This document shows positions 1 to 64,000 of a stretch of 64,000 bases of DNA, piece after piece. Below the pieces are notes generated by a model. It did no database searches. It worked only from the letters and a program-made list of their open reading frames with translations, and was not told where the DNA came from. The DNA comes from Cryomorphaceae bacterium. Lineage in GTDB: Bacteria; Bacteroidota; Bacteroidia; Flavobacteriales; ECT2AJA-044. Location: assembly GCA_017798125.1 (NCBI GenBank), contig CP059070.1:1302001-1366000 (forward strand). The letters run 5' to 3'. The stretch's first letter is position 1. Each line of letters opens with the position of its first letter. Made by a program: the position numbers and the translations under genes.

Positions 1-892
1 GATAGAAGTCCGGGCCGTAGAGCTCAGAGCCGCCTTGGACTCCGGTGTGGTTAAACATGGGCTGATTGCCGTATTCGAGATCGTAGTAATAGTTGCTTTC
101 TGTCAACGTTCCGTCGTACATCTGTTGCAATGGCACTTGCCAAAATGTAGATTCTACATATCCACTGTTGTTGGATGAGCCATTGAAGAAGGTGTTGAAG
201 GTGATGTACAGATCGTGTGTCGACAAGGAAATGTGCGGGTAATCGCTCCAAGTGTCGTTTTCCAGTGGATTGCCCGGTAAAGAATAGAGAAGCCAGTCAT
301 CCGATGGGTCCGGGCTTGCACTAACCGCAATAATGACTTGGCTGGTTTGATAGGTGAATCCATTGAGCCAAACGGCAATAAAGCGATCGGCGTCTGGGTC
401 ATAGACCACCCTTGGGTCGTACTTCGCGTTTCCGAAACCGAGATCAACACAGAATGAACCCAATGAGCTTTGCCATAAAGTGCTGTCTCCTTCTAAATCG
501 TGACAGCGAATCCGCGAGTTCAACACGGTAATCATGTATCCATTTTTGGATACGGCGCCGGAGTTGTCATTGGGCACGCCGTCCGCAGAGTTGGCGGCCC
601 ACTCCTTGATCAGGATCGGTCGGTCCGCGGTATCGGTCAGCGATTGCCCGGAAGATTTGTGCGTCCCAAAGCGCGCGTTCGCCTTGATCTTGGCCAATTC
701 TTTAGGGCTGACTTGCTTCCCAGGAGTAGGCTTTTCAAGGGTGATGAGTTGGGGCGAATAATCGACCCGTTCGGCCATGGGATTGACGCGAACGACCTTG
801 GTCGGGGCCACTTTAATGCGTTTATGGCTAATCTGGCCGTAGGCCGAAAAAAAGAAACTCAAAGCGACAAACGAGAGAAGAAGTCTTTTCAT
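1..892 (-). CDS. Secreted protein of unknown function, partial (3' end outside window)
   Basis: An open frame runs from an ATG at 892 to the window edge without a stop (297 codons seen), so the C-terminus is missing. It starts with a clear signal peptide (MKRLLLSFVALSFFFSAYGQ), so the product is exported. The mature part is rich in aromatic residues, Asn and Asp, with phrases such as VVYDPDADRFIAVW and DYPHISLSTHDLYI that resemble the repeat blades of BNR or beta-propeller extracellular proteins. No catalytic motif is visible. In this phylum such proteins often end in a type IX secretion sorting tail, but that end is not in the window. It diverges from the barrel protein whose coding begins near 999. 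Reading frame and signal peptide are seen; the function is unknown. Confidence 0.8.
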   Translation of the reverse strand, partial: MKRLLLSFVALSFFFSAYGQISHKRIKVAPTKVVRVNPMAERVDYSPQLITLEKPTPGKQVSPKELAKIKANARFGTHKSSGQSLTDTADRPILIKEWAANSADGVPNDNSGAVSKNGYMITVLNSRIRCHDLEGDSTLWQSSLGSFCVDLGFGNAKYDPRVVYDPDADRFIAVWLNGFTYQTSQVIIAVSASPDPSDDWLLYSLPGNPLENDTWSDYPHISLSTHDLYITFNTFFNGSSNNSGYVESTFWQVPLQQMYDGTLTESNYYYDLEYGNQPMFNHTGVQGGSELYGPDFY

Positions 893-970
893 GAAGTTAA
901 AAATAGGGAAAAGCCAACATTTGACGCGTTTTCCACGTTTTTACCCATGCAACCCGCCGAGGATATTTGT

Positions 971-978
971 TATCTTCG
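971..978 (+). promoter_or_regulatory. Probable -7 promoter element (TATCTTCG)
   Basis: TATCTTCG fits the Bacteroidota -7 element TAnnTTTG with one change. It lies 20 nt before the TTG start at 999 and inside the upstream extension of that frame, which argues against the ATG at 891 as the start. No TTG is seen at the -33 spacing. Confidence 0.5.
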
Positions 979-998
979 GTAGTTCACTGATCAGTACA

Positions 999-3900
999 TT
1001 GCTCAAAAAGTTTTCGACATACCTGGTGCTCCTGGGCGTATTCCTGGGCAGCGGCTTCAGCGCCGCCGGTCAGTTCTATTACGGTATGCAACAAGAATTC
1101 GGTAAAAACCGTGTTCAATACAATGATTTTCTCTGGTCTTATTATCGCTTCGAGCGGTACGATGTATACTACTACAAGGAGGGAAAGGAGCTCGCTCAGT
1201 TCGCCGCTCGTGAGGTCAATGCGCATCTGAAGGAAATAGAGAAATACCTTGATTTTCCAGTCGATGATCGGCTTCAAATTCTGGTGTTCAACAACATGTC
1301 GGACCTCAAACAGAGCAACATCAATCTCAGTACAGAGGAGGACTACAATACGGGTGGGCAAACGACCATTGTAGGAACGCGCATGTTCGTCTACTTCAAT
1401 GGGGACCACAATGACTTTATCCGGCAGATTAGGGCTGGAGTGGCAGAGATCGTGATTCAGAACCTGATTTACGGGGGTAGTCTGAAGGATGCGGTTCGCA
1501 GCAGTACCCTTGTTCACTTGCCGGAATGGTACACGGAAGGCTTGAAGAGCTTCATTGCTCAGCCGTGGAATGTGGAGGTTGACAGTCGCGTTCGCGATGG
1601 AATCTTGAGCAACAAGTACAAGCGATTTAATTCGCTGAGCGGTGATGATGCGCGCTATGCAGGACACAGCTTCTGGAACTATGTGGTGAATACCTACGGG
1701 GAGAAGGTGATTCCGCACATCCTGTTTATGACCATCATCAATCGGAATGTCGATTCTGGATTCTTGTTTGTACTAGGTTCATCATTGACTAGTGTAGCAG
1801 AGGATTGGATGGCCTACTACGAAAAGAGGTATGGCGTGCTGAAGGACTTCAAGCCGCCCGATACGGAAGAGCTAAAGAAGGCCAAAAAAGACCAGGTGTT
1901 ATCGCAGTTCCGATTTAGCCCGACGGGGAGTCATTACGCCTATGTGCGCAATGAGTTGGGCTTGTACAAGGTGTACTTGGTCGATATCCGAAAGGACAAG
2001 AAAAAGAAGATCATCAAAAAGGGGTACAGGATTGCTCAAAACACGGATTACAGTTATCCGCTGTTGACCTGGCATCCGACAGGGAATTTCCTGTCGATGA
2101 TTTACGAAGATAAAGGCTTGACGTTCTTGGGGATCTACGACCTGAGAAAGAAGAAATTTGAATCTCGTCCACTGTATACGTTCAATAAGATCACGGACAT
2201 CTCCTATGCGCAAGATGGGCGGCGATTGCTTTTGTCGGCGATACGAAGAGGACAAACGGATGTGTACATCTACGATGTAGTGTCCAATACCTTTGAGCAG
2301 ATCACCAACGATATTTATGACGACCACCACCCGAGATTTATCCTGGACGATCAGTTTGTGGTGTTTTCTTCAAACCGACTGGGCGATACACTGAACGTTC
2401 CCGACACCTTGTTTGAGTTCTCGCCGACCAATGACCTTTTCTGGTATGATTTGAAAAACGGTGGAGATCAACTGCGACGTTTGACCAACACGCCGCAAGT
2501 CAATGAAGAAGTGCCTTATGAATACCAGCCGGGGTATATAGCGTACTTGAGTGATCGAGGAGGAACACGCAACCGGCATATGGTGCACATTGATAGTGCC
2601 GTGGCCTATGTAGATACCACCACCCACTACCGCTACATTTACGACAATTTCCAGGTCACGAACTTCCCCTACAACATCATCCAGCAGTCCGGAAATGCGG
2701 AATCGAATCGATTGGGATTCATCCATTATGAAAAAGGTCGATTCCGGTTGAATGAGGAGGAGTTCATACCCGCTGAAGAATTAAGAGAAATTACCGCCAC
2801 AGCGCCCTTGGTTGATCCAGCGCCAAGGCGCCGAAAGGAGTACAACTTTGAGGTCGGGGTGATTCAAGAGGTTCGCGAAGTTGATGTGGTCCGAGAAATT
2901 GACATCAACAACTACATATTCGGTGAAGAGGTCTACGAGCAATTCAATCAGACTCCCGAAAAGCCGAAGAGCGAATCCTCCGAGGAAAAACAAGTGGCGG
3001 ACAATCGTTCAGACGTTCCCGAAGTTCAATTTCCCAAGGACAATGTGGCCAAAGCGGGCGCAAAGAACCCTCAGTTCAAGATTCCGCAAGCCCGTAATTA
3101 TGTTACCGCCTTCTTTACCGATTTCTTTACGGCCCAGGTGGACAACAGCTTCATCAACGAAACCTACCAGCCTTTTACCGGTGGTCAGCCGCTCTTCTTG
3201 AACCCGAGCTTCAATGGTCTCTTCAAGATTGGTTTGGGTGATTTGATGGAGAACTACAAGATTATTGGTGCCTTCCGACTCTCCGTCGATTTGAACAACA
3301 ATGAATTCTTCTTGGTCTTCAAGGATCTCAAGCATCGATTGGATAAGAGCTTGATATTGCACCGCCGTGGTCAGCGCGCGTTCTTGGACAACAACCTTGT
3401 GGTGAAAACGCAAACACACGAGGTGACCTACAAGGTCAGCTGGCCGTTTAGTGAAGTCTTTGCCGTCACGGGTTCGGGAACTTACCGCTTCGATCAGAAC
3501 GTGCTTTTGGCGACGGATCAGGTCACCTTGGATCAACCTAATTTCCAACGCCAGTGGGTAACTGGGAAAGGAACTTTGGTTTTTGACAACACCATCAACA
3601 AGGGGCTCAACCTCTATGAGGGCTCTCGCTGGAAGATCTTTGGAGAGTACTACCAGAACTTGACTTCTGGAGGGCACACTATAACGGCAGGATTCGACTT
3701 CAGAAAATACACGCCAGTGCATCGAAGCATTATCTGGGCCAATCGATTTGCCGGAGGAAGCAGTTGGGGAAATGAAAAGTTAGCCTACTTCATGGGTGGG
3801 GTAGACAATTGGTTTAGCCCGCGCTACAATTTTGGCCGCAGTATTGACTTTAGTCAGAACTACGTTTTCCAGACCCTGGCCACTCCCATGCGTGGTTTTG

Positions 3901-4280
3901 TCCAGAACATTCGAAACGGTACTTCCTTTGCCGTTTTCAATTCGGAACTACGTATTCCGGTATTCCGTTACTTGTTCAATCGTCCTTTGCGTTCGGACTT
4001 CTTGACGAACTTCCAAGTGGTGGGTTTTGCTGACGTTGGAACCGCTTGGACGGGACTGACCCCATATAGCGAAGAGAATTTCTTGAATACGGAGACCATT
4101 GAACAAGGACCTATCTCAGTGAACTTGAACACGCAAGTGGAGCCCATCGTGGCGGGTTATGGTTTCGGTCTTCGAACCCGTATGCTCGGGTATTTTGTTA
4201 AAGCTGATTGGGGCTGGGGCTGGGAAGACGGCGTCGTACGTGACAGCATCTTTTATATATCTTTAGGACTCGATTTCTAA
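999..4280 (+). CDS. TolB-like beta-propeller protein with inactive MA-peptidase-like region and C-terminal outer-membrane barrel
   Basis: About 1093 residues from a TTG start at 999; the frame stays open up to an ATG at 891. The TTG start is preferred because it gives a direct signal peptide (LKKFSTYLVLLGVFLG, cleavage near residue 24) and has a -7 element just upstream. Residues 30-190 resemble a peptidase MA (gluzincin) domain, including PEWYTEGL (175-182), but the HExxH helix reads AEIVI at 149-153, so zinc catalysis is unlikely. Residues about 300-570 hold WD40/TolB-like blades (for example FRFSPTGSHYAYV, SYAQDGRRLLLSA). The last ~370 residues look like a BamA/surface-antigen beta-barrel ending in an aromatic residue (SLGLDF). 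In Bacteroidota such proteins are often annotated as translocation protein TolB-like. A role in outer-membrane assembly or surface display is inferred. Confidence 0.8.
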   Translation: MLKKFSTYLVLLGVFLGSGFSAAGQFYYGMQQEFGKNRVQYNDFLWSYYRFERYDVYYYKEGKELAQFAAREVNAHLKEIEKYLDFPVDDRLQILVFNNMSDLKQSNINLSTEEDYNTGGQTTIVGTRMFVYFNGDHNDFIRQIRAGVAEIVIQNLIYGGSLKDAVRSSTLVHLPEWYTEGLKSFIAQPWNVEVDSRVRDGILSNKYKRFNSLSGDDARYAGHSFWNYVVNTYGEKVIPHILFMTIINRNVDSGFLFVLGSSLTSVAEDWMAYYEKRYGVLKDFKPPDTEELKKAKKDQVLSQFRFSPTGSHYAYVRNELGLYKVYLVDIRKDKKKKIIKKGYRIAQNTDYSYPLLTWHPTGNFLSMIYEDKGLTFLGIYDLRKKKFESRPLYTFNKITDISYAQDGRRLLLSAIRRGQTDVYIYDVVSNTFEQITNDIYDDHHPRFILDDQFVVFSSNRLGDTLNVPDTLFEFSPTNDLFWYDLKNGGDQLRRLTNTPQVNEEVPYEYQPGYIAYLSDRGGTRNRHMVHIDSAVAYVDTTTHYRYIYDNFQVTNFPYNIIQQSGNAESNRLGFIHYEKGRFRLNEEEFIPAEELREITATAPLVDPAPRRRKEYNFEVGVIQEVREVDVVREIDINNYIFGEEVYEQFNQTPEKPKSESSEEKQVADNRSDVPEVQFPKDNVAKAGAKNPQFKIPQARNYVTAFFTDFFTAQVDNSFINETYQPFTGGQPLFLNPSFNGLFKIGLGDLMENYKIIGAFRLSVDLNNNEFFLVFKDLKHRLDKSLILHRRGQRAFLDNNLVVKTQTHEVTYKVSWPFSEVFAVTGSGTYRFDQNVLLATDQVTLDQPNFQRQWVTGKGTLVFDNTINKGLNLYEGSRWKIFGEYYQNLTSGGHTITAGFDFRKYTPVHRSIIWANRFAGGSSWGNEKLAYFMGGVDNWFSPRYNFGRSIDFSQNYVFQTLATPMRGFVQNIRNGTSFAVFNSELRIPVFRYLFNRPLRSDFLTNFQVVGFADVGTAWTGLTPYSEENFLNTETIEQGPISVNLNTQVEPIVAGYGFGLRTRMLGYFVKADWGWGWEDGVVRDSIFYISLGLDF

Positions 4281-4289
4281 ATCGCGTCC

Positions 4290-4658
4290 ATGAATCTTCA
4301 GACCATTTTAATTCTTATTCTCATCGGACTGGCCGCAGGAGTGGTTAGTGGTTTAGTGGGAGTCGGAGGAGGAATCCTTATGGTCCCTGCCATGGTTTTC
4401 TTTCTGGGATTGTCCCAGCACGCCGCACAAGGGACCAGTTTGGCGGTGATGCTTCCGCCCGTTGGAATTTTGGCCTGCATCAACTACTACAAGGCTGGAG
4501 CCCTCGACTGGAAATTTGCCTTGATCATTGCCATCACCTTTGTGGTGGGGGGCTATTTCGGCAGTAAAATGGCCATTGCGATCGACCAAAGGATGCTCCG
4601 CAAGATTTTTGGCGTCATGATGCTCCTCGCGGCGCTCAAGCTCATTTTCGGGAAATAA
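4290..4658 (+). CDS. Half-size TauE/SafE (DUF81) family membrane permease
   Basis: A 122-residue hydrophobic protein with about four membrane segments. The start GLAAGVVSGLVGVGGGILMVPAMVF is the hallmark glycine-rich first segment of the TauE/SafE sulfite/organosulfonate exporter family, and YFGSKMAIAIDQRMLRKIFGVMMLLAALKLI is the typical end of one repeat. Usual members have two such repeats (about 240-270 residues); this one has a single repeat and would have to act as a dimer. It starts 9 nt after the barrel gene and is probably cotranscribed. The substrate cannot be told. A hairpin repeat follows directly after the stop. Confidence 0.8.
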   Translation: MNLQTILILILIGLAAGVVSGLVGVGGGILMVPAMVFFLGLSQHAAQGTSLAVMLPPVGILACINYYKAGALDWKFALIIAITFVVGGYFGSKMAIAIDQRMLRKIFGVMMLLAALKLIFGK

Positions 4659-4661
4659 TAG

Positions 4662-4678
4662 AATCGGCCCGCAGGGCC
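4662..4678 (-). repeat. 17-nt hairpin repeat, copy 1 (GGCCC/GGGCC stem)
   Basis: Stem GGCCC at 4666-4670 and GGGCC at 4674-4678, loop GCA, with AATC beside the stem in place of CATC. It lies between two converging genes (stops at 4658 and 4701), where it might also act as a terminator stem, but there is no T-run. Confidence 0.7.
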
Positions 4679-4700
4679 AGAATCAGGAATTTAAGGCCGT

Positions 4701-6890
4701 TTAGTTGGCAACTTCGCTCAAGAACTTGATGCGCATTAAGCGTAACTCTTCTTCGGAATACTCGTCATCGAATTCGGCCATAGCTTCGTCAATGGAATCC
4801 GTTTCGGCATCCTCCATGAAGTAGTCAAAGATTTCCTCCTGCTGATCCTCTTCGAGCATGTCCGTCAGATAGTAGTCGATGTTGACCTTGGTGCCGGAGT
4901 ACACAATGCGTTCGATCTCGGTGAGGAGATCATCCATTTGTAGGTTCTTGGCGGCGGCAATATCTTCCAAGGGAAGCTTGCGGTCGGTGGACTGAATGAT
5001 GTATACCTTCAGGCCGCTTTTATTGACCACTGTTTTGACCACCATGTCGTCTGGACGCTCGATGTTGTTGTCCTGAACGTAGCGTTCGATCAGCTCGACA
5101 AAGGGCTTACCGAACTTTCGGGCCTTTCCTTCACCCACACCAAAGATGTTTTTCATCTCTTCGAGATCGATGGGGTATTGGATGGCCATGTCTTCGAGCG
5201 AGGCTTCCTGGAAAACGGCATAGGGGGGTAGGTTTTTGGATGCCGCGACTTTCTTGCGCAGTTCGCGAAGCATCTTCACCAGTTCTTTGTCTGCCCCGCC
5301 GGTATTACCGGTAGAAGCATTGGTTTCATCGGCCTCTGCAGCAATGTCGAAGTAATGGTCTTCGGCCAGCATAAAGGAAGTCGGCTCGTTCAAGAAAGCC
5401 TCTCCAGATGGGGTAATCTTCAAGATGCCATAGGTCTCAATCTCTTTGCGAAGCAGATCGGCCACAATCGCCTGGCGATACACCATCCGCCAGAAGGCCA
5501 TATCCTTGTCTTTTCCGCTTCCGAATTCCGCGTGCCCATCGAGCTTATAGGTTTCGATGGTCGCATTTCGAATGCCCGATAAGAATTTGCTGAGGTCCTC
5601 GATTTTGAAGCGCTCTTTCGTCTCCCGAACTGTTTGAAGGGCTTTGAGTACGAACTCTTTACCTTCAAAATGCTCCTTAGGATAGCGCTGGTTATCGTCC
5701 ATACCTACGCCCTCGCCATTGCGCTCGTCCCAGGTTTCGCCAAAGTAGTGGAGGATAAACTTGCGTCGACTCATACTGGTCTCCGCATAGGCGACCACTT
5801 CCTGCAAGAGTTGATGACCCACTTCTTGTTCAGCGACGGGCTTTCCTTGCATGAATTTTTCGAGCTTCTCAATGTCTTTATAGCTGTAGAAGGAGATGCA
5901 CACACCTTCGCCGCCATCACGGCCAGCTCGCCCCGTTTCTTGGTAATAGCTCTCCAGCGATTTGGGAATATCGTGGTGCAGAACAAAGCGCACATCTGGT
6001 TTGTCAATCCCCATCCCAAAAGCAATGGTAGCCACGATGACGTCCACGTCCTCCATCAAGAAAGCATCCTGATGTTTGGCACGAGTTCCGGCATCCAGCC
6101 CAGCGTGATAAGGCAGGGCTTTAATCCCATTCACCTGAAGCGTCTCGGCCAGCTCTTCTACTTTCTTGCGCGAAAGACAGTAGACGATTCCCGATTTTCC
6201 TGGTTGACTCTTTACATACTTGATGATCTCTTTGATCACGTTGACCTTCGGCCTAATCTCGTAGTATAGGTTGGGTCGATTGAAGGAGTCTTTGAAGACG
6301 TTGGCTGTCTCCATGCCTAGGTTCTTCTGGATGTCCTCTTGGACCTTGGGCGTTGCCGTGGCCGTAAGGGCAATGATGGGTGCGCGTTCGATTCGCGTAA
6401 TAATGCTCCTCAGGTTCCGGTACTCGGGACGAAAATCGTGCCCCCATTCCGAAATACAGTGGGCCTCATCAATAGCGTAGAAAGACACCTTACACTGCTT
6501 GAGGAATTCAATGTTGTCTTCCTTGGTCAAGGATTCTGGAGCCACGTACAAAAGCTTGGTGATGCCGCTTAACAAGTCTTCTTTAACTCGCGTGACCTCC
6601 TTCTTGGTCAAGGAACTGTTCAATACGTGGGCCACGCCTTCTTCCTCACTGAACCCGCGGATGGCATCCACTTGGTTTTTCATCAAGGCGATCAGTGGTG
6701 AAACCACAATGGCCGTTCCCTCGCTCATCAACGCCGGCAGTTGATAGCATAGACTCTTTCCACCGCCGGTTGGCATAATGACAAAGGTGTCTTCACCGTT
6801 CAATACACTTTGAACAATGGCATCCTGTTGGCCTTTGAACTTGTCAAAGCCGAAATACTGCTTTAGTGATTTCTTCAGGGGGGGAGACAT
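4701..6890 (-). CDS. recQ: RecQ-family ATP-dependent DNA helicase lacking the zinc cysteines
   Basis: A 3'-5' helicase of the RecQ family for recombination and replication-fork repair, about 729 residues from ATG 6890 (the frame extends to a GTG at 6944, but ATG with SPPLKKSLKQYFGFDKFKGQQ is the usual N-terminus). Walker A MPTGGGKS is at 39-46, DEAH at 141-144 with the aromatic-rich loop EWGHDFRPEY, and helicase motif VI QETGRAGRDG at 317-326. An HRDC domain lies near 530-600 (NLPPYAVFQEASLEDMA). The RecQ-Ct zinc site is odd: where the family has Cys-Arg-Arg and later CxxCxxC, this protein has SRRKFILHYFGE (374-385) then GEGVGMDDNQ, so all four zinc ligands appear lost. The C-terminus is long and acidic, as in other Bacteroidota RecQ proteins. 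Confidence 0.95.
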   Translation of the reverse strand: MSPPLKKSLKQYFGFDKFKGQQDAIVQSVLNGEDTFVIMPTGGGKSLCYQLPALMSEGTAIVVSPLIALMKNQVDAIRGFSEEEGVAHVLNSSLTKKEVTRVKEDLLSGITKLLYVAPESLTKEDNIEFLKQCKVSFYAIDEAHCISEWGHDFRPEYRNLRSIITRIERAPIIALTATATPKVQEDIQKNLGMETANVFKDSFNRPNLYYEIRPKVNVIKEIIKYVKSQPGKSGIVYCLSRKKVEELAETLQVNGIKALPYHAGLDAGTRAKHQDAFLMEDVDVIVATIAFGMGIDKPDVRFVLHHDIPKSLESYYQETGRAGRDGGEGVCISFYSYKDIEKLEKFMQGKPVAEQEVGHQLLQEVVAYAETSMSRRKFILHYFGETWDERNGEGVGMDDNQRYPKEHFEGKEFVLKALQTVRETKERFKIEDLSKFLSGIRNATIETYKLDGHAEFGSGKDKDMAFWRMVYRQAIVADLLRKEIETYGILKITPSGEAFLNEPTSFMLAEDHYFDIAAEADETNASTGNTGGADKELVKMLRELRKKVAASKNLPPYAVFQEASLEDMAIQYPIDLEEMKNIFGVGEGKARKFGKPFVELIERYVQDNNIERPDDMVVKTVVNKSGLKVYIIQSTDRKLPLEDIAAAKNLQMDDLLTEIERIVYSGTKVNIDYYLTDMLEEDQQEEIFDYFMEDAETDSIDEAMAEFDDEYSEEELRLMRIKFLSEVAN

Positions 6891-6920
6891 AGCGGGCCCG
6901 TCGAGTGTTACGGTTTTAAT

Positions 6921-6928
6921 TACTTTTG
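6921..6928 (+). promoter_or_regulatory. Possible -7 element for kdsD (TACTTTTG)
   Basis: TACTTTTG is an exact TAnnTTTG match on the plus strand, about 85 nt before the kdsD start, inside the 5' extension of the recQ frame. No TTG is seen at the -33 position, so this is a weak call. Confidence 0.35.
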
Positions 6929-6964
6929 TAGCGCTGTGTGTCACTCATTTCGAGGGTACTAACC

Positions 6965-6995
6965 TAAATGTAGTGCATTTTGGCAAGTTCACCAA
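6965..6995 (-). promoter_or_regulatory. Possible recQ promoter (TTG-N20-TACATTTA)
   Basis: On the minus strand TTG (6995-6993), 20 nt, then TACATTTA (6972-6965), one base off TAnnTTTG, about 75 nt before the recQ ATG. Confidence 0.4.
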
Positions 6996-7013
6996 CCTAT
7001 AGCGCACATTCAC

Positions 7014-7979
7014 TTGGAACATTCTGATAAGATCATAGAGTCTGCATTGCGCACCATATCCATTGAGTCTCAAGCCTTGGAAGGCCTTAAAGGACAAATC
7101 GGAGATGAGTTCGCGAATGCCGTCGATACCATTTATCGCTCCAATGGCCGAGTTATTGTCACCGGTATTGGAAAAAGTGCAAATATTGCCAACAAAATCG
7201 TCGCGACGCTCAACTCTACGGGGACGCCAGCTATTTTCATGCACGCGGCCGATGCCCTGCACGGCGACTTGGGTATTGTCCAGAAGGATGATGTCGTCCT
7301 GGCTTTAAGCCACAGTGGGAATACGCCCGAAATCAAAGCCCTCTTGCCCTTGATTAAGAGCATGGGCAATGTGCTCGTGGGCCTCACGGCCCGATCCGAT
7401 AGCTACCTCGGAAAACAGGCCAATTTCGTACTGAATACAGCAGTAGAGGAAGAAGCCTGTCCCAATAATTTGGCGCCTACATCCAGCACCACGGCCCAGC
7501 TCGTCATGGGAGATGCCGTTGCGGTTGCCTTACTCGAGCTTCGCAACTTTAGCTCTGAAGACTTTGCCCGCTATCATCCCGGTGGAAGCTTGGGGAAACG
7601 ACTCTACGTTCGCGTGGCTGATCTGTACACTCAGAACGAGCGTCCATCAGTACAAGCAGATGCGTCGGTTAAAGAAGTGATTGTGGAGATTTCGACCAAG
7701 CGCCTTGGGATTACCGCTGTCTTGGACGGCTCCGAAATGGTTGGAGTGGTTACCGATGGCGATCTGCGTCGCATGATGGAGCGCGAAGATGATGTCCTTC
7801 AGGTGAAGGCACGGGACATCATGACCCCGTCTCCTCAATATGCGGAGCCCCAAACTTTGGCTTCAGAAGCCTTACATCAAATGGAAGACAAGAACATCAC
7901 CCAGCTCGTGGTGGTTGAGGAAGGGGAGTACAAAGGCATTATCCATCTGCACGATATCTTGAAGGAAGGGATTATTTGA
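7014..7979 (+). CDS. kdsD: D-arabinose-5-phosphate isomerase (KdsD/GutQ family)
   Basis: Interconverts ribulose-5-phosphate and arabinose-5-phosphate, the first committed step toward Kdo for the LPS core; cytoplasmic. The 321-residue length is standard. An SIS domain fills residues 35-190 (GIGKSANIANKIVATLNSTG; ALSHSGNTPEIKALLP; CPNNLAPTSSTTAQLVMGDA) and two CBS domains follow (about 205-320, ending THLVVVEE-like ITQLVVVEEGEYKGIIHLHDILKEG). The start is a TTG at 7014; no in-frame ATG gives a better N-terminus. It is divergent from recQ and followed 1 nt later by tatC. Other envelope genes nearby (lptB, gmhA further on) fit the LPS role. Confidence 0.93.
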   Translation: MEHSDKIIESALRTISIESQALEGLKGQIGDEFANAVDTIYRSNGRVIVTGIGKSANIANKIVATLNSTGTPAIFMHAADALHGDLGIVQKDDVVLALSHSGNTPEIKALLPLIKSMGNVLVGLTARSDSYLGKQANFVLNTAVEEEACPNNLAPTSSTTAQLVMGDAVAVALLELRNFSSEDFARYHPGGSLGKRLYVRVADLYTQNERPSVQADASVKEVIVEISTKRLGITAVLDGSEMVGVVTDGDLRRMMEREDDVLQVKARDIMTPSPQYAEPQTLASEALHQMEDKNITQLVVVEEGEYKGIIHLHDILKEGII

Positions 7980-7980
7980 T

Positions 7981-8826
7981 ATGAGCGAACAGCCTCCCAA
8001 ACAAATCACCGACGGCGAAGGCGCCGAAATGGGCTTTTTGGACCACCTCGAGATTCTTCGTTGGCATTTGATTCGCTCCGCAGGAGCCGTTATTCTCTTT
8101 GCTATTGTCGCTTTTGTGGCCAAGAGTATTGTATTCGACGTCATCATTTTCGGACCCAAGAACGCGGACTTCGTTACCTACCGCATGTTTTGCCTATTGT
8201 CGCAAGCCTTGGGACTGGACGATGCGCTCTGCATGACCGAACTTCCTTTCACGCTGCAAAATATTGACATGGCCGGTCAGTTCACCACCCACATTTGGGT
8301 GAGCTTGATTGCCGGATTCATCGTGGCCTTTCCCTACGTCCTTTGGGAGGTATGGCGCTTCATCAAGCCGGGATTGAAGAAATCGGAGAGTCGATACGCG
8401 AGTGGAGTCGTATTCTTCAGCTCCCTGCTCTTCATGGCTGGGGTGAGTTTCGGATACTTCATGATTGCGCCGTTGTCGGTCAATTTCTTGGGGAGTTACA
8501 CGGTCAGCCAACAAGTGGCGAACGAGATTAACCTCGGAAGTTTTATTTCAACCGTCACCACGGTCACCTTGGCTACTGGACTCATTTTCGAGCTCCCAAT
8601 CTTGGTATACTTCTTCACCAAGCTGGGCCTCCTGACCCCGCAAATGATGAAGACCTACCGTCGTCATGCTATTGTGGTGACCGTCGTTCTATCCGCCATT
8701 ATTACTCCGCCGGATATCGCCAGTCAAATCCTGGTCTCTTTACCACTTCTGGTACTTTATGAGATCAGTATTTTCATCTCTGCTCGTGTGATCCGAAATC
8801 AGAAAAAAGCTGAAGCCCATGGCTAA
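7981..8826 (+). CDS. tatC: Sec-independent (twin-arginine) translocase subunit TatC
   Basis: Inner-membrane receptor of the Tat pathway, which exports folded proteins with twin-arginine signal peptides. 281 residues with six predicted membrane segments. The N-terminal MGFLDHLEILRWHLIRS and the first periplasmic/cytoplasmic motif FPYVLWEVWRFIKPGLKKSE are diagnostic of TatC, as is the glutamate in FELPILVYFFTKLGLL and the C-terminal ITPPDIASQILVSLPLLVLYEISI. It follows kdsD by 1 nt and overlaps the next gene by 8 nt. No tatA/tatB is seen in the window. Confidence 0.96.
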   Translation: MSEQPPKQITDGEGAEMGFLDHLEILRWHLIRSAGAVILFAIVAFVAKSIVFDVIIFGPKNADFVTYRMFCLLSQALGLDDALCMTELPFTLQNIDMAGQFTTHIWVSLIAGFIVAFPYVLWEVWRFIKPGLKKSESRYASGVVFFSSLLFMAGVSFGYFMIAPLSVNFLGSYTVSQQVANEINLGSFISTVTTVTLATGLIFELPILVYFFTKLGLLTPQMMKTYRRHAIVVTVVLSAIITPPDIASQILVSLPLLVLYEISIFISARVIRNQKKAEAHG

Positions 8827-9172
8827 CATCGTCGAAGAATTCAACGAAAACCGCAGCCGCTTGAACGACCTCATTTTGGAGGCCGATAACAAAGTCATCA
8901 AGCGCATCTTCAACCTCGACACCAACGCCTTTATGGAAGGTGCTTTGGATGTCCCGACGAAGGAATTAATTGGACTGGTTGCCTCATTGGTGCTTCGCTG
9001 TGACGATTGCGTCAAATACCACCTTGGAAGATGCCACGCAGTCGGCCTGAGCAAAGAGCAAACGTTCGAAGCCTTGGCCATAGGACAACTGATTGGAGGA
9101 ACCATCGTCATCCCACACCTGCGCAGAGCAGCTGAGTATTGGGATGCTCTAGAAAACGAATCCAAAGGGTGA
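8819..9172 (+). CDS. Carboxymuconolactone decarboxylase/AhpD-family protein
   Basis: 117 residues, all helical in style, with the CMD-family core KELIGLVASLVLRCDDCVKYHLGRCHAVGLSKEQTFEALAIGQLIGG. The CxxC (CDDC) and the following histidine match the AhpD-type redox centre, so a peroxidase or thiol-disulfide role is plausible. It overlaps tatC by 8 nt and the next gene's GTG start overlaps its stop, so the three are likely one transcript. The exact substrate is not evident. Confidence 0.85.
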   Translation: MANIVEEFNENRSRLNDLILEADNKVIKRIFNLDTNAFMEGALDVPTKELIGLVASLVLRCDDCVKYHLGRCHAVGLSKEQTFEALAIGQLIGGTIVIPHLRRAAEYWDALENESKG

Positions 9173-10194
9173 GTCGCATTGCCCTCATAGCCGGACTATT
9201 CCTCTTAGTTCTTGGGGCCTGCGGCCCGAAAACTTCGGCCATCCGAACCGAGGAAGTCTCCTTTACCTCGCTGGGCGATACCCTCCATGGCGTATTGAGT
9301 AAGCCCAAAGGGAAGGGTCCTTTTCCAGCAGTGGTTATGATTCACGGTGCTGCCCCAGCGACCCGAAAAAACTATCAAGAGTTTACGCGTGCTCTAGTAC
9401 ATCAGGGCGTAGCGGTCCTCAATTACGACAAGCGGGGCTGTGGCGCAAGCGGAGGAGTCATGTGGTATGCGGATTTAAACGATTTGGGATCCGATGCAGC
9501 TGCTGGCTTATCTCTTTTGAAGAATCGAGAGGACATCGATTCGGACCGATTGGGCTATTGGTCTATTGCCCAGGGTGGATGGGTGATGCACTTTGCCCAT
9601 GACCGCGCTCCAGCGGACTTCATGCTGGGCATCTCTACGCCAAACATCACACCTCGTGAGCAGATTCGATATCAAGTGGCTTCCGTTGTTTTAGAGAATG
9701 GCGGGACAGAGCAGTTTGCCGAGCGTTTTACACGATACTTAACGGGCTATGTGGATTACTTGCGCACCCGTGAAGGGTACCAAGCGTGGATGCGTGAAGA
9801 TTCACTCCTCAGAGATGATGAGCGCATGTACGATTTAGAAGACTTCTTTGCCTTCAGCGATCTCGTCCATCGCGAGCCTCCCTCGGAGTTGCCTCCATTT
9901 GACTCTTGTCAAGTCAATCCGAGCGCCCGCAACTTGGATTTCGATCCCGTGAATTCTTATGCCTCCCTGGACATTCCGGTTCTCTTGATTTACGGCCGGG
10001 AAGACCAGACCCTACCCTTGCGGGACAATATTGAGCGCGTACTCCCGGTGGCTAAACGCGAAGGACAAATTCAATTCAAGGCCTATTTCCACGCGGATGA
10101 AAGCATGCGCGATCAAGGGCGATTCCCGGAAGGTTTTATGGACCTCATGGGCGGCTTCGTTCGAGAGCCCGGCATGCGAATTCCAACCGAATAG
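9169..10194 (+). CDS. Alpha/beta-hydrolase-fold lipoprotein lacking the catalytic serine
   Basis: 341 residues from a GTG at 9169 that overlaps the upstream stop; this start gives a compact lipoprotein signal with lipobox LGAC (Cys18), whereas the ATG at 9139 would place extra basic residues in front. The fold is that of the S9/dienelactone-type hydrolases common in Bacteroidota: MIHGAAPATRKN (58-69), oxyanion and DKRGCGASGG (88-97), acid in YGREDQTLPL (Asp279). The nucleophile elbow, normally GxSQGG, reads SIAQGG at 132-137, so Ala134 replaces Ser. The catalytic His that usually follows Asp near the end is also unclear (HADESMR, 308-314). It is either a pseudoenzyme or a binding protein; enzymatic function is doubtful. 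Confidence 0.85.
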   Translation: MSRIALIAGLFLLVLGACGPKTSAIRTEEVSFTSLGDTLHGVLSKPKGKGPFPAVVMIHGAAPATRKNYQEFTRALVHQGVAVLNYDKRGCGASGGVMWYADLNDLGSDAAAGLSLLKNREDIDSDRLGYWSIAQGGWVMHFAHDRAPADFMLGISTPNITPREQIRYQVASVVLENGGTEQFAERFTRYLTGYVDYLRTREGYQAWMREDSLLRDDERMYDLEDFFAFSDLVHREPPSELPPFDSCQVNPSARNLDFDPVNSYASLDIPVLLIYGREDQTLPLRDNIERVLPVAKREGQIQFKAYFHADESMRDQGRFPEGFMDLMGGFVREPGMRIPTE

Positions 10195-10197
10195 CGT

Positions 10198-10205
10198 TAC
10201 TTTAG
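10198..10205 (+). promoter_or_regulatory. Possible -7 element for lptB (TACTTTAG)
   Basis: TACTTTAG differs from TAnnTTTG by one base and lies 6 nt before the lptB GTG. The same variant precedes the DUF5686 gene at 25572-25579. Confidence 0.35.
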
Positions 10206-10211
10206 CAACAC

Positions 10212-10940
10212 GTGAAACTCAGAGCAGAACATTTGGTCAAGCGCTACAAGCAGCGCACGGTAGTGAAAGGCGTCAGTGTTGAAGTCAACCAAGGCGAAAT
10301 CGTGGGGCTGTTGGGTCCCAATGGAGCGGGAAAAACGACGAGCTTTTACATGATTGTAGGCCTTATAAAGCCCAATGAAGGCGGTGTTTTCCTCGACGAT
10401 GAGGACATTACCAAGCTTCCGATGTACAAGCGCGCTCGAAAAGGCGTAGGCTATTTGGCTCAGGAAGCCAGCGTGTTTAGGAAGCTCAGCATTGAAGACA
10501 ACCTTCGAGGTGTGCTTCAAATGACCGGGTTGTCCAAGGCGGAACAAAAAGATAAACTCGAGGACTTGTTGGACGAGTTTGGCCTTCAGCACATCCGCAA
10601 GAACCGTGGAGATTTGCTGAGTGGTGGGGAACGCCGACGTACCGAGATTGCTCGAGCATTGGCGGTTGATCCAAAGTTCATCTTGCTCGATGAGCCCTTT
10701 GCAGGTGTAGACCCCATTGCGGTGGAAGATATTCAGAGCATTGTCGAGAAGCTCAAAGAGAAGAACATCGGAATCCTCATTACAGACCACAATGTTCAGG
10801 AGACCTTGAGCATCACCGACCGAACTTACTTGCTCTTCGAAGGGCGCATTCTCAAGTCCGGTTCTGCTGAGGAATTGGCGGAGGACGAACAAGTCCGTAA
10901 GGTATACCTCGGCGAAAAATTTGAGCTCCGTCGCTCCTAA
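10212..10940 (+). CDS. lptB: LPS export ABC transporter ATPase LptB
   Basis: ATPase of the LptB2FG complex that extracts LPS from the inner membrane. 242 residues with Walker [21 protein letters not shown], the LptB-typical [32 protein letters not shown] segment containing the Q-loop, signature [16 protein letters not shown] and Walker [17 protein letters not shown], with H-loop ITDHNV. These are close to the family pattern. The start is GTG at 10212 with [22 protein letters not shown]. Partner genes lptC, lptA and lptFG are not in the window. Confidence 0.95.
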
Positions 10941-10952
10941 TCTCTGAGCTTG

Positions 10953-11756
10953 ATGAATCAACTGATCCTCATTACAGGGGGCTCCAGCGGAATTGGTAAA
11001 GCAGCTGCTCGAATCCTTGTGAACGAAGGCGCGAACGTTGTTCTCGTTGCTCGCAATCAAGAGAAGTTAGAAGCCGCGGCACAGGAGCTTGACCCAAGTG
11101 GAGAGCACGTCTCTACTTATTCCATCGATTTAAGTGACCCCCAGGCTGTTCAGCGCGGAGCTTCGCAAATCACCGAGGAAAGAGGTGTTCCCGACGTGGT
11201 CATCAACAGTGCTGGTGCGGGCGAATGGCTTTCGCTCGAGGAGTCAACCGCCGAACATTACTTCGAGACCATAAAATCACCCTATCTCGCTACAGCCTAT
11301 ACCGTGAAGGTTTTCTACGATCTCATGAGAAAGCGTGGTACGGGACATTTCATCATTGTCAACTCGGTAGCCAGCTACGTGCCTATTCCGGGTGCCATTG
11401 GATACGCCACTTCCCGTTCAGCCATGCAAGGCTTTGCGCAGTCGCTGCAAGCAGACTTGCACTCCACGGACTTCAAAGTCTCCTTGATCTCTTTGGGGAA
11501 AGTAGATTCACCCTACTTCACCACCAATGCGCGAAGTGAGGAGCGTATTCCAAAAGTGGTGGATTGGTTGGTGCGCACGTTGACGGAAGAGCAGGCAGGA
11601 CGCGCTGTTGCTCAACTGGTGCACAGGCCAAAAAACATTACCATCAAGCCCCCTATGATGCGGTTCTTGATCGTCTTAAGTCGTTATTTTCCGGGAACCT
11701 TCCGCTGGGCGATGCGCCGAACGGGATATCAGAGTTCGAAGAGCTCGAACTCGTAG
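10953..11756 (+). CDS. Short-chain dehydrogenase/reductase with Lys-to-Arg active site
   Basis: 267 residues. NAD(P)-binding TGGSSGIG (8-15) and NSAG (85-88) are intact, Ser138 is in IIVNSVASY, but the catalytic YxxxK reads Y151-ATS-R155, replacing Lys with Arg. The N-terminal half resembles 3-ketodihydrosphingosine reductase and DltE-like SDRs, and sphingolipids are made by many Bacteroidota, but the match is too loose to name. A hydrophobic C-terminal stretch (MMRFLIVLSRYFP) may sit on the membrane. The start is the ATG at 10953, one codon after a TTG. Its 3' end overlaps the converging purS by 28 nt. Confidence 0.85.
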   Translation: MNQLILITGGSSGIGKAAARILVNEGANVVLVARNQEKLEAAAQELDPSGEHVSTYSIDLSDPQAVQRGASQITEERGVPDVVINSAGAGEWLSLEESTAEHYFETIKSPYLATAYTVKVFYDLMRKRGTGHFIIVNSVASYVPIPGAIGYATSRSAMQGFAQSLQADLHSTDFKVSLISLGKVDSPYFTTNARSEERIPKVVDWLVRTLTEEQAGRAVAQLVHRPKNITIKPPMMRFLIVLSRYFPGTFRWAMRRTGYQSSKSSNS

Positions 11757-11980
11757 TTTTCCATGATCTTGTTGCAGAGAAGCTTCTGACACGCTTCGTC
11801 AACTTTGGCTTGAGCTGTATCGCGATCAGCCGCCTCAATTTCCAAGTGGATGTGCTTTCCAATACGCACCGAATCGATCTCGGCCAAACCGACATTTTTC
11901 ATGTTGGTAGACACCGCTTTTCCTTGTGGATCTAAGAGAGCGGGTAAGGGCATTACATTGATTTCTGCGCGGAATCTCAT
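11729..11980 (-). CDS. purS: Phosphoribosylformylglycinamidine synthase subunit PurS
   Basis: 83 residues matching the PurS fold: MRFRAEINVMPLPALLDPQGKAV at the start and VRIGKHIHLEIEAADRDTAQAKVDEACQKLLCNKIMENYEFELFEL, which fits the family's conserved VRxGKxIxxxIxAxxxxxAxxxVxxxCxKLLxNxxxExY pattern. PurS bridges PurQ and PurL in the small-subunit form of FGAM synthase in purine synthesis. Neither purQ nor purL is near. The stop overlaps the converging SDR gene by 28 nt, and its start overlaps the pssA stop by 4 nt, so it probably sits at the end of the pssA transcript. Confidence 0.88.
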   Translation of the reverse strand: MRFRAEINVMPLPALLDPQGKAVSTNMKNVGLAEIDSVRIGKHIHLEIEAADRDTAQAKVDEACQKLLCNKIMENYEFELFEL

Positions 11981-12696
11981 GACTTCAATAATCGGTTAAA
12001 ATGTATTCGGCTAAAAAGCAGGTACAAAAGTAAGCTAATCGGTATACCTGTCCAACCAAAGAAGCCAAGACTCGCACCCATGGAAAAGAGCATCAGATAT
12101 TTCCACTTATTCTCTGCCCATCCACGGCCCGATCCTTTAAAACTCATCAGCGGAATATTCGAGACCATCAGCAGCGAAATCACCACCGACCACACCGCAA
12201 TAAGTAGCGGACTCAGCCAAAGACTATCGCCCGCTCCGTACGTGTAGTAGAGCGGAATGAACAGCGAGGCCAAGGCCATAGCTGGTGTCGGGAGGCCTAA
12301 AAAGTGTGTCTTTTGATCGGTACTGATGTTGAATTTGGCCAGTCGAAATGCGGAGAAAAGCGGAATCATTAAGGGTGCCTGCGGCACGATGTCCCAAGCC
12401 CAGTTTCCAGTTCCTCCATTGGCTCCGCCCAACTCCGCCGATAAGGTGTACAGTAAGAGTCCTGGTGCAACCCCGAAGGTGACCACATCGGCCAGTGAGT
12501 CCAGTTGAACACCCAATGGGCCAGCTACGCCTAGCGCTCTGGCGGCAGCTCCGTCAAACAGGTCCGCAAGGGCTCCTAAAATGATGCAAAAAGCCGCCCA
12601 CTTGAAGTTGCCGTGAAAGGCATAGATAATCGAAAGTAAGCCAAAGAGCAGATTGCTCATGGTTAGGGCGTTGGGTATGGCTGATCTCCAATTCAT
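11977..12696 (-). CDS. pssA: CDP-diacylglycerol--serine O-phosphatidyltransferase
   Basis: Makes phosphatidylserine, precursor of phosphatidylethanolamine, at the inner membrane. 239 residues from ATG 12696 (MNWRSAIPNALTMSNLLFGLLSI is the usual PssA start; longer frames exist upstream). The CDP-alcohol phosphotransferase signature is complete: D..DGAAAR.(8).G...D...D, read as DLFDGAAARALGVAGPLGVQLDSLADVVTFG. Several membrane segments follow. A GTGCC/GGCAC hairpin repeat lies inside the frame, coding for IVPQAP. Cotranscription with purS is likely. No psd gene is seen here. Confidence 0.94.
   Translation of the reverse strand: MNWRSAIPNALTMSNLLFGLLSIIYAFHGNFKWAAFCIILGALADLFDGAAARALGVAGPLGVQLDSLADVVTFGVAPGLLLYTLSAELGGANGGTGNWAWDIVPQAPLMIPLFSAFRLAKFNISTDQKTHFLGLPTPAMALASLFIPLYYTYGAGDSLWLSPLLIAVWSVVISLLMVSNIPLMSFKGSGRGWAENKWKYLMLFSMGASLGFFGWTGIPISLLLYLLFSRIHFNRLLKS
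12375..12391 (+). repeat. 17-nt hairpin repeat, copy 2 (GTGCC/GGCAC stem), inside pssA
   Basis: GTGCC-TGC-GGCAC-GATG. Perfect 5-bp stem, loop TGC, GATG tail. Encodes D-I-V-P-Q-A on the minus strand. Confidence 0.7.
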
Positions 12697-12723
12697 GTGA
12701 AGCGCAATATATCGAGTTTTCTG

Positions 12724-12752
12724 TTGTTGTATTGAAATGTTATCCATCTTTG
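12724..12752 (+). promoter_or_regulatory. Probable promoter (TTG-N18-CATCTTTG) for the PorV-family gene
   Basis: TTG at 12724-12726, 18 nt, CATCTTTG at 12745-12752, ending 5 nt before the ATG at 12758; close to TTG-N19-TAnnTTTG. Confidence 0.5.
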
Positions 12753-12757
12753 CAGAC

Positions 12758-13831
12758 ATGAAGCGCCTCTCTTTTGTCGCCTTATGTGCATTCTTGCTTT
12801 CTGTTCCAGCAGAAGCCCAGGTACGTAAGTACAGCAACGAGTTTTTATCCATCGGGGTGGATGCTCGCGCATTGGGTATGAGCAATGCCGTGGTGGCCAG
12901 CGTACAGGACGTAACAGCGGGTTATTGGAATCCAGCCGGTCTGGTCCATTTGCGCGAGCGCTGGGAAATCGGCTTGATGCACGCGGAATACTTCGCCGGC
13001 ATTGCCAATTACGACTATTTGGCGGGGGCTACTCCCATAGATGATCAAAGCACCTTTGGGGCCTCCCTGATTCGTTTTGGTGTGGACGACATCTTGGACA
13101 CCAGTGAGCTCATCGACCAGGATGGAAACATCGATTACGACCGCATCAACCTCTTTAGCGCAGCGGATTACGCCTTGCTCTTGAGCTACGCACGCAATAC
13201 CAATATTGAGGGCCTAAGTGTAGGTGGGAACGTCAAACTCATTTACCGAGGCATCGGAGATTTTGCAGATGCCTTTGGGTTTGGATTCGATCTGGGAACG
13301 CAGTACCACACCAACGCCTGGAGCTTCGCGGCGACTTTGCGCGATGCCACCACCACCTTCAATGCATGGAGATTCAATACAGATAAACTTGAAGAGGTCT
13401 TCATCGCAACAGGCAACGAGATCCCTACAGATGCATTGGAGTTGACCGCGCCCAGATTGACCCTGGCGGCGGGACGCGCCTTTGTGCTCGGAGACAACTT
13501 CAGTCTGTATAGTGAAATTGACCTGGTGACCACCTTCGATGGTCGTCGTCCCACTTTGATTTCCAGCGATTTTGCCAGTATTGACCCTTCCTTAGGGCTC
13601 GAGTTCGGATACCGTGACTTTCTCTTCTTGCGCATGGGCGTCGGAAATGTTCAAGAGGCCATTGACTTTGACGATAGCTCCTATTGGACCTTTCAACCCA
13701 ACTTGGGCATTGGCTTCCGCTACCAGAACATTTCTCTGGATTACGCCCTCACCGATATTGGAGACCAAAGTGTAGCCGTGTATTCCAACGTTTTCTCCCT
13801 AAAGCTTAACTTCGCTCGTAAGCAATCGTAA
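12758..13831 (+). CDS. PorV/PorQ-family outer-membrane protein (type IX secretion associated)
   Basis: 357 residues from ATG 12758 (an upstream ATG at 12737 would spoil the signal peptide MKRLSFVALCAFLLSVPAEAQ). The mature start VRKYSNEFLSIGVDARALGMSNAVVASVQDVTAGYWNPAGLVHLRERWEIGLMHAEYFAGIANYD is the diagnostic N-terminal region of the PorV family, a FadL-like barrel. PorV (LptO) shuttles type IX substrates and supports removal of the sorting tail; paralogues (PorQ, PorV2-like) exist and this copy cannot be assigned to one. It precedes lnt by 3 nt. Which paralogue this is remains uncertain. Confidence 0.85.
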   Translation: MKRLSFVALCAFLLSVPAEAQVRKYSNEFLSIGVDARALGMSNAVVASVQDVTAGYWNPAGLVHLRERWEIGLMHAEYFAGIANYDYLAGATPIDDQSTFGASLIRFGVDDILDTSELIDQDGNIDYDRINLFSAADYALLLSYARNTNIEGLSVGGNVKLIYRGIGDFADAFGFGFDLGTQYHTNAWSFAATLRDATTTFNAWRFNTDKLEEVFIATGNEIPTDALELTAPRLTLAAGRAFVLGDNFSLYSEIDLVTTFDGRRPTLISSDFASIDPSLGLEFGYRDFLFLRMGVGNVQEAIDFDDSSYWTFQPNLGIGFRYQNISLDYALTDIGDQSVAVYSNVFSLKLNFARKQS

Positions 13832-13834
13832 ACT

Positions 13835-15436
13835 ATGCTTCGGCGACTCCTACTAGCCCTCGCTTCTGCCTTACTCCTCATCCTCGCTTGGCCGCCACGG
13901 ATGCTAGCCCCCTTGACCTTAGTCGCCTTCATTCCACTGCTTTGGGTGGTACGCGAAATAGACTACGATACTGAATTCAAGGGCAAAAAGGGCTGGGCCG
14001 TTTTTGGGTACAGTTTTATCGCTTTTCTCATTTGGAACGTCGCTTGCAGTTGGTGGATCTATTACGCCGCGGCGATTGGAGCCGTTTCCTCCAGCCTGTT
14101 CAACGCAACAGCCATGGCCTTGATGATGGTCCTGTACTATAAAGGTCGTAAGAACTTGGGCCCCCAGAGAGCCTTAATTTCGCTTCCGGCCTATTGGGTT
14201 GCCTTCGAACACTTCATTTTACGCTGGGATTTGTCCTGGCCCTGGATGAACCTCGGAAACGCCTTTGCCGGTGCTCCAGACGCGGTTCAGTGGTACGAGT
14301 ATACCGGAACATTGGGAGGAACCCTTTGGATCTGGGTGGTCAACATCACCCTGTACGCTTGGTTGGCCAAGTTTCAACGTCAGCACCAAACGGTGCGACA
14401 GTGGTTGCGCTTGGCCTTGCGGCTTGTCCTCTTCATTCTAGTGCCCTTAGCACTAAGCTTGCAGATAGGAGCCCAATATGTGGCCCTCGGGGACACTGCA
14501 GATGTGGTCGTGATTCAACCGAATGTGGACCCGTACACGGAGAAGTTCAATACGGATGACATCGAGCAAACCCGCAGAATTCTGGCCATTGCCGATTCCG
14601 TGATGGACGATCAGGTGGACGTTGTTTTGGCTCCCGAAACAGCCCTTCCGGGCGGGTTGAATGAAGATCGCCTAGATCGCGAGCCCACGATTAGATTGAT
14701 TCAGAGTTGGCTCCGTCAGTATCCAAATACACAGTTTGTGATTGGTGCGAGTACCTATAAAGTATACGATCGCCCCCAAGATGCATCGCCTACGGCGCGA
14801 TACAACGAGCGAGCGCAATACTACTGGGACAGCTTCAATACCGCCATTTCCATCACTTCAGATACCATCCAAACCTATCACAAGTCCAAGCTGGTGGTCG
14901 GGGTGGAGCAAATGCCCTTTAGAAGTACTTTGCAACCTCTACTCGGTGAAGCCATTCTGGATCTCGGTGGAACCACGGGCACCTTGGGCATGCAGGAAAC
15001 CCGAGACGTCTTCCCACACGGCACTAAGGACCTGAAAGTGGCCCCGGTCATCTGTTGGGAGAGTGTTTTTGGGGAGTTTGTGACCGATTATGCCAATAAT
15101 GGAGCGGACTTTTTGGGGATTATCACCAACGATGGGTGGTGGAGGGATACCGACGGGTACAAGCAGCACTTTGCTTATGCGAAGCTTCGGGCCATTGAAA
15201 ACCGAAGAAGCGTCGCTCGGGCGGCCAACACGGGAATTTCGGGCTTTATCGACTTTAAAGGAAATACACTTCAGCGACTGGGTTGGGATGAGCGCGGAGC
15301 TCTGCGCCAGGAGGTATTCTTGTCCAATGCTCCGACCCTCTACCAGCGCTATGGTGACGCTATTGGGCGATTGGCGTATGCTCTGGCCATAGCCTTCTTG
15401 TTGTACGTTTTTGTGCGAGGTCGAGTGAAGGCTTGA
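13835..15436 (+). CDS. lnt: Apolipoprotein N-acyltransferase
   Basis: Adds the third acyl chain to lipoproteins at the inner membrane. 533 residues: an N-terminal membrane half (about 1-215) and a nitrilase-like domain. The catalytic triad is visible: Glu268 in VLAPETALPGG, a lysine in YHKSKLVVGVEQMPF (K350 or K352), and Cys407 in APVICWES. Conserved RWDLSWPWMNLGNAFA (130-145) and FNTAISI (333-339) are the usual family landmarks. A degenerate hairpin repeat copy (SPTAR) is in the poorly conserved loop near residue 320. It follows the PorV-family gene by 3 nt. Confidence 0.95.
   Translation: MLRRLLLALASALLLILAWPPRMLAPLTLVAFIPLLWVVREIDYDTEFKGKKGWAVFGYSFIAFLIWNVACSWWIYYAAAIGAVSSSLFNATAMALMMVLYYKGRKNLGPQRALISLPAYWVAFEHFILRWDLSWPWMNLGNAFAGAPDAVQWYEYTGTLGGTLWIWVVNITLYAWLAKFQRQHQTVRQWLRLALRLVLFILVPLALSLQIGAQYVALGDTADVVVIQPNVDPYTEKFNTDDIEQTRRILAIADSVMDDQVDVVLAPETALPGGLNEDRLDREPTIRLIQSWLRQYPNTQFVIGASTYKVYDRPQDASPTARYNERAQYYWDSFNTAISITSDTIQTYHKSKLVVGVEQMPFRSTLQPLLGEAILDLGGTTGTLGMQETRDVFPHGTKDLKVAPVICWESVFGEFVTDYANNGADFLGIITNDGWWRDTDGYKQHFAYAKLRAIENRRSVARAANTGISGFIDFKGNTLQRLGWDERGALRQEVFLSNAPTLYQRYGDAIGRLAYALAIAFLLYVFVRGRVKA
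14786..14802 (+). repeat. 17-nt hairpin repeat, degenerate copy inside lnt
   Basis: TCGCC-TAC-GGCGC-GATA: four of the five stem pairs remain and the tail is GATA. Encodes S-P-T-A-R. The same peptide, A/S-P-T-A-R, is encoded by the copy in tilS. Confidence 0.5.
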
Positions 15437-15454
15437 AAGAAGGGGCAAAGGGAG

Positions 15455-15471
15455 CATCGCGCCGCAGGCGC
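15455..15471 (-). repeat. 17-nt hairpin repeat, copy 3 (GCGCC/GGCGC stem), downstream of lnt
   Basis: CATC-GCGCC-GCA-GGCGC in the lnt-lpdA gap, flanked by GGAG on the left and AAA on the right, as in the copy at 35618-35634. Confidence 0.75.
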
Positions 15472-15544
15472 AAATCCATAGACAACACCCATCGCATATC
15501 GACAAATGAAAAGCTCGGAAAGAGGCTATAAGCAGTGCATTAGT

Positions 15545-15552
15545 TACCTTTG
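15545..15552 (+). promoter_or_regulatory. Probable -7 element for lpdA (TACCTTTG)
   Basis: TACCTTTG is an exact TAnnTTTG match 37 nt before the lpdA ATG. No TTG is at the -33 position. Confidence 0.5.
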
Positions 15553-15588
15553 AAGCCTCAATGAAATTGAATTGATAAAATCATCATA

Positions 15589-16992
15589 ATGAGTACCTAC
15601 GACGTAACCGTCATTGGATCAGGACCGGGAGGATATGTAGCGGCGATTCGCTGCGCTCAGCTCGGCATGAAAACAGCAATCATCGAGAAATACGACAGCT
15701 TGGGCGGAACTTGCTCCAACGTGGGTTGTATTCCTTCGAAGGCATTGCTCGATAGCTCAGAACACTACCACAACGCCGCGGAAAAATTCGAAACGCACGG
15801 GATCGAATTGGCCGATTTGAAGGTGAATATGCCGCAAATGATCGAGCGGAAGCGCGGAGTGGTTAAAGGGAATGCCGACGGTATTGCCTTCCTCATGAAC
15901 AAGAACAACATCGATGTCCACACTGGATTGGGTTCCTTCGTGGATGCGAATACACTTAAAGTCACTGCTGCCGATGGGACGGAGACGGAAGTGAAAACTG
16001 GAAAGGTCATCATTGCGACCGGATCCAAGCCGAACAGCTTGCCGGGAATCGAAATCGACAAGGATCGCATCATCAGTTCTACGGAAGCCCTGGAATTGCA
16101 GGCTGTACCGAAGAAAATGGTAGTCATCGGTGCTGGTGTTATTGGACTCGAGCTCGGATCGGTTTACCAGCGTTTGGGAACGGAAGTGACCTTCTTGGAA
16201 TACGCGGATCGTGCCGTGCCCATGATGGACAGTGCGATGAGCAAGGATTTGACCCGCGCGATGAAGAAGTTGGGCGTGAAATTTAATTTCTCCCACAAGG
16301 TGAAATCGGCGGAGAACACCGGAAAAGGTGTCAAGGTAGTCGCCGATAACAAGAAAGGTGAAGAGGTCACTTTTGAGGCGGATTACTGCTTAGTAGCTGT
16401 GGGTCGGAAGCCGTACACGGCTGGATTGAACGGCGAGGCCATCGGATTGGAGATGGACGACCGCGGACGCGTGGTGATCAACGACCAATTCGCGACCAAT
16501 GTAGACGGCGTTTACGCCATCGGTGACGTGGTTCGAGGAATTATGTTGGCGCACAAAGCCGAAGAAGAAGGTGTGGCCTTGGCTGAGCTTTTGGCCGGTC
16601 AGAAGCCGCACATCGATTACAACTTGATTCCTAATGTGGTTTACACTTGGCCAGAAGTGGCTTCTGTAGGTAAGACCGAAGAGGAATTGAAAGAAGCCGG
16701 GGTGAAGTACAAGACTGGATCTTTCATGTTCAAGGCGAGTGGACGTGCGCGTGCCTCGATGGACACGGACGGTCAGGTGAAAATGCTGGCAGATGCGGCA
16801 ACCGATGAAATTTTGGGCGTTCACATCTGTGGGCCTCGTGCCGCGGACATGATTGCAGAGGCAGTTGTGGCCATGGAGTACCGCGCTAGTGCGGAGGATA
16901 TTGCGCGCATGAGCCACGCTCACCCAACATATACGGAAGCGATTCGCGAGGCGGCTCTTGAAGCCACAGAAAACCGCGCTTTGCACAAGTAA
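15589..16992 (+). CDS. lpdA: Dihydrolipoyl dehydrogenase (E3)
   Basis: E3 flavoprotein of the pyruvate, 2-oxoglutarate and branched-chain dehydrogenase complexes and of glycine cleavage. 467 residues, the standard length. FAD-binding GSGPGGYVAAIR (10-21), redox disulfide TCSNVGC (Cys42 and Cys47) with IPSKALL, NAD-binding GAGVIGLELGSVYQRLG, second FAD motif YAIGDVVRGIMLAHKAEEEG, and the His-Glu pair in HAHPTYTEA near the C-terminus. All catalytic elements are present. Its only close neighbour is pabB, 1 nt downstream. The E2 partner genes are not in the window. Confidence 0.97.
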   Translation: MSTYDVTVIGSGPGGYVAAIRCAQLGMKTAIIEKYDSLGGTCSNVGCIPSKALLDSSEHYHNAAEKFETHGIELADLKVNMPQMIERKRGVVKGNADGIAFLMNKNNIDVHTGLGSFVDANTLKVTAADGTETEVKTGKVIIATGSKPNSLPGIEIDKDRIISSTEALELQAVPKKMVVIGAGVIGLELGSVYQRLGTEVTFLEYADRAVPMMDSAMSKDLTRAMKKLGVKFNFSHKVKSAENTGKGVKVVADNKKGEEVTFEADYCLVAVGRKPYTAGLNGEAIGLEMDDRGRVVINDQFATNVDGVYAIGDVVRGIMLAHKAEEEGVALAELLAGQKPHIDYNLIPNVVYTWPEVASVGKTEEELKEAGVKYKTGSFMFKASGRARASMDTDGQVKMLADAATDEILGVHICGPRAADMIAEAVVAMEYRASAEDIARMSHAHPTYTEAIREAALEATENRALHK

Positions 16993-16993
16993 G

Positions 16994-18334
16994 ATGATCC
17001 GCCGAACGGTACATACCTTTCCCGTTACCGATAAGGCCGCGATCAAGAACAAACTACTGCTCTGGACCCGACGGTTCAGGGCAGTTTGTGTTTTAGACAA
17101 CAACGATTTTCGATATCCCGGGCGCTTTGAACCCGCCTTTGAAATGGCGGTAGCCGTGGAGGCTGTGGACTCCCTTTCGGCTTTTGCCGGGGTCGCGTTC
17201 GAGGCATTAGATCAAGCGCGACTAGCCCGACCAGACTGGTGGTTTGGCGGTTTGGGTTACGACCTTAAGAACGAAGTAGAGTACCTCACTTCGGCGAATA
17301 CGGATGGTCTTGAATTTCCGGACCTGCGCTTTTTCAGTCCGCGCTTTTTGTGGCTATTGAAAGGGTGGAAGGTGGAGCTCCACATGCTGGAGGACGAAAC
17401 AGAGGACCCCAGCGAACTGTGGCGCCAGGTCCGAACGACTGATCCTCGCCCTGAAGGCCAAGTAGTGGCCCCGAAGGCCATTTCCTGGGAAAGCCGATTG
17501 GATCGGGAAACTTATTTGGAGCGCTTTGATCGCATTCAAAAACACATTCGGCAAGGCGACATCTACGAGATGAATTTTTGCCGGGAATACTATGCTGAAG
17601 ATGCTGAAATTGATCCTTGGCTGGCGTTTCAGGCCATTCAAAAACGAACTCAGGCCCCTTTTTCGGCCTTTTGGCGTTGGGAAGAAGAATATCTCCTTTG
17701 TGCTTCCCCTGAGCGCTATCTGCGCAAAGAGGGACAACGCGTGATTTCCCAGCCCATCAAGGGGACTGCGGCCCGCTCGAGCGATGAGCCGGAGGATCTC
17801 CGCTTAAAAGAAGCCCTTCGCAACAGCCGAAAAGAGCGGGGCGAGAACGTCATGATCGTTGACTTGGTTCGGAATGACCTCAGCCGGGTAGCAGCAAGGG
17901 ACAGCGTTCACGTAGACGAGCTCTACGGCATCTACAGTTTTGAAACCGTACATCAAATGATCAGCACGGTTCGGGCCGACCTCGCCCAGGGCAAAACGTG
18001 GTCTGATCTGTTGCGCGCCACCTTTCCTATGGGCAGCATGACCGGAGCGCCTAAGGTTCGCGCCATGCAGATCATCGAGGAGATGGAAGAAAGCCGCCGC
18101 GGATGGTACTCCGGAGGTTTGGGGTACATCGACCCGCAGGGTCAGGGCGATTTCAACGTCGTCATTCGTTCCCTTATCTATCGCGCGGACCGTCGCTATC
18201 TGAGCCTTCAAGTAGGCGGGGCACTGACCATTTTGAGCGACGGTGCGGAGGAATGGAACGAAACAGAACTCAAGGCGCGCGCCCTATTGGAGGCGGTGCG
18301 TCAATCAAACCCCAGCCATGAAACCGCTGAATAA
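16994..18334 (+). CDS. pabB: Aminodeoxychorismate synthase component I
   Basis: Anthranilate-synthase-family chorismate enzyme of about 446 residues, starting at ATG 16994, just after the lpdA stop (the frame also extends back to 16958). Diagnostic C-terminal blocks are present: QGDIYEMNFCREYYAED, PFSAFWRWEEEYLLCASPERYLRKEG, QPIKGTAAR, MIVDLVRNDLSRVA, DELYGIYSFETVHQMISTVRADL, ATFPMGSMTGAPKVRAMQIIEEME and GGLGYIDPQGQGDFNVVIRSL. The short N-terminal region fits PabB-like (4-amino-4-deoxychorismate, folate pathway) better than TrpE. No glutaminase partner is adjacent. The final 17 nt overlap the tilS start. Confidence 0.92.
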   Translation: MIRRTVHTFPVTDKAAIKNKLLLWTRRFRAVCVLDNNDFRYPGRFEPAFEMAVAVEAVDSLSAFAGVAFEALDQARLARPDWWFGGLGYDLKNEVEYLTSANTDGLEFPDLRFFSPRFLWLLKGWKVELHMLEDETEDPSELWRQVRTTDPRPEGQVVAPKAISWESRLDRETYLERFDRIQKHIRQGDIYEMNFCREYYAEDAEIDPWLAFQAIQKRTQAPFSAFWRWEEEYLLCASPERYLRKEGQRVISQPIKGTAARSSDEPEDLRLKEALRNSRKERGENVMIVDLVRNDLSRVAARDSVHVDELYGIYSFETVHQMISTVRADLAQGKTWSDLLRATFPMGSMTGAPKVRAMQIIEEMEESRRGWYSGGLGYIDPQGQGDFNVVIRSLIYRADRRYLSLQVGGALTILSDGAEEWNETELKARALLEAVRQSNPSHETAE

Positions 18335-19664
18335 AGTCATAAGCGATTGGGCGGAGGCGAATCTTGCGCCTACGGCGCGATGCCTCGTTGCCGTCAGCGG
18401 CGGCGTGGATTCCATGACGCTCGTCCACTTGCTTCATTCAGCCGGTGTCGACCTCTCCTTGGCCCACGCCAACTTCCAGCTGCGGGGCGATGAATCGGCC
18501 GCCGACGAGGCCTTTGTTCAGCAATACGCCCAAGAAGCCGGTATTCCCCTTCATTGGCGGCGCTTTAGTCCTGAGGAATTGGAAGATCAAAGCGATGAAT
18601 CGGTCCAAATGTGGGCACGCCGAAAGCGCTACGATTGGTTTGCGGAGGTCATGCGGGAAGAGGGTTTTGATCATCTGTTGACCGCCCATCATCGGGATGA
18701 TCAGCTCGAGACCATTTGGTGGAATATGATTCGCGGAACAGGGGTCAGTGGCCTTCGCGGTATACTGGCCGAGCAGGAGTTTGCGGGCGCTGAGCGCGGC
18801 CTATTGCGACCGCTCCTGACCGTAGGGAAGGATGAGATTCTCGCTTATGCGGAGGAGTCTGGAGTGGCGTTTCGGACGGATTCGTCGAACGCCAGTCTGA
18901 AGTACCGGCGAAACGTGATTCGCCACAACATCGTGCCGCAGGCACTCGATATTCAACCCGCTTTAAGTGCCAATATCACGGACTTTGCCTCTCGAATGCG
19001 CGATTTGGAGCATCTGCTTGCCGACGCGGTGGGCGAGGTACGAAAGGCGGCGTTTAGCGAGAAAGAGCACTGGACGGAAGTGCGGATGGCCCCGATTCAA
19101 GACCGGGCGGGCTCGGCTACCCTGTGGCATGAGCTCTTACGCCCTTATGGATTTACGGCCCTTGGGGACATCCTTCGGGCGATAGACGAAAAGACGGTGG
19201 GTGCGCGTTTCTTTAGTCCGAAGTACCGCTTGACGATGGACCGGGAGCACTTGGTGATTGATCGACGGGCGGATGAGGAGCAAAGTACCTACACCTGGTA
19301 TGAAGGTGAAGCCCTCAATGACCCAATCGTTTTGCGCGGGGAGTTGAAGGAACGACGCTTGGTGGATATTCCGACGAGCCCGTTACGAGCTGCTTTGGAT
19401 TATGATAAGCTGAGCTTCCCTCTGACCTTGAGGCGATGGAGGGCGGGTGATGCATTTAAGCCCTTGGGCATGAGCGGAACCAAGAAACTTCAAGACTACT
19501 TCACCGATGAAAAATGGAGCCGTACCGCCAAGGAAAATGCCTGGCTTTTGTGCTCTGGAGATGACATTATTTGGCTCGTTGGGCACCGTCTTGACGACCG
19601 GTACAAAATTGGAGACGCCACCGAAAAGGTGTACCTTGTGGCGCTTTTGGAAAATGAAATGTAA
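18318..19664 (+). CDS. tilS: tRNA(Ile)-lysidine synthase
   Basis: Modifies C34 of tRNA-Ile(CAU) to lysidine so it reads AUA. 448 residues from ATG 18318. The PP-loop SGGVDS is at residues 27-32, followed by the TilS blocks LAHANFQLRGDESAADEAFV, TAHHRDDQLETIWWNMIRGTGVSGLRG, RPLL and RTDSSNASLKYRRNVIRHNIVPQAL; a C-terminal TilS domain holds LRRWRAGDAFKPLGMSGTKKLQDYF. The N-terminal ANLAPTARC is coded by a perfect copy of the hairpin repeat (18366-18382), only nine codons before the PP-loop, and a second copy lies at 18929-18945. Essential in most bacteria. Confidence 0.95.
   Translation: MKPLNKVISDWAEANLAPTARCLVAVSGGVDSMTLVHLLHSAGVDLSLAHANFQLRGDESAADEAFVQQYAQEAGIPLHWRRFSPEELEDQSDESVQMWARRKRYDWFAEVMREEGFDHLLTAHHRDDQLETIWWNMIRGTGVSGLRGILAEQEFAGAERGLLRPLLTVGKDEILAYAEESGVAFRTDSSNASLKYRRNVIRHNIVPQALDIQPALSANITDFASRMRDLEHLLADAVGEVRKAAFSEKEHWTEVRMAPIQDRAGSATLWHELLRPYGFTALGDILRAIDEKTVGARFFSPKYRLTMDREHLVIDRRADEEQSTYTWYEGEALNDPIVLRGELKERRLVDIPTSPLRAALDYDKLSFPLTLRRWRAGDAFKPLGMSGTKKLQDYFTDEKWSRTAKENAWLLCSGDDIIWLVGHRLDDRYKIGDATEKVYLVALLENEM
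18366..18382 (+). repeat. 17-nt hairpin repeat, copy 4 (GCGCC/GGCGC stem), inside tilS
   Basis: GCGCC-TAC-GGCGC-GATG, perfect. Encodes A-P-T-A-R just before the TilS PP-loop. Confidence 0.8.
18929..18945 (-). repeat. 17-nt hairpin repeat, copy 5 (GTGCC/GGCAC stem), inside tilS
   Basis: CATC-GTGCC-GCA-GGCAC, perfect. Encodes I-V-P-Q-A; this spans a conserved TilS position (RN.IRH...P), so it may be native sequence rather than an insertion. Confidence 0.5.
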
Positions 19665-19670
19665 GGCATA

Positions 19671-21791
19671 ATGCGGAAGCTGATCTACTCACTACTCTCC
19701 CTGTTTTTCTTTGTCTCGACGGCCTTTGCGCAGATTTTGGAGCCCGTTAAATGGAGCTATTCCACAAATCAACTGAGCGACAACGAAGCAGAACTTATTT
19801 TCAGCGCTACGATTGATCCGACGTGGCACTTGTACAGCCAGGATATCCCTGATGGAGGACCCATTCCTACCGAATTTATCTTTGAAGATGCCATTGGCTG
19901 GGAGGCCATTGGTCCTGTAGAAGAGCGCGGACATCTGGAAGAGGAGTACGATCCGAATTTCATGATGGACCTCAAGTACTACAGCCTGGAGGTTGATTTT
20001 GTGCAGAAGGTGCGCATTACTTCGAGCGATCCCGTAAAGGTGGTTGGAGAGCTCACGTTCATGACCTGTGACGCCACCCAGTGCTTACCCCCAGAATACA
20101 TTGACTTCGAATTCTCCTTGGCCGGTTTCACCCCAGAAGGAGGTAGCGAAGATTCCGGTGAAGAGGAAGAGGTTCGTCAAACCGACGACGAAGCAGCTGG
20201 TGATGAATCCGTTGAAGAGGAGTCAACCATTGAGCCTTTGGAAAACTCCGGTGGATTTGATCTTTCGGGTGGAGAAGAAGAGGTAGTCGAAGGCGAAGAA
20301 GTCGTTGAAGAGGCAGCGGTTTCTGTAGGTTCAGGCCCCGCCGAGCCGGTGGCTAGTCGATCCTTGATCAGCATCTTTTTGCTCAGCTTTTTGGGTGGAT
20401 TTGCGGCTTTATTGACGCCTTGCGTCTTCCCGATGATTCCTTTGACGGTGAGCTTCTTTACGAAGCAGAGCAAGACCCGTGCAAAGGGTATTGCTAATGC
20501 TATTATCTACGGTAGTTCCATCATCGTCCTTTACACCTTGATCGGACTTTTGATTACCGTATTGTTCGGGCCTGATGCACTGAACGCTTTCAGTACGAAC
20601 CCGTACGTCAACATTGCCTTCTTCTTGATTTTGGTGGTCTTTGCCATCAGCTTCTTTGGGGCGTTTGAAATTACCTTGCCCTCGAGCTGGGTCAACAACG
20701 CCGATCGCGCCTCTGAACGAGGAGGGTTGATCGGAATCTTCTTTATGGCCTTCACCCTAGCTTTGGTTTCCTTTAGCTGCACAGGACCCATCATCGGTTC
20801 CTTGCTCTTTGAAGCCTTCAGCGGGGGAATCCAAGGACCGCTAGTGGGAATGTTTGGATTCTCTTTAGCCTTGGCTTTGCCTTTTGGGCTGTTCGCGGCC
20901 TTCCCTGGTTGGTTGAATACCCTTCCAAAGTCTGGAGGGTGGTTGAACTCTGTGAAGGTGGTCCTCGGTTTTATCGAATTGGCTTTTGCCTTGAAGTTCT
21001 TAAGTACTGCTGACCTGGTGTGGCAAGCAGGATTGCTCAAGCGCGAGTGGTTCATCGTGAGCTGGATCGCCATCTTCGGACTTTTGACCTTGTACTTGCT
21101 GGGCAAGTTCCGCCTGCCGCACGATAGTCCATTGGAAAAGATTTCAGTATCACGACTCTTCTTCGCGATCTTCAGTTTGATGTTCACCATCTACTTAATC
21201 CCCGGACTTTGGGGGGCGCCATTGAAGGCCATCAGTGGATTTACTCCGCCGATGTTCTACAGCGAGTCACCCGAAGGGTTTGGGGGAAGCGCTACAGCTG
21301 TTGTGGCTTCAGGAACTGGTGAGATGGTTCCAGAAGGTGCAGACCCGGCACACTGTCCGCACGGCTTGAACTGTTTCCACGATTTTGAAACCGGTAAGGC
21401 CTATGCAGAAAAGGTGGGCAAACCCATCATGTTGGACTTTACCGGTTGGGGCTGTGTCAACTGCCGAAAAATGGAGGAGCAAGTGTGGAGCGATCCACGG
21501 GTGTTGGAACGCCTGCGGAATGAGGTGGTCTTGATATCGCTCTATGTAGACGAGCGCGAGCGCTTACCAAAGGAGGAACAATACACCAGTGACATCACTG
21601 GAAAGAAGGTGAAGACCATTGGAAACCTGTGGAGTGAATTCCAAGCAAAGCACTACCAAACCAACAGTCAGCCCTACTATGTGATCATTGATCATGAGGA
21701 TATGGATCCCTTGATTGAACCCACCGCCTACGACCCGGACATTCCCAAATTTGTGGATTGGTTAGATCGCGGCGTTGCAGCATTCAAATAA
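19671..21791 (+). CDS. DsbD-like thiol:disulfide interchange protein
   Basis: 706 residues moving reductant from cytoplasmic thioredoxin across the membrane to the periplasm. Signal peptide 1-20; N-terminal DsbD-alpha-like domain to ~150 with Cys133 and Cys138 (CDATQC); a long acidic linker of Glu/Asp (158-215); a membrane core (230-515) with Cys251 ([18 protein letters not shown]) and Cys370 ([11 protein letters not shown]); and a thioredoxin-like C-terminus with [15 protein letters not shown] (Cys595, Cys598). All six redox cysteines are present. The start overlaps nothing; the stop overlaps the gmhA ATG by 1 nt. The acidic linker is longer than in Escherichia coli DsbD. The natural partner oxidoreductase is unknown. 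Confidence 0.92.
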
Positions 21792-22357
21792 TGATTAGAG
21801 AAGAACTTCTTGAGGCCCAAAAAGTCTTGGCGGAGTTTCTCGCCGATGACGAAAACATCACTCGGATTGAACAGGCCGGAGCGCTGCTTGTTAATGCACT
21901 GCAGCAGGATGGCAAAATCTTGAGTTGTGGGAACGGAGGCTCGATGAGCGACGCGATGCATTTCGCGGAGGAATTGAGCGGCCGCTTTCGAGAAGATCGG
22001 CCCGCATATGCGGCTTTGGCCTTGAGCGATCCGTCGTATTTGACCTGTGTGTCGAATGACTACGGTTACGATCAAGTGTTTTCACGGGGTGTAGAGGCCT
22101 TAGGGCGCTCTGGAGATGTGCTACTCGCCATTTCGACTAGTGGGAATAGCGCGAACGTTCTTCGCGCCGTAGGCGCCGCAAAAGAGAAGGGAATGAAGGT
22201 CATTGGCCTCACCGGTAAAACGGGTGGTGCTTTGGCGAAGGAGTGCGATGTAGAAATTCGCGCACCGCACAGTGACTTTTCGGACCGCGCTCAAGAGATT
22301 CACATCAAAGTCATCCACTGCCTCATTCATTACGTGGAGCAGCATGTGGAACGATGA
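21791..22357 (+). CDS. gmhA: Phosphoheptose isomerase
   Basis: Converts sedoheptulose-7-phosphate to D-glycero-D-manno-heptose-7-phosphate for the LPS inner core. SIS-fold protein of 188 residues from ATG 21791, which shares one base with the upstream stop. Family-typical blocks: [71 protein letters not shown], and [19 protein letters not shown], giving the Glu and His metal ligands. Its last 14 nt overlap the next gene. Only part of the pathway is in the window: kdsD (7014) is the other sugar-nucleotide gene. Confidence 0.93.
22160..22176 (-). repeat. Possible hairpin repeat copy inside gmhA (GCGCC/GGCGC stem, CTTC flank)
   Basis: GCGCC-GTA-GGCGC at 22164-22176, but preceded by CTTC rather than CATC. 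Encodes RAVGA in a normal GmhA region, so it may be chance. Confidence 0.3.
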
Positions 22358-22772
22358 ACCCCAACTTCCGGAAGAACGCTATCGCATTCGACACGATGAG
22401 ACCATTGTCGGTTTCATGCGGGTGATGTACGGAAGAAGTACCTTTTACAGCAAAGACGGCTTTTGGTGGACGGGAAAGGCCATGGACTACAATGTGCGCG
22501 ATGAGTTCGTGGGCATTCGAGACAAGAACAACAAGCACATTTACGAGTGGGATTTGGTCAAGTACAAGATCGATCCCGATGAGCCATATCGCGAAGGGGC
22601 CGTGTTGTGGCAAACCGACCGCGAGCGCTATGTGATTCGAGACCTGGAGGAAGAGCTTTATGTGCCCTTCGAAGTCGATGGGCTACAGATGTTCAATCCC
22701 GCCCAATTGGAGGTCTTTAGCTACCTCTTTATCAATCCAGACCTGCAGGAAGTTCTAGGCGTATCGGAGTAG
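22344..22772 (+). CDS. YopX-like protein of unknown function
   Basis: 142 residues from ATG 22344, overlapping gmhA by 14 nt. The phrase [21 protein letters not shown] matches the YopX-family core (xGLxDKNGKxIYEGDIVxx), which is usually found in phage genes and Bacteroidota genomes. Before it lies an aromatic block ([20 protein letters not shown]). No catalytic motif, signal peptide or membrane segment is seen. It sits in a chromosomal operon position behind gmhA, and a promoter-like element at 22779-22786 follows it, so it may be either the end of the gmhA transcript or a small unit of its own. Function unknown. Confidence 0.7.
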
Positions 22773-22778
22773 ATTTAG

Positions 22779-22786
22779 TACCTTCG
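22779..22786 (+). promoter_or_regulatory. Probable -7 element for the receiver/FRG pair (TACCTTCG)
   Basis: TACCTTCG fits TAnnTTTG with one change, 26 nt before the receiver-gene ATG. No TTG at -33. Confidence 0.45.
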
Positions 22787-22812
22787 ATAGTACATCACAC
22801 TACACCTACGCC

Positions 22813-23199
22813 ATGAAACCGCCACTCTATTTTTTGGTCGATGACGACCCAATCAACAATATGATCAATGAACGGATGCTGAAGAAGCACTTCAACGATC
22901 AGCTCACCATTGAAGTATTCCCGGATGGGCAACCTGCGTTAGATCGCCTTCGTTCGGGCGGGGAAATGCCGAGCCTTATTTTCTTGGACATCAATATGCC
23001 GGGGCTAGATGGCTGGCAGTTCCTGGAAGCATATGAGAAGGACGGATTCGATTCGGCCGTGGTGATGTTGACCTCTTCCATTGACCCCAGTGATCAGGAA
23101 AAGAGTCAGTCGTTCCCAAGTGTAGTGGATTTTATTTCGAAGCCGCTCATGCCCGCATCCTTGACCGAGCTCATGGAGCACCTGAATCTGGAGTCATGA
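22813..23199 (+). CDS. Receiver-only response regulator
   Basis: 128 residues forming just a CheY-like receiver domain. Acidic pocket VDDDP (Asp10-12), phospho-acceptor Asp59 in FLDINMPGLDGW, switch Thr in VVMLTSS and Lys in FISKPL. There is no output domain, and no histidine kinase is adjacent. The following FRG-domain gene overlaps its stop by 4 nt (ATGA), so the two are probably translated together and the FRG protein may be its output. The domain is clear; the signalling partner is inferred. Confidence 0.9.
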   Translation: MKPPLYFLVDDDPINNMINERMLKKHFNDQLTIEVFPDGQPALDRLRSGGEMPSLIFLDINMPGLDGWQFLEAYEKDGFDSAVVMLTSSIDPSDQEKSQSFPSVVDFISKPLMPASLTELMEHLNLES

Positions 23200-23996
23200 A
23201 AACCCTCAGTGGTGATTTGAGACCAACGAGCTGGTCGGAGCTACAGGATTGCCTATTTAGTCATACCTGGGACGACCGAATCAATCGATATCGATCTAAT
23301 TTCATCTATCGCGGACTGGATCAGTCCAATTTCGAGTTGCTGACCAGCCTTCAGCGCATAGGAGGGCCTTATCCAAAGCTCGAACGACATTTGCTCCGGA
23401 ACTTCCAGAAATATGCCCACCGCGATGCGGCCCCGGGGAACAGTATTTGGAACTGGATGGCGACAGCCCAACACCACGGGCTACCCACGCGTCTTCTGGA
23501 TTGGACCTATTCTCCCTACGTAGCACTGCACTTTACAACGAACGACCTTACCAAGATCAACGAGGATGGGGTCATCTGGTGCTTGCACTACACGGAGCTC
23601 AATTCCTTTCTTCCCGACAAATTACAGCAGGTCATTCGACGCGAAGAGTCCAATGCCTTCACCGCAGAAATGCTGGAGTCGGTGTGCGATCGCCTAGAGA
23701 TGTTGGACGAACTCGTCGAGTCGGAGGACTTCATTCTCTTCCTCGAACCGCCCTCTTTGGATGAGCGTATTGTCAACCAGTTTGCCTTATTCTCCCTAAT
23801 GTCTTCGCCAACGGTACGTTTGGACGACTGGCTTCAGAAGCACCCCGAGCTTTTCTTCCGCATCATTATTCCCGCCGAGCTGAAGTGGGAGGTTCGCGAC
23901 AAGCTCGACCAGGCCAATATCACCGAGCGCGTTCTTTTCCCTGGACTCGGAGGACTGAGCGAGTGGCTCAAGCGACACTACAGTTCTAAAAAATAA
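23196..23996 (+). CDS. FRG-domain protein
   Basis: 266 residues. The FRG domain (named after its FRG/YRG motif) is clear: SNFIYRGLDQSNFELLTSLQR with YRG at 38-40, then QHHGLPTRLLDWTYSPYVALHFTT (about 92-115). The function of this domain is not well established; it appears in phage and accessory proteins and in some toxin-like contexts. No signal peptide or membrane segment, so it is cytoplasmic. The C-terminal region (FRIIIPAELKWEVRDKLDQANITERVLFPGLGGLSEWLKRHY) closes with the typical FRG ending (ARVFPDLDGLARWL-like). Translational overlap with the receiver gene suggests joint control by phosphorylation. Confidence 0.88.
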   Translation: MKTLSGDLRPTSWSELQDCLFSHTWDDRINRYRSNFIYRGLDQSNFELLTSLQRIGGPYPKLERHLLRNFQKYAHRDAAPGNSIWNWMATAQHHGLPTRLLDWTYSPYVALHFTTNDLTKINEDGVIWCLHYTELNSFLPDKLQQVIRREESNAFTAEMLESVCDRLEMLDELVESEDFILFLEPPSLDERIVNQFALFSLMSSPTVRLDDWLQKHPELFFRIIIPAELKWEVRDKLDQANITERVLFPGLGGLSEWLKRHYSSKK

Positions 23997-24017
23997 CATC
24001 TCGGTATTCTTTATTCG

Positions 24018-24034
24018 GTGCCTACGGCACGATG
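24018..24034 (+). repeat. 17-nt hairpin repeat, copy 6 (GTGCC/GGCAC stem), intergenic
   Basis: GTGCC-TAC-GGCAC-GATG, perfect, between the FRG gene stop and the YifB-like gene start. Confidence 0.8.
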
Positions 24035-24061
24035 TGGCCTTGAGCTTTCCCAGCTTGCAGC

Positions 24062-25564
24062 ATGATCGTGAAGTTGCACTCCGCCTCCTTGATTGGCATT
24101 CGAGCTCTACCCGTCACTGTTGAAGTCAGCACTTCACCTGGATGGAAGTGGCATATTGTCGGCCTGGCCGACAGCGCCATTCGGGAGAGCTACTATCGGA
24201 TTCGTTCAGCCATTCGCACAGGTCAGAAGTGGCCTGGATTTCAATTCACCGTCAACTTGGCGCCGGCAGACCTCAGGAAAGTGGGTAGTTTATACGACCT
24301 ACCCATTGCTTTAGGGGTGCTGGCCGCAGCTCGGCGAATATCATTGTTGGGACTTGAGCGGTATATGATCGTTGGAGAGCTTTCTCTCGACGGATCACTC
24401 CGTCCCGTTCGAGGTGTACTAGCTATGGCACTTTTAGCTAAATCCTTAGGATATGTTGGCATTTTGGTCCCAAAGGAAAATGCCGAGGAGGCAGCCGTGG
24501 TCGAAGGTCTGCGGGTGCGCTATGCCGAGCACTTTAAGGAAGTTTTAGAGGCCTTATCTGGGGTGCGAAGTTGGCAAGTACGGCCTCCATCCGTTTTTGA
24601 GCCATCCGAGCAAAGGGATTGCCCCGATTATGCAGACATCCAAGGTCAGAAGGCAGTGAAGCGCGCTCTGGTCATTGCGGCGGCAGGCGGGCATAACATC
24701 TTGATGATTGGACCGCCTGGTTCGGGAAAGACCATGATGGCCCGTCGCTTTCCAGGAATCCTACCCGCTCTTTCCAAAACGGAGGCTTTGGAGGCTGCCT
24801 TGGTCCATTCTATTTCCGGTAAAAGTGGACGAATTGGCCTGATGAGGACGCGTCCCTTCCGTCACCCTCATCACAGTTGTACGGCAGCGAGTATGGCAGG
24901 GGGTGGTGTGCCTCCAGCTCCAGGCGAAATATCGCTTGCGCACTGTGGAGTCTTGTTCCTCGATGAGCTTCCGGAATTCTCAAGATCCGTGCTGGAGTTG
25001 CTCCGTCAGCCTTTGGAGGACCGAAAAGTGACCATTGCTAGATCCAGGTATTCCGTTGACTTTCCGGCAAATTTTCAACTCATTGCCAGCATGAATCCGA
25101 GTCCCTCCGGTTCGTTTGAAGAGGCATCGAATCCCATTATTCAGGGTCGATACCTCGGAAAGCTCTCACGTCCACTTTTGGATCGTTTGGATATGCACGT
25201 TGAAGTCAAAGCTGTTCCTTGGTCAGATCTCAACCATCACCAGACCTCATGGACAACGGAGGAAATGAAAGTACAAGTAGAGCGTGTCATGGATCTTCAA
25301 TCTCGACGGTATTGCGATTTGGAAGTACAGCGCAATGCCGAGCTGAAACCTGACCAACTAAAAACCTATGCCGCTTTAAACCGAGCATCACAAACACTGC
25401 TCAGGGAGGCCGCTCACAAATGGAACTTTTCGGCAAGAGCTTACCACAAAATCCTGCGCGTTGCACGTACCATAGCCGACCTCGAAGGTCAGGATAATAT
25501 CGGATTGACTCATTTGTCCGAGGCCATTCAATACCGCATACTGGACCGGGTTTCTGGCCGTTGA
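24062..25564 (+). CDS. YifB/ComM-family Mg-chelatase-like AAA ATPase
   Basis: 500 residues. N-terminal LonC-like domain (SLIGIRALPVTVEVSTSPGWKWHIVGLADSAIRESYYRIRSAIRTGQ), then an AAA core with Walker A GPPGSGKTMMARRFPGILP, RPFRHPHHSCTAASMAGGG, Walker B GVLFLDELPEFSRSVLELLRQPLEDRKV and sensor SMNPSPSG; C-terminal Mg-chelatase-like ARAYHKILRVARTIADLEG. The family includes ComM, a helicase-like factor for branch migration in natural transformation. The region between Walker motifs is complete, but the cysteine cluster (NPCPCG) found after SMNP in many members reads NPSPSG here. A hairpin repeat and no clear promoter precede the gene. Confidence 0.93.
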   Translation: MIVKLHSASLIGIRALPVTVEVSTSPGWKWHIVGLADSAIRESYYRIRSAIRTGQKWPGFQFTVNLAPADLRKVGSLYDLPIALGVLAAARRISLLGLERYMIVGELSLDGSLRPVRGVLAMALLAKSLGYVGILVPKENAEEAAVVEGLRVRYAEHFKEVLEALSGVRSWQVRPPSVFEPSEQRDCPDYADIQGQKAVKRALVIAAAGGHNILMIGPPGSGKTMMARRFPGILPALSKTEALEAALVHSISGKSGRIGLMRTRPFRHPHHSCTAASMAGGGVPPAPGEISLAHCGVLFLDELPEFSRSVLELLRQPLEDRKVTIARSRYSVDFPANFQLIASMNPSPSGSFEEASNPIIQGRYLGKLSRPLLDRLDMHVEVKAVPWSDLNHHQTSWTTEEMKVQVERVMDLQSRRYCDLEVQRNAELKPDQLKTYAALNRASQTLLREAAHKWNFSARAYHKILRVARTIADLEGQDNIGLTHLSEAIQYRILDRVSGR

Positions 25565-25571
25565 AAAAGCG

Positions 25572-25579
25572 TACTTTAG
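25572..25579 (+). promoter_or_regulatory. Possible -7 element (TACTTTAG) for the DUF5686 gene
   Basis: TACTTTAG one base from consensus, 33 nt before the ATG at 25613 and only 9 nt before the ATG at 25589, which favours the downstream start. Confidence 0.4.
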
Positions 25580-25612
25580 CTAATCTATATGCTGCAGTGC
25601 GTGGTTCAACAT

Positions 25613-28099
25613 ATGGTGCGGTTGAAGTGGGTTTATGCCCTTGTTTTGTTGTCTACTACGGTACAAGCTCAAATCACACGTGTGCGCGGTACGGTATTGG
25701 ACTATGAGACCAGTGAGCCCGTCCCCTTCGCCAACGTCGTCTTCCCGAACACGAGCATCGGTACCATAACCGACTTTGACGGATCCTTCGAAATTCAAAC
25801 TGTTCAGAAGGTCGATTCTATTATTGCCACTTATCTGGGTTATCAAACGACATCACTGGCCATTGTCCCCGGCCAAGATCAAGAAGTAACCATACGGCTG
25901 AAAGCTTCGAGCATTAGTCTTAACGAGGTGGTGGTCACCGCAGACCCGAATGAAAAGGAAAAGGAGAATCCGGCGCATGTGATTCTTCGAAATATCTGGG
26001 CCAACAGGGACAAGAACTCACCGGAAAATTTATCGGCCTACGAGTATCAGAAGTACGAGAAGATAGAGTTCGATTTGAACAACATTGATGATAATTTCAA
26101 GAATCGAGCGGTCTTCAAGCCCCTCGATTTCATTTTTGATTATGCGGATACTTCTGATGTGAACGGTAAGGTATACTTGCCCATTTTCATCATCGAATCG
26201 GCCTACGACTATTACTATCGGCAAGACCCCAAGCTCGAGAAAGAAATTATGCGGGCGACCAAAAATGCGGGATTTGACGCCAATGCTGGAGTCCAAGAGT
26301 TCATGGGTGCTCTATACCAAGACTACAATATCTATGACAATTACCTGCCCATTTTCGAGAAGGGATTCGTCAGTCCTATTTCGAGCTTAGGACTATTAAG
26401 CTATAAGTACTACCTCACCGACAGCACGGAGGTAAACGGAAGTACCCAATTCAACATTCAGTTCATTCCACGCCGGAAGCAGGAATTGACCTTCAAAGGG
26501 GAAATGTGGGTCGATGAAAAAACCTGGGCGGTGACGGATATTGACATGAAAATGACCGGCGATGCCAATGTGAATTTTGTCAATGACTTGTCTGTGCGCC
26601 GCAGTTACGAGTTGTATCACGATTCCATCTGGATGTTGAAACAGGACTTTATTATCGTTGACTTCGCTGTTCAGGACAACAAGGATGCGTACGGGCTATA
26701 CGGTATTAAAACGACAGAGTTTAACGACTATGTTATCGACCAACCCAGGCCTGAAGAATTTTATCGAGAAGAGGAGTTTAGCCGGGAGGACATGATAGCC
26801 AACTCCAACGATGACACCTATTGGAAGGACGTCCGCAACAAGGAACTTACGGAGCAGGAGCTGGGCATCTACAGCATGATTGACACGCTGAAGAACACGC
26901 CGGCTTTCCGGACCTATTTGGATGTCATTGCCTTTGTCCTTTCAGGTTATTGGGAGATGGAAGGTTATGATTTGGGGCCCTTGCTTTCGACTCTGGCCTT
27001 CAACCCCGTTGAAGGTATGCGTTTGCGTTTTGGCGGTCGTACTTATTGGGACCGAAATGATCTTTTTCGCATATATGCTCATGTCGCCTACGGCACCAGA
27101 GATGGAATCTTAAAATACTCTCTGGGTGGGAAATGGCTTTTCAAGGACAAGCCGCGCTTGGAGCTCGGTGCGTACCACACCTATGATATTGAGCAGATCG
27201 GTGCACGATACACCACGGCAGCAACGCGTACGGGGTCTTTTTTGAGTTCGGTACTCGCTAGAGAGCCCTTTGATCGATTGAGTTTGGTTCGGGAAACCAA
27301 GACTTATTTCCGAAGTGAATACATCAAAGATTTAGAGGCCAAGGTAGAATTCCGTCGCCGGGATGTGTTTGGTGTTGGTGCCGTAGATTTCACCGAGATT
27401 AGTGCTGAAGCGGGTCCTATTTCTACTTCCGAAATTGAGTTGAATCTCCTGTATCGTCCGGGCAAAAAGTGGCTCGGCGTTGGAGTCGAACGTTTGGATG
27501 TGTATACGCCGCATCCAACCTTCATTTTAAACTACTCCTATGGTATTCCCGACTTCTTGGGAAGTGACTATGAGTTTCACAAAATATATGCTGGATTTAC
27601 CAAGCCCTTCTTGTTGCCGCCTTTCGGTAAGTCTATCTTGACTCTTGAGGCGAGTAAGGTGTTTGGAACCCTGCCTTTTCCCTTGTTGGATGTGGCGCCA
27701 GGTAACAATACCTATGCCTATGCACGGTACTCCTACAACCTTATGAATTTCTTTGAATTCACAACCGATCAATACGCGAGTTTTAATCTGGAACATCACT
27801 TCGTGGGGCTTTTCTTCAATCGAATTCCCTTATTTCGAAAGCTGAAGTGGCGGGAGGTAATCACAGCTCGTGGAATGATTGGAACCTTAACTCCAGATAA
27901 TATTGAGTTGAATACCACGGAAGACGGAACAACGATTCAGGCCCCTGATCGCGGGTATTATGAAGTTGGAGTAGGTATTGAGAATATTTTCAAATTTCTA
28001 CGTGTGGATGCCATTTGGAGACTCTCTTATTTAGAAGAAACAGCCTTTTCGACTCCGAATGCATTCGGAATTCGCGTAGACCTAGCAGTTCGATTCTGA
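25613..28099 (+). CDS. DUF5686 outer-membrane protein with N-terminal carboxypeptidase-regulatory-like domain
   Basis: About 828 residues from ATG 25613; the frame also allows ATG 25589, but 25613 starts a cleaner signal peptide (MVRLKWVYALVLLSTTVQAQ). Residues ~20-110 form a CarboxypepD_reg-like domain (TRVRGTVLDYETSEPVPFANVVFPNTSIGTITDFDGSFEI). The middle and C-terminal parts have the DUF5686 pattern (LRNIWANRDKNSPENLSAYEYQKYEKIEFDLNN; FSREDMIAN; YWKDVRNKELTEQE) and end in a barrel-like terminus (RVDLAVRF). Proteins of this class resemble barrel parts of TonB-dependent receptors and are thought to sit in the outer membrane. Substrate unknown. The stop overlaps the next start by 1 nt. Confidence 0.85.
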   Translation: MVRLKWVYALVLLSTTVQAQITRVRGTVLDYETSEPVPFANVVFPNTSIGTITDFDGSFEIQTVQKVDSIIATYLGYQTTSLAIVPGQDQEVTIRLKASSISLNEVVVTADPNEKEKENPAHVILRNIWANRDKNSPENLSAYEYQKYEKIEFDLNNIDDNFKNRAVFKPLDFIFDYADTSDVNGKVYLPIFIIESAYDYYYRQDPKLEKEIMRATKNAGFDANAGVQEFMGALYQDYNIYDNYLPIFEKGFVSPISSLGLLSYKYYLTDSTEVNGSTQFNIQFIPRRKQELTFKGEMWVDEKTWAVTDIDMKMTGDANVNFVNDLSVRRSYELYHDSIWMLKQDFIIVDFAVQDNKDAYGLYGIKTTEFNDYVIDQPRPEEFYREEEFSREDMIANSNDDTYWKDVRNKELTEQELGIYSMIDTLKNTPAFRTYLDVIAFVLSGYWEMEGYDLGPLLSTLAFNPVEGMRLRFGGRTYWDRNDLFRIYAHVAYGTRDGILKYSLGGKWLFKDKPRLELGAYHTYDIEQIGARYTTAATRTGSFLSSVLAREPFDRLSLVRETKTYFRSEYIKDLEAKVEFRRRDVFGVGAVDFTEISAEAGPISTSEIELNLLYRPGKKWLGVGVERLDVYTPHPTFILNYSYGIPDFLGSDYEFHKIYAGFTKPFLLPPFGKSILTLEASKVFGTLPFPLLDVAPGNNTYAYARYSYNLMNFFEFTTDQYASFNLEHHFVGLFFNRIPLFRKLKWREVITARGMIGTLTPDNIELNTTEDGTTIQAPDRGYYEVGVGIENIFKFLRVDAIWRLSYLEETAFSTPNAFGIRVDLAVRF

Positions 28100-29208
28100 T
28101 GGAAAATTGTCAACGCTGTGATGCGGAATTAAACGGACGATGGTGTGCTCAGTGTGGTGAAGATAATGCCACGCCAAGAATTTCCTTTGGGAACCTGCTC
28201 CGAGAATTTTTCGGGAGCTTTTTCTCCTACGACAGTGGCTTCAACACCACAATGAGGCTTCTTTTGCTGCGGCCGGAAGAGCTCATTCGCAATTACATCA
28301 AGGGGATTCGAAGCCCGTACTACAACCCCATTCGACTGGCGATTATTTTCGCCACGATAAATGCTATTCTGTTCGTTCAACTTGACTTGATGGATGCCGT
28401 TACGGTCCAGACCGTTGAAAGTAAACAGCAGGAAATTGCCATGCAGTACATGGGTGGATTGATGACCAAGTACATGAATTTTCTGTCGGTCGGGGTCATT
28501 CCGTTTTTAGCTTTATTCACATGGCTTTTCCTCCGAAGTGAGAAATGGAATTACGCCGAACATCTTTTGATGTCCACCTACCTCTACACCTTTGTGATCA
28601 TACTAGGTGTTGTGACTACACCTCTCCAGATTTTTCTGAGGGATTCACCAGAAATTAACGTCTTCTTGGGGTTCGGAATCTCCCTCATATATCTCGTCTA
28701 CGCCTTAGCCCGAATCTTTGGCTTTGACGGGGCCGTCATTGTAAAGACCTTGTTGGCCTATGTGTTGTCCTTTGCCGTTTTCGTAGTAGCGATGACCCTG
28801 GTGGTGTCCTTGAAGATGTTCATTGATTTTCGCAACGGAAATCTGCCGATGCTCGATGCTAAAGAAGATTTATACGGCTACTGGGAATTGCAGTCTATGG
28901 AGCGTGCGGATTCCCTGACGGGTGAATGGGCCCCCTATCGAGAAGAAGGGATGATCGGAGTGCTTAATTACGACCGAAATGGCCACGTAAGTCTTCACCT
29001 GCAGTCTATTGACTATTTCTACACAGGAACCTATGAATTACTCAAAGGGGACACGGTTGTGCAACATACTCGCTTAACGCATTCTGACTCATCAGAAGTG
29101 GGTGTAAAAGTAAAACGACGCATAGAATGGTCTGGAGATACATTGATTATACGCCCCGTTGAAGAACAAAATGCTGCTTTGCGCCTTAAATGGCTGAAGC
29201 AAGAATAA
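28099..29208 (+). CDS. DUF3667 membrane protein fused to a lipocalin-like domain
   Basis: 369 residues from ATG 28099. The start ENCQRCDAELNGRWCAQCGED is a two-CxxC zinc-ribbon-like motif typical of DUF3667, and is followed by FGNLLREFFGSFFSYDSGFNTTMRLLLLRPEELIRNYIKGIRSPYYNPIRLAII and about four membrane segments. The last ~105 residues (LYGYWELQSMERADSLTGEWAPYREEGMIGVLNYDRNGHVSLHLQ) resemble a lipocalin-like beta-barrel (lipocalin_5). This fusion is not common in the DUF3667 proteins I know. Start overlaps the upstream stop by 1 nt; function unknown. Confidence 0.8.
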   Translation: MENCQRCDAELNGRWCAQCGEDNATPRISFGNLLREFFGSFFSYDSGFNTTMRLLLLRPEELIRNYIKGIRSPYYNPIRLAIIFATINAILFVQLDLMDAVTVQTVESKQQEIAMQYMGGLMTKYMNFLSVGVIPFLALFTWLFLRSEKWNYAEHLLMSTYLYTFVIILGVVTTPLQIFLRDSPEINVFLGFGISLIYLVYALARIFGFDGAVIVKTLLAYVLSFAVFVVAMTLVVSLKMFIDFRNGNLPMLDAKEDLYGYWELQSMERADSLTGEWAPYREEGMIGVLNYDRNGHVSLHLQSIDYFYTGTYELLKGDTVVQHTRLTHSDSSEVGVKVKRRIEWSGDTLIIRPVEEQNAALRLKWLKQE

Positions 29209-29209
29209 G

Positions 29210-29893
29210 GTGGTAGTACTTTCCTTTTATCGTTTTCCTAAAAACCGCCGCTGGTGGGCTTTTCGACAGATGGGCCTGGCTAAAGAGCGTTTGGAAGAAG
29301 GGCCAAAGCCCAAGTTTGTCAAGTTTCTGGGTACTGGAGCAGGGGAAGGCTTTTCCATGAAGCCCGACTTTAGAACATATGGTCATCTAACCGTATGGGA
29401 TTCTCCCGAAGAGGCCAGAGCTTTCTTACAGTCACCGATGAGTCGAGATTGGCAAGCTCATGCCGAATCCCATGTTCACCTCGACTTGAACACTGTTAAA
29501 GCACATGGGAAATGGCACGGGGAGCAGCCGTTCCCTGTACATCATATTTATCAGGATGGCCCTCTGGCGGTGATGACACGAGCGAGAATTCGCACTAAAA
29601 GACTCCTTGAATTCTGGCGACATGTTCCCGTAGCGAGCAAATCCCTGACAGAGAATAAGGAAGTGCTTTTTTCTAAAGGAGTGGGTGAGTTGCCTTGGGT
29701 AGAGCAAGCCACTTTTTCCTTGTGGCCGTCGAAGGAGAGTATGTTTCGCTACGCCTATGAAGGCGATACGCATCGGAAGATTATCGAAAAGACCCGAAAG
29801 AGGAAATGGTATTCTGAAGAGTTGTTCGTTGAATTTGTTCCGAAGATTATCGAGAACGACGGTTTTATCCCAGAAGGCGTCTTACCAGCTTGA
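29210..29893 (+). CDS. Spheroidene-monooxygenase (CrtA)-like protein
   Basis: 227 residues from a GTG start 1 nt after the previous stop. Blocks such as FVKFLGTGAGEGFSMKPDFRTYGHLTVWDSPEEARAFLQS, MTRARIRTKRLLEFWRHVPVASKSL and YSEELFVEFVPKIIENDG are typical of the CrtA/spheroidene monooxygenase-like family (a ferredoxin-like, antibiotic-monooxygenase-type fold). In phototrophs CrtA oxidises carotenoids; in Bacteroidota the related proteins have no proven role. No other carotenoid gene is in the window. Its 3' end overlaps the converging aldehyde dehydrogenase by 29 nt. Confidence 0.78.
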   Translation: MVVLSFYRFPKNRRWWAFRQMGLAKERLEEGPKPKFVKFLGTGAGEGFSMKPDFRTYGHLTVWDSPEEARAFLQSPMSRDWQAHAESHVHLDLNTVKAHGKWHGEQPFPVHHIYQDGPLAVMTRARIRTKRLLEFWRHVPVASKSLTENKEVLFSKGVGELPWVEQATFSLWPSKESMFRYAYEGDTHRKIIEKTRKRKWYSEELFVEFVPKIIENDGFIPEGVLPA

Positions 29894-31253
29894 TCCGTGA
29901 ACCGTACGGGGCAAAACGAAGGGGAATACTGAGCCACGTGGGCGTCTTGGTGATCCCTTTGATATGGGAAAAGGTCTGAAACGAATAGCGCCCATGGTAG
30001 CGTCCCATGCCACTGTCACCCACGCCGCCGAAGGGCAAATGGTGATTGGCCATATGCATGATTACATCGTTGATGCAGGCATTCCCGAACGAGAGTTCGC
30101 GCAGAATTTGCTTCTCATGTGAGCTGGATTTTGAAAATAGATACAAGGCAAGCGGGCTTGGCATGGTCTTTAAACGGGCTATGAGCGCATCCCAATTGGA
30201 ATAGCTTAGGATCGGGAGAATGGGGCCAAAGATTTCCTCCTGCATGATGGGATCCTCCCACTGAATATTGTCGAGAATCGTTGGTGCTAAATATCGATCT
30301 TCCGAGTCGTGTTCTCCACCGTGAACAAGCTCACCATCCCCTAAAAACCCAATAAGTCTATCGAGATGTCGCGGGGTTACAATGCGCCCGTAGTCTTCAT
30401 TCTCTTTTGGATTGGCCCCCCATTGATCAATAGTCTCTTTGACGATCAGTTCAATCAAACGGTCCTTTACGCTCTCGTGCGCAACTACAAAATCCGGAGC
30501 GGTACAAGATTGGCCCGCGTTCATGAAACGCCCCCAAACGATTCTTTTGGCCGTAATGGCTAAAGAGGCTGTTTCATCCACAACAGTGGTGCATTTTCCG
30601 CCTAATTCTAATGTCACCGGGACTAAGTGCTCTGAAGCGGCCTTCATCACGATTTTTCCGACTGCCGTGCTGCCGGTAAAAAAGATGTAGTTGAAGGGCT
30701 GGGAGAGGAGAGCATTTGATTCTGGGACTCCTCCTTCGACCACATGGAGATATTCGGAGTCAAAGGTTTCGGAGATCATGCGCTTGAAAACCTTGGACAT
30801 GTTTGGAGCGAGTTCGGAAGGCTTGAGCACAGTGGTATTCCCGGCAGCAATGACTCCGACAAGCGGGAGTAGAGCTAATCGAACCGGGTAATTCCATGGA
30901 GCAATCAGGAGCACATTCCCATAGGGACTCGCGTGGTTGAAGTGCCGCGCAGGGAAGGTGGCTAGCGCATCAGAAATTCGCTCATCCCGCATCCACGAGC
31001 GCAAATTCTTCAAGGCAAACTTGATGTCCGATTTGACCAAGGCAATCTCGTGCGTGTAGCCTTCAAAGCGACTTTTCCCAATATCCGCAGCCATAGCATC
31101 GAGCATGTCCTGCTCGTAGTGGTTCATCATGTTCAAGAACCGGCGAAGCTGTTCTTTTCGAAAAGCGTAGGAGAGCGTTGCTCCAGTGTTAAAGTATTCC
31201 CGCTGTTTCTTGTAGATATCCTTGATCTCCTCCATGTCCCAAATAACGCCCAT
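29865..31253 (-). CDS. Aldehyde dehydrogenase family protein
   Basis: 462 residues from ATG 31253 (MGVIWDMEEI; ATG 31235 is a possible alternative). NAD-dependent oxidation of aldehydes to acids. Conserved elements: APWNYPVRLALLPLVGVIAAGN, FTGSTAVGK (192-200), catalytic Glu216 in LELGGK and nucleophile Cys250 in GQSCTAPD, and EEIFGPILPIL. The shape (PFGGVGDSGMGRYHGRYSF at the C-terminus) is that of the coniferyl/fatty-aldehyde ALDH3 subfamily. The 24-nt gap to the divergent ABC-F gene is very short for two promoters. Confidence 0.93.
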   Translation of the reverse strand: MGVIWDMEEIKDIYKKQREYFNTGATLSYAFRKEQLRRFLNMMNHYEQDMLDAMAADIGKSRFEGYTHEIALVKSDIKFALKNLRSWMRDERISDALATFPARHFNHASPYGNVLLIAPWNYPVRLALLPLVGVIAAGNTTVLKPSELAPNMSKVFKRMISETFDSEYLHVVEGGVPESNALLSQPFNYIFFTGSTAVGKIVMKAASEHLVPVTLELGGKCTTVVDETASLAITAKRIVWGRFMNAGQSCTAPDFVVAHESVKDRLIELIVKETIDQWGANPKENEDYGRIVTPRHLDRLIGFLGDGELVHGGEHDSEDRYLAPTILDNIQWEDPIMQEEIFGPILPILSYSNWDALIARLKTMPSPLALYLFSKSSSHEKQILRELSFGNACINDVIMHMANHHLPFGGVGDSGMGRYHGRYSFQTFSHIKGITKTPTWLSIPLRFAPYGSRIKLVRRLLG

Positions 31254-31277
31254 TTTTCGCACTTTTGCAGCACCTCT

Positions 31278-33152
31278 ATGAACTACCTGTCCATTGAAAA
31301 TCTGGCCAAATCCTACGGGGAACGCATTCTGTTCCAAGGCGTGAGCTTTGGCATAGATCAAGGCCAAAAAGTGGCCTTTGTTGCGAAGAACGGGACAGGG
31401 AAGAGCTCTCTGTTGCGCATCCTGGCCGGTTTGGAAGGCCCAGATGAAGGAGCCGTGACCTTCCGAAAAGACATTCAAGTGGGTTTCCTGGATCAAGACC
31501 CCAATCTCCCGGCAGATAAATTGATATTGGATGCTATGTTTGATGGGGATGATCCCATTACTCAAGCTATTCGTCGCTATGAGCTCAGTCTCGAGCACCC
31601 CGAAGAAGCTGAGGAAATGCAGGCCGCTTTCGACGAGATGGAAAAACTTCAGGCTTGGGATGCAGAAGTGCGCGTGAAGCAGATTCTAGGTAAGCTGAAT
31701 TTGGACCATATCGACCGTCCCATAGGGGATTTGTCAGGGGGGCAGAAAAAGCGCGTGGCGTTGGCTAAGCTGCTGATTCAAGACCCCGACCTCATTATTC
31801 TCGATGAGCCGACCAACCACATGGATATAGAGATGATCGAATGGCTAGAGGAATTCTTAGGTCGATCTGAAGTCACGGTCTTCATGGTCACGCACGATCG
31901 ATACTTTTTGGATTCCCTCTGCGATCACATCATTGAATTGGATCAAGGCCAGATCTTTAAGTACCAAGGCGACTACGAGTACTATTTGGCCAAGAAAAAC
32001 GAGCGCTACGAGATTCAGGCCACAAATGTGGAGAAAGCCAAGAACCTCTATCGCAAAGAGTTGGATTGGATGCGCCGCCAGCCCAAGGCACGCGGGACCA
32101 AGAGTAAGGCTCGGATTGACGCCTTTTACGACATCAAGAAAGAAGCGCATAAGCGCAACAAGGACGAGCAGGTGGAGATGGAAATCAAGATGCAGCGCAT
32201 GGGTGCTAAAATCGTTGAGCTCCACAACGTCAAAATGAATTTTGACGATTTGCCCATCCTCAACGGCTTCAGCTATACCTTCAAAAAGAAGGACCGAATA
32301 GGCATTGTTGGGCGCAATGGAACGGGCAAAACGACCTTTCTGAAACTCATCACGGGTGCCTTGGCTCCAAAAGGTGGAAAAGTAGTCATTGGGGATACGG
32401 TTCAGTTCGGCTATTACACTCAAGACGGAATTAAGCTCAAAGAAGATCAGCGGGTCATTGACGTGGTCAAGAACATCGCCGAGGTTATTCCGCTCACTAA
32501 AGGACGCAAGTTAACTGCGGCTCAAATGCTCGAACGGTTCTTGTTTTCTCGAGATGATCAATGGACCTATGTTTCTAAGTTGAGCGGAGGAGAACGCAGA
32601 AGATTGTATCTGTTGACCGTCTTGATGGCCAATCCCAACTTCTTAATCCTCGATGAGCCGACCAACGATCTGGACCTGATCACCCTGACCGTACTAGAAG
32701 ATTTTTTACAGGAATTTGAAGGCGTTATTATCGTGGTCAGCCACGACCGCTATTTCATGAACAAGCTGGTCGATCACCTTTTTGTCTTCGAGGGTGCGGG
32801 CGCGGTTAAGGACTTGAATGGCAATTATCAGGATTACCGTGTTTACATGGCCGAAAAAGAGCAGCGGGAAAAAGAGCAGAAGGCCGCCGCACAAGCCAGT
32901 AAGTCGGTCGAGACTAAAGACGAAGCGCCCAAAGAGAAGAAGCGCTTGAGCTACATGCAACAGCGCGAGTACGACGGGCTCGAGGCAGAAATCGAAAAGC
33001 TCGAAACGCGTAAGGCGGAAATTCACGATTCGTTTGCCTCAGGTAACTTGGAAGGGGAAAAAATGGAGGAGCTGAGTATTGAACTCGCTGAAGTGCAAAA
33101 AGAAATTGAGGTCAAAACGGACCGCTGGCTGGAACTATCGGAATTCGCATGA
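31278..33152 (+). CDS. ABC-F ATPase (Uup-like)
   Basis: 624 residues from ATG 31278 (the frame continues upstream, but MNYLSIENLAKSYGERILFQGVSFGI is the typical ABC-F start). Two ABC domains: Walker A AKNGTGKSS and GRNGTGKTT, signatures LSGGQKKRVAL and [11 protein letters not shown], Walker B LIILDEPTNHMD and FLILDEPTNDLD. The linker between them is charged, and a C-terminal coiled coil (EREKEQKAAAQASK..., AEIEKLETRKAEI) resembles that of Uup. ABC-F proteins act on the ribosome or on DNA rather than in transport; Uup-like members are linked to ribosome assembly and transposon excision. Overlaps the next gene by 4 nt. Confidence 0.93.
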   Translation: MNYLSIENLAKSYGERILFQGVSFGIDQGQKVAFVAKNGTGKSSLLRILAGLEGPDEGAVTFRKDIQVGFLDQDPNLPADKLILDAMFDGDDPITQAIRRYELSLEHPEEAEEMQAAFDEMEKLQAWDAEVRVKQILGKLNLDHIDRPIGDLSGGQKKRVALAKLLIQDPDLIILDEPTNHMDIEMIEWLEEFLGRSEVTVFMVTHDRYFLDSLCDHIIELDQGQIFKYQGDYEYYLAKKNERYEIQATNVEKAKNLYRKELDWMRRQPKARGTKSKARIDAFYDIKKEAHKRNKDEQVEMEIKMQRMGAKIVELHNVKMNFDDLPILNGFSYTFKKKDRIGIVGRNGTGKTTFLKLITGALAPKGGKVVIGDTVQFGYYTQDGIKLKEDQRVIDVVKNIAEVIPLTKGRKLTAAQMLERFLFSRDDQWTYVSKLSGGERRRLYLLTVLMANPNFLILDEPTNDLDLITLTVLEDFLQEFEGVIIVVSHDRYFMNKLVDHLFVFEGAGAVKDLNGNYQDYRVYMAEKEQREKEQKAAAQASKSVETKDEAPKEKKRLSYMQQREYDGLEAEIEKLETRKAEIHDSFASGNLEGEKMEELSIELAEVQKEIEVKTDRWLELSEFA

Positions 33153-33937
33153 GTTGGAACGCATACAGAATGATGGCCTACTTTCGCCACCGTATGATGG
33201 CGAGGAATGCACATGCGCTTCACTCCCCATATCTCTTTCAGCTCTATAACGAAGTCATCAAAGATCGTGAAGAACCGAGGACTCAGGATATTGAGCGCCT
33301 ACGGCGCGAAATGATGCGCGATCATCGCAAAATCGATGTGGAACAGCGCACTTCAGGAAATCACGAGACCCTCGAGCTCAAGGAACGACGTGTTTGCGAT
33401 GTCGCTCGAAGATCCAGTGTCCCCGCTAAGTACGGTCGGCTATTAATGCGCTTGGCGGAGTACACGGATGCAGATCGCGTTCTGGAGCTCGGTACTTCCA
33501 TTGGTCTAGGGACTACTTATTTGGCGCGAGGCTCATCGGGAACTGTAACTACGGTGGATTCTTGCGCCTCTTTATTGGAAGTGGCCAAGGAAGGACTCAA
33601 AAAAATTGGACTATCGGATCGTGTTCTGGTCCGACACGGCAAGTTCGATGAACTACTTCCCACTTTAATGAAAGTTGGTGAGGAGTGGGATATAGTGGTG
33701 ATGGACGGAGAGCACAATCCCAATGAAGTACATGATTACTTCAATCAAATCTTGCCTCATCTGCACAAAAACTCCGTTGTGATTATCGATGATATATATC
33801 GTTCTCAATCCATGACGGCTGCTTGGGATGAACTCTGTCGTCGTCCTGAAGTGCGCCAGTCCATTGATCTCTTTAGATTCGGATTGCTCTTTTTCCGCAC
33901 GCAACAGTTACGGGAACATTTTCGGTTGCGCCTTTGA
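33149..33937 (+). CDS. Class I SAM-dependent methyltransferase (O-methyltransferase-like)
   Basis: 262 residues, ATG overlapping the ABC-F stop (ATGA). Motif I VLELGTSIGLGTTYLARGSSG, the acidic VTTVDSCASLLEVAKE, and IVVMDGEHNPNEVHDYFNQILPHLHKNSVVIIDDIYRSQSMTAAWDEL match the class I/catechol-type methyltransferases. There is no clear substrate. The short block ERLRREMM near residue 54 is coded by a hairpin-repeat copy at 33295-33309. Cotranscription with the ABC-F gene is probable, suggesting a ribosome- or RNA-related substrate, but this is only inferred. Confidence 0.85.
   Translation: MSWNAYRMMAYFRHRMMARNAHALHSPYLFQLYNEVIKDREEPRTQDIERLRREMMRDHRKIDVEQRTSGNHETLELKERRVCDVARRSSVPAKYGRLLMRLAEYTDADRVLELGTSIGLGTTYLARGSSGTVTTVDSCASLLEVAKEGLKKIGLSDRVLVRHGKFDELLPTLMKVGEEWDIVVMDGEHNPNEVHDYFNQILPHLHKNSVVIIDDIYRSQSMTAAWDELCRRPEVRQSIDLFRFGLLFFRTQQLREHFRLRL
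33295..33309 (+). repeat. 17-nt hairpin repeat, variant inside the methyltransferase gene
   Basis: GCGCC-TAC-GGCGC at 33295-33307 followed by GAA rather than GATG. Stem perfect, tail imperfect. Encodes L-R-R. Confidence 0.55.
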
Positions 33938-33955
33938 GCATTTTGGTTAAGTTTG
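33926..33955 (+). promoter_or_regulatory. Promoter TTG-N19-TAAGTTTG
   Basis: TTG at 33926-33928, exactly 19 nt, then TAAGTTTG at 33948-33955, ending 7 nt before the ATG at 33963. A full match to the Bacteroidota consensus; it overlaps the last codons of the upstream methyltransferase gene. Confidence 0.75.
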
Positions 33956-33962
33956 ATTTCCC

Positions 33963-34649
33963 ATGGAAAACGTAATCGAATTATCCGACATCACCCGGAA
34001 TTTCCGGATGGGCGCCGAAGAACTCAAGGTGCTTCGCGGTATTTCCTTGACCATTAAAAAAGGAGAATACGTGGCCTTGATGGGGCCATCTGGATCGGGA
34101 AAGTCGACCTTGATGAATCTCTTGGGTTGCTTGGACACCCCAACAGGAGGTCAGTATGTCCTGAATGGCACCGATGTCAGCGGATTAACGGACAACGATT
34201 TAGCGGAGATCCGGAACAAGGAGATTGGATTCGTTTTCCAGACCTTCAACCTATTGCCTCGATCTACGGCTTTGGACAATGTGGCCTTGCCGCTGGTTTA
34301 CGCGGGACAGTCCTCCGAAGACCGCTTGAAGCGAGCGGAGGAAGTGCTCGGTCTAGTAGGCCTTAGTGATCGGATGACCCACCGCCCGAATCAACTCTCC
34401 GGTGGTCAACGTCAACGCGTCGCGGTGGCAAGAGCTTTGGTCAACCGTCCATCCCTTATTCTGGCCGATGAGCCTACGGGAAACCTCGATTCCAAGACTT
34501 CGGTGGAGATCATGGCCCTGATGGACGAGATTCACGCTAATGGGAATACCCTCGTGGTCGTGACCCACGAAGAAGATATTGCGCAGCATGCGCACCGAGT
34601 CATTCGATTGATCGATGGACAGGTCGCTTCGGATGAACAGATTCGCTAG
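33963..34649 (+). CDS. MacB/LolD-type ABC transporter ATP-binding protein
   Basis: 228 residues, complete ATPase: Walker [28 protein letters not shown]-loop [26 protein letters not shown], signature [15 protein letters not shown] and Walker [18 protein letters not shown]-loop [18 protein letters not shown]. The pattern with [17 protein letters not shown] is that of MacB/LolD/FtsE-class subunits that power lipoprotein release or efflux. There is no adjacent permease; its partner is elsewhere or unknown. It has its own consensus promoter. Confidence 0.88.
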
Positions 34650-34676
34650 AAAGGCGTTCACCTTAAAATTTCGGAC

Positions 34677-35225
34677 ATGAAGATCTACACGAAAAAAGGG
34701 GACAGTGGAGCGACTTCCTTAATTGGAGGAACGCGCGTGGCCAAGCACGACTTGCGGATTGCATCGTACGGAACCATCGATGAGCTCAATTCCTACCTCG
34801 GGGTCGTTCGCGACGCCGCGGGGATGGATCAGGTGACCGAACAGTTGATCGAAATCCAAGATCGCCTCTTTACCATTGGGTCTTCTTTGGCCAGTGATCC
34901 AGAGCGATCCAAGATGGCCATTCCGGATTTGCGCGATAGTGATGTTCAGCTCTTAGAGCAGTGGATGGACGAAATGGACGCAAAGCTCCCCGAGCTAAAA
35001 GCCTTCATTTTGCCTGGGGGTCATTTGGCCGTAAGTCACAGCCACGTTGCGCGGACCATCTGCCGCAGGGCGGAGCGCCTTGTGACCGAACTGCGTGGAC
35101 AGAGCTTTGTGGATCCCTTGGTTTTGACCTACCTAAATCGACTCTCGGATTATCTTTTTGTTATGGGTCGTCTCCTCGGTCAAGAGCTTGGAGCGGTTGA
35201 AACGCCTTGGGAGCCAAGAAAATAA
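34677..35225 (+). CDS. Cob(I)yrinic acid a,c-diamide adenosyltransferase (PduO type)
   Basis: 182 residues making adenosylcobalamin from cob(I)alamin and ATP. MKIYTKKGDSGATSLIGGTRVAKHDLRIASYGTIDELNSYLGVVRDAAG is the ATP-binding N-terminus of PduO-type enzymes, and FILPGGHLAVSHSHVARTICRRAERLV and LNRLSDYLFVMGRLLGQELGAVETPWEPRK complete the conserved C-terminal helices. Encoded after the MacB-like ATPase, with which it has no clear functional link; no cobalamin-dependent enzyme is in the window. Confidence 0.92.
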   Translation: MKIYTKKGDSGATSLIGGTRVAKHDLRIASYGTIDELNSYLGVVRDAAGMDQVTEQLIEIQDRLFTIGSSLASDPERSKMAIPDLRDSDVQLLEQWMDEMDAKLPELKAFILPGGHLAVSHSHVARTICRRAERLVTELRGQSFVDPLVLTYLNRLSDYLFVMGRLLGQELGAVETPWEPRK

Positions 35226-35226
35226 G

Positions 35227-35243
35227 GGCCCTTCGGGCCGATG
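35227..35243 (+). repeat. 17-nt hairpin repeat, copy 7 (GGCCC/GGGCC stem), intergenic
   Basis: GGCCC-TTC-GGGCC-GATG, perfect, 1 nt after the adenosyltransferase stop; followed by AAAAAAG. Confidence 0.75.
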
Positions 35244-35252
35244 AAAAAAGAC

Positions 35253-35282
35253 TTGCACATGTGGAAATTAAAATTACATTTG
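35253..35282 (+). promoter_or_regulatory. Promoter TTG-N19-TACATTTG
   Basis: TTG at 35253-35255, 19 nt, TACATTTG at 35275-35282, 20 nt before the ATG of the DUF2795 gene. Exact consensus for this phylum. Confidence 0.8.
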
Positions 35283-35301
35283 CAAAAAATTTGAAAGCAC
35301 C

Positions 35302-35526
35302 ATGTACTGGACCTTAGAATTAGCTTCTTATTTGAGCGACGCCCCTTGGCCAGCGAGCAAGGACGAATTGATTGACTACGCTATTCGTACGGGTGCGCCT
35401 TTGGAGGTGGTTGAAAACCTTCAAGCCATCGAAGAAGGAGAGAACGAAATCTACGAGTCCATCGAAGAGATTTGGCCCGACTACCCCTCGGACGAAGACT
35501 TCCTCTGGAACGAGGACGAGTACTAA
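35302..35526 (+). CDS. Small DUF2795 protein
   Basis: 74 residues, very acidic. MYWTLELASYLSDAPWPASKDELIDYAIRTGAPLEVVENLQAIEEGENEIYESIEEIWPDYPSDEDF matches the DUF2795 family (the LxDAPWPATKxELIxYAxRxGAPxxVVxxLxxL pattern). Soluble and cytoplasmic; unknown function. It has a consensus promoter upstream and a strong terminator downstream, so it is transcribed alone. Confidence 0.9.
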   Translation: MYWTLELASYLSDAPWPASKDELIDYAIRTGAPLEVVENLQAIEEGENEIYESIEEIWPDYPSDEDFLWNEDEY

Positions 35527-35533
35527 GCCTACA

Positions 35534-35558
35534 TCCCGCCACGAGCGGGATTTTTTTT
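35534..35558 (+). terminator. Rho-independent terminator
   Basis: Stem TCCCGC (35534-35539) with GCGGGA (35545-35550), loop CACGA, followed by eight Ts. Terminates the DUF2795 transcript. Confidence 0.9.
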
Positions 35559-35617
35559 GCCCCGATGTGCCGATTTGGCATGAGCCAAATAAATGGAGGG
35601 GTTTTTGACTTAGGGAG

Positions 35618-35634
35618 CATCGCGCCGTAGGCGC
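35618..35634 (-). repeat. 17-nt hairpin repeat, copy 8 (GCGCC/GGCGC stem), upstream of secA
   Basis: CATC-GCGCC-GTA-GGCGC, flanked by GGAG and AAA as at 15455-15471. It ends 7 nt before the -7 element at 35642. Confidence 0.8.
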
Positions 35635-35641
35635 AAAAGCC

Positions 35642-35649
35642 TATTTTTG
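35642..35649 (+). promoter_or_regulatory. Probable -7 element for secA (TATTTTTG)
   Basis: TATTTTTG is an exact TAnnTTTG match, 22 nt before the secA ATG. The -33 position falls in the hairpin repeat and has no TTG. Confidence 0.5.
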
Positions 35650-35671
35650 TTTTCCCAGGAATTAGAAGGAT

Positions 35672-38600
35672 ATGAGTTTTCTAAATAAAGCATTGAAGTC
35701 GGTCTTTGGCAGCAAGGCCGATCGTGATTTGAAAGAGTTGCAGCCGTACGTCGACCAAGTGAATGCGGCGGCGGTTGGTCTCGATGAGCTGTCTAACGAT
35801 GATTTGCGGGCGAAGTCAGATGAATTCCGCGAGCGGATTCGGGCGGCTGAAGCGCCACAGAAAGAGCAAATTGCAGAACTGCAGAAGCAGATCGATAGCG
35901 ATGAAGTCGAGGTGGAGCAGAAGGAAGATCTCTACAAGCAAATCGATGCCTTGGAAGAGCAGTCGCTCGAGGAGGTCGAGAAAGTGCTGTCGGAGATTTT
36001 GCCTGAAGCCTTTGCCGTAGTTCGCGAAACTGCGAGACGTTTTGCGGGCAACGAATACGTTGAAGTGACGGCGCGCGACTTCGACATTGAGCTTTCGCAC
36101 CGTAAAGAGAACGTCGAAATCGACGGAGACAAAGCTCGTTGGGCCAACAATTGGATGGCTGCGGGGAACCGAATTACCTGGGATATGGTGCACTACGATG
36201 TGCAGCTGATTGGGGGTACGGTACTGCATCAAGGAAAGATCGCGGAGATGGCGACAGGGGAAGGGAAAACCCTTGTGGCGACCTTGCCGGTCTTTTTGAA
36301 TGCCTTGACGGGCCGAGGGGTACACCTGGTTACCGTGAACGATTATCTGGCTAAACGGGATAGCGAATGGATGGCTCCAATTTTCGAATTCCATGGCCTT
36401 ACCGTGGATTGCATTGATCGCCACCGTCCTAATTCTCCGGAGCGCCGCAAAGCGTACAAGGCGGACGTTACTTATGGGACCAATAACGAGTTCGGCTTTG
36501 ACTACTTGCGTGACAATATGGCGCGTAGCCCGGAAGATTTGGTACAGCGCAAGCATCACTACGCCATTGTCGATGAGGTGGATTCCGTATTGATTGACGA
36601 CGCGCGTACTCCCCTGATTATTTCGGGACCGGTTCCCAAGGGAAGCGATCAGCAGAAGTTTGTCGACTTGAAACCAAAGGTGGAGCAGCTGGTGAACGCC
36701 CAGCGCAAGCTTATGACTCAAAACTTGAGCGAGGCCAAGAAATTATTGGCGGAAGGCGATGGAAAAGAGGGAGGTTTCAAGCTTTTGCAAGTCTATCGCG
36801 GACTGCCCAAGAGCAAAGCGCTCATTAAATTTTTGAGCGAAGAGGGTATTCGCGCTCAGTTGCAGAAGACGGAGAACTTCTACATGCAGGATCAGAGCAA
36901 GGAGATGTACAAGGTCGATGAGGATCTCTTCTTTGTGATCGATGAAAAGCAGAACAGTATTGAACTGACCGATAAGGGTATCGACCTGATTTCGGGCAGT
37001 GAGGATCGCGACTTCTTTGTGCTTCCAGACATTGGGGCCTTGATGGTTGAGATCGAGAAAATGGAGGGATCCGATCAGGATCGGGCCGCGAAGAAGGATG
37101 AAATGCTCCGCGATTACTCTGTGAAGAGCGAGCGCATCCATACCTTGAACCAATTGCTGAAGGCCTACACGCTCTTTGAAAAAGACGTGGAATACGTCTT
37201 GATGGACGGCAAAGTGAAGATTGTGGACGAGCAAACGGGTCGGATCATGGAAGGCCGTCGTTATTCGGATGGTTTGCACCAGGCAATCGAGTCCAAGGAG
37301 AACGTGAAGATCGAGGACGCTACCCAGACCTTCGCGACCATTACCCTTCAGAACTACTTCCGGATGTACCACAAGCTAAGTGGTATGACGGGTACGGCAG
37401 AAACGGAAGCTGGTGAATTCTGGGACATCTATGAATTGGATGTGGTGGTGATTCCAACCAACCGTCCGATTGCCCGTGATGACCGTCAAGATTTGGTCTT
37501 CAAGACTACGCGTGAAAAATTCAACGCCGTTGCGGACGAGATTGTGAAACTCCGTGAGGCAGGGCGTCCGGTCCTCGTGGGTACCACGAACGTCGAGATT
37601 TCGGAAATCTTGAGTCGTATGCTCAAGATGCGGAAGGTTCCGCACAACGTTTTGAACGCGAAACTTCACAAGAAGGAGGCCGACGTTGTTGCGGAGGCCG
37701 GTCAGCCAGGAACCGTTACCATTGCCACGAACATGGCGGGTCGGGGAACGGATATCAAGCTGAGTCAAGAGGTGAAAGATGCCGGTGGTTTGGCGATCAT
37801 CGGTACCGAGCGCCACGATTCACGACGCGTTGACCGTCAGTTGCGAGGTCGTGCTGGTCGTCAAGGAGATCCGGGTAGCTCTCAGTTCTACGTATCTCTT
37901 GAAGATAACTTGATGCGACTCTTTGGTTCTGAGCGAATCGCCAAACTCATGGACCGTATGGGTCTTGAAGAAGGTGAAGTGATTCAGCACTCGATGATCA
38001 GCAAGTCCATTGAGCGTGCCCAAAAGAAAGTAGAGGAAAACAACTTCGGTATTCGGAAGCGTCTTCTCGAGTACGATGATGTGATGAACTCACAGCGTGA
38101 GGTGGTGTACAAACGCCGTAAGCACGCTTTGTTTGGAGATCGCTTGAGCGTCGATTTGGCCAACAACATGTACGATACGTTGGATACCCTCATTGATATC
38201 TACCAACAAGACAAAGACTACGAAGGCTTTAAGCTCGACATGATCCGCTTCTTTAGTATGGAGGCGCCGATGGACGAGCAGACCTTTATGAAGTCCAACC
38301 ACGAAGAGGTGGTGACTCAGGTCTATGAGGCTGCGCGGACGCACTACAAAGAGCGTATGGTTCACGTTGCCAATATGGCCTGGCCAGTCATTAAGGACGT
38401 CTACGAGAATCAAAAAGGCCAGTACGAGAACATCGTAGTTCCCTTTAGCGATGGAACGCGCATGCTTCAAGCCGTTGTCAACTTGGAGGACGCCTACAAT
38501 TCAGGCGGTCGCGCCTTGATTGCAGCCTTTGAAAAGAACATTACGCTCGCGATGATTGATGAGCAGTGGAAGGATCATCTGCGTGAAATGGATGACTTGA

Positions 38601-39055
38601 AGCAGTCTGTTCAGGCGGCGACTTACGAGCAGAAGGATCCGCTTTTGATCTACAAATTTGAGTCTTTTGAGCTCTTTAAGCGCATGCTGAATACGACCAA
38701 CCAAGAGATGGTCAGCTTCTTGTTCAAGGGAGAGTTGCCCACGCAGAACCCTCAAGAGGTTCAGCAGGCACGCCAGCCGCGTCAGGACATGAGCAAGCTT
38801 CAAACGAGTCGCCCTGGTGATCCCGGTTCAGGAAATGGTCAAGCAGCTCCTCCACGTCAGGTGGGAGGAGGTCAGGCACCGCCCATGGGGCCACAACGCC
38901 CTCGTGTCACTGAGCCCATCGTTCGCGAAGAGCGAAAGATTGGACGGAACGACAAGGTGACCATCAAGCACCGGATGTCCGGGGAAACCAAGACGGTGAA
39001 GTACAAGGTTGCGAAGCCCTTATTGGATAAAGAAGAGTGGTTGCTGATTGATTAA
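35672..39055 (+). CDS. secA: Preprotein translocase ATPase SecA
   Basis: 1127 residues. Motor of the general secretion pathway, pushing unfolded preproteins through SecYEG. Walker [15 protein letters not shown] and DEAD motif [21 protein letters not shown] are present, with [44 protein letters not shown] and NMAGRGTDI. It is longer than the Escherichia coli protein (901), mainly through a coiled-coil insertion at residues ~50-115 and a middle insertion common to Bacteroidota SecA. The C-terminal zinc-finger (CxCxSGKKYK) is absent, replaced by [35 protein letters not shown], which is also the norm in this phylum. The stop overlaps the converging sbtB-like gene by 4 nt. Confidence 0.97.
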
Positions 39056-39372
39056 TCAGCGTCCTCTTCGAAGGCACTCTTTTTGAGCATTTGAGCGTCG
39101 GTGACTAGGCAGACACCGCCGTACTTGGTAATGACTGGCCGAAAGGCCTCGACAATCTCTTCGACCCGTTCAGGGTCACAGGCAATAAGGACGTACCAAT
39201 TTCGCCCAATATCAACGGGTAAATCTCCTCCTTTGAAGCCAGAGGATCCCTTTCCAATGACTTCGCGGATGACGCTGTATCCTTCAATGCCCCACTCATC
39301 CAATTTGGCGAGCAATCGATGCTGTGCGTAGGCACTCGGAATAATGAGTTCTATTTTACTGACGGCTTTCAT
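39052..39372 (-). CDS. PII-like regulator (SbtB family)
   Basis: 106 residues with the PII ferredoxin-like fold: [95 protein letters not shown]. It matches the SbtB subgroup rather than GlnB/GlnK: the T-loop is short and lacks the uridylylated tyrosine. Placed 3 nt after sbtA in the same transcript, which is the standard SbtA-SbtB pairing where SbtB gates bicarbonate uptake in response to adenylate nucleotides. The stop overlaps the converging secA gene. Confidence 0.88.
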
Positions 39373-39375
39373 GGC

Positions 39376-40344
39376 TTACCAAATTAGTTGAATCAAATAG
39401 TAATAAAGTGGAATCCCCAAGGTGATGTTGAAGGGGAAGGTAATGGTCAAGGACATCGGCACGTACAAGCTGGCGTTGGCCTGAGGAACGGCGATGCGCA
39501 TAGCTGCAGGAACGGCAATGTAACTGGCCGATCCGCAGAGTAGGGTGAAGAGCAAAGCATTCCCTGGAGACAAGGCTAAGAGGTAGGAGACACCGAGTCC
39601 GAGCAATCCCGAGAACAAGGCAAAACCGATACCGAAACTAACGGCAATCTTGGCCGTTTTACGCAGTACTTTGATCCGACGTGCGGATGCCAATCCCATG
39701 TCCAAAAGGAAGAAGCAAAGCATTCCTTTGAACAGGTCCTTGGTAAACGGCTTCAGGGCTGCTTCGTATTCAAGATCCGCAACGTAACCGATGAGCAGGG
39801 AGCCGAGAATCAGGACGACCGATCCATTTAGGAAGGCATCTTGCATGAGCGGTTTCCATTCTACTTTTTCTGTTTTGGACTTTCGTCCATAGCGGCTGGC
39901 CAGATAGACCCCCACGATGATCGCAGGACTTTCCATTAGCGCCATTGCCGCGACCATGTATCCGTCGTAGTTCTCCGAAAGCTTCTCCAAGAAAGCGACA
40001 GCCGTAATGAAGGTTACGGCACTAATGGATCCATATGTGGCGGCCAAAGCGGCGGAGTTGTAGACTCCGAGAAAGCGACGCAGCAGGAAAAAGGCTACAA
40101 AAGGAGTGACTGAAGCCATCAGTACGGCCGCTCCGAGCGTTCCGAAGACTTCACCGCCTCCCGACGAATGCTGCAGGGCAAACCCTCCTTTCAGACCGAT
40201 GGCCATTAAGAGGTATAGCGAAAAGAGTTTTCCCAGGGTCGAAGGAATCTCCAGATCCGACCGCATAAGAAAAGCCCCTATTCCCAAAAAGTAAAAGAGA
40301 ATAGGGGGTGATAAGAAGTTGTGCAGGATAAGCGATAAATCCAT
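39376..40344 (-). CDS. Sodium-dependent bicarbonate transporter (SbtA family)
   Basis: 322 residues, about ten membrane segments. N-terminus ILHNFLSPPILFYFLGIGAFLMRSDLEIPSTLGKLFSLYLLMAIGLKGG and the repeat motifs AATYGSISAVTFITAVAFLE, MALMESPAIIVGVYLA, LDMGLASARRI, LLCGSASYIAVPAAMRIAVPQANASLYVPMSLTITFPFNITLGIPLYY are the SbtA (DUF897) fingerprint. It imports bicarbonate with sodium. It is followed at once by the SbtB-like gene and preceded by a beta-carbonic anhydrase on the same strand. A promoter with TATCTTTG lies just upstream. Confidence 0.92.
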   Translation of the reverse strand: MDLSLILHNFLSPPILFYFLGIGAFLMRSDLEIPSTLGKLFSLYLLMAIGLKGGFALQHSSGGGEVFGTLGAAVLMASVTPFVAFFLLRRFLGVYNSAALAATYGSISAVTFITAVAFLEKLSENYDGYMVAAMALMESPAIIVGVYLASRYGRKSKTEKVEWKPLMQDAFLNGSVVLILGSLLIGYVADLEYEAALKPFTKDLFKGMLCFFLLDMGLASARRIKVLRKTAKIAVSFGIGFALFSGLLGLGVSYLLALSPGNALLFTLLCGSASYIAVPAAMRIAVPQANASLYVPMSLTITFPFNITLGIPLYYYLIQLIW

Positions 40345-40361
40345 ATCGGGTGTTTAGCCTG

Positions 40362-40393
40362 CAAAGATAATAGCAATACTATCGAAAATGCAA
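40362..40393 (-). promoter_or_regulatory. Promoter TTG-N21-TATCTTTG upstream of sbtA-sbtB
   Basis: On the minus strand TTG (40393-40391), 21 nt, TATCTTTG (40369-40362), ending 17 nt before the sbtA ATG. Exact -7 consensus; spacing slightly long. Confidence 0.65.
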
Positions 40394-40410
40394 GAGTTGT
40401 TGAAAACTCC

Positions 40411-40995
40411 TTAGATGAACTCGACCACTCCGTCACTGAGACGGTAGTAGGCAGGTACCACCTCCACAGTTCCTTCCCGGTGTTTCGGGCGGATGTACGG
40501 ATCGGCGTCCATGATGTTTCGAGCCACCATTTTTGCATTGATTTTGACGGCGTTGGTCAGCAAATCGCCTTCCATTTCTTGAGCTGCTAAGACTGCAGGT
40601 CGAATTTGATGGACCAAGGAGTTGATGTGCCCGCCAGGTAGATCGATCTCCAAGGAAGCACCCACCGCCCCGCAGCTTTCATGGCCCATGACCACGACCA
40701 AGTTCACTCCCAAATGGGCGACGGCGTATTCAATGGTTCCAATCACTTTATCCTTAGCCACATTCCCGGCAACTCGGATGACAAAAAGATCTCCCAGACC
40801 TTGGTCAAAGACAATTTCAGGCGTTACTCGACTGTCCGAGCACGTGACGATCACGGCATAGGGTTCTTGTCCATCGACCAGTGAAAAACGCCAGCTCATA
40901 TCCTCGTGTGGGTGGCTCAATTGGTTGTTTACGAAACGTTGATTCCCCTCTTTCAATTTAGCCATGGCCTCTTCGGCCGATAGGTTTTGACTCAT
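40411..40995 (-). CDS. Beta-class carbonic anhydrase
   Basis: 194 residues interconverting CO2 and bicarbonate. The zinc ligands are visible: Cys52 in VTCSDSRVTPEIVF, Asp54, His105 and Cys108 in MGHESCGAV; FVIRVAGN is also typical. No signal peptide, so it is cytoplasmic. Positioned upstream of sbtA-sbtB on the same strand, with 66 nt and a separate promoter between them. It is divergent from the Sfp-type gene with only 28 nt between. Confidence 0.95.
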   Translation of the reverse strand: MSQNLSAEEAMAKLKEGNQRFVNNQLSHPHEDMSWRFSLVDGQEPYAVIVTCSDSRVTPEIVFDQGLGDLFVIRVAGNVAKDKVIGTIEYAVAHLGVNLVVVMGHESCGAVGASLEIDLPGGHINSLVHQIRPAVLAAQEMEGDLLTNAVKINAKMVARNIMDADPYIRPKHREGTVEVVPAYYRLSDGVVEFI

Positions 40996-41023
40996 GTTGT
41001 ACTTTTGATTAAAATTTACGCTC

Positions 41024-41671
41024 GTGGCGCAGGTTCAGGTTCGGTTTTTTCTTCACAACTACAGCTGGGAGCAAGACTCCGAGGACGCCTATTTGGCCCT
41101 CATGCCTGACAATCAGCTCAGCGAGATACGCCAATTTAAGCACTTCAAGGGATATTTCAACGCACTAGCTGGTAAGCTTCTCTTGCTTTTGGCCCTGCGG
41201 GCCGATGGCCAATCGCCCCAACGCCTTGCAGAAATCGAAGCAGGCCCCCACGGTAAACCCTTCCACCCGGACCTCTTTCACTTCAATGTCACCCATACCG
41301 ATGGCCTCGTTGCCATCGCCTGGTCTCATGATCTTCCCGTTGGTCTAGACAGTGAACGCGTGCGCCAAAAGGACCCCTATCTCTTCACCAAGCAGTTTAA
41401 TCCCGTGGAGATGGAGGGTTTTCGCACATCCGAAGATCCCGTTCGTGCATTTTTCAAGCGCTGGACACAGAAGGAGGCTATTGTCAAGGAAATCGGCGAT
41501 GGCCTTACGCTACCTTTACGAGAAATCACCGAAGCTCAACCGGGCCAATTTCAATTCCGCGAAAAGTCTTGGAATACGACCCCAATTGAAGTCGGTTCCG
41601 AAAACCACTTCGTTCACCTTGCTGTGGAGGGAGAGGCACCAGATGTCCATGTCGAAGCCGTTCGGTTTTAA
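41024..41671 (+). CDS. Sfp-type 4'-phosphopantetheinyl transferase
   Basis: 215 residues from a GTG start. Transfers phosphopantetheine from CoA to acyl or peptidyl carrier proteins. Family motifs: HGKPFHPDLFHFNVTHTDGLVAIAWSHDLPVGLDSERV (with the metal-binding DSE) and FFKRWTQKEAIVKEIGDGL (the conserved W.KEA.K.G.G helix). The acceptor is unknown; no PKS or NRPS gene is in the window. The hairpin-repeat sequence at 41191-41207 encodes ALRADGQ. Its stop overlaps the converging hydrolase by 4 nt. Confidence 0.9.
   Translation: MAQVQVRFFLHNYSWEQDSEDAYLALMPDNQLSEIRQFKHFKGYFNALAGKLLLLLALRADGQSPQRLAEIEAGPHGKPFHPDLFHFNVTHTDGLVAIAWSHDLPVGLDSERVRQKDPYLFTKQFNPVEMEGFRTSEDPVRAFFKRWTQKEAIVKEIGDGLTLPLREITEAQPGQFQFREKSWNTTPIEVGSENHFVHLAVEGEAPDVHVEAVRF
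41191..41207 (+). repeat. 17-nt hairpin repeat, copy 9 (GGCCC/GGGCC stem), inside the Sfp-type gene
   Basis: GGCCC-TGC-GGGCC-GATG, perfect. Encodes A-L-R-A-D-G. Confidence 0.75.
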
Positions 41672-42609
41672 TCCAGTTTGGGAATAATTCTGCCTTCCTG
41701 CCACTGAACGAAGGCACGAGCAGATTCTTGTGGAGACTCTTCCATAGGAACATGCCCAGAGTTTGGAATGGGGACAAAGCGGGCATTGCTCATCGATTCT
41801 GCCCAATCCTGTCCATTCGAAGGCGGAAACCACGGATCTTCTGTTCCCCATAGAAAAAGGGTAGGGGTTAAAATTTTACTAGCGCTTTCGGCGGTCCAAG
41901 AGGGATATTCGGCTTTCAATCGGCCCCGTAGGGCCTGACGGTTTCCCGGATAGAGCAAAAGCTCATAGTGACGATCGATGAGGTCTGGAGTGACCAAGGA
42001 CGGATCGGCATATACATTGCGCAAGGTTCGAGCGATCAGAAAGCGCGGTGTACAATGAGCAATAATGGGGCCTAAAGGACCTGAGGCGAGGTCAAATATG
42101 CTAAACCCGTTGTCGTCTTTTGTCCAGCCACTGGCATTGATGAGAACAAGGCCATCCAAGACGTCCGGAGTATTTACTGCGTAAAGACAGGCCAGTTTAC
42201 CTCCAAAGGAGTTCCCGATAACCGTCCAGCTGTCGATATCCACATGTTCGCGTAGGCTCTCAAACAACTCTAGATAAAAGGCCGCCGAGTAATCACCGGA
42301 TTTTGATGGCCCGCTCAGACCAAATCCGGGTAAATCTAAAGCGATGATTCGGTATTGACCCTCGAGCTCTTTTTTCCAGGCATCCCAAGTATGCAAGCTG
42401 GAGCTCGTACCGTGTAAAAGGAGTAGGGCAGGACCTTGACCGGAAGCGCTATAGTGGATCCTCTGTCCTTTGTATTCAAAGGTAGCCGAATGTGGGGTTT
42501 GGTATTTTTTCCAGAGCTCATCGGCCGGAAGGTCAACACGCCATGTCAAGACTACTGGAAGGCCCAATAACACAACGATGCCGATCAGAACATTTCGAAG
42601 CTTGGTCAT
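41668..42609 (-). CDS. Alpha/beta hydrolase with N-terminal membrane anchor
   Basis: 313 residues from ATG 42609 (the frame extends to 42666, but MTKLRNVLIGIVVLLGLPVVLTW then starts cleanly as a membrane anchor or signal). Catalytic elements are present: HGTSSSLHTWD (oxyanion), nucleophile in GNSFGGK, acid in LFLWGTEDPWFP and His in NSGHVPMEESP. Resembles the epoxide-hydrolase/haloalkane-dehalogenase-like and esterase branch; the substrate is not apparent. It diverges from a PorT-like barrel gene. An imperfect hairpin-repeat copy with a four-base loop is inside. Confidence 0.85.
   Translation of the reverse strand: MTKLRNVLIGIVVLLGLPVVLTWRVDLPADELWKKYQTPHSATFEYKGQRIHYSASGQGPALLLLHGTSSSLHTWDAWKKELEGQYRIIALDLPGFGLSGPSKSGDYSAAFYLELFESLREHVDIDSWTVIGNSFGGKLACLYAVNTPDVLDGLVLINASGWTKDDNGFSIFDLASGPLGPIIAHCTPRFLIARTLRNVYADPSLVTPDLIDRHYELLLYPGNRQALRGRLKAEYPSWTAESASKILTPTLFLWGTEDPWFPPSNGQDWAESMSNARFVPIPNSGHVPMEESPQESARAFVQWQEGRIIPKLD
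41919..41935 (-). repeat. 17-nt hairpin repeat, copy 10 (GGCCC/GGGCC stem, CGTA loop), inside the hydrolase
   Basis: AATC-GGCCC-CGTA-GGGCC; stem perfect, loop four bases, tail AATC. Confidence 0.5.
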
Positions 42610-42671
42610 GTGAACAAGTTCGGAGTTTATATCCAAAGAATTTTCGACCTTAGGGGTATAATTCATTCATC

Positions 42672-43292
42672 ATGAAAAAAGCACTACTCTCCCTTTTTGT
42701 TGTATTGGCCTTTTCAACGACTTACGGTCAAGTTTTCCAGCTCGGTGCGCGTGCTGGCGTTGGCCGTTCTGACATCCGAATCAATGAAGAGTTGAGTATC
42801 CCTGGGGGTGCCACTGTTGAAGTACGACCAGGAGAGCCTCGTACTGCTTTTCACGTAGGAGCGTATACGCGTTTCAAGGTGCTTGGATTTTATGTTCAAC
42901 CAGAGCTTCTGTATACCAACCTACCGGCAGAGGTAGATTTCATCAATACCGCTACCCAAGAAGAAGCCGATGTTATCGTCAACATCAATCGCCTAGATAT
43001 CCCCGTTTTGGTCGGGATCAAATTGGGGCCGATTCGCCTCAATGCAGGCCCAACGTTTAATACCATTTTATCCACATCAGATGATGCGGATGGTGGGGAC
43101 TTAGAATTCGCAACGGCTAGCTTTGGTTGGCAATACGGAGTAGGCGTCGATCTCGGAAAGTTCTTAATCGACCTTAAAGCGGAAGGGTCATTTGACGACC
43201 CCGTTCAAGGTGTAAATGATGGGAACACATCATACGACCTCAATGGTAACATGCACCAAGTGTTGCTGAGCATCGGATACCGAATCCTATAA
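42672..43292 (+). CDS. PorT-like outer-membrane beta-barrel protein
   Basis: 206 residues. Signal peptide MKKALLSLFVVLAFSTTYGQ, then VFQLGARAGVGRSD, AFHVGAYTRFKVLGFYVQPELLYTNL, INRLDIPVLVGIKLGPIRLNAGPTFNTIL and GWQYGVGVDLGKFLIDLKAEGSF, ending QVLLSIGYRIL. This alternating-strand pattern is that of the porin-family/PorT-like small outer-membrane barrel of Bacteroidota. Some PorT proteins belong to the type IX system, but most of these small barrels are of unknown role, and this one is not named. It is followed 2 nt later by a second barrel gene. Confidence 0.82.
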   Translation: MKKALLSLFVVLAFSTTYGQVFQLGARAGVGRSDIRINEELSIPGGATVEVRPGEPRTAFHVGAYTRFKVLGFYVQPELLYTNLPAEVDFINTATQEEADVIVNINRLDIPVLVGIKLGPIRLNAGPTFNTILSTSDDADGGDLEFATASFGWQYGVGVDLGKFLIDLKAEGSFDDPVQGVNDGNTSYDLNGNMHQVLLSIGYRIL

Positions 43293-43294
43293 GC

Positions 43295-44068
43295 ATGAAG
43301 CTCCGTTGCCTTTGGTTAGGAGTAATTGTACTGACTCAACTGAGTCTCTCCGCTCAGAACGACACCTTGCGAAGCTTCGAGGTATCTGAGCCCTTTTACC
43401 GTCCAAATGTTATCAAATTCAATCCTACGCCGAGCTTGGTTTGGGACGTTCGCAGCGCAGTCATCAGTTATGAGCGAGTCGTCAAGCCCTATCAGAGTTT
43501 TGCCATAACCGCAGGGTATTTGAGAATGCCGGGGCTTATCAAGGAGCGAACAGCAGATACAGCTTTATTTAATTTTGATCGGTCAAGATCTAATGGCTAT
43601 TCTCTTCTTGCCGAATATCGTTTTTACTTCAAGAGTGAAAACAAAGGTTTTGCTCCACACGGATTATTCTTTGCTCCCTACATGGCCCACCACAATCATT
43701 GGTGGGAATCCAATGCCAATATTGAATTCGAAAGCGGAGGAATGGCTGGTGTTGATATCAATTCACATCTCTACACCCTCGGGATAGGGGCTCAAATAGG
43801 CTATCAATTCAGCTTCTTCAACGATAAATTGGCAGTTGATCTCATCACTTTTGCACCTTCATATGCGCTCTATGGATTTACGCTTGGGACCGAAGGAAAT
43901 TCCGATGTACCCCTAGACGAGTATTATCCCGAGTTGGTAGAATGGCTTTTTGATGAGTACCCTTGGCTGACGACACTCACAGATGGTGAGCTGGCGACCT
44001 TTTCAGGCTCTACGAACGCTTTTAAAGTCGGCGCCCGGTTTGTCATTCAAGTGGGTTACCGATTCTAG
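43295..44068 (+). CDS. Outer-membrane barrel protein of unknown function
   Basis: 257 residues. Signal peptide MKLRCLWLGVIVLTQLSLSAQ followed by strands such as AVISYERVVKPYQSFAITAGYLRM, GYSLLAEYRFYFKSENKGFAPHGLFFAPYMAHHNHWW and TLGIGAQIGYQFSFFNDKLAVDLITFAPSYALYGF, ending GARFVIQVGYRF, a typical barrel C-terminus. Resembles DUF3575-type proteins loosely. Placed 2 nt after the PorT-like gene, so probably expressed with it. No function can be given. Confidence 0.75.
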   Translation: MKLRCLWLGVIVLTQLSLSAQNDTLRSFEVSEPFYRPNVIKFNPTPSLVWDVRSAVISYERVVKPYQSFAITAGYLRMPGLIKERTADTALFNFDRSRSNGYSLLAEYRFYFKSENKGFAPHGLFFAPYMAHHNHWWESNANIEFESGGMAGVDINSHLYTLGIGAQIGYQFSFFNDKLAVDLITFAPSYALYGFTLGTEGNSDVPLDEYYPELVEWLFDEYPWLTTLTDGELATFSGSTNAFKVGARFVIQVGYRF

Positions 44069-44069
44069 C

Positions 44070-44450
44070 CTAGGCGGTTTTCATATAGTCTTTTCTGATG
44101 TAGATCACCAAAAGAGAGAGGAGTAGCAGTACTACATTAGGGGGAAGTGCTTCCATTTCACCGCGCCCTACATGAGTAATCATGGCCCCGACCATGGTCA
44201 GCGCTAAGCCGGCTGCTGCTAAGGGAACGAGGTTCAAATTTCTTTTCAAGACGACCGGTAGGAATAAACCAAGAGCTCCCAAGAACTCCAATAGTCCGAT
44301 GATTTTGATCATCATAGGGCTAAAATCCTTCGTCCAATCCATTCCTTGCGTGACCGAGATTTGGTCATACGGGGTGAGGAGTTTTAGGAGTCCGGCCATC
44401 GTGAAGGCGATAATGAGCAAGACCTGGGGGATCCATTTGACAATTTTCAT
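44070..44450 (-). CDS. DoxX-family membrane protein
   Basis: 126 residues from ATG 44450 (MKIVKWIPQVLLIIAFTMAGLLKLLTPYDQI); longer frames exist but have no basis. Four membrane segments and the DoxX motifs FTMAGLLKLLTP, MIKIIGLLEFLGALGLFLPVVL and AAGLALTMVGAMITHVGRGE. The family is linked to redox or lipid functions but this member has no known partner. A perfect 14-bp palindrome lies 16 nt upstream of the ATG (44466-44479). Confidence 0.82.
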   Translation of the reverse strand: MKIVKWIPQVLLIIAFTMAGLLKLLTPYDQISVTQGMDWTKDFSPMMIKIIGLLEFLGALGLFLPVVLKRNLNLVPLAAAGLALTMVGAMITHVGRGEMEALPPNVVLLLLSLLVIYIRKDYMKTA

Positions 44451-44465
44451 AGCGCAACAGATTTT

Positions 44466-44479
44466 GATGTATATACATC
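44466..44479. promoter_or_regulatory. 14-bp palindrome upstream of the DoxX gene (possible operator)
   Basis: GATGTATATACATC is a perfect palindrome, 16 nt upstream of the DoxX ATG and 45 nt from the stop of the NrtR-like gene. Position fits a repressor or activator site; no regulator is demonstrated. Confidence 0.45.
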
Positions 44480-44523
44480 TAATATACGCATTCGCCAATA
44501 AGAAACAAGTGAAGGAGACCTCC

Positions 44524-45207
44524 TTAGAACTTGAAATCGTAGCCCTTTAAGGTCAGGCGCTGGTATTGCTGCTCATCAAAACTGTACAATTGGGACGGCT
44601 TTTTATTACCGGGGGCAGCGATGACTTTCTTGTCGATCGGGAGCAACAATTCAGATCGCGTAAACTTCTTTTGGAAGTTCCTCTTGTCCAATTCTCGTTG
44701 AAGAACCTCTTCGTAGAGCAGGCGAATTTCTTTCAAGGTGAACTCGGAAGGGAGCATGTGAAATCCGAGAGGACGGTGTCGAACGCGTCGCTTCAACCGC
44801 TCCAAGGCAAACTCTATGATTTCATTGTGGTCAAAGGCCATTTGAGGGATGTGGTCCCGCGTAACCCAGCGATATCCTTCGTCTAATTCTTGACTTTGAA
44901 CTTCGGACCAGTTGACTAAGGCGAAGTGCGCTACATTGATGATGCGCCCTTCTGGATGACGGTAGACTTTTCCAAACGCGTTGAGCTGCTCCAGGTAGTA
45001 ATCCTTGAGGTGAAAAATATTCTCGACTAATTCTCCAGCGATTTCATCCAAGCTTTCTGAAGAACCTACGTATGTAGATGGAAGCATAGTGGCGCCGCTA
45101 AAGGGCTCGGAGTTCTTCCGGGCTACCAAAAAGAGCAGTTGCGATCCGTCAAAAGAGAAAATGACAATCGAAGAACTGATGGCAAAGTGAAAATCGGGCT
45201 TGTTCAT
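44524..45207 (-). CDS. NrtR/AraQ-like Nudix-related transcription regulator
   Basis: 227 residues: N-terminal Nudix-fold domain (MNKPDFHFAISSSIVIFSFDG...) and a C-terminal winged-helix (GFHMLPSEFTLKEIRLLYEEVLQRELDKRNFQKKFTRSELLLPI), which is the NrtR/AraQ architecture. The Nudix box is degenerate (GSSESLDEIAGELVENI near 48-64, where the active form has REUXEE), as in sensing rather than catalytic versions. NrtR binds ADP-ribose-type ligands; AraQ-type regulators bind sugar phosphates. Its own upstream region has an inverted repeat, suggesting autoregulation. Ligand and targets are not known. Confidence 0.87.
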   Translation of the reverse strand: MNKPDFHFAISSSIVIFSFDGSQLLFLVARKNSEPFSGATMLPSTYVGSSESLDEIAGELVENIFHLKDYYLEQLNAFGKVYRHPEGRIINVAHFALVNWSEVQSQELDEGYRWVTRDHIPQMAFDHNEIIEFALERLKRRVRHRPLGFHMLPSEFTLKEIRLLYEEVLQRELDKRNFQKKFTRSELLLPIDKKVIAAPGNKKPSQLYSFDEQQYQRLTLKGYDFKF

Positions 45208-45223
45208 GGCTTAGTCTTAGTGT

Positions 45224-45231
45224 CTAAAATA
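45224..45231 (-). promoter_or_regulatory. Possible -7 element of the NrtR-like gene (TATTTTAG)
   Basis: Minus-strand TATTTTAG (one off TAnnTTTG), 17 nt before the ATG at 45207. Confidence 0.4.
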
Positions 45232-45238
45232 CACTTTC

Positions 45239-45253
45239 CGTATAAAGAATACG
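45239..45253. promoter_or_regulatory. Inverted repeat CGTAT-N5-ATACG, possible operator of the NrtR-like gene
   Basis: CGTAT at 45239-45243 and ATACG at 45249-45253, spacer AAAGA. It lies 31 nt before the regulator's ATG, just behind the possible -7 element, at the place where the -33 box would be. An overlapping ACGTACGT palindrome follows (45251-45258). Confidence 0.5.
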
Positions 45254-45286
45254 TACGTGGTTCGTTAATTTTTTACTAAGTCATAT

Positions 45287-45739
45287 TCACTTCGCCACGG
45301 AAGTACCGTGTTCCACCAGATTCTTGAAGTCCGTCATGAACTTGTAGCTCTGTTTTTTAAAGGCTCCAGGCATTAGCGTGCCCAAAGCTTTCATAAAAAA
45401 ACCACTGAAGCGAAACTCTGAGACGGAGCGCCACAGGGTTTTTCCACCTTCGATTTCCGTGAAGTAGTTCTCTTGGACGTTGTATACACCTCCTGCTTCA
45501 TAGGTAGCGTGAAACTGCTCAGGTAAATCGCGGTGCGTAATGACCTCGATCATTTCCCTTTTTCGTTTCCCCCACTGATAGAGGAGTTTGGATTTGGAGC
45601 CCGATTGGCCGGGATCCCCACTGATGGGTTCAATAGAAACAAAGCCCCGCTGCCAATGTGGAATTTGCTTTGGGTCTGTGAAAATCTTAATGGTTTCGTC
45701 TCGAGGTTTATCGATCTCGATGGAAAGTTGGTATTTCAT
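45287..45739 (-). CDS. SRPBCC-family (START-like) protein
   Basis: 150 residues with the typical polyketide-cyclase/START pattern: MKYQLSIEIDKPRDETIKIFTDPKQIPHWQRGFVSIEPISGDPGQSGSKSKLLY ... LPEQFHATYEAGGVYNVQENYFTEIEGGKTLWRSVSEFRFSGFFMKALGTLMPG and a long C-terminal helix. Small hydrophobic-ligand binding is usual for this fold; ligand unknown. It follows the DUF748 gene by 12 nt, so it is likely the last gene of that transcript. Confidence 0.87.
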   Translation of the reverse strand: MKYQLSIEIDKPRDETIKIFTDPKQIPHWQRGFVSIEPISGDPGQSGSKSKLLYQWGKRKREMIEVITHRDLPEQFHATYEAGGVYNVQENYFTEIEGGKTLWRSVSEFRFSGFFMKALGTLMPGAFKKQSYKFMTDFKNLVEHGTSVAK

Positions 45740-45751
45740 AGCGTGTAGGTT

Positions 45752-48028
45752 TTAGTCTTCGACCCAAAAACCAACCGAATATATACTCGTACTGCGACTC
45801 GTAACCAAAGAGTCCTCCGGGAGGATCAAGAATCGAATTCGAGTAGAATCTATGTCTTTTTTCTGAATCAAGTAAGAGCGAATAGCAGAGGTGCGTATGA
45901 CGCCGATCTTATCGCTTTGACTGGAAGCTCGTTCTTGTCCTATATATTCGATGCACTTGAGCTGAATGGGCAAATGCCGTTGGTCTTCTCGGATGCCTTT
46001 GTCCACAAAAGCCACAAAGGTGCTGTCGTTGATGTCGAGCTCGTTGACTGCTTCAAATTCTTCTTTGGGTAGGCGATCATCTACCGGGGTTCCATACAGG
46101 TACATATGGGCCACTTCAGTCACGGCAAATTTTTCCATGGTCTCGAATTTTCGAGTCATTCGCCTGAACTCTATGTTTAAATCGGGACGTTCTTCCAAGA
46201 CCTTCGCCATATCGCTCAGCTGCTTTTCATGCTGCTTACTCAACTGCAATTGTAGCAAGCCGAAATCGATCTGCTTGAGGTTGTCTTCATCAATTCCGAA
46301 CATGCCTCCGATGAACTTGAAGGGGGCCTTGACAATATTGAGGACAATGTTCTTGATGGAAGTCCAAATGGCCTTCGAGTAGTCGTACTCGGGGTCATCC
46401 AAATCCCCTTCGATAGGCACATCGAGCACAATGTCTCCATCTTTATCTTTCAAAAGACCCACGGCTAGGCGAACAGGGAGGTTGTAGAACGACTCGTAAT
46501 CCGACTTCTGGCCAAAGATTAAGTCGTCAAATACAATGTTGTTATTGCTTTCGATGTGGTTATCCCGAATGGTGGTGGAGTTTTCGTAGACAATTTCTCC
46601 ATTGGTAATGGGGTGCGCCACGTAGGTGTCGGAATAGGGCGTGAAGGGCGAGAGTTCAGTTCCGTATACTTTGTACTCGATGTCCATGTTTCGCAAGTTC
46701 TCCGTATAGGTCCGGATATATCCTTCGAAATGGCCCACTTCATTCAGTAGGGCGGAGGCGTTGATTTGCAGGAATTCCTCGTGAGAATCAATTCCATCGG
46801 CCCGTAGGGCCAAGTCCGTTACCTCGTAACGGAAAGCGTCACGCAATGTATAGTCATTGTAGGTGAAGGAACTGTTCTTGACCTCAAAGTGATTCAGCTT
46901 GTAGTCCGCATCCTTGTAGGTTTTGGCAAAGACCTCAACATAAGCTGCGGCGATGGAGAACGGGTTGTTGTAGTTCACGGACTCACCTGACTTCAGGGTG
47001 TCGGGACCTTCGGCAGATGCCAGGGGAAGCATGATCCGCGAATAGGAATCGGTCAGACTATCCTCCCCGACCGAAAACACTTCATAAAGGCCTCTAAAGC
47101 CATCCACCTCAAAATCACCTAAGTCAAACTCTGCGGTGTAGAGGTCAAAGGAGTCTAATCCCATATGGAGGTGATCCAAGCCGACCAATTCATCGCCAAA
47201 TTTGTCGATCATCTGGACATCGCGAACGTCCATAAGCCCGCGAAGCTGGATGTCACTGGATTCGGACCACCCGCCGTGTGCAACGAGGTCCAGATCAATA
47301 ACACCTTCTAAATCCTCCAATTCCATATAAGCCATCAGGAAGGGTTCGAGGAACTCGAAGTCAAAATCGTCCATGATAAAGTGGCTGGCGAAGGCTGATT
47401 CTGCCAGCATTACATCCGTATCAATGGTAAATAAACCGCCTGTGACGATGTGAAAACGAACATGAGAACCGATACGCGCTGCCGTGTCACTGGCCATGGG
47501 AACGCGTACTTCAAAGCTGTCGATTTCGAGATCGGGCTGAAGATCACTTTGGTAGAGAATGAAGCCGTCGTTGAGGTGGTAATTTTCCAAGACAAAGTGC
47601 CAGGAAGACCCTTTTGAGGTGTCTAAAGGCTCTGCTGTAGAATCGGTATCTGTTGCAGTGGCGAGATCGTCGAAGTTGAACTCAGTTCCATCCTGTACCA
47701 CATGAACCATGGGGCGATCCAGTTCCACGCGCTTCAAATGGATGTATCCCCGCAGTAGACTCCATAGGTGCAGGTCTGCATGGAATCGGTCAAAGGTGAT
47801 AAAACTGACAGCCGTATCGCGCTCGCGCATGTCGAAGCCTTCGATTTCCAGTTGCGCGCGCAACCAGCGAATGCGCAAGTCATCCATGTAGATTTCCCGA
47901 CCGACGAGATCAACATCGTGCTTTTCAACATATCGATGGATGTATCCGGGTGCTAAGGCCAAGATGATGACCACTGCGAGGAATAGAAAGGCAAGGATTC
48001 CAAGGACCCACTTTTTCCAGGGTTTCAT
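45752..48028 (-). CDS. DUF748 (AsmA-like) envelope protein
   Basis: 758 residues. One N-terminal membrane segment (KWVLGILAFLFLAVVIILALAPGYIHRYVEKHD) then a long beta-rich periplasmic part with DUF748 blocks such as VDLVGREIYMDDLRIRWLRAQLEIEGFDMRE, ENSTTIRDNHIESNNNIVFDDLIFGQKSDYESFYNLPVRLAVGLLKDKDGDIVLDVPIEGDLDDPEYDYSKAIWTSIKNIVLNIVKAPFKFIGG. Such AsmA-like proteins are thought to bridge inner and outer membranes and transport lipids. The final ~100 residues resemble an OmpA-like fold. A hairpin repeat lies inside the frame. It follows the META lipoprotein by 22 nt. Confidence 0.9.
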   Translation of the reverse strand: MKPWKKWVLGILAFLFLAVVIILALAPGYIHRYVEKHDVDLVGREIYMDDLRIRWLRAQLEIEGFDMRERDTAVSFITFDRFHADLHLWSLLRGYIHLKRVELDRPMVHVVQDGTEFNFDDLATATDTDSTAEPLDTSKGSSWHFVLENYHLNDGFILYQSDLQPDLEIDSFEVRVPMASDTAARIGSHVRFHIVTGGLFTIDTDVMLAESAFASHFIMDDFDFEFLEPFLMAYMELEDLEGVIDLDLVAHGGWSESSDIQLRGLMDVRDVQMIDKFGDELVGLDHLHMGLDSFDLYTAEFDLGDFEVDGFRGLYEVFSVGEDSLTDSYSRIMLPLASAEGPDTLKSGESVNYNNPFSIAAAYVEVFAKTYKDADYKLNHFEVKNSSFTYNDYTLRDAFRYEVTDLALRADGIDSHEEFLQINASALLNEVGHFEGYIRTYTENLRNMDIEYKVYGTELSPFTPYSDTYVAHPITNGEIVYENSTTIRDNHIESNNNIVFDDLIFGQKSDYESFYNLPVRLAVGLLKDKDGDIVLDVPIEGDLDDPEYDYSKAIWTSIKNIVLNIVKAPFKFIGGMFGIDEDNLKQIDFGLLQLQLSKQHEKQLSDMAKVLEERPDLNIEFRRMTRKFETMEKFAVTEVAHMYLYGTPVDDRLPKEEFEAVNELDINDSTFVAFVDKGIREDQRHLPIQLKCIEYIGQERASSQSDKIGVIRTSAIRSYLIQKKDIDSTRIRFLILPEDSLVTSRSTSIYSVGFWVED
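46795..46811 (-). repeat. 17-nt hairpin repeat, copy 11 (GGCCC/GGGCC stem), inside DUF748 gene
   Basis: CATC-GGCCC-GTA-GGGCC, perfect. Encodes L-A-L-R-A-D-G on the minus strand, the same ALRADG as the copy in the Sfp-type gene. Confidence 0.75.
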
Positions 48029-48050
48029 GGGCGGTGGTATTCAGTAGCGT

Positions 48051-49460
48051 TTAATCCGTTTTTTGAAGGGAGAGGACGGTTTTCCCAGATTCATCCAACA
48101 AAAATAACTGTTGGCCATCGCGCCGATAGGCGCTCACCTGTGAAATTGCCGTTAAGAATGTCTTTTCTACGGATCCTTCGCAGTAGCGTTTGGTTACGGC
48201 CATACGCTCATCGAAGCGAACTTTTCCAATGTCGCTTTCCATGCCTCCGTTGAAGTGGTTGCAACTGGTGTATCCGCTGACGCGGCCTTCTGCCGGATAG
48301 AATTCGATTCGCGGAGCTTCGATTCCCCTTGGTATGGGTGTGTTTCCGATGGAGTACACGGCCCAAATATCGTGTAGATCGCGTTCGACGCGGTCCAAGC
48401 CCAGGGGTTCAGGCTTGTAGGTCAGAACACGCGTATTCTCGCGGAATAACTGGAGTTCTTCTCCAACAATTTGATAGCCGTCCACATCTAAAAACAACTT
48501 GGCAAACTGGACATCAAAGTCATTGCCGCAGTACATTTCTGTACTGAATCCAGGCTTGAACAGTAGAGTGGAAGGTTTCATGGATAGCTCACCCCCAATA
48601 CCATTGCAGCCGTCGGTAGCGGAATACCGTCCAAAGAGCATGTCCATACTTAAGGAAGGCGTTTTCGGCGCTGAGCTGAGGTCTCCTTCGGCCATGTCGG
48701 TCAGCACCCAATTCCCTTTTAAGGAGAGTGTCTCGTCCATCAAATAACCACAACCCGAGTAGCGGAGGTCATCGTCCACCACCACAGAGACGGTATATGG
48801 ATAGCTTTCGTCGGCCATGGTATCCTGACAGTTTTCTTCGGCAATCCGCACGACCAAGTGATGGGATTCGGTTCGCGCATCCAGAACAAGTTCTCTGGTC
48901 TCTGAATCGAACGTGCGCTCAGGCATGGGCGTAGAGATCGGTTCCATATCCATGCGATGCAGCATCAGGCCGCGTTCAAAGTCAAGGGTTAATTTCCAAT
49001 ACGGCTCGTTTCCCTGAGCCTGAAAGTCTGAGGGAATGTAGGAGCTATAGGATGGAACAGCAGAACTGCGGACCAAAACTTCATGCGAGCTCCCGTCAAA
49101 GCGAGCAACCGATGAAGCATCATTGATCATTTTAAGTTTGCCCTGATGCTCGATGCGCGCATTGAGCTCATATCGAAGTCCCTCTTTAATCCGAGCTGGA
49201 TCGTAGGTTAGGGAGAAGGCCATGGGCGGTGCAGAAGCGGAAAAAGTATCCGAGGCCAAAACGAGTGCAGCGACGTCCATACGGTTCGCGTCGACCAACT
49301 GCACAATGACTCTGGCATCTTCAGGAAGCATGATTCGCTCCCGATAAACGACCGTGCCCTCAAGAGTCGCCGTTGCACTAGCCGTTTCTTGGGGGCCATT
49401 GCAGGAGGATAGAATACTCAAGGCCGATACTGCGGAAATATAAAGTAGGCGCTTCATCAT
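48051..49460 (-). CDS. Lipoprotein with META (HslJ-like) domains
   Basis: 469 residues, lipobox LSSC near residue 19. The first ~130 residues resemble the YbaY/type III secretion pilotin-like lipoprotein domain (ATLEGTVVYRERIMLPEDARVIVQLVD, ARIKEGLRYELNARI). The middle (NEPYWKLTLDFERGLMLHR...) looks like a COG3650-type domain, and two META-domain segments follow (SLKGNWVLTDMAEG...FGRYSATDGCNGIGGEL and DLHDIWAVYSIGNTPIPRG...EGRVSGYTSCNHFNGG...AVTKRYC). META/HslJ proteins are stress-related envelope proteins. The ATG overlaps the upstream gene's stop (ATGA). A hairpin repeat is inside. Confidence 0.85.
   Translation of the reverse strand: MMKRLLYISAVSALSILSSCNGPQETASATATLEGTVVYRERIMLPEDARVIVQLVDANRMDVAALVLASDTFSASAPPMAFSLTYDPARIKEGLRYELNARIEHQGKLKMINDASSVARFDGSSHEVLVRSSAVPSYSSYIPSDFQAQGNEPYWKLTLDFERGLMLHRMDMEPISTPMPERTFDSETRELVLDARTESHHLVVRIAEENCQDTMADESYPYTVSVVVDDDLRYSGCGYLMDETLSLKGNWVLTDMAEGDLSSAPKTPSLSMDMLFGRYSATDGCNGIGGELSMKPSTLLFKPGFSTEMYCGNDFDVQFAKLFLDVDGYQIVGEELQLFRENTRVLTYKPEPLGLDRVERDLHDIWAVYSIGNTPIPRGIEAPRIEFYPAEGRVSGYTSCNHFNGGMESDIGKVRFDERMAVTKRYCEGSVEKTFLTAISQVSAYRRDGQQLFLLDESGKTVLSLQKTD
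48116..48133 (-). repeat. Hairpin repeat, copy 12 (GCGCC/GGCGC stem, GATA loop), inside the META lipoprotein gene
   Basis: CATC-GCGCC-GATA-GGCGC, stem perfect, four-base loop. Confidence 0.7.
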
Positions 49461-50365
49461 TCAGGTTTTAGTAAAAACGTGAGGGGGGTCATCAATCGTG
49501 CCTTCCAACTCACTTCGTCATGAGCAGCTCCGGGGAAAAACTCTGTGGTCCATCGGGCCGAAGGCCAACCCAACTCAATCATTAAAGAGTCTACCCGCGC
49601 TTGTGCTGGCGCATAAAGCGAGTCCAAGGTCTGGTCACCGTAGTCCATGTAGATGCGAGTACTGTCGGTGGTTTCCGGTAAGCGCTCCTTCATGTATTCA
49701 ACAAACCCGCCGGTCACCTCGGGGATGTAGCTGAAAACTCCTAGGAAATGAGGCGAAACGCAAGCGGCTGCTTGAAAGGTTTCCGGGTACTCGCATAGAG
49801 CGTACATACTCATGAGTCCACCCATGGATGACCCCATGATGTAAAATTGCGATGGGTTAACGCTAAAATTCTCCTCGACAAAGGGAAGGATTTCATCCAC
49901 AACATACTCTAGGTAGTCATCGGAAAGAGGCCATTCTCCATTCATTCCAACATTTCGGATTTCGTCTGAGATTTCCGTCGGAATATTGTCAAAAGCGCCT
50001 TCGGGAAAGTACTCCTGATATCGAATTTCCGATATGTTCCAAAGGCCAACAACCAGTGCAGGAGGAAGGATACTGTCGATAATGGCCTGACCAAAAACGT
50101 CATCCACATCCCAGGCTTTTTTGTTCCATGTGGTTGAAGCATCGAAGAGCATTTGACCATCGTACATGAAGATGACCGGATACTCCGTGCCGGGTTGGTA
50201 CCCGGGCGGCGTCCAGACCGCTAGAGGCCTTGATTCCACAATATCTGATTCGAAGTCGGGATAGTAGTTTATTTCGCCGTGAACAACAGAGGGCTCTTGA
50301 GCTTGAACGCCTAAAGAGGCGCACCAAAAAAGGGCCAAAAGGCCCTTGAAGATTTCCTTTTGCAT
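49457..50365 (-). CDS. Secreted esterase D/Fes-type hydrolase
   Basis: 302 residues. Signal peptide ending GVQAQ; then the alpha/beta esterase pattern RPLAVWTPPGYQPGTEYPVIFMYDGQMLFD, nucleophile elbow FYIMGSSMGGLMSMYA, and acid/His near MDYGDQTLDSLYAPAQ and PGAAHDEVSWKARL. This is the esterase D/enterochelin-esterase-like group; substrates are often ferric-siderophore or xylan acetyl esters but this cannot be told. Overlaps the META lipoprotein start by 4 nt, so they are one transcript with the DUF748 and SRPBCC genes further downstream. Confidence 0.88.
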   Translation of the reverse strand: MQKEIFKGLLALFWCASLGVQAQEPSVVHGEINYYPDFESDIVESRPLAVWTPPGYQPGTEYPVIFMYDGQMLFDASTTWNKKAWDVDDVFGQAIIDSILPPALVVGLWNISEIRYQEYFPEGAFDNIPTEISDEIRNVGMNGEWPLSDDYLEYVVDEILPFVEENFSVNPSQFYIMGSSMGGLMSMYALCEYPETFQAAACVSPHFLGVFSYIPEVTGGFVEYMKERLPETTDSTRIYMDYGDQTLDSLYAPAQARVDSLMIELGWPSARWTTEFFPGAAHDEVSWKARLMTPLTFLLKPE

Positions 50366-50401
50366 GGAACAAAAGGTACAAATTCTCTTTACGTGCGGTG
50401 C

Positions 50402-50842
50402 TTAAAATCCACCACCTCCCGGAGGACCACCTGGACCGCCTCCGCCAGGGCCACCGCGGCGCTGCATCATCTGCTCTTGGCGTTCACGTTGCATCTTCTT
50501 GTATGCTTTCCATTGTGGTTTTTCCAGAATCTCGCGAATTTCATCGTCCCGTTCCAGCATTAAATCCATCATGTAATCACGACTTTCCTCTCGCGGAATC
50601 TCCCCGGATCGAATCTGATCACGCAGTTCTTTTCCCTTGGCGCCATAGCGCTCGTTGATCTCGCGAAATTGAGCGGCCTGCTCCTCGTTGAGTTCCAAGG
50701 TCAGAATAGTTTTTTCCATTTCCGCACGCATGGCGGCTTCGCGCTCTTCCGGGCTCATGCGCTGTTGTCCACCAGGACCTTGCGCAAAAACACCAAGTGC
50801 CAAAAAGGAGAAGAGCACGGCAAAGATGTGTTTCGATTTCAT
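50402..50842 (-). CDS. Spy/CpxP-like periplasmic protein with Gly/Pro-rich tail
   Basis: 146 residues. Signal peptide MKSKHIFAVLFSFLALGVFAQ, then a helical LTLELNEEQAAQFREINERYGAKGKEL and EILEKPQWKAYKKMQRERQEQMMQRR, and a tail that is almost only Gly, Pro and Arg. The helical repeat is typical of small Spy/CpxP-related stress chaperones in Bacteroidota. No other assignment is possible. The gene is between the esterase and a small secreted protein, with a hairpin repeat just upstream. Confidence 0.78.
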   Translation of the reverse strand: MKSKHIFAVLFSFLALGVFAQGPGGQQRMSPEEREAAMRAEMEKTILTLELNEEQAAQFREINERYGAKGKELRDQIRSGEIPREESRDYMMDLMLERDDEIREILEKPQWKAYKKMQRERQEQMMQRRGGPGGGGPGGPPGGGGF

Positions 50843-50864
50843 GGGATTGTTTTTTAAGATAGAT

Positions 50865-50881
50865 GGCCCTGCGGGCCGATG
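50865..50881 (+). repeat. 17-nt hairpin repeat, copy 13 (GGCCC/GGGCC stem), intergenic
   Basis: GGCCC-TGC-GGGCC-GATG, perfect, between the Spy-like ATG and the next stop. Confidence 0.8.
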
Positions 50882-50883
50882 GT

Positions 50884-51528
50884 TTAATCCCTCCAGGAAG
50901 AAAGTTTCACCAGGCGCAGTTCGGCCTCATCGGTCCGTAGGACCAAAGCTTCTCCTTCCTCCACAATCATCCAAGAGCTCGGCTCCTCCGAGGAGTCGAA
51001 GGGGAGCAAGGTCACCTCAGGCCGATGCCCATCACCGATGTAGTAGCCCTGATGGCGTACCCCGTCACGCGTCCAGACGTAGCGATCATCCCAGCGAATG
51101 AAGAGCTCGTCTTCGGTGCCTTCAATCGCCCACAGGCCCTGAAGGAGATCGCGCGGAGCTAAGGGCAATTCCTCGATGGGCAACCACTTGACCGTCAACG
51201 GCATATTTTCTTCCATTCGCTGCCAAACCATTGTGTCGCCTCGGAACGTCAATTGAAAGGGTGCCTGATTGTCCACCGGACCTTGATCGGCGATCATGCG
51301 TAGCGTACCCGAACCTTCGTCAACGACCCAATGACCGGTGTGGTGTTGTTGCCAGCCGTTGCCATCGAGGTAGCGACCGTCTGGATAAATTTGGGACCAT
51401 TTCGCCTGTGGAGTCATTTGTTGGTCGGCAAGCTCTACACTGAATACAGACCACAGCCCCACAGGCGATTGGCCCATCACGGATAAAGACAAAAGAGTTA
51501 GAAAAGAAAAAGCCGCATGTAATTTCAT
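50884..51528 (-). CDS. Secreted protein of unknown function
   Basis: 214 residues from ATG 51528 (MKLHAAFSFLTLLSLSVMGQ is a clear signal peptide; the frame extends upstream). The mature sequence repeats short beta-strand phrases ending with WxxxxxY and acidic residues (PVGLWSVFSVELADQQMTPQAKWSQIYPDGRYLDGNGW, then GLWAIEGTEDELFIRWDDRYVWTRDGVRHQGYYIGD), resembling two lipocalin/beta-barrel-like modules. No motif links it to a known function. Confidence 0.75.
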   Translation of the reverse strand: MKLHAAFSFLTLLSLSVMGQSPVGLWSVFSVELADQQMTPQAKWSQIYPDGRYLDGNGWQQHHTGHWVVDEGSGTLRMIADQGPVDNQAPFQLTFRGDTMVWQRMEENMPLTVKWLPIEELPLAPRDLLQGLWAIEGTEDELFIRWDDRYVWTRDGVRHQGYYIGDGHRPEVTLLPFDSSEEPSSWMIVEEGEALVLRTDEAELRLVKLSSWRD

Positions 51529-51539
51529 ACGGCTAATTT

Positions 51540-51557
51540 GGCCCTTGCGGGCCGATG
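51540..51557 (+). repeat. 17-nt hairpin repeat, copy 14 (GGCCC/GGGCC stem, TTGC loop), intergenic
   Basis: GGCCC-TTGC-GGGCC-GATG; stem perfect, four-base loop. Confidence 0.7.
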
Positions 51558-51603
51558 CTCCATCCATCGACCCGGTGACCGGTACGTTCTGAGGGGCGAC
51601 TGG

Positions 51604-52524
51604 TTATAAGGGGTACCGATAAACGGCGCGAAGGCTGAATATCATGCCGTCTTTGATGTTTGGATTCGCCGGCTCAGGGCGCTCATCTCCAAACATGAAG
51701 GCCGACACGCCAAAGCGTACGCGGTCTTCCTCATCGTAGATGCCAAAGCGACGCCCTACCGTAAAACCGGCTCCGGCTTCCAGGAGGACATTCTTCACCG
51801 GCTCAAATCGCCCGTAGAAGTAGAGCTCTTGGTTGTTTTTCTGCAGGTACTCGCCCTGTTCGGTGAAGAAGGGTTTGTTCAAGTTATAGGTTCGGACAAA
51901 GGCGCCAAAGTGGGCTCCCGCACTCCATTTTTGATTGAAGGCGTAGTTGGCGTTGGCCGCCAAAGGCAGAGTAATGTCAAACTCCCATGGACTGCCAGGG
52001 CGGTGGTAGTAGAATCCGAACAGGGGCACAAAGAAGGCGCCGAAGAGCTCTCCGTTGTAGTAGAGTCCGTACTTCCACTTGAAGTAGTCGTTTTTGGCGT
52101 ACTTGGCCAAGACAACCCCGCCCAGCTGTATATCGTCGCTTCCAATCTCAATAAAATCCGAGGAGATCTTGGGCAACAACACGTATTGAATGGAAAGACG
52201 ATCGTTGTGCTGCACGTTCAGCCCAAGCTTCAATGTGGTGCCGAAGACCTGAGTCACATTGGTGTCGTTGGGGGTAAACTTGGAGCTCAAGGACTCCCCA
52301 ATGAATCCGGTAATCAAGGCGACCCGATCGTTGAGTACTACGGGAACGGTCGCGTCCAGCGTGAATTCATCGATCCGTGCGTTTCCGCCTTCCACGCCCT
52401 CATAGCCGTTGAGCGGTGTGCTTTCATAGCGAAACTTGAGCAGGTCAACGTAGTCTTGAGCCCAAAGGGTATTTCCCAATACGAGGCAGAAAAGAAAGGC
52501 GGTTAGGTGTCGAAGCGTTTTCAT
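51604..52524 (-). CDS. DUF6268-family outer-membrane barrel protein
   Basis: 306 residues from ATG 52524 (MKTLRHLTAFLFCLVLGNTLWAQ; another ATG sits two codons upstream). Barrel-like strands dominate: LDATVPVVLNDRVALITGFIGES, TTLKLGLNVQHNDRLSIQYVLLPKI, YFKWKYGLYYNGELFGAFFVPLFGFYYHRPGSPWEFDITLPLAANANYAFNQKW and a terminus MIFSLRAVYRYPL with a final hydrophobic residue. Such proteins sit in the outer membrane; role unknown. The upstream region has CACCTTTG at a -7-like position. Confidence 0.8.
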   Translation of the reverse strand: MKTLRHLTAFLFCLVLGNTLWAQDYVDLLKFRYESTPLNGYEGVEGGNARIDEFTLDATVPVVLNDRVALITGFIGESLSSKFTPNDTNVTQVFGTTLKLGLNVQHNDRLSIQYVLLPKISSDFIEIGSDDIQLGGVVLAKYAKNDYFKWKYGLYYNGELFGAFFVPLFGFYYHRPGSPWEFDITLPLAANANYAFNQKWSAGAHFGAFVRTYNLNKPFFTEQGEYLQKNNQELYFYGRFEPVKNVLLEAGAGFTVGRRFGIYDEEDRVRFGVSAFMFGDERPEPANPNIKDGMIFSLRAVYRYPL

Positions 52525-52552
52525 GAGCATCCATTTACTTGGTTTGATGCTT

Positions 52553-52584
52553 CAAAGGTGAAGGCTTCTCTTCGGCAGACACAA
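52553..52584 (-). promoter_or_regulatory. Possible promoter of the DUF6268 gene (TTG-N21-CACCTTTG)
   Basis: Minus-strand TTG at 52584-52582, 21 nt, CACCTTTG at 52560-52553; one base off the -7 consensus. Confidence 0.4.
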
Positions 52585-52653
52585 CGGAATTCCGCGGCGC
52601 CCTGCTCAGATTTGCGTTTTTCGCCAAAAACTGCGGAGTCCATTATGGAGAAA

Positions 52654-53931
52654 TCACAGAGCAATGGTGTTGGCCAGTGTTCCGCGCATAATGGCGTGCA
52701 TCAATGCCAGTGCAAAGGCCAGTACGAATCCAATGATAAAGACGTTCAAGGAAACTCGGATCTTCTGGTGCTTGCGGTGAATGGACTGTCCTAAGAAGTA
52801 CACATCGCGAATCATGGCACTGTACATATAGTCGGCGTCATTCAAGATCTGAAGCATAGCCCACTCATAATCGCGCGGAGTCATGTTGTGGAAGTTTCCG
52901 AAGTAGAGGGGGTTTCCTTGCTTGTGGCGAATCTGTTCTTCATTAAACTCTCCCTGCGTCCGGTTCGGACGAATGGCGTTGATGGCGAAGAGGATGCTGA
53001 CAATGCTCGTACTAGCTAAAACGACAACGGGCCAAACGCTCATGCCGTTTTCGGCAATGTTGGTGCCAAATACCCCACCAATGACCAAAGACAAAATGAT
53101 GGAGTTTACCGTGATCATGATGTTGGCCTTTCGGTCCACCATCTGCGTCAGGGTGTAGTGGTTTTTGGACAGGTTTCGGAACAAGGTCTGAACACCCCGC
53201 GCATCCCGCGTTTTGAGTTTGGTCAGGTTCTTCTTGAGCGATTTGAGCTCTTTTGAACTGATCTCCAACTCCTTTTTAAGGATGAGGTGTTCCTGTTTTT
53301 CCAGGTCCTTGCGCTCCTCCTCAATCTCGGCCTTCATCGAACGAATGACCGGCATGATGTACTGTTCTCCGTATCCGGTGCGACACCCATAGGAGTCCAT
53401 GGTTTCGAGTAAGAAATCGTACCAACTCTTTTGGCTGATTTTTACATCGCGCAGCAGGAGCTCTTGGTAGAAAGCTTTAAGGGTGTCCCGCCCACCGGTA
53501 GAAATGTCCCGTAGGTTGGCATCGGAGTACACCAGCTCAATGCGTGATTTTGGTGCCGTTATTCGGAAGGCGACAAAGTGGAGAATGGTCTCCATGCGCT
53601 CCTCCGGAAAGTTGATAGCCTCTAGTTCCTTTCGTGCGACCGCCACTCGTTTTGGCCCAATGGTCCCTTCGAACTCTTCCTCAAGTGACTTGGAAATGAC
53701 TTCGTTGTAGCAAATGGCAATGGTCCAAACGGCAACAAATAAGTCGTCAAACTCATCTTCAGTCAGCCCAAAGTGCTCTCCGATGATCTCACAATGCGTG
53801 ATCATGCGGTTGTAGAAGGCGATATTGTGATAGGTGAGTTCTCGATCGTGTTTACGCAACACCGCGCTGGCGCGGAGCTGCATTTTACTCGCATAGTCGA
53901 TCTTTTCTATGGTTTCAGTGGAAGCTTCCAT
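52654..53931 (-). CDS. Membrane protein with degenerate HD domain and Pycsar-effector-like membrane module
   Basis: 425 residues from ATG 53931, 10 nt after the preceding gene's stop. Residues ~30-145 follow the HD-phosphohydrolase outline: YHN (34-36), His46, IELVYSDANL (131-140, the DAD-like block) but the HD pair reads IA (71-72 in AVWTIAICYN), so metal catalysis is unlikely. A coiled-coil segment (197-240) leads to DRKANIMITVNSIILSLVIGGV (266-287) and two further membrane helices. This block is the core of the Pycsar-effector-like (PF18967) domain. Such proteins appear in cyclic-nucleotide antiphage systems and also as lone chromosomal genes. No cyclase is adjacent. Confidence 0.82.
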   Translation of the reverse strand: MEASTETIEKIDYASKMQLRASAVLRKHDRELTYHNIAFYNRMITHCEIIGEHFGLTEDEFDDLFVAVWTIAICYNEVISKSLEEEFEGTIGPKRVAVARKELEAINFPEERMETILHFVAFRITAPKSRIELVYSDANLRDISTGGRDTLKAFYQELLLRDVKISQKSWYDFLLETMDSYGCRTGYGEQYIMPVIRSMKAEIEEERKDLEKQEHLILKKELEISSKELKSLKKNLTKLKTRDARGVQTLFRNLSKNHYTLTQMVDRKANIMITVNSIILSLVIGGVFGTNIAENGMSVWPVVVLASTSIVSILFAINAIRPNRTQGEFNEEQIRHKQGNPLYFGNFHNMTPRDYEWAMLQILNDADYMYSAMIRDVYFLGQSIHRKHQKIRVSLNVFIIGFVLAFALALMHAIMRGTLANTIAL

Positions 53932-53941
53932 ATCTATAGGG

Positions 53942-56900
53942 TCAAAGAGGGTACTTAAAATTAACATAAAACCGACTTCCTTCTGGTGAGAAGAAGGTTC
54001 CCGCCGTAATGACGAAGAAGTCGACAGGGGCCATCCAAAGGCCACCACCGTATCCCGCGTGCCAGCGGTCCGAAGATTCGCTTTCAAGCCAAACGCGGCC
54101 GTAGTCGAATCCACCAAAGAGCCCTGCAGAGAAGGGGACGGTTTTGTTGGAGGAGTTGATCAGCTTCAAGCGCAAATCATTGCGGTGATAGAAGCGGTTT
54201 TCTCCTCTGAAGCGGTCAAATCTATAGCCGCGTAATCCGTGGTTTTCACCCAGGCTTGGGGCCAAGAAGAACTCATAGGTTCCCGCAACACCTGCGTAGC
54301 CCAATCGCGTGGCGTACTGCAAACGCTTCTGTGCATCCAAGGTGAAGATCAAAGACAAGTCTGCCCCGTAGTTCAAAGTTTGGTTTCCGTTGATGACGTT
54401 GGCATTCCATTCTGCCGTGACGTTCAAACGCGCTCCTTTTGTCGGATACAGGAAGTTGTCACGACCATCATACACCAGTTGCGTTCGCGCTCCAATGAAC
54501 TGCTTTGGTTCAAAGACTTCGGGGTCTAAATCAGTATCGTCCGAGGAGATGAATCCGTCCTCAGGTTCTTCCGTATCTACCCACCAAAAAGTGGGGCCAA
54601 TATCCCAACGCACCCGGTCGTCGGCAGCTCTGCGCTGAAGGGCAGGATTCAATCGGAATACGCTTTGGTTGACCCGGTAGTAGTTGATGTTTCGGGTGTT
54701 CTCGGTGTTGTTCCCAAGCCCAAAATAGTTGGTGGCAAATCGGTCCCCACGCCAAAGGGCGTTCAGGACAAAATCACTGTTCCCCAAAGCTTCAACGAAG
54801 AGCCCTCGATAACTGATTTCAGGTGAATTCGTGGCAAAGCCGTAGCTGGCTTTCAGGCGATGAAGTTGCCCAAAGGGAGATTTCTTGAAGGTGTAGCGCG
54901 TCCAGCTCGCGTTGACCCCTAAGACCAATCCTTGATCAGGGTTGTAGGCCACCAAGGGGAGCGGGAAAAGGATGTCGTATTCGTAGTGGTAGGCGCGGCG
55001 GTCGTACTGATTCAGTTCGCGTTTCACACTACGACGATCGCGGTATACCTTAGACTCAATATCATCTTTTCCGCCTTTTTCGTCGTAGACCAAAATATCG
55101 CCGCGTCCCTTCAGCACTTCTGGGGCCACGTAGCGGTCTTCACCTAAGCCGCCAACAAGACGGAACTTGATCTTTTTACCCGGCGTTCCACTTACGATGA
55201 AGTGGTCATCATCCCCCATCGCGTAGATGTGGACTTCTTTGGTTTCGCTGGCGTAAATACGACGCTGTTTCAGCAGTCGCTGCTGATCCGCATCGCCATT
55301 GGTGTCCCAGACTTGAACCAGGACGGTGTCTTTCGATTCAAAAATGATGTCGAACCGATCCTTCGCGTCCGATCCAATGACATCGATCTCCGAGGCCAAA
55401 TACGTGTAGAGTTCTTGCGCAATGTCCACAACATTGTTTCGGCGGGCCCGTAAATGTCCCTTAATCTCTTCTACGCTTTCGTCTTGTGCCTCAGCAGGCC
55501 AAGCAGCAAAGGCCGCGTCGATGATGGAGTCCGTGAGGTGTGTTTGGATATAGGTTGCTTCTTGCTCCCAATCGGACCATTCCAGTTCGTTGGTAAAGGA
55601 GCGATCAAAATAGCGTGCGCTCCAGCCCGCCCAACGAACGTCGGCGATTTCATCGCTGTACGGTCGGAGTTGGTGCAAGAATCCGGATGGGAAGAGGCGT
55701 GCAATGCCGGTAACGACACCGTCGTATTTGGAGAAGGCTTGATCGCGATCCCTAGGTACGGGGCGATAAAACTTTCTACCGGTTGAATCTTCGAGTTCCA
55801 CCCATCGCCACTGATCATCGTGCCGATCCCAGTCTCCAATGACGAGGTCAAAAAGGCGGGAGCGCACCGCCCAATGCTGATCGATGTACTTCTTATGGTC
55901 TTCCGTGGTTTCGACGACCACATCAGGAGTGCTGATAGCGTCCTCAGGACTTCCGATCGAAGCCAGTTCGCTCCATGATTTATGCGGACGCTCCTCCAAG
56001 AGGTAGACTTCTCCACCAAAACCGCGGTTGTACATGCCCATGGCCGGCTGTTGAGGCACGTAGTAGATCTCCGGATTGGTGTGGTAGACTTGTGCTGCGT
56101 CTGCCAGAGTGGGCACCGCCAGGGCACCAAAAGGATGGGTGGACAGAAAGTTGTCGATGATGAGTCCCTCGGCCGCTGTGGTTTTGTTGAAGGGGTAGGG
56201 CAAGAGGCGCGTGGCGTCTTTGGAGAGCGAGCGCATGCTCCATTGACGGTTTTGCGCATCGGCCAGTCGAAGGGAGTTAGTCTGATTTCCCCCTCCGCGC
56301 TTGAGCACAGACATCCCGCCGTAGGCGGTATCCAAATCAATTCTGGGGAAGGTGTACTCCTTGGCGTATAGGTCGCGGTAGTGCTCACCCATCCAGAAGT
56401 CCCGCATGGGCGTGGCTTTGGGTAGGTCATAGGTGACTGCCGGGCCGGTGAAGGTAGGCTCTTCAATGGGGTACTCTTCGAAGGTCTCGGGTGCGTTTTC
56501 TGGAATCAGTTCCAGTGGCCCCTTGAGTTGCTTCGAGAATAGTGGGGTATCGGGCTGTGAGGAGCTCCAGAAAACCAGGCGGACCTGTCCTTGACGATCA
56601 ATCTCTAATTCTGCAAAACCTGGTTGGGAGGCGGTGAATTGAGCATTTCCTTTCAAGCGCGTTCCTTCCAGCTTGGAGCCGGCGCCACTGACAACTTGGT
56701 GCTGCCCTTCGTAGTTGACATACTGAAGGTTGTGCTCGTGGCCCGATACAAAAATGAACTCCCCGTTCTTCTGAGCTCCGGCCAAGACGGCGTTTCGATA
56801 GGCTCGGTAGTACCCACTACTGAGGTCTTCACGCGTTCCAAAAGTGGAGCGGAGGTAGGCGGCAATAGAGCCGATCACCGGGAAGGGAATCCACAGGTTG

Positions 56901-57697
56901 GGGTTCAGTTCGGTCAAGGGGAACAGGTGTGTCTTGGCTGAGTACTGACCCCCGTGCGAGCCATAGCTATCAATGGGGTGGTGGGCAGCGATGATCACAT
57001 TTTTATGGCGATGCTTCCTGAGGACTTCTTCGAATTGGAAGATGAAGGCCTTGCGGCTCTTGGCATCACAGCCGTCGTTGATCTCGGGCTCGTAATCCCA
57101 GTCTTGTAGCCACCATTCCGAGTCCACAAAGACAATAACCAGTTGGTCGTTGATCTCCACGATCTCCGGACCACCACATCCATTCTCCGGATAGAAATAC
57201 GTCTCGTATTCCTTTTTGTCCTCAACGCCTTTGAATTCTTCGTTGATGTACTTGTTCACGTACTTTTCCTGTCGTTGAACCGCATCGAGGCCGCGCCCCC
57301 AATCGTGGTTTCCAGGGACAAAGAAGGGTAGACCCTCGTAGTTTCGGAGGGTTTCGAGTTGTCGATTCAAGGCCACCTCCGCTTTTTCTCGGGCTTCATC
57401 ATGGCTTTTTCCCGGCAGTCCTTTGGGGTAAATATTATCTCCTAAAAAGATCACGCTACTCTCCGAGCCGGCTTGATTTAAGCGGCGTTCCAATAAATCT
57501 AGGGTGGGGTTCGAAGAGTCTTTGCCCACGTATCCCGCATCCCCGACGAGGAACATGCGGTAGGCCACCTCTTCCAGCGGTTCGGATTGAGGCGCCACAT
57601 TCTTGGCGATTTGGGTCTTGTAGGTAGCGCAGGAGGTCAGAAGGATAAAGGACATCCAGAGGACCGCGCGCTGGTATCGTTTAGGTCTAGGCATCAT
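53942..57697 (-). CDS. Lipoprotein with calcineurin-like phosphoesterase, kinase-like segment and outer-membrane barrel
   Basis: 1251 residues, ATGATG start at 57697; lipobox LTSC (Cys23). Residues 45-345: calcineurin-like metallophosphatase with GDAG (52-55), GDN (86-88), GNHD (129-132), AHH (238-240), GHEH (319-322), all metal ligands present. Residues ~455-665: a segment resembling FAM20/CotH/HipA-type atypical kinases, with GGMSVLKRGGGNQTNSL (460-476), RSLSK (489-493), GDWDRHDDQW (621-630) and PVPRDRDQAF (647-656). From ~890 to the end: BamA-like surface-antigen barrel ending VNFKYPL. The combination makes a surface or periplasmic two-activity protein possible, inferred. The stop is 10 nt before the HD/Pycsar-like gene, so the two are one transcript. 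Confidence 0.85.
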   Translation of the reverse strand: MMPRPKRYQRAVLWMSFILLTSCATYKTQIAKNVAPQSEPLEEVAYRMFLVGDAGYVGKDSSNPTLDLLERRLNQAGSESSVIFLGDNIYPKGLPGKSHDEAREKAEVALNRQLETLRNYEGLPFFVPGNHDWGRGLDAVQRQEKYVNKYINEEFKGVEDKKEYETYFYPENGCGGPEIVEINDQLVIVFVDSEWWLQDWDYEPEINDGCDAKSRKAFIFQFEEVLRKHRHKNVIIAAHHPIDSYGSHGGQYSAKTHLFPLTELNPNLWIPFPVIGSIAAYLRSTFGTREDLSSGYYRAYRNAVLAGAQKNGEFIFVSGHEHNLQYVNYEGQHQVVSGAGSKLEGTRLKGNAQFTASQPGFAELEIDRQGQVRLVFWSSSQPDTPLFSKQLKGPLELIPENAPETFEEYPIEEPTFTGPAVTYDLPKATPMRDFWMGEHYRDLYAKEYTFPRIDLDTAYGGMSVLKRGGGNQTNSLRLADAQNRQWSMRSLSKDATRLLPYPFNKTTAAEGLIIDNFLSTHPFGALAVPTLADAAQVYHTNPEIYYVPQQPAMGMYNRGFGGEVYLLEERPHKSWSELASIGSPEDAISTPDVVVETTEDHKKYIDQHWAVRSRLFDLVIGDWDRHDDQWRWVELEDSTGRKFYRPVPRDRDQAFSKYDGVVTGIARLFPSGFLHQLRPYSDEIADVRWAGWSARYFDRSFTNELEWSDWEQEATYIQTHLTDSIIDAAFAAWPAEAQDESVEEIKGHLRARRNNVVDIAQELYTYLASEIDVIGSDAKDRFDIIFESKDTVLVQVWDTNGDADQQRLLKQRRIYASETKEVHIYAMGDDDHFIVSGTPGKKIKFRLVGGLGEDRYVAPEVLKGRGDILVYDEKGGKDDIESKVYRDRRSVKRELNQYDRRAYHYEYDILFPLPLVAYNPDQGLVLGVNASWTRYTFKKSPFGQLHRLKASYGFATNSPEISYRGLFVEALGNSDFVLNALWRGDRFATNYFGLGNNTENTRNINYYRVNQSVFRLNPALQRRAADDRVRWDIGPTFWWVDTEEPEDGFISSDDTDLDPEVFEPKQFIGARTQLVYDGRDNFLYPTKGARLNVTAEWNANVINGNQTLNYGADLSLIFTLDAQKRLQYATRLGYAGVAGTYEFFLAPSLGENHGLRGYRFDRFRGENRFYHRNDLRLKLINSSNKTVPFSAGLFGGFDYGRVWLESESSDRWHAGYGGGLWMAPVDFFVITAGTFFSPEGSRFYVNFKYPL
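56312..56328 (-). repeat. 17-nt hairpin repeat, copy 15 (CCGCC/GGCGG stem), inside the phosphoesterase lipoprotein gene
   Basis: CATC-CCGCC-GTA-GGCGG, perfect stem, new covariant pair. Encodes T-A-Y-G-G-M. Confidence 0.6.
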
Positions 57698-57865
57698 GCA
57701 AAATTGCGACTAAAAGGGCAGGTTGCGACATACAAACTACTGATAATTTGAGACAAAGGACTTTCTATTTTCGTTCACCCGCCAATCAAAAATCGCATAA
57801 GCCTTAACCTTTTCGCAGATTTCGCCACAAATGGAGTTGGTTCAGTTTACTATTTTTAAAAAGTC

Positions 57866-59797
57866 ATGAAACGACTTGCCTCCCAAATGAAATTTTGGCT
57901 ACTAGCCATTGGTTTCCTGGTTCTTTCTGGCCCTACGGGCCGATGCGCCACATCCGAAGAGGATTCCATCCGCGTCCTCGGGTACATCCAACAGGCCTAT
58001 CGCATGAGTCGAACCAACCTCGACTCGGCCTTTCTGGCCATTGATGAAGCCCTCGACAGCGTTCGAGCCATTGAGAATGAACCACTTCTCATTCGAGGCA
58101 TCAACGTAAAAGGTATTCTCTATGATATCGCGGGTCAGGACTCAGCGGCTATGGCGGTTTATGAAGAAGCCTTTGCGCTTGCGGACTCGGCCGGAGACCT
58201 GAAAATGCAGGCGAGTATTGGGAACAATATTGGGCTGATCCACTGGAATCGCGGCCACTACGATGAAGCTGTGGCGGCCTATGAGGCTTCCTTGGCGCTC
58301 TTTCGCGAAATCGAATACTTACCTGGACAGGCCAACAATTTGAACAACATAAGCCTCATCTACGCCGGAGAGTTCCGGTACGAAGAAGCTATTCAAGTCC
58401 TTCGACAGAGCTATGCCCTTCGACTCGAGCTGGCCGATGGATATGGGCTCAGTGCGGCCCTCAGCAATTTGGGGTTCTATTATGCCGAGATTAACCAAAT
58501 AGACAGCTCCTTATACTACAGTCGCTTGGCTTTGATGGCCAAGGATACGGTGGGTGATGAACGGGGTAAGGCTACTGTCTACGGCAACTTAGGGAATGCC
58601 TATCAAATGAGGGAAGACGTCGATTCAGCGATATGGGCTTACCGGGCTGCTGTGGACATTGACCGAGCATTGGAAGATTCGGTCCGACTCATTCAACACC
58701 TCAATCCGCTGGCCTGGCAACTGCACCTCAAAGGACAGGATGCCGAAGCGTATCGACTGATGAAGGAATGCGCTGCAGTAGCCGAGCGGAAAGGGGCTGT
58801 TTCGGAGCAATGGGAGGTATATTATCGATTGGGAGATCTGGCTACGGAACAAGGAGAGTCAGAGGTGGCTGCACCGGCCTATGAGCGGGCCTTCAACTTG
58901 TACAACACCCTACGGAACGAAGAAAGGGAAGAACAGGTCATTGAATTCCAGGAACGCTTCCAGACCGCAGAGGCTAAGATCGCCTTGGCCGAAGAGCAGG
59001 AAGCGCGGACTCGAGCAGAGCTCGAGGTTCAACGACGGAACAATCTGCTCTTGCTCTTGGCCGCTTCGCTGATTCTTGGCGGAATTGGTGCGGCTGCGGT
59101 TTGGAGACGGAGCCGCGAACGACAGCGCCGAGAGCGGGCGGAACAAGAGGTCAAGGAGCAGTTGATGAAAAGCGGATTTGAGCAGCAATTGACCGATCAA
59201 CGTCAGGGAATCTCTCAAGACCTGCACGATAATGTCGGCTCTCAACTGAGCTTCTTGAGCAGTGCACTACAAAATTTGAGTTTTGCCCTTCAGATGCGGG
59301 ATCAGCCGGGAACCGAGGTGGCCGGTAGGCTCGAGGAAATGTCCGCGGTGGCTCAAGAAAGTGTTGATGATCTGCGCAACACCGTATGGGCCATGAACCG
59401 AGACCAGCTCAACTCTCAAGAACTTTTAACCCGCCTGGAGCAAGGGGTTCGTCGCCTGCCCGAAGGCTTGGGGGCCACCCGGGTGGAATTTGCACATGAA
59501 GGCGAGGCGCGCATCCTGCCGCAGGCAGTAGGTCTGGCCATCTACCGCATGACTCAGGAGGCGCTGAACAACGCTTTAAAGTACGCCTCGGCTCAGCATA
59601 TTTCGGTTTCCATTGCCATCGCCGAAAAAATCTCTTTTCGGGTTTCAGATGACGGTTCAGGGTTTGATCCCGCCGCGGTGGCTCGAGGTTCTGGTTTAGA
59701 AGGAATGCAGCGTCGCGCCGATCGCCATGGACTGTCTTATGCCCTGGAAAGTGAGATTGGGTCGGGAACGACTATTGAAATGAGCTATCATGAGTGA
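57866..59797 (+). CDS. TPR sensor histidine kinase (NarL-type HisKA_3 family)
   Basis: 643 residues. Signal peptide 1-28 includes GPTGRC, coded by a perfect hairpin repeat. Residues ~35-370 are tetratricopeptide repeats (for example NNIGLIHWNRGHYDEAVAAYEASLALF), then a membrane helix near 393-413. The kinase part has QDLHDNVGSQLSF with the phospho-acceptor His454, N box MTQEALNNALKYASAQ, and G boxes VSDDGSGFDP and GSGLEGMQRRA. The ATP site is complete. The next gene, a LuxR-type regulator, overlaps by 8 nt and is the natural partner. The signal sensed is unknown. Confidence 0.92.
   Translation: MKRLASQMKFWLLAIGFLVLSGPTGRCATSEEDSIRVLGYIQQAYRMSRTNLDSAFLAIDEALDSVRAIENEPLLIRGINVKGILYDIAGQDSAAMAVYEEAFALADSAGDLKMQASIGNNIGLIHWNRGHYDEAVAAYEASLALFREIEYLPGQANNLNNISLIYAGEFRYEEAIQVLRQSYALRLELADGYGLSAALSNLGFYYAEINQIDSSLYYSRLALMAKDTVGDERGKATVYGNLGNAYQMREDVDSAIWAYRAAVDIDRALEDSVRLIQHLNPLAWQLHLKGQDAEAYRLMKECAAVAERKGAVSEQWEVYYRLGDLATEQGESEVAAPAYERAFNLYNTLRNEEREEQVIEFQERFQTAEAKIALAEEQEARTRAELEVQRRNNLLLLLAASLILGGIGAAAVWRRSRERQRRERAEQEVKEQLMKSGFEQQLTDQRQGISQDLHDNVGSQLSFLSSALQNLSFALQMRDQPGTEVAGRLEEMSAVAQESVDDLRNTVWAMNRDQLNSQELLTRLEQGVRRLPEGLGATRVEFAHEGEARILPQAVGLAIYRMTQEALNNALKYASAQHISVSIAIAEKISFRVSDDGSGFDPAAVARGSGLEGMQRRADRHGLSYALESEIGSGTTIEMSYHE
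57929..57945 (+). repeat. 17-nt hairpin repeat, copy 16 (GGCCC/GGGCC stem), inside the kinase gene
   Basis: GGCCC-TAC-GGGCC-GATG, perfect, in the signal peptide coding region (G-P-T-G-R-C). Confidence 0.8.
59512..59528 (-). repeat. 17-nt hairpin repeat, copy 17 (CTGCC/GGCAG stem), inside the kinase gene
   Basis: CATC-CTGCC-GCA-GGCAG, perfect stem, another covariant pair. Encodes I-L-P-Q-A. Confidence 0.5.
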
Positions 59798-60440
59798 GTC
59801 TTTGCGCTTGTGGATTGTCGATGATCAGCCGCGACAGCGGCAAGTGCTCCGTGAAAAGCTGAGTTTCTTCTCCGGACTTGAGGTCTTGGGGGAATCCAGT
59901 GATGGGCGTCAAGCTTTGCGTGATTTGGAAGGACTGGATATCGATGTGGTGCTGATGGATTTGGAGATGCCCCATATGAATGGGGTAGAGGCCACGCTTC
60001 GTCTAAAGTCTTCGGGATTTGTGGGTCGTGTCCTCATTGTGACCGTGCTGGAGGATGACGACAGTGTTTTTCAAGCCATTCGCGCGGGGGCTGATGGTTA
60101 TGTGCTCAAGGACATTCACCCTCAAAAACTTAAAGAAGCCCTTGATGAGTTGGCCGAAGGGGGAGCTCCAATGAGTCCGACCATCGCCGCTAAGGCACTC
60201 CGGCTTTTGAGAACGGGTGTTGTTGAGGCTCCGGTTGAAGAAGAGGAAGTGTCCATCAGCAAGCGTGAGCAAGAGGTCTTGGAACAGCTCGCGCTGGGAA
60301 AGGTCTATTCCGACATTGCGGAATCCCTCACCATCTCTCCCTACACGGTGCGCAAGCACATCGAAAACATCTACGGCAAGCTCCAGGTACACAACAAGGT
60401 GGAGGCGGTGGCCTACGCCAAGCGGGTTGGGATTATTTGA
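59790..60440 (+). CDS. LuxR/NarL-family response regulator
   Basis: 216 residues; ATG overlaps the kinase stop by 8 nt. Receiver domain with VDDQP and phospho-acceptor Asp57 in VVLMDLEMPHMNG, conserved TVLEDDD and GYVLKDIHPQKL, then a C-terminal GerE-type HTH (SISKREQEVLEQLALGKVYSDIAESLTISPYTVRKHIENIYGKLQVHNKVEAVAYA). The pair forms a NarL-type two-component system. Targets unknown; a hairpin repeat follows the stop. Confidence 0.95.
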   Translation: MSESLRLWIVDDQPRQRQVLREKLSFFSGLEVLGESSDGRQALRDLEGLDIDVVLMDLEMPHMNGVEATLRLKSSGFVGRVLIVTVLEDDDSVFQAIRAGADGYVLKDIHPQKLKEALDELAEGGAPMSPTIAAKALRLLRTGVVEAPVEEEEVSISKREQEVLEQLALGKVYSDIAESLTISPYTVRKHIENIYGKLQVHNKVEAVAYAKRVGII

Positions 60441-60445
60441 CCTTA

Positions 60446-60462
60446 GCGCCTACGGCGCGATG
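60446..60462 (+). repeat. 17-nt hairpin repeat, copy 18 (GCGCC/GGCGC stem), intergenic
   Basis: GCGCC-TAC-GGCGC-GATG, perfect, 6 nt after the regulator's stop. A partial copy (GGCACGATGG) follows near 60478. Confidence 0.8.
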
Positions 60463-60510
60463 GGCTTTCGGCAGCTATGGCACGATGGAGTTTGGATTCC
60501 AGTCTATCCT

Positions 60511-61056
60511 CTAATCCGGGCAAACAAGAGACTTTTCTCTTTTCTTCCTGTTTATTTTGATGACAATTCCAGGCGTCAAAATGGCTAGGCCTATCAAGCC
60601 GCCGCTTATAGCAGAAACACCAAAGATCGTGGCATAAGGAGTTCCTTCACCTGAATTAAACCTAAGAGCTTTAGCGCCTATCACTGCACTTCCTAAAAGG
60701 AAATATCCTCCAATCCATAAAAAAGCATTTGCCTTGCGGTTGTAGTAGCTTTTATGAACATAGAGCGCTTCATTGCATGAGTTGAATGTTATTGGCACGG
60801 TCAATTCCGTTCTTGTTGTCGGTCGGAATGCTCTTCGATCGGGTCTTCTGTACTCAAGAGTTACGGTTTCCATTTTATCCAAGGACCACTCCACAGGTTG
60901 CGAGATCTTAAATTCATGAATAATGGCTCCTCCATCTTTGTCCAAAAATGCTTGAATGTACCTCACATGACTCTCCGTCGAGTCCAGTGTAAAGTAGGTT
61001 TGTCCTTGAATGGTGAACCCAAGAATCAAAAGGTATAGGAGTGTCATCCCTTTCAC
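60511..61056 (-). CDS. Hypothetical membrane protein
   Basis: 181 residues. Signal peptide (MKGMTLLYLLILGFTIQGQ), a charged soluble part, and two membrane helices near the end (AFLWIGGYFLLGSAVIGAKAL, YATIFGVSAISGGLIGLAILTPGIVIKI) with a basic tail. No motif recognised. It lies between the response regulator and the tRNA region on the opposite strand. Coding is likely because the signal peptide and helices are coherent. Confidence 0.65.
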   Translation of the reverse strand: MKGMTLLYLLILGFTIQGQTYFTLDSTESHVRYIQAFLDKDGGAIIHEFKISQPVEWSLDKMETVTLEYRRPDRRAFRPTTRTELTVPITFNSCNEALYVHKSYYNRKANAFLWIGGYFLLGSAVIGAKALRFNSGEGTPYATIFGVSAISGGLIGLAILTPGIVIKINRKKREKSLVCPD

Positions 61057-61150
61057 AATTTGAAAATTACCAATTTTCTAGTGATGGATAAAGGGGATTT
61101 GAGATTACCCCTTCGCACGCGAAGGGTTGATCGGGTGGGGGCCTTTACAG

Positions 61151-61274
61151 CATTTAAACCCGTTCGCTGCTGCGCAGCGTTACGGGTTTTCTTTTCCCTG
61201 ACCTTACAGAAGCAAGCTTCTGACGGCCCGAAAAAAGAAAACCCGTCCTCACTTCGTGAAGACGGGTTTAAATG
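61151..61274. repeat. Nested inverted-repeat element flanking a hairpin (MITE-like)
   Basis: Outer arms CATTTAAACCCGT (61151-61163) and its exact complement ACGGGTTTAAATG (61262-61274). Inside, ACGGGTTTTCTTTT (61182-61195) pairs with AAAAGAAAACCCGT (61233-61246), and there are two simple hairpins, CGCTGC-TGC-GCAGCG (61165-61179) and CAGAAGC-AA-GCTTCTG (61207-61222). It has no coding content. Either it is a pair of opposed terminators or a miniature inverted-repeat element. Confidence 0.7.
61231..61270 (-). terminator. Rho-independent terminator of tRNA-Val
   Basis: On the minus strand AAACCCGTC ... GACGGGTTT, loop with an inner TCAC/GTGA-type stem, followed by a T-rich TTCTTTTTT. It begins 8 nt after the tRNA 3' end. 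Confidence 0.75.
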
Positions 61275-61277
61275 TTG

Positions 61278-61352
61278 TGGGCAATGAGAGATTCGAACTC
61301 CCGACCCCCTCGGTGTAAACGAGGTGCTCTGAACCAGCTGAGCTAATTGCCC
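61278..61352 (-). tRNA. tRNA-Val (anticodon TAC)
   Basis: 75-nt cloverleaf on the minus strand: acceptor GGGCAAT with ATTGCCC, D stem GCTC/GAGC, anticodon stem CCTCG/CGAGG with loop TTTACAC (anticodon TAC, Val), T stem GGGAG/CTCTC with TTCGAAT loop, discriminator A. The 3' CCA is not encoded. Promoter at 61397-61426 and terminator at 61231-61270. Confidence 0.97.
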
Positions 61353-61548
61353 AATATTTTAAAGATCGTTGACGGGGACCCGTTAAAATCGGAGTGCAAA
61401 TATACCACCTTCTTGAGACTAAGCAACACTTAGGTGAAAAAAAGTTGATGAACACATGTGTCACGGTCTGGGTGAAGATTGGCACAATCGTGAACGCCAT
61501 TCGACTCATCATTTGGCAACTTGCTTTCACATCCAACATCTAGCCGCC
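61353..61548. other. Intergenic region upstream of tRNA-Val and the secreted protein gene
   Basis: Holds the minus-strand tRNA promoter. No plus-strand promoter for the gene at 61549 is clear; I see no other feature. Confidence 0.6.
61397..61426 (-). promoter_or_regulatory. Promoter TTG-N19-TATATTTG for tRNA-Val
   Basis: On the minus strand TTG (61426-61424), exactly 19 nt, TATATTTG (61404-61397), about 45 nt upstream of the tRNA 5' end. Exact consensus. Confidence 0.8.
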
Positions 61549-62946
61549 ATGAAGGTCATGAAACAACCATTGGTCTGCGCCCTTTTGCTGGTTCTTTACT
61601 CGAGCGCTTTAGCTCAAATACCCACTGGGATTCCCTTGGTCTCTACGCCGCAGTTGTTCGGCAAGCCGGGGTGCCACATCAGTGTAGCTCAAAATACCTG
61701 GGCCATCGGGTATTCCTATCACAGTGCACCCCTTGTACACGGAGGTCCGTCCAACTTGGCGCCGAGTGGGACGGTCCGTGTCTTTGAGTGGAACGGGTTT
61801 GACCTTGTGCCCAAAGGCGGTGCCATTGACTCCGTACTCGTCGGGCAGCATCGGAATCTCAGCCACATTCTAGTGGACGAGAATACCCTAGGCGTATCGC
61901 GCCGAACTCCTTCAGGACTTCAGGTCGTCGTTTATGACTACCAAGGATCGGAATGGGTCGAGCGCCCCGTTCCAGTCCCTGGAGCCACTGTTTGGCACAT
62001 GGCCGATGCCAACACGGTAGTCGTGGCCGAACCTTCCCACCCGCAATTTCCGGCCACGTTCACCACCGTTTACGAATGGGATGGGACTCAGTGGAACACG
62101 AAGGGCAATCCGGTGAACCCAAACCACAGCCATTCGATGTTCGGTTCCCGCGTCTTCATGCCCAGCGCAAATCGATTGGCCATTGCCGCAAATGGTTTTG
62201 ACGGACGTAGAGGAAAGGTCTTTGTGTTTTATTGGACCGGAAATGACTGGCATCCTCGTGGTTTGCCCATGGAGGGCGATGCACCGGGCGACCGATTCGG
62301 GAGCGATCTCTGGATGCCCGATGACAATACCATTGCCATTGGTGCCATGGGGCATGATGCCGGAGGCGCCAATCAAGGCGCTGTCCGGGTCTTTGACTGG
62401 AATGGTCAAGTTTGGATGCAAAGGGGTTCTGACGTCGTTGGTGGCCTGTTGACGAGTCAAGCTGGATGGGGTTTTCAAATGCCCGATGACTATACACTTG
62501 TTGTGCGCAGCGACTCCGCGGTCCAGGTGTATCAATACAACGGATGGGATTGGCAGCCTGCCGGAATCCCGGTACTTCCGAACACCTCAAACCAAGATAT
62601 TTGGTCGGCGGCTATGAGTAACCAGATGTTGGCTCTTGGCAGCGCCTCCGCGGATACCGGTACTTTTCAATTGTACGATTACGCCAACCTTATTTCGGTG
62701 TCCGAAGCGCATCAGCCCAAAATCGAGCTTTACCCTAATCCGGCGCATCAGACCTTACGGGTCGATGTTCCCTTTCCTCAAAACTTCATCATCGTGGATG
62801 CACTCGGTCACGAGGTGTATTCATCTTCCGAATCTTCCGCAACGAAACATTCTGTACAGATCGATGTGTCCCAATGGGCCGCGGGAACCTACTTTCTGCG
62901 GTTTGAAAAACACAGGGTGTCCAAGCGTTTCCAGATAGTGAACTAG
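61549..62946 (+). CDS. Secreted repeat protein with type IX sorting tail
   Basis: 465 residues from ATG 61549 (signal peptide ending SSALAQ). The body repeats phrases such as GTVRVFEWNGFDLVPKG, TTVYEWDGTQWNTKGN, KVFVFYWTGNDWHPRGLPMEGDAPGDRFGSDLWMPDDNTIAIGA, AVRVFDWNGQVWMQRGSD, an FG-GAP/beta-propeller-like pattern. The C-terminal ~75 residues (PKIELYPNPAHQTLRVDVPFPQNFIIVDALGHEVYSS...SQWAAGTYFLRFEKHRVSKRFQIVN) are a type A type IX sorting domain, so the product is exported and attached or secreted. It is preceded by tRNA-Val on the other strand. Confidence 0.9.
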   Translation: MKVMKQPLVCALLLVLYSSALAQIPTGIPLVSTPQLFGKPGCHISVAQNTWAIGYSYHSAPLVHGGPSNLAPSGTVRVFEWNGFDLVPKGGAIDSVLVGQHRNLSHILVDENTLGVSRRTPSGLQVVVYDYQGSEWVERPVPVPGATVWHMADANTVVVAEPSHPQFPATFTTVYEWDGTQWNTKGNPVNPNHSHSMFGSRVFMPSANRLAIAANGFDGRRGKVFVFYWTGNDWHPRGLPMEGDAPGDRFGSDLWMPDDNTIAIGAMGHDAGGANQGAVRVFDWNGQVWMQRGSDVVGGLLTSQAGWGFQMPDDYTLVVRSDSAVQVYQYNGWDWQPAGIPVLPNTSNQDIWSAAMSNQMLALGSASADTGTFQLYDYANLISVSEAHQPKIELYPNPAHQTLRVDVPFPQNFIIVDALGHEVYSSSESSATKHSVQIDVSQWAAGTYFLRFEKHRVSKRFQIVN

Positions 62947-63025
62947 TCCAGCTCTGCGATTTTGAGTATTTTGGAGGAGGCATTGGCGCGGTCATGAAAC
63001 ACCCTAGCGACCAAAACCACGTCTT

Positions 63026-64000
63026 ATGCGCCTTTTATCCATTCTATCCGTCTTCTCAATTCTCCTGTTGCTCGGTTGTAACAATGCCGGAGAAAAGTCC
63101 GTTTCGCCCGATACTGCCACAGAAACCACAGAGTCTTCTGTTGATGAGTCCATAGACGAAGAAGAATTAGAACCTGTTCTTGAAGTATCAGCGCCCGAAC
63201 CTCCGATGGAATCTACAGAGCCCGAAGAACCAGAGGTTAGAAACCTTGAAATTGACTGGGACGATCCTTTCATCCGTGAAGAACTAAGGGCGATTGAGGC
63301 TGACCATCGAAGTACGGTTGGATTGAGCGCAGGAACAGGGGACGGCGAATGGGGTGTGGATATTGATTTTGGTCATCCCGATGGAGCTACGCCAGCTGCA
63401 AAACCCCAAAGGACCATTGAAGAAATAGCGCAAAACTACCTCATTGAAGTAAAGTGTGATTCTGCTCTGGCCAAGAGTGATCATCTGGTGGTTTCCTGGA
63501 ACATTTTTATTCCAGAAATCGACCACGTGCCGGAAGATTTGCCCGGTCAGGTTGAGGCCTGGAAACCTATTGATGCCTCTATAGGGAACTATGTTCGGGT
63601 CACCATCGATGCTCCTGATTTTGTTTTGTCGACGAATGGCCAAGAGCAACAATCCAGTTGTATACGCCTGACCAAGAATGGAGCAAATGATAATTTTAAT
63701 CTCAAACCGCTGAAGCGTGGCCTTCTGAGAATATCGGTTACTGCGGAGATATACGAAAAGGACGACTGCTCCGGTGCATCGGTTCCCATCAGTACTCGAA
63801 CCTTGGACGTTGAAGTACGCGTCAATTACATTACCAGCCTTTGGGACGCCTTAGATAAGATTGTGACTTCAGTAATTGACGATGGAGCTGAATTCATCAT
63901 TGGACTATTCGGAGTCCTCTTTGCATACCTGCTGTTCCGCTTTAGAAGGAGATTATTCGGGAACAATGACCCCGAAGGAAACAACCCAATGGACGAGTAG
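63026..64000 (+). CDS. Lipoprotein-like protein with C-terminal membrane helix, unknown function
   Basis: 324 residues, stop at the window end. Signal peptide with lipobox LLGC (Cys18), then an acidic Ser/Thr/Glu/Pro-rich stretch (20-75), a globular domain (WDDPFIREEL to ~275, with DWD and IEVKCDSALAKSDHLVVSWNIFIPEID), and a C-terminal membrane helix FIIGLFGVLFAYLLF with a basic tail RFRRR. Lipidation at the N-terminus plus a C-terminal helix is unusual; the helix could instead mark an inner-membrane protein whose N-terminus is a false lipobox. No family recognised. Confidence 0.8.
   Translation: MRLLSILSVFSILLLLGCNNAGEKSVSPDTATETTESSVDESIDEEELEPVLEVSAPEPPMESTEPEEPEVRNLEIDWDDPFIREELRAIEADHRSTVGLSAGTGDGEWGVDIDFGHPDGATPAAKPQRTIEEIAQNYLIEVKCDSALAKSDHLVVSWNIFIPEIDHVPEDLPGQVEAWKPIDASIGNYVRVTIDAPDFVLSTNGQEQQSSCIRLTKNGANDNFNLKPLKRGLLRISVTAEIYEKDDCSGASVPISTRTLDVEVRVNYITSLWDALDKIVTSVIDDGAEFIIGLFGVLFAYLLFRFRRRLFGNNDPEGNNPMDE

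Follow-up and report, generated by a model that had tools for sequence, protein, structure and literature searches.

Directly 3′ of a tRNA-Val gene in the genome of a Cryomorphaceae bacterium lies a set of nested inverted repeats, which raises the question of what kind of element they form. The initial annotation offered three identities, namely a MITE, two fused terminator copies or the scar of an integration at the tRNA, and overall this proposal was partly borne out. The locus was analysed within a 64,000-nt stretch of contig CP059070.1 (the window, to which all positions refer), in the 2.84-Mb genome and in related genomes.

Architecture of the locus next to tRNA-Val

The perfect 13-bp outer arms and the second perfect 14-bp inverted pair that had been described were confirmed. 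The outer arms (61151–61163 and 61262–61274) are complementary at 13/13 positions, with pairing that extends to 16/17 at 61147–61163 and 61262–61278, and the inner arms (61182–61195 and 61233–61246) are complementary at 14/14. In the whole 64-kb window, these are the only two pairs of perfect 13-bp inverted repeats located within 130 bp of each other. Both of the simple hairpins reported earlier are real (61156–61190 on the plus strand and 61238–61269 on the minus strand), and a central one, CAGAAG-CTTG-CTTCTG at 61207–61222, brings their number to three. Folded as RNA, the 130 nt that follow tRNA-Val have a predicted energy of −69.6 kcal/mol (−33.8 ± 3.8 kcal/mol for dinucleotide shuffles; z −9.5, 0/200), and the same segment folded as DNA has a z of −9.0. 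The predicted fold is a cloverleaf-like four-way junction. In the minus-strand direction, starting where tRNA-Val(TAC) ends, it is composed of the outer arm CATTTAAACCCGT, the near hairpin, ACGGGTTTTCTTTTTT, the central hairpin, AAAAGAAAACCCGT, the far hairpin and the outer arm ACGGGTTTAAATG.

In agreement with the initial annotation, the right-hand hairpin is the predicted terminator of tRNA-Val(TAC), the gene of which ends at 61278, and the inverse half has no plus-strand gene just upstream: the nearest one ends at 60440, and the open reading frame at 60511–61056 is on the minus strand. This half also mimics a terminator as described, with a hairpin followed by CTTTTC. The near hairpin with its T-run passed a terminator scan, whereas the plus-strand site fell just short of the same scan. 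The extent first assigned to the structure (61151–61274) holds the inverted repeats but is too short. By the borders seen in relatives, the repeat unit comprises 187 bp, from 61293 in the T-loop to 61107, followed by a 6-nt direct-repeat remnant at 61101–61106. Its features are as follows:

61278–61352, minus strand: tRNA-Val (anticodon TAC), the host gene, whose 3′ end anchors the unit (ARAGORN, Rfam)
61278–61293, minus strand: first 16 nt of the unit, from T-loop position 58 to the discriminator base (AATCTCTCATTGCCCA), common to unit and tRNA (left boundary set by direct repeats of relatives)
61262–61274, minus strand: outer helix P1, tRNA-side arm (CATTTAAACCCGT) (complementarity, fold; P1 covaries in the family)
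61238–61269, minus strand: near hairpin with a T-run to about 61229, predicted intrinsic terminator of tRNA-Val (hairpin and terminator scan)
61182–61246, minus strand: central arm P3, in which 61230–61246 pairs with 61182–61198, including the 14-bp inverted pair (fold, covariation)
61207–61222, minus strand: apical hairpin CAGAAG-CTTG-CTTCTG, containing the best-kept sequence of the family, AAG-CTTG-CTT (family comparison)
61165–61179, minus strand: far arm P4, CGCTGC-GCA-GCAGCG in minus reading (fold)
61156–61190, plus strand: far hairpin with CTTTTC after it, resembling a plus-strand terminator (hairpin search)
61151–61163, minus strand: outer helix P1, distal arm (ACGGGTTTAAATG) (complementarity, fold)
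61101–61132, minus strand: right end, GATCA-hairpin-TAATCTC, a T-arm mimic region that closes with the direct-repeat remnant (family pattern)
61101–61106, minus strand: AATCTC, the 6 nt that remain of a direct repeat of the tRNA T-stem (letters checked)

A separate, dispersed repeat family is also present in the window. Its REP-like 17-mer palindrome GCGCCTACGGCGCGATG has 12 matches with up to three mismatches (0.17 expected), at 12375, 14786, 15455, 18366, 18929, 22160, 24018, 33295, 35618, 53445, 56312 and 60446, and similar sequences are found beside tRNAs of this genome.

A family of units at tRNA and tmRNA genes

The initial annotation had suggested a search for further copies in the genome and for a target-site duplication. 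By sequence, no copies were found in the 2.84-Mb genome besides the other strand of the element itself and short chance matches, and beside the inverted repeats there is no target-site duplication of appreciable length, only AATCTC. The same nested architecture is nevertheless present at ten other loci, which gives 11 with the window copy: nine at tRNA genes (Arg, two Met, Asp, Ala, two Leu, Pro and Ser) and one at the tmRNA gene. The letters of these copies are quite different. Their shared layout starts at the 3′ end of the tRNA and continues with a terminator arm, a long CTTG-capped central arm, a second arm and a distal arm, which at the ten loci as in the window is complementary to the tRNA's own flank. 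A MITE or another dispersed inverted-repeat transposon would account for inverted arms around a short sequence, and its hallmark is dispersed copies with shared terminal inverted repeats and a target-site duplication. Here the sequence is single-copy, the arms are unrelated between loci, and all copies in the window genome sit on tRNA or tmRNA 3′ ends. This identity is thus contradicted and highly improbable.

As a genome-wide motif, AGCTTGCT is present at several tRNA 3′ ends but shows no overall enrichment (96 matches versus 93 in the control), so a covariance model was used instead. The first model, R1, was built from ten copies with the tRNA left out; both R1 and the later R2 were seeded with members picked by eye. 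In the window genome, R1 found one further locus, at the tmRNA 3′ end (E 1.8e-7), and no copies away from tRNA and tmRNA genes. Units were detected by covariance model in 60/296 genomes of the order and, with the refined model, in 142/395 genomes of the class and in 29/395 of a phylum-wide sample, where other classes were also positive. Schleiferiaceae bacterium McBI.9 and Algoriphagus marinus were among the positive genomes (E 8e-12 and 3e-12, respectively), and the 15 non-Bacteroidota genomes searched gave no match below E 0.02. Judged by one protein, this Schleiferiaceae genome is also the nearest named relative of the window genome (48% identity), which probably belongs to Flavobacteriales. 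No known RNA family matched the structure at its Rfam gathering threshold, and the weak matches up to E 10 were chance-like. Full-text searches of mainly freely accessible literature returned no description of such units in Bacteroidota, and only the literature on E. coli tRNA-linked repeats (TLRs) was relevant. These units of ∼175 bases on tRNA and tmRNA 3′ ends across Bacteroidota apparently form an undescribed family.

Among 139 copies, 107 adjoin a complete tRNA or tmRNA gene on the same strand, with starts −9 to +12 nt from the gene end and with hosts that comprise 13 amino-acid types plus tmRNA, and another 10 are later members of arrays. Two of the remaining 22 are a unit read on the reverse strand, most follow a 3′ fragment of a tRNA or tmRNA, and a few (e.g. 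L160 and L170) fall in neither group. Behind the tmRNA gene of the window genome (L133, about 1300–1630), there is a second, degenerate tandem unit with a copy that resembles the tmRNA 3′ end.

The fold is maintained by compensatory changes

The dimensions of the fold are nearly constant, with a length of 127.8 ± 5.5 nt and the cap located 60.5 ± 2.6 nt from the start. The cap, AAG-CTTG-CTT, is the best-kept sequence (CTTG in 61/100 copies and CTCG in 18/100). In an alignment of 100 distinct copies, 82.6% of the pair cells contain standard pairs (57.9% when shuffled), double changes are found at 43/43 pairs, including 13/13 in helix 1, and the covariation score is 0.539, compared with 0.163 for shuffled alignments and at most 0.128 with the partners slid. 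Because the structure itself guided this alignment, the pair counts are biased in its favor, and orthologous loci were therefore tested with plain MAFFT alignments. Six orthologous tRNA-Ser copies contained 19 double-changed pairs (7.5 when shuffled and at most 6 when slid), and the tRNA-Val units of two species of one genus (G166 and G101) differ by 9 double-changed and 2 broken pairs. The pairing is thus kept by compensatory change while the letters differ, at orthologous loci as well.

Unit borders, direct repeats and tandem arrays

In relatives, the units form tandem arrays of two to four members with a period of 170–186 bp. In 56/94 copies (13.9 with the right ends permuted), the tRNA 3′ end is directly repeated ∼40 nt past the fold, and the left boundary of this repeat is mostly at position 58 or 60 of the T-loop (18 and 14 cases, respectively). 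The repeats in the window genome measure 58 bp at Arg, 34 bp at Met and 23 bp at Asp, each followed by a second terminator, and 30–50 bp elsewhere in the family. Most single units repeat only 7–10 nt of the tRNA, and the window copy only 6 nt (AATCTC). The right end follows the pattern GGATCA..TAATCC in 28/95 units (1.4 shuffled). Since a strict test found an exact T-arm mimic in only 4/82 units (control 0.5), the mimicry is given as a tendency. Several draft contigs (G086:C41, G252:C254, G002:C120 and G025:C34) end in or beside a unit, so short-read assemblies are probably broken by such structures.

Inheritance of the units and their relation to recombinases

The sister species (G001) carries strongly diverged units at the matching Ser(GCT), Leu(TAG), Met and tmRNA genes. 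At its tRNA-Val gene, where the flanking DNA can be aligned on either side of the region upstream of the tRNA, a shortened remnant has kept the start and the right end but lost the middle. What would have spoken against the initial annotation, by its own account, is a bidirectional terminator that exists in one copy and is conserved at every tRNA-Val locus. This is not what was found, as the sister ortholog is this remnant and many other tRNAs carry the structure. At Gly and Leu(CAG), the sister species has units where the window genome has only a similar first terminator. The two look homologous on the tRNA side, which fits distal loss, or growth past an existing terminator, better than insertion of a whole unit. 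This comparison indicates that the units are inherited vertically, change fast with the pairing kept, and erode.

Among the three original identities, an integration scar at the tRNA comes closest, in that direct repeats of the tRNA 3′ end exist; however, these repeats fit the TLR class, and no recombinase is tied to them. In its stronger form, this reading makes the unit a mobile non-autonomous element that a tyrosine recombinase inserts at the tRNA T-loop, possibly as a folded single strand as in integrons, with the unit preserving the host tRNA by supplying a terminator and a tRNA 3′ end. The constant T-loop junction, the tandem arrays, the direct repeats (up to 58 bp) with a second terminator behind them, the patchy presence of units within a genus and the cassette-like array described below would all be expected of such an element. 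Mapping of the general integrase family PF00589 nevertheless revealed no regular linkage, and an adjacent integrase is not supported as the general driver of the units; unit-rich genomes such as G166 have three integrase-family genes. Att-like repeats are therefore present, as at tRNA-integrative elements, but a consistently linked integrase was not found. Furthermore, no clean pair of empty and occupied sites was found, the sister species comparison points to vertical inheritance and loss, and the integrase islands observed either have their beginning at the anticodon loop or are located outside the unit. We therefore regard mobility of this kind as rather unlikely.

Integrase islands do use the same tRNAs as the units (L172, L199 and L200). 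At L172 (2150–8455), a 6-kb island at tRNA-Val encodes a truncated tyrosine recombinase (PF13102) together with a protein that carries a type IX secretion signal domain, and the 221-bp direct repeats at its borders include a whole unit. The idea that this island is a cassette bounded by units was dropped: the anticodon loop is where its repeat begins, which makes the unit a passenger there. The array at L174 (G025:C34, 1–5024) is cassette-like and consists of segments of about 0.9–1.0 kb at a tRNA, each with one open reading frame of 128–153 aa without a Pfam match, the 3′ half of tRNA-Arg and a copy of the unit. One could envisage a tRNA-anchored cassette system of Bacteroidota, in which the four-way junction would be the tyrosine-recombinase site for units or small cassettes such as those of L174 at the T-loop of tRNA or tmRNA, with the tRNA regenerated and the E. 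coli TLRs as relics. We consider this decidedly doubtful.

Predicted termination and a scheme for the units

A terminator-like site was found on the tRNA strand in 97/100 units, on the other strand in 82/100 and on both strands in 81/100 (1.7 when shuffled). With a GC-rich hairpin and a T-run on each strand, the unit in its present state can be read with good support as a predicted bidirectional intrinsic terminator inside a conserved four-way junction. The fused terminator copies of the initial annotation are upheld to this extent. Selection might then only keep a hairpin and a T-run for each strand, and the outer pairing might be a by-product of similar stems. The both-strand counts agree with this simpler explanation, as does the window copy itself, in which all four arms have one common sequence, so that the outer pairing follows from the two hairpins. 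At tRNA-Ser, on the other hand, the outer helix (CAAGAAAGAAACC and GGTTTCTTTCTTG) lies outside the terminator stems, as in other copies, and helix 1 covaries throughout. A plain terminator also leaves the CTTG cap, the fixed length, the restriction to tRNA and tmRNA genes and the direct repeats of the tRNA unexplained. It is a possible account, if on the improbable side. The outer helix is unneeded for termination yet covaries, which makes it likely that the complete fold has a further role, for example in RNA processing or as a DNA or RNA fold bound by a protein.

Such a role could be that of a small RNA or processing element, in which read-through or a processed transcript releases a structured RNA, the ends being cut by tRNA-processing enzymes at the tRNA 3′ end and its repeat, along the lines proposed for the rrnB-linked repeat of E. 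coli. The covarying fold and its conserved CTTG-capped arm are consistent with this, and a small RNA has been proposed for E. coli RrB (PMC8144298). Little RNA would span the unit, however, given the strong predicted terminator at the start of nearly all units, and the 7–10 nt of tRNA repeated by most single units also argue against this explanation, which we consider fairly improbable.

We favor the following scheme. A unit opens inside the host tRNA at about T-loop position 58, taking in the last ∼16 nt of the tRNA, continues with ∼128 nt that fold into the four-way junction, and ends with ∼40 nt that close in a hairpin tending to mimic the T-arm, after which the T-stem and tRNA 3′ sequence restarts. 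The near hairpin would end the tRNA transcript, and the far hairpin would stop transcription of the opposite strand before it enters the tRNA in antisense, thereby shielding the tRNA. The constant restart in the T-loop suggests that units may arise and multiply when the T-arm and its mimic recombine or undergo slippage, and each such event would regenerate an intact tRNA; with no recombinase consistently linked to the units, this duplication step is put forward as an inference. Overall, the structure in the window is probably one copy of a Bacteroidota family of TLR-like units that follows this scheme, of which the anatomy, the anchoring on tRNA and tmRNA genes, the compensatory pairing, the tandem copies, the inheritance and the erosion come directly from the computations.

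Comparison with known systems

Integron attC sites, of which GTT/AAC core sites and an integron integrase are the hallmarks, show little sequence conservation, a strong foldback structure and a tandem arrangement. The Bacteroidota units likewise conserve the fold over the letters and occur in tandem copies, sometimes with small open reading frames between them (L174), but they are anchored at tRNA genes and not at attI. With bidirectional intrinsic terminators they share a hairpin and T-run readable on both strands, to which they add the covarying outer helix, the capped central arm, the restriction to tRNA and tmRNA genes and the direct repeats of the tRNA. REP/BIME palindromes are dispersed and have a common sequence. 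They resemble the units as short paired palindromes with several copies per genome, whereas the units are tied to tRNA 3′ ends and alike in fold.

The closest resemblance, by analogy, is to the E. coli TLRs. These number 22 at ten loci, each with a stretch of 18–19 bp that exactly matches the 3′ end of the tRNA or rRNA gene before it, and are also found at 5S rRNA genes (PMC8144298). They have been known since 1978 and, according to a 2021 paper, had no known function before its own small-RNA data on three of them (PMC8144298). The unit at tyrT/tyrV (rttR, RF00391 RtT) is located directly 3′ of the tRNA, and its tandem period is 178 bp (170–186 bp in Bacteroidota). At tyrV/rttR, the unit ends in a copy of the tRNA 3′ end that starts from the same T-loop base (AATCCTTCCCCCACCACCA) and is preceded by a complement of the T-stem (GGGGAAGGAT..TAATCCTTCCCC; E. 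coli K-12, 1285800–1287300, L280), a parallel that we have not seen remarked on. The Bacteroidota units share the location directly 3′ of a tRNA, with the window copy at a tRNA 3′ end and most of the family anchored likewise, and the occurrence at several loci per genome with one to a few units each (11 loci here, arrays of two to four in relatives). As E. coli keeps its 18–19 bp repeats while many Bacteroidota units have eroded to 7–10 nt, and as repeats of 58, 34, 23 and 30–50 bp are found in several members but only 6 nt in the window copy, the units are called TLR-like. The tyrV/rttR unit also lacks the four-way junction, scoring at most 8.4 bits with model R2 (E 0.21). Homology to RtT was not found by covariance model. 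Scans with RF00391 gave 134–138 bits for the E. coli repeat used as a positive control, but neither the window nor any of the family loci covered was matched.

Equally long units with an identical T-loop restart, in another phylum and at hundreds of loci, provide a comparative data set beyond E. coli alone. They make two old questions testable, namely of what use the units are to their tRNA and why the sequence restarts at the same base across so many tRNA genes. Annotation would gain as well: these regions are now unlabelled, several draft contigs end there, and they contain a fold that has no match to an Rfam family and is kept by compensatory change.
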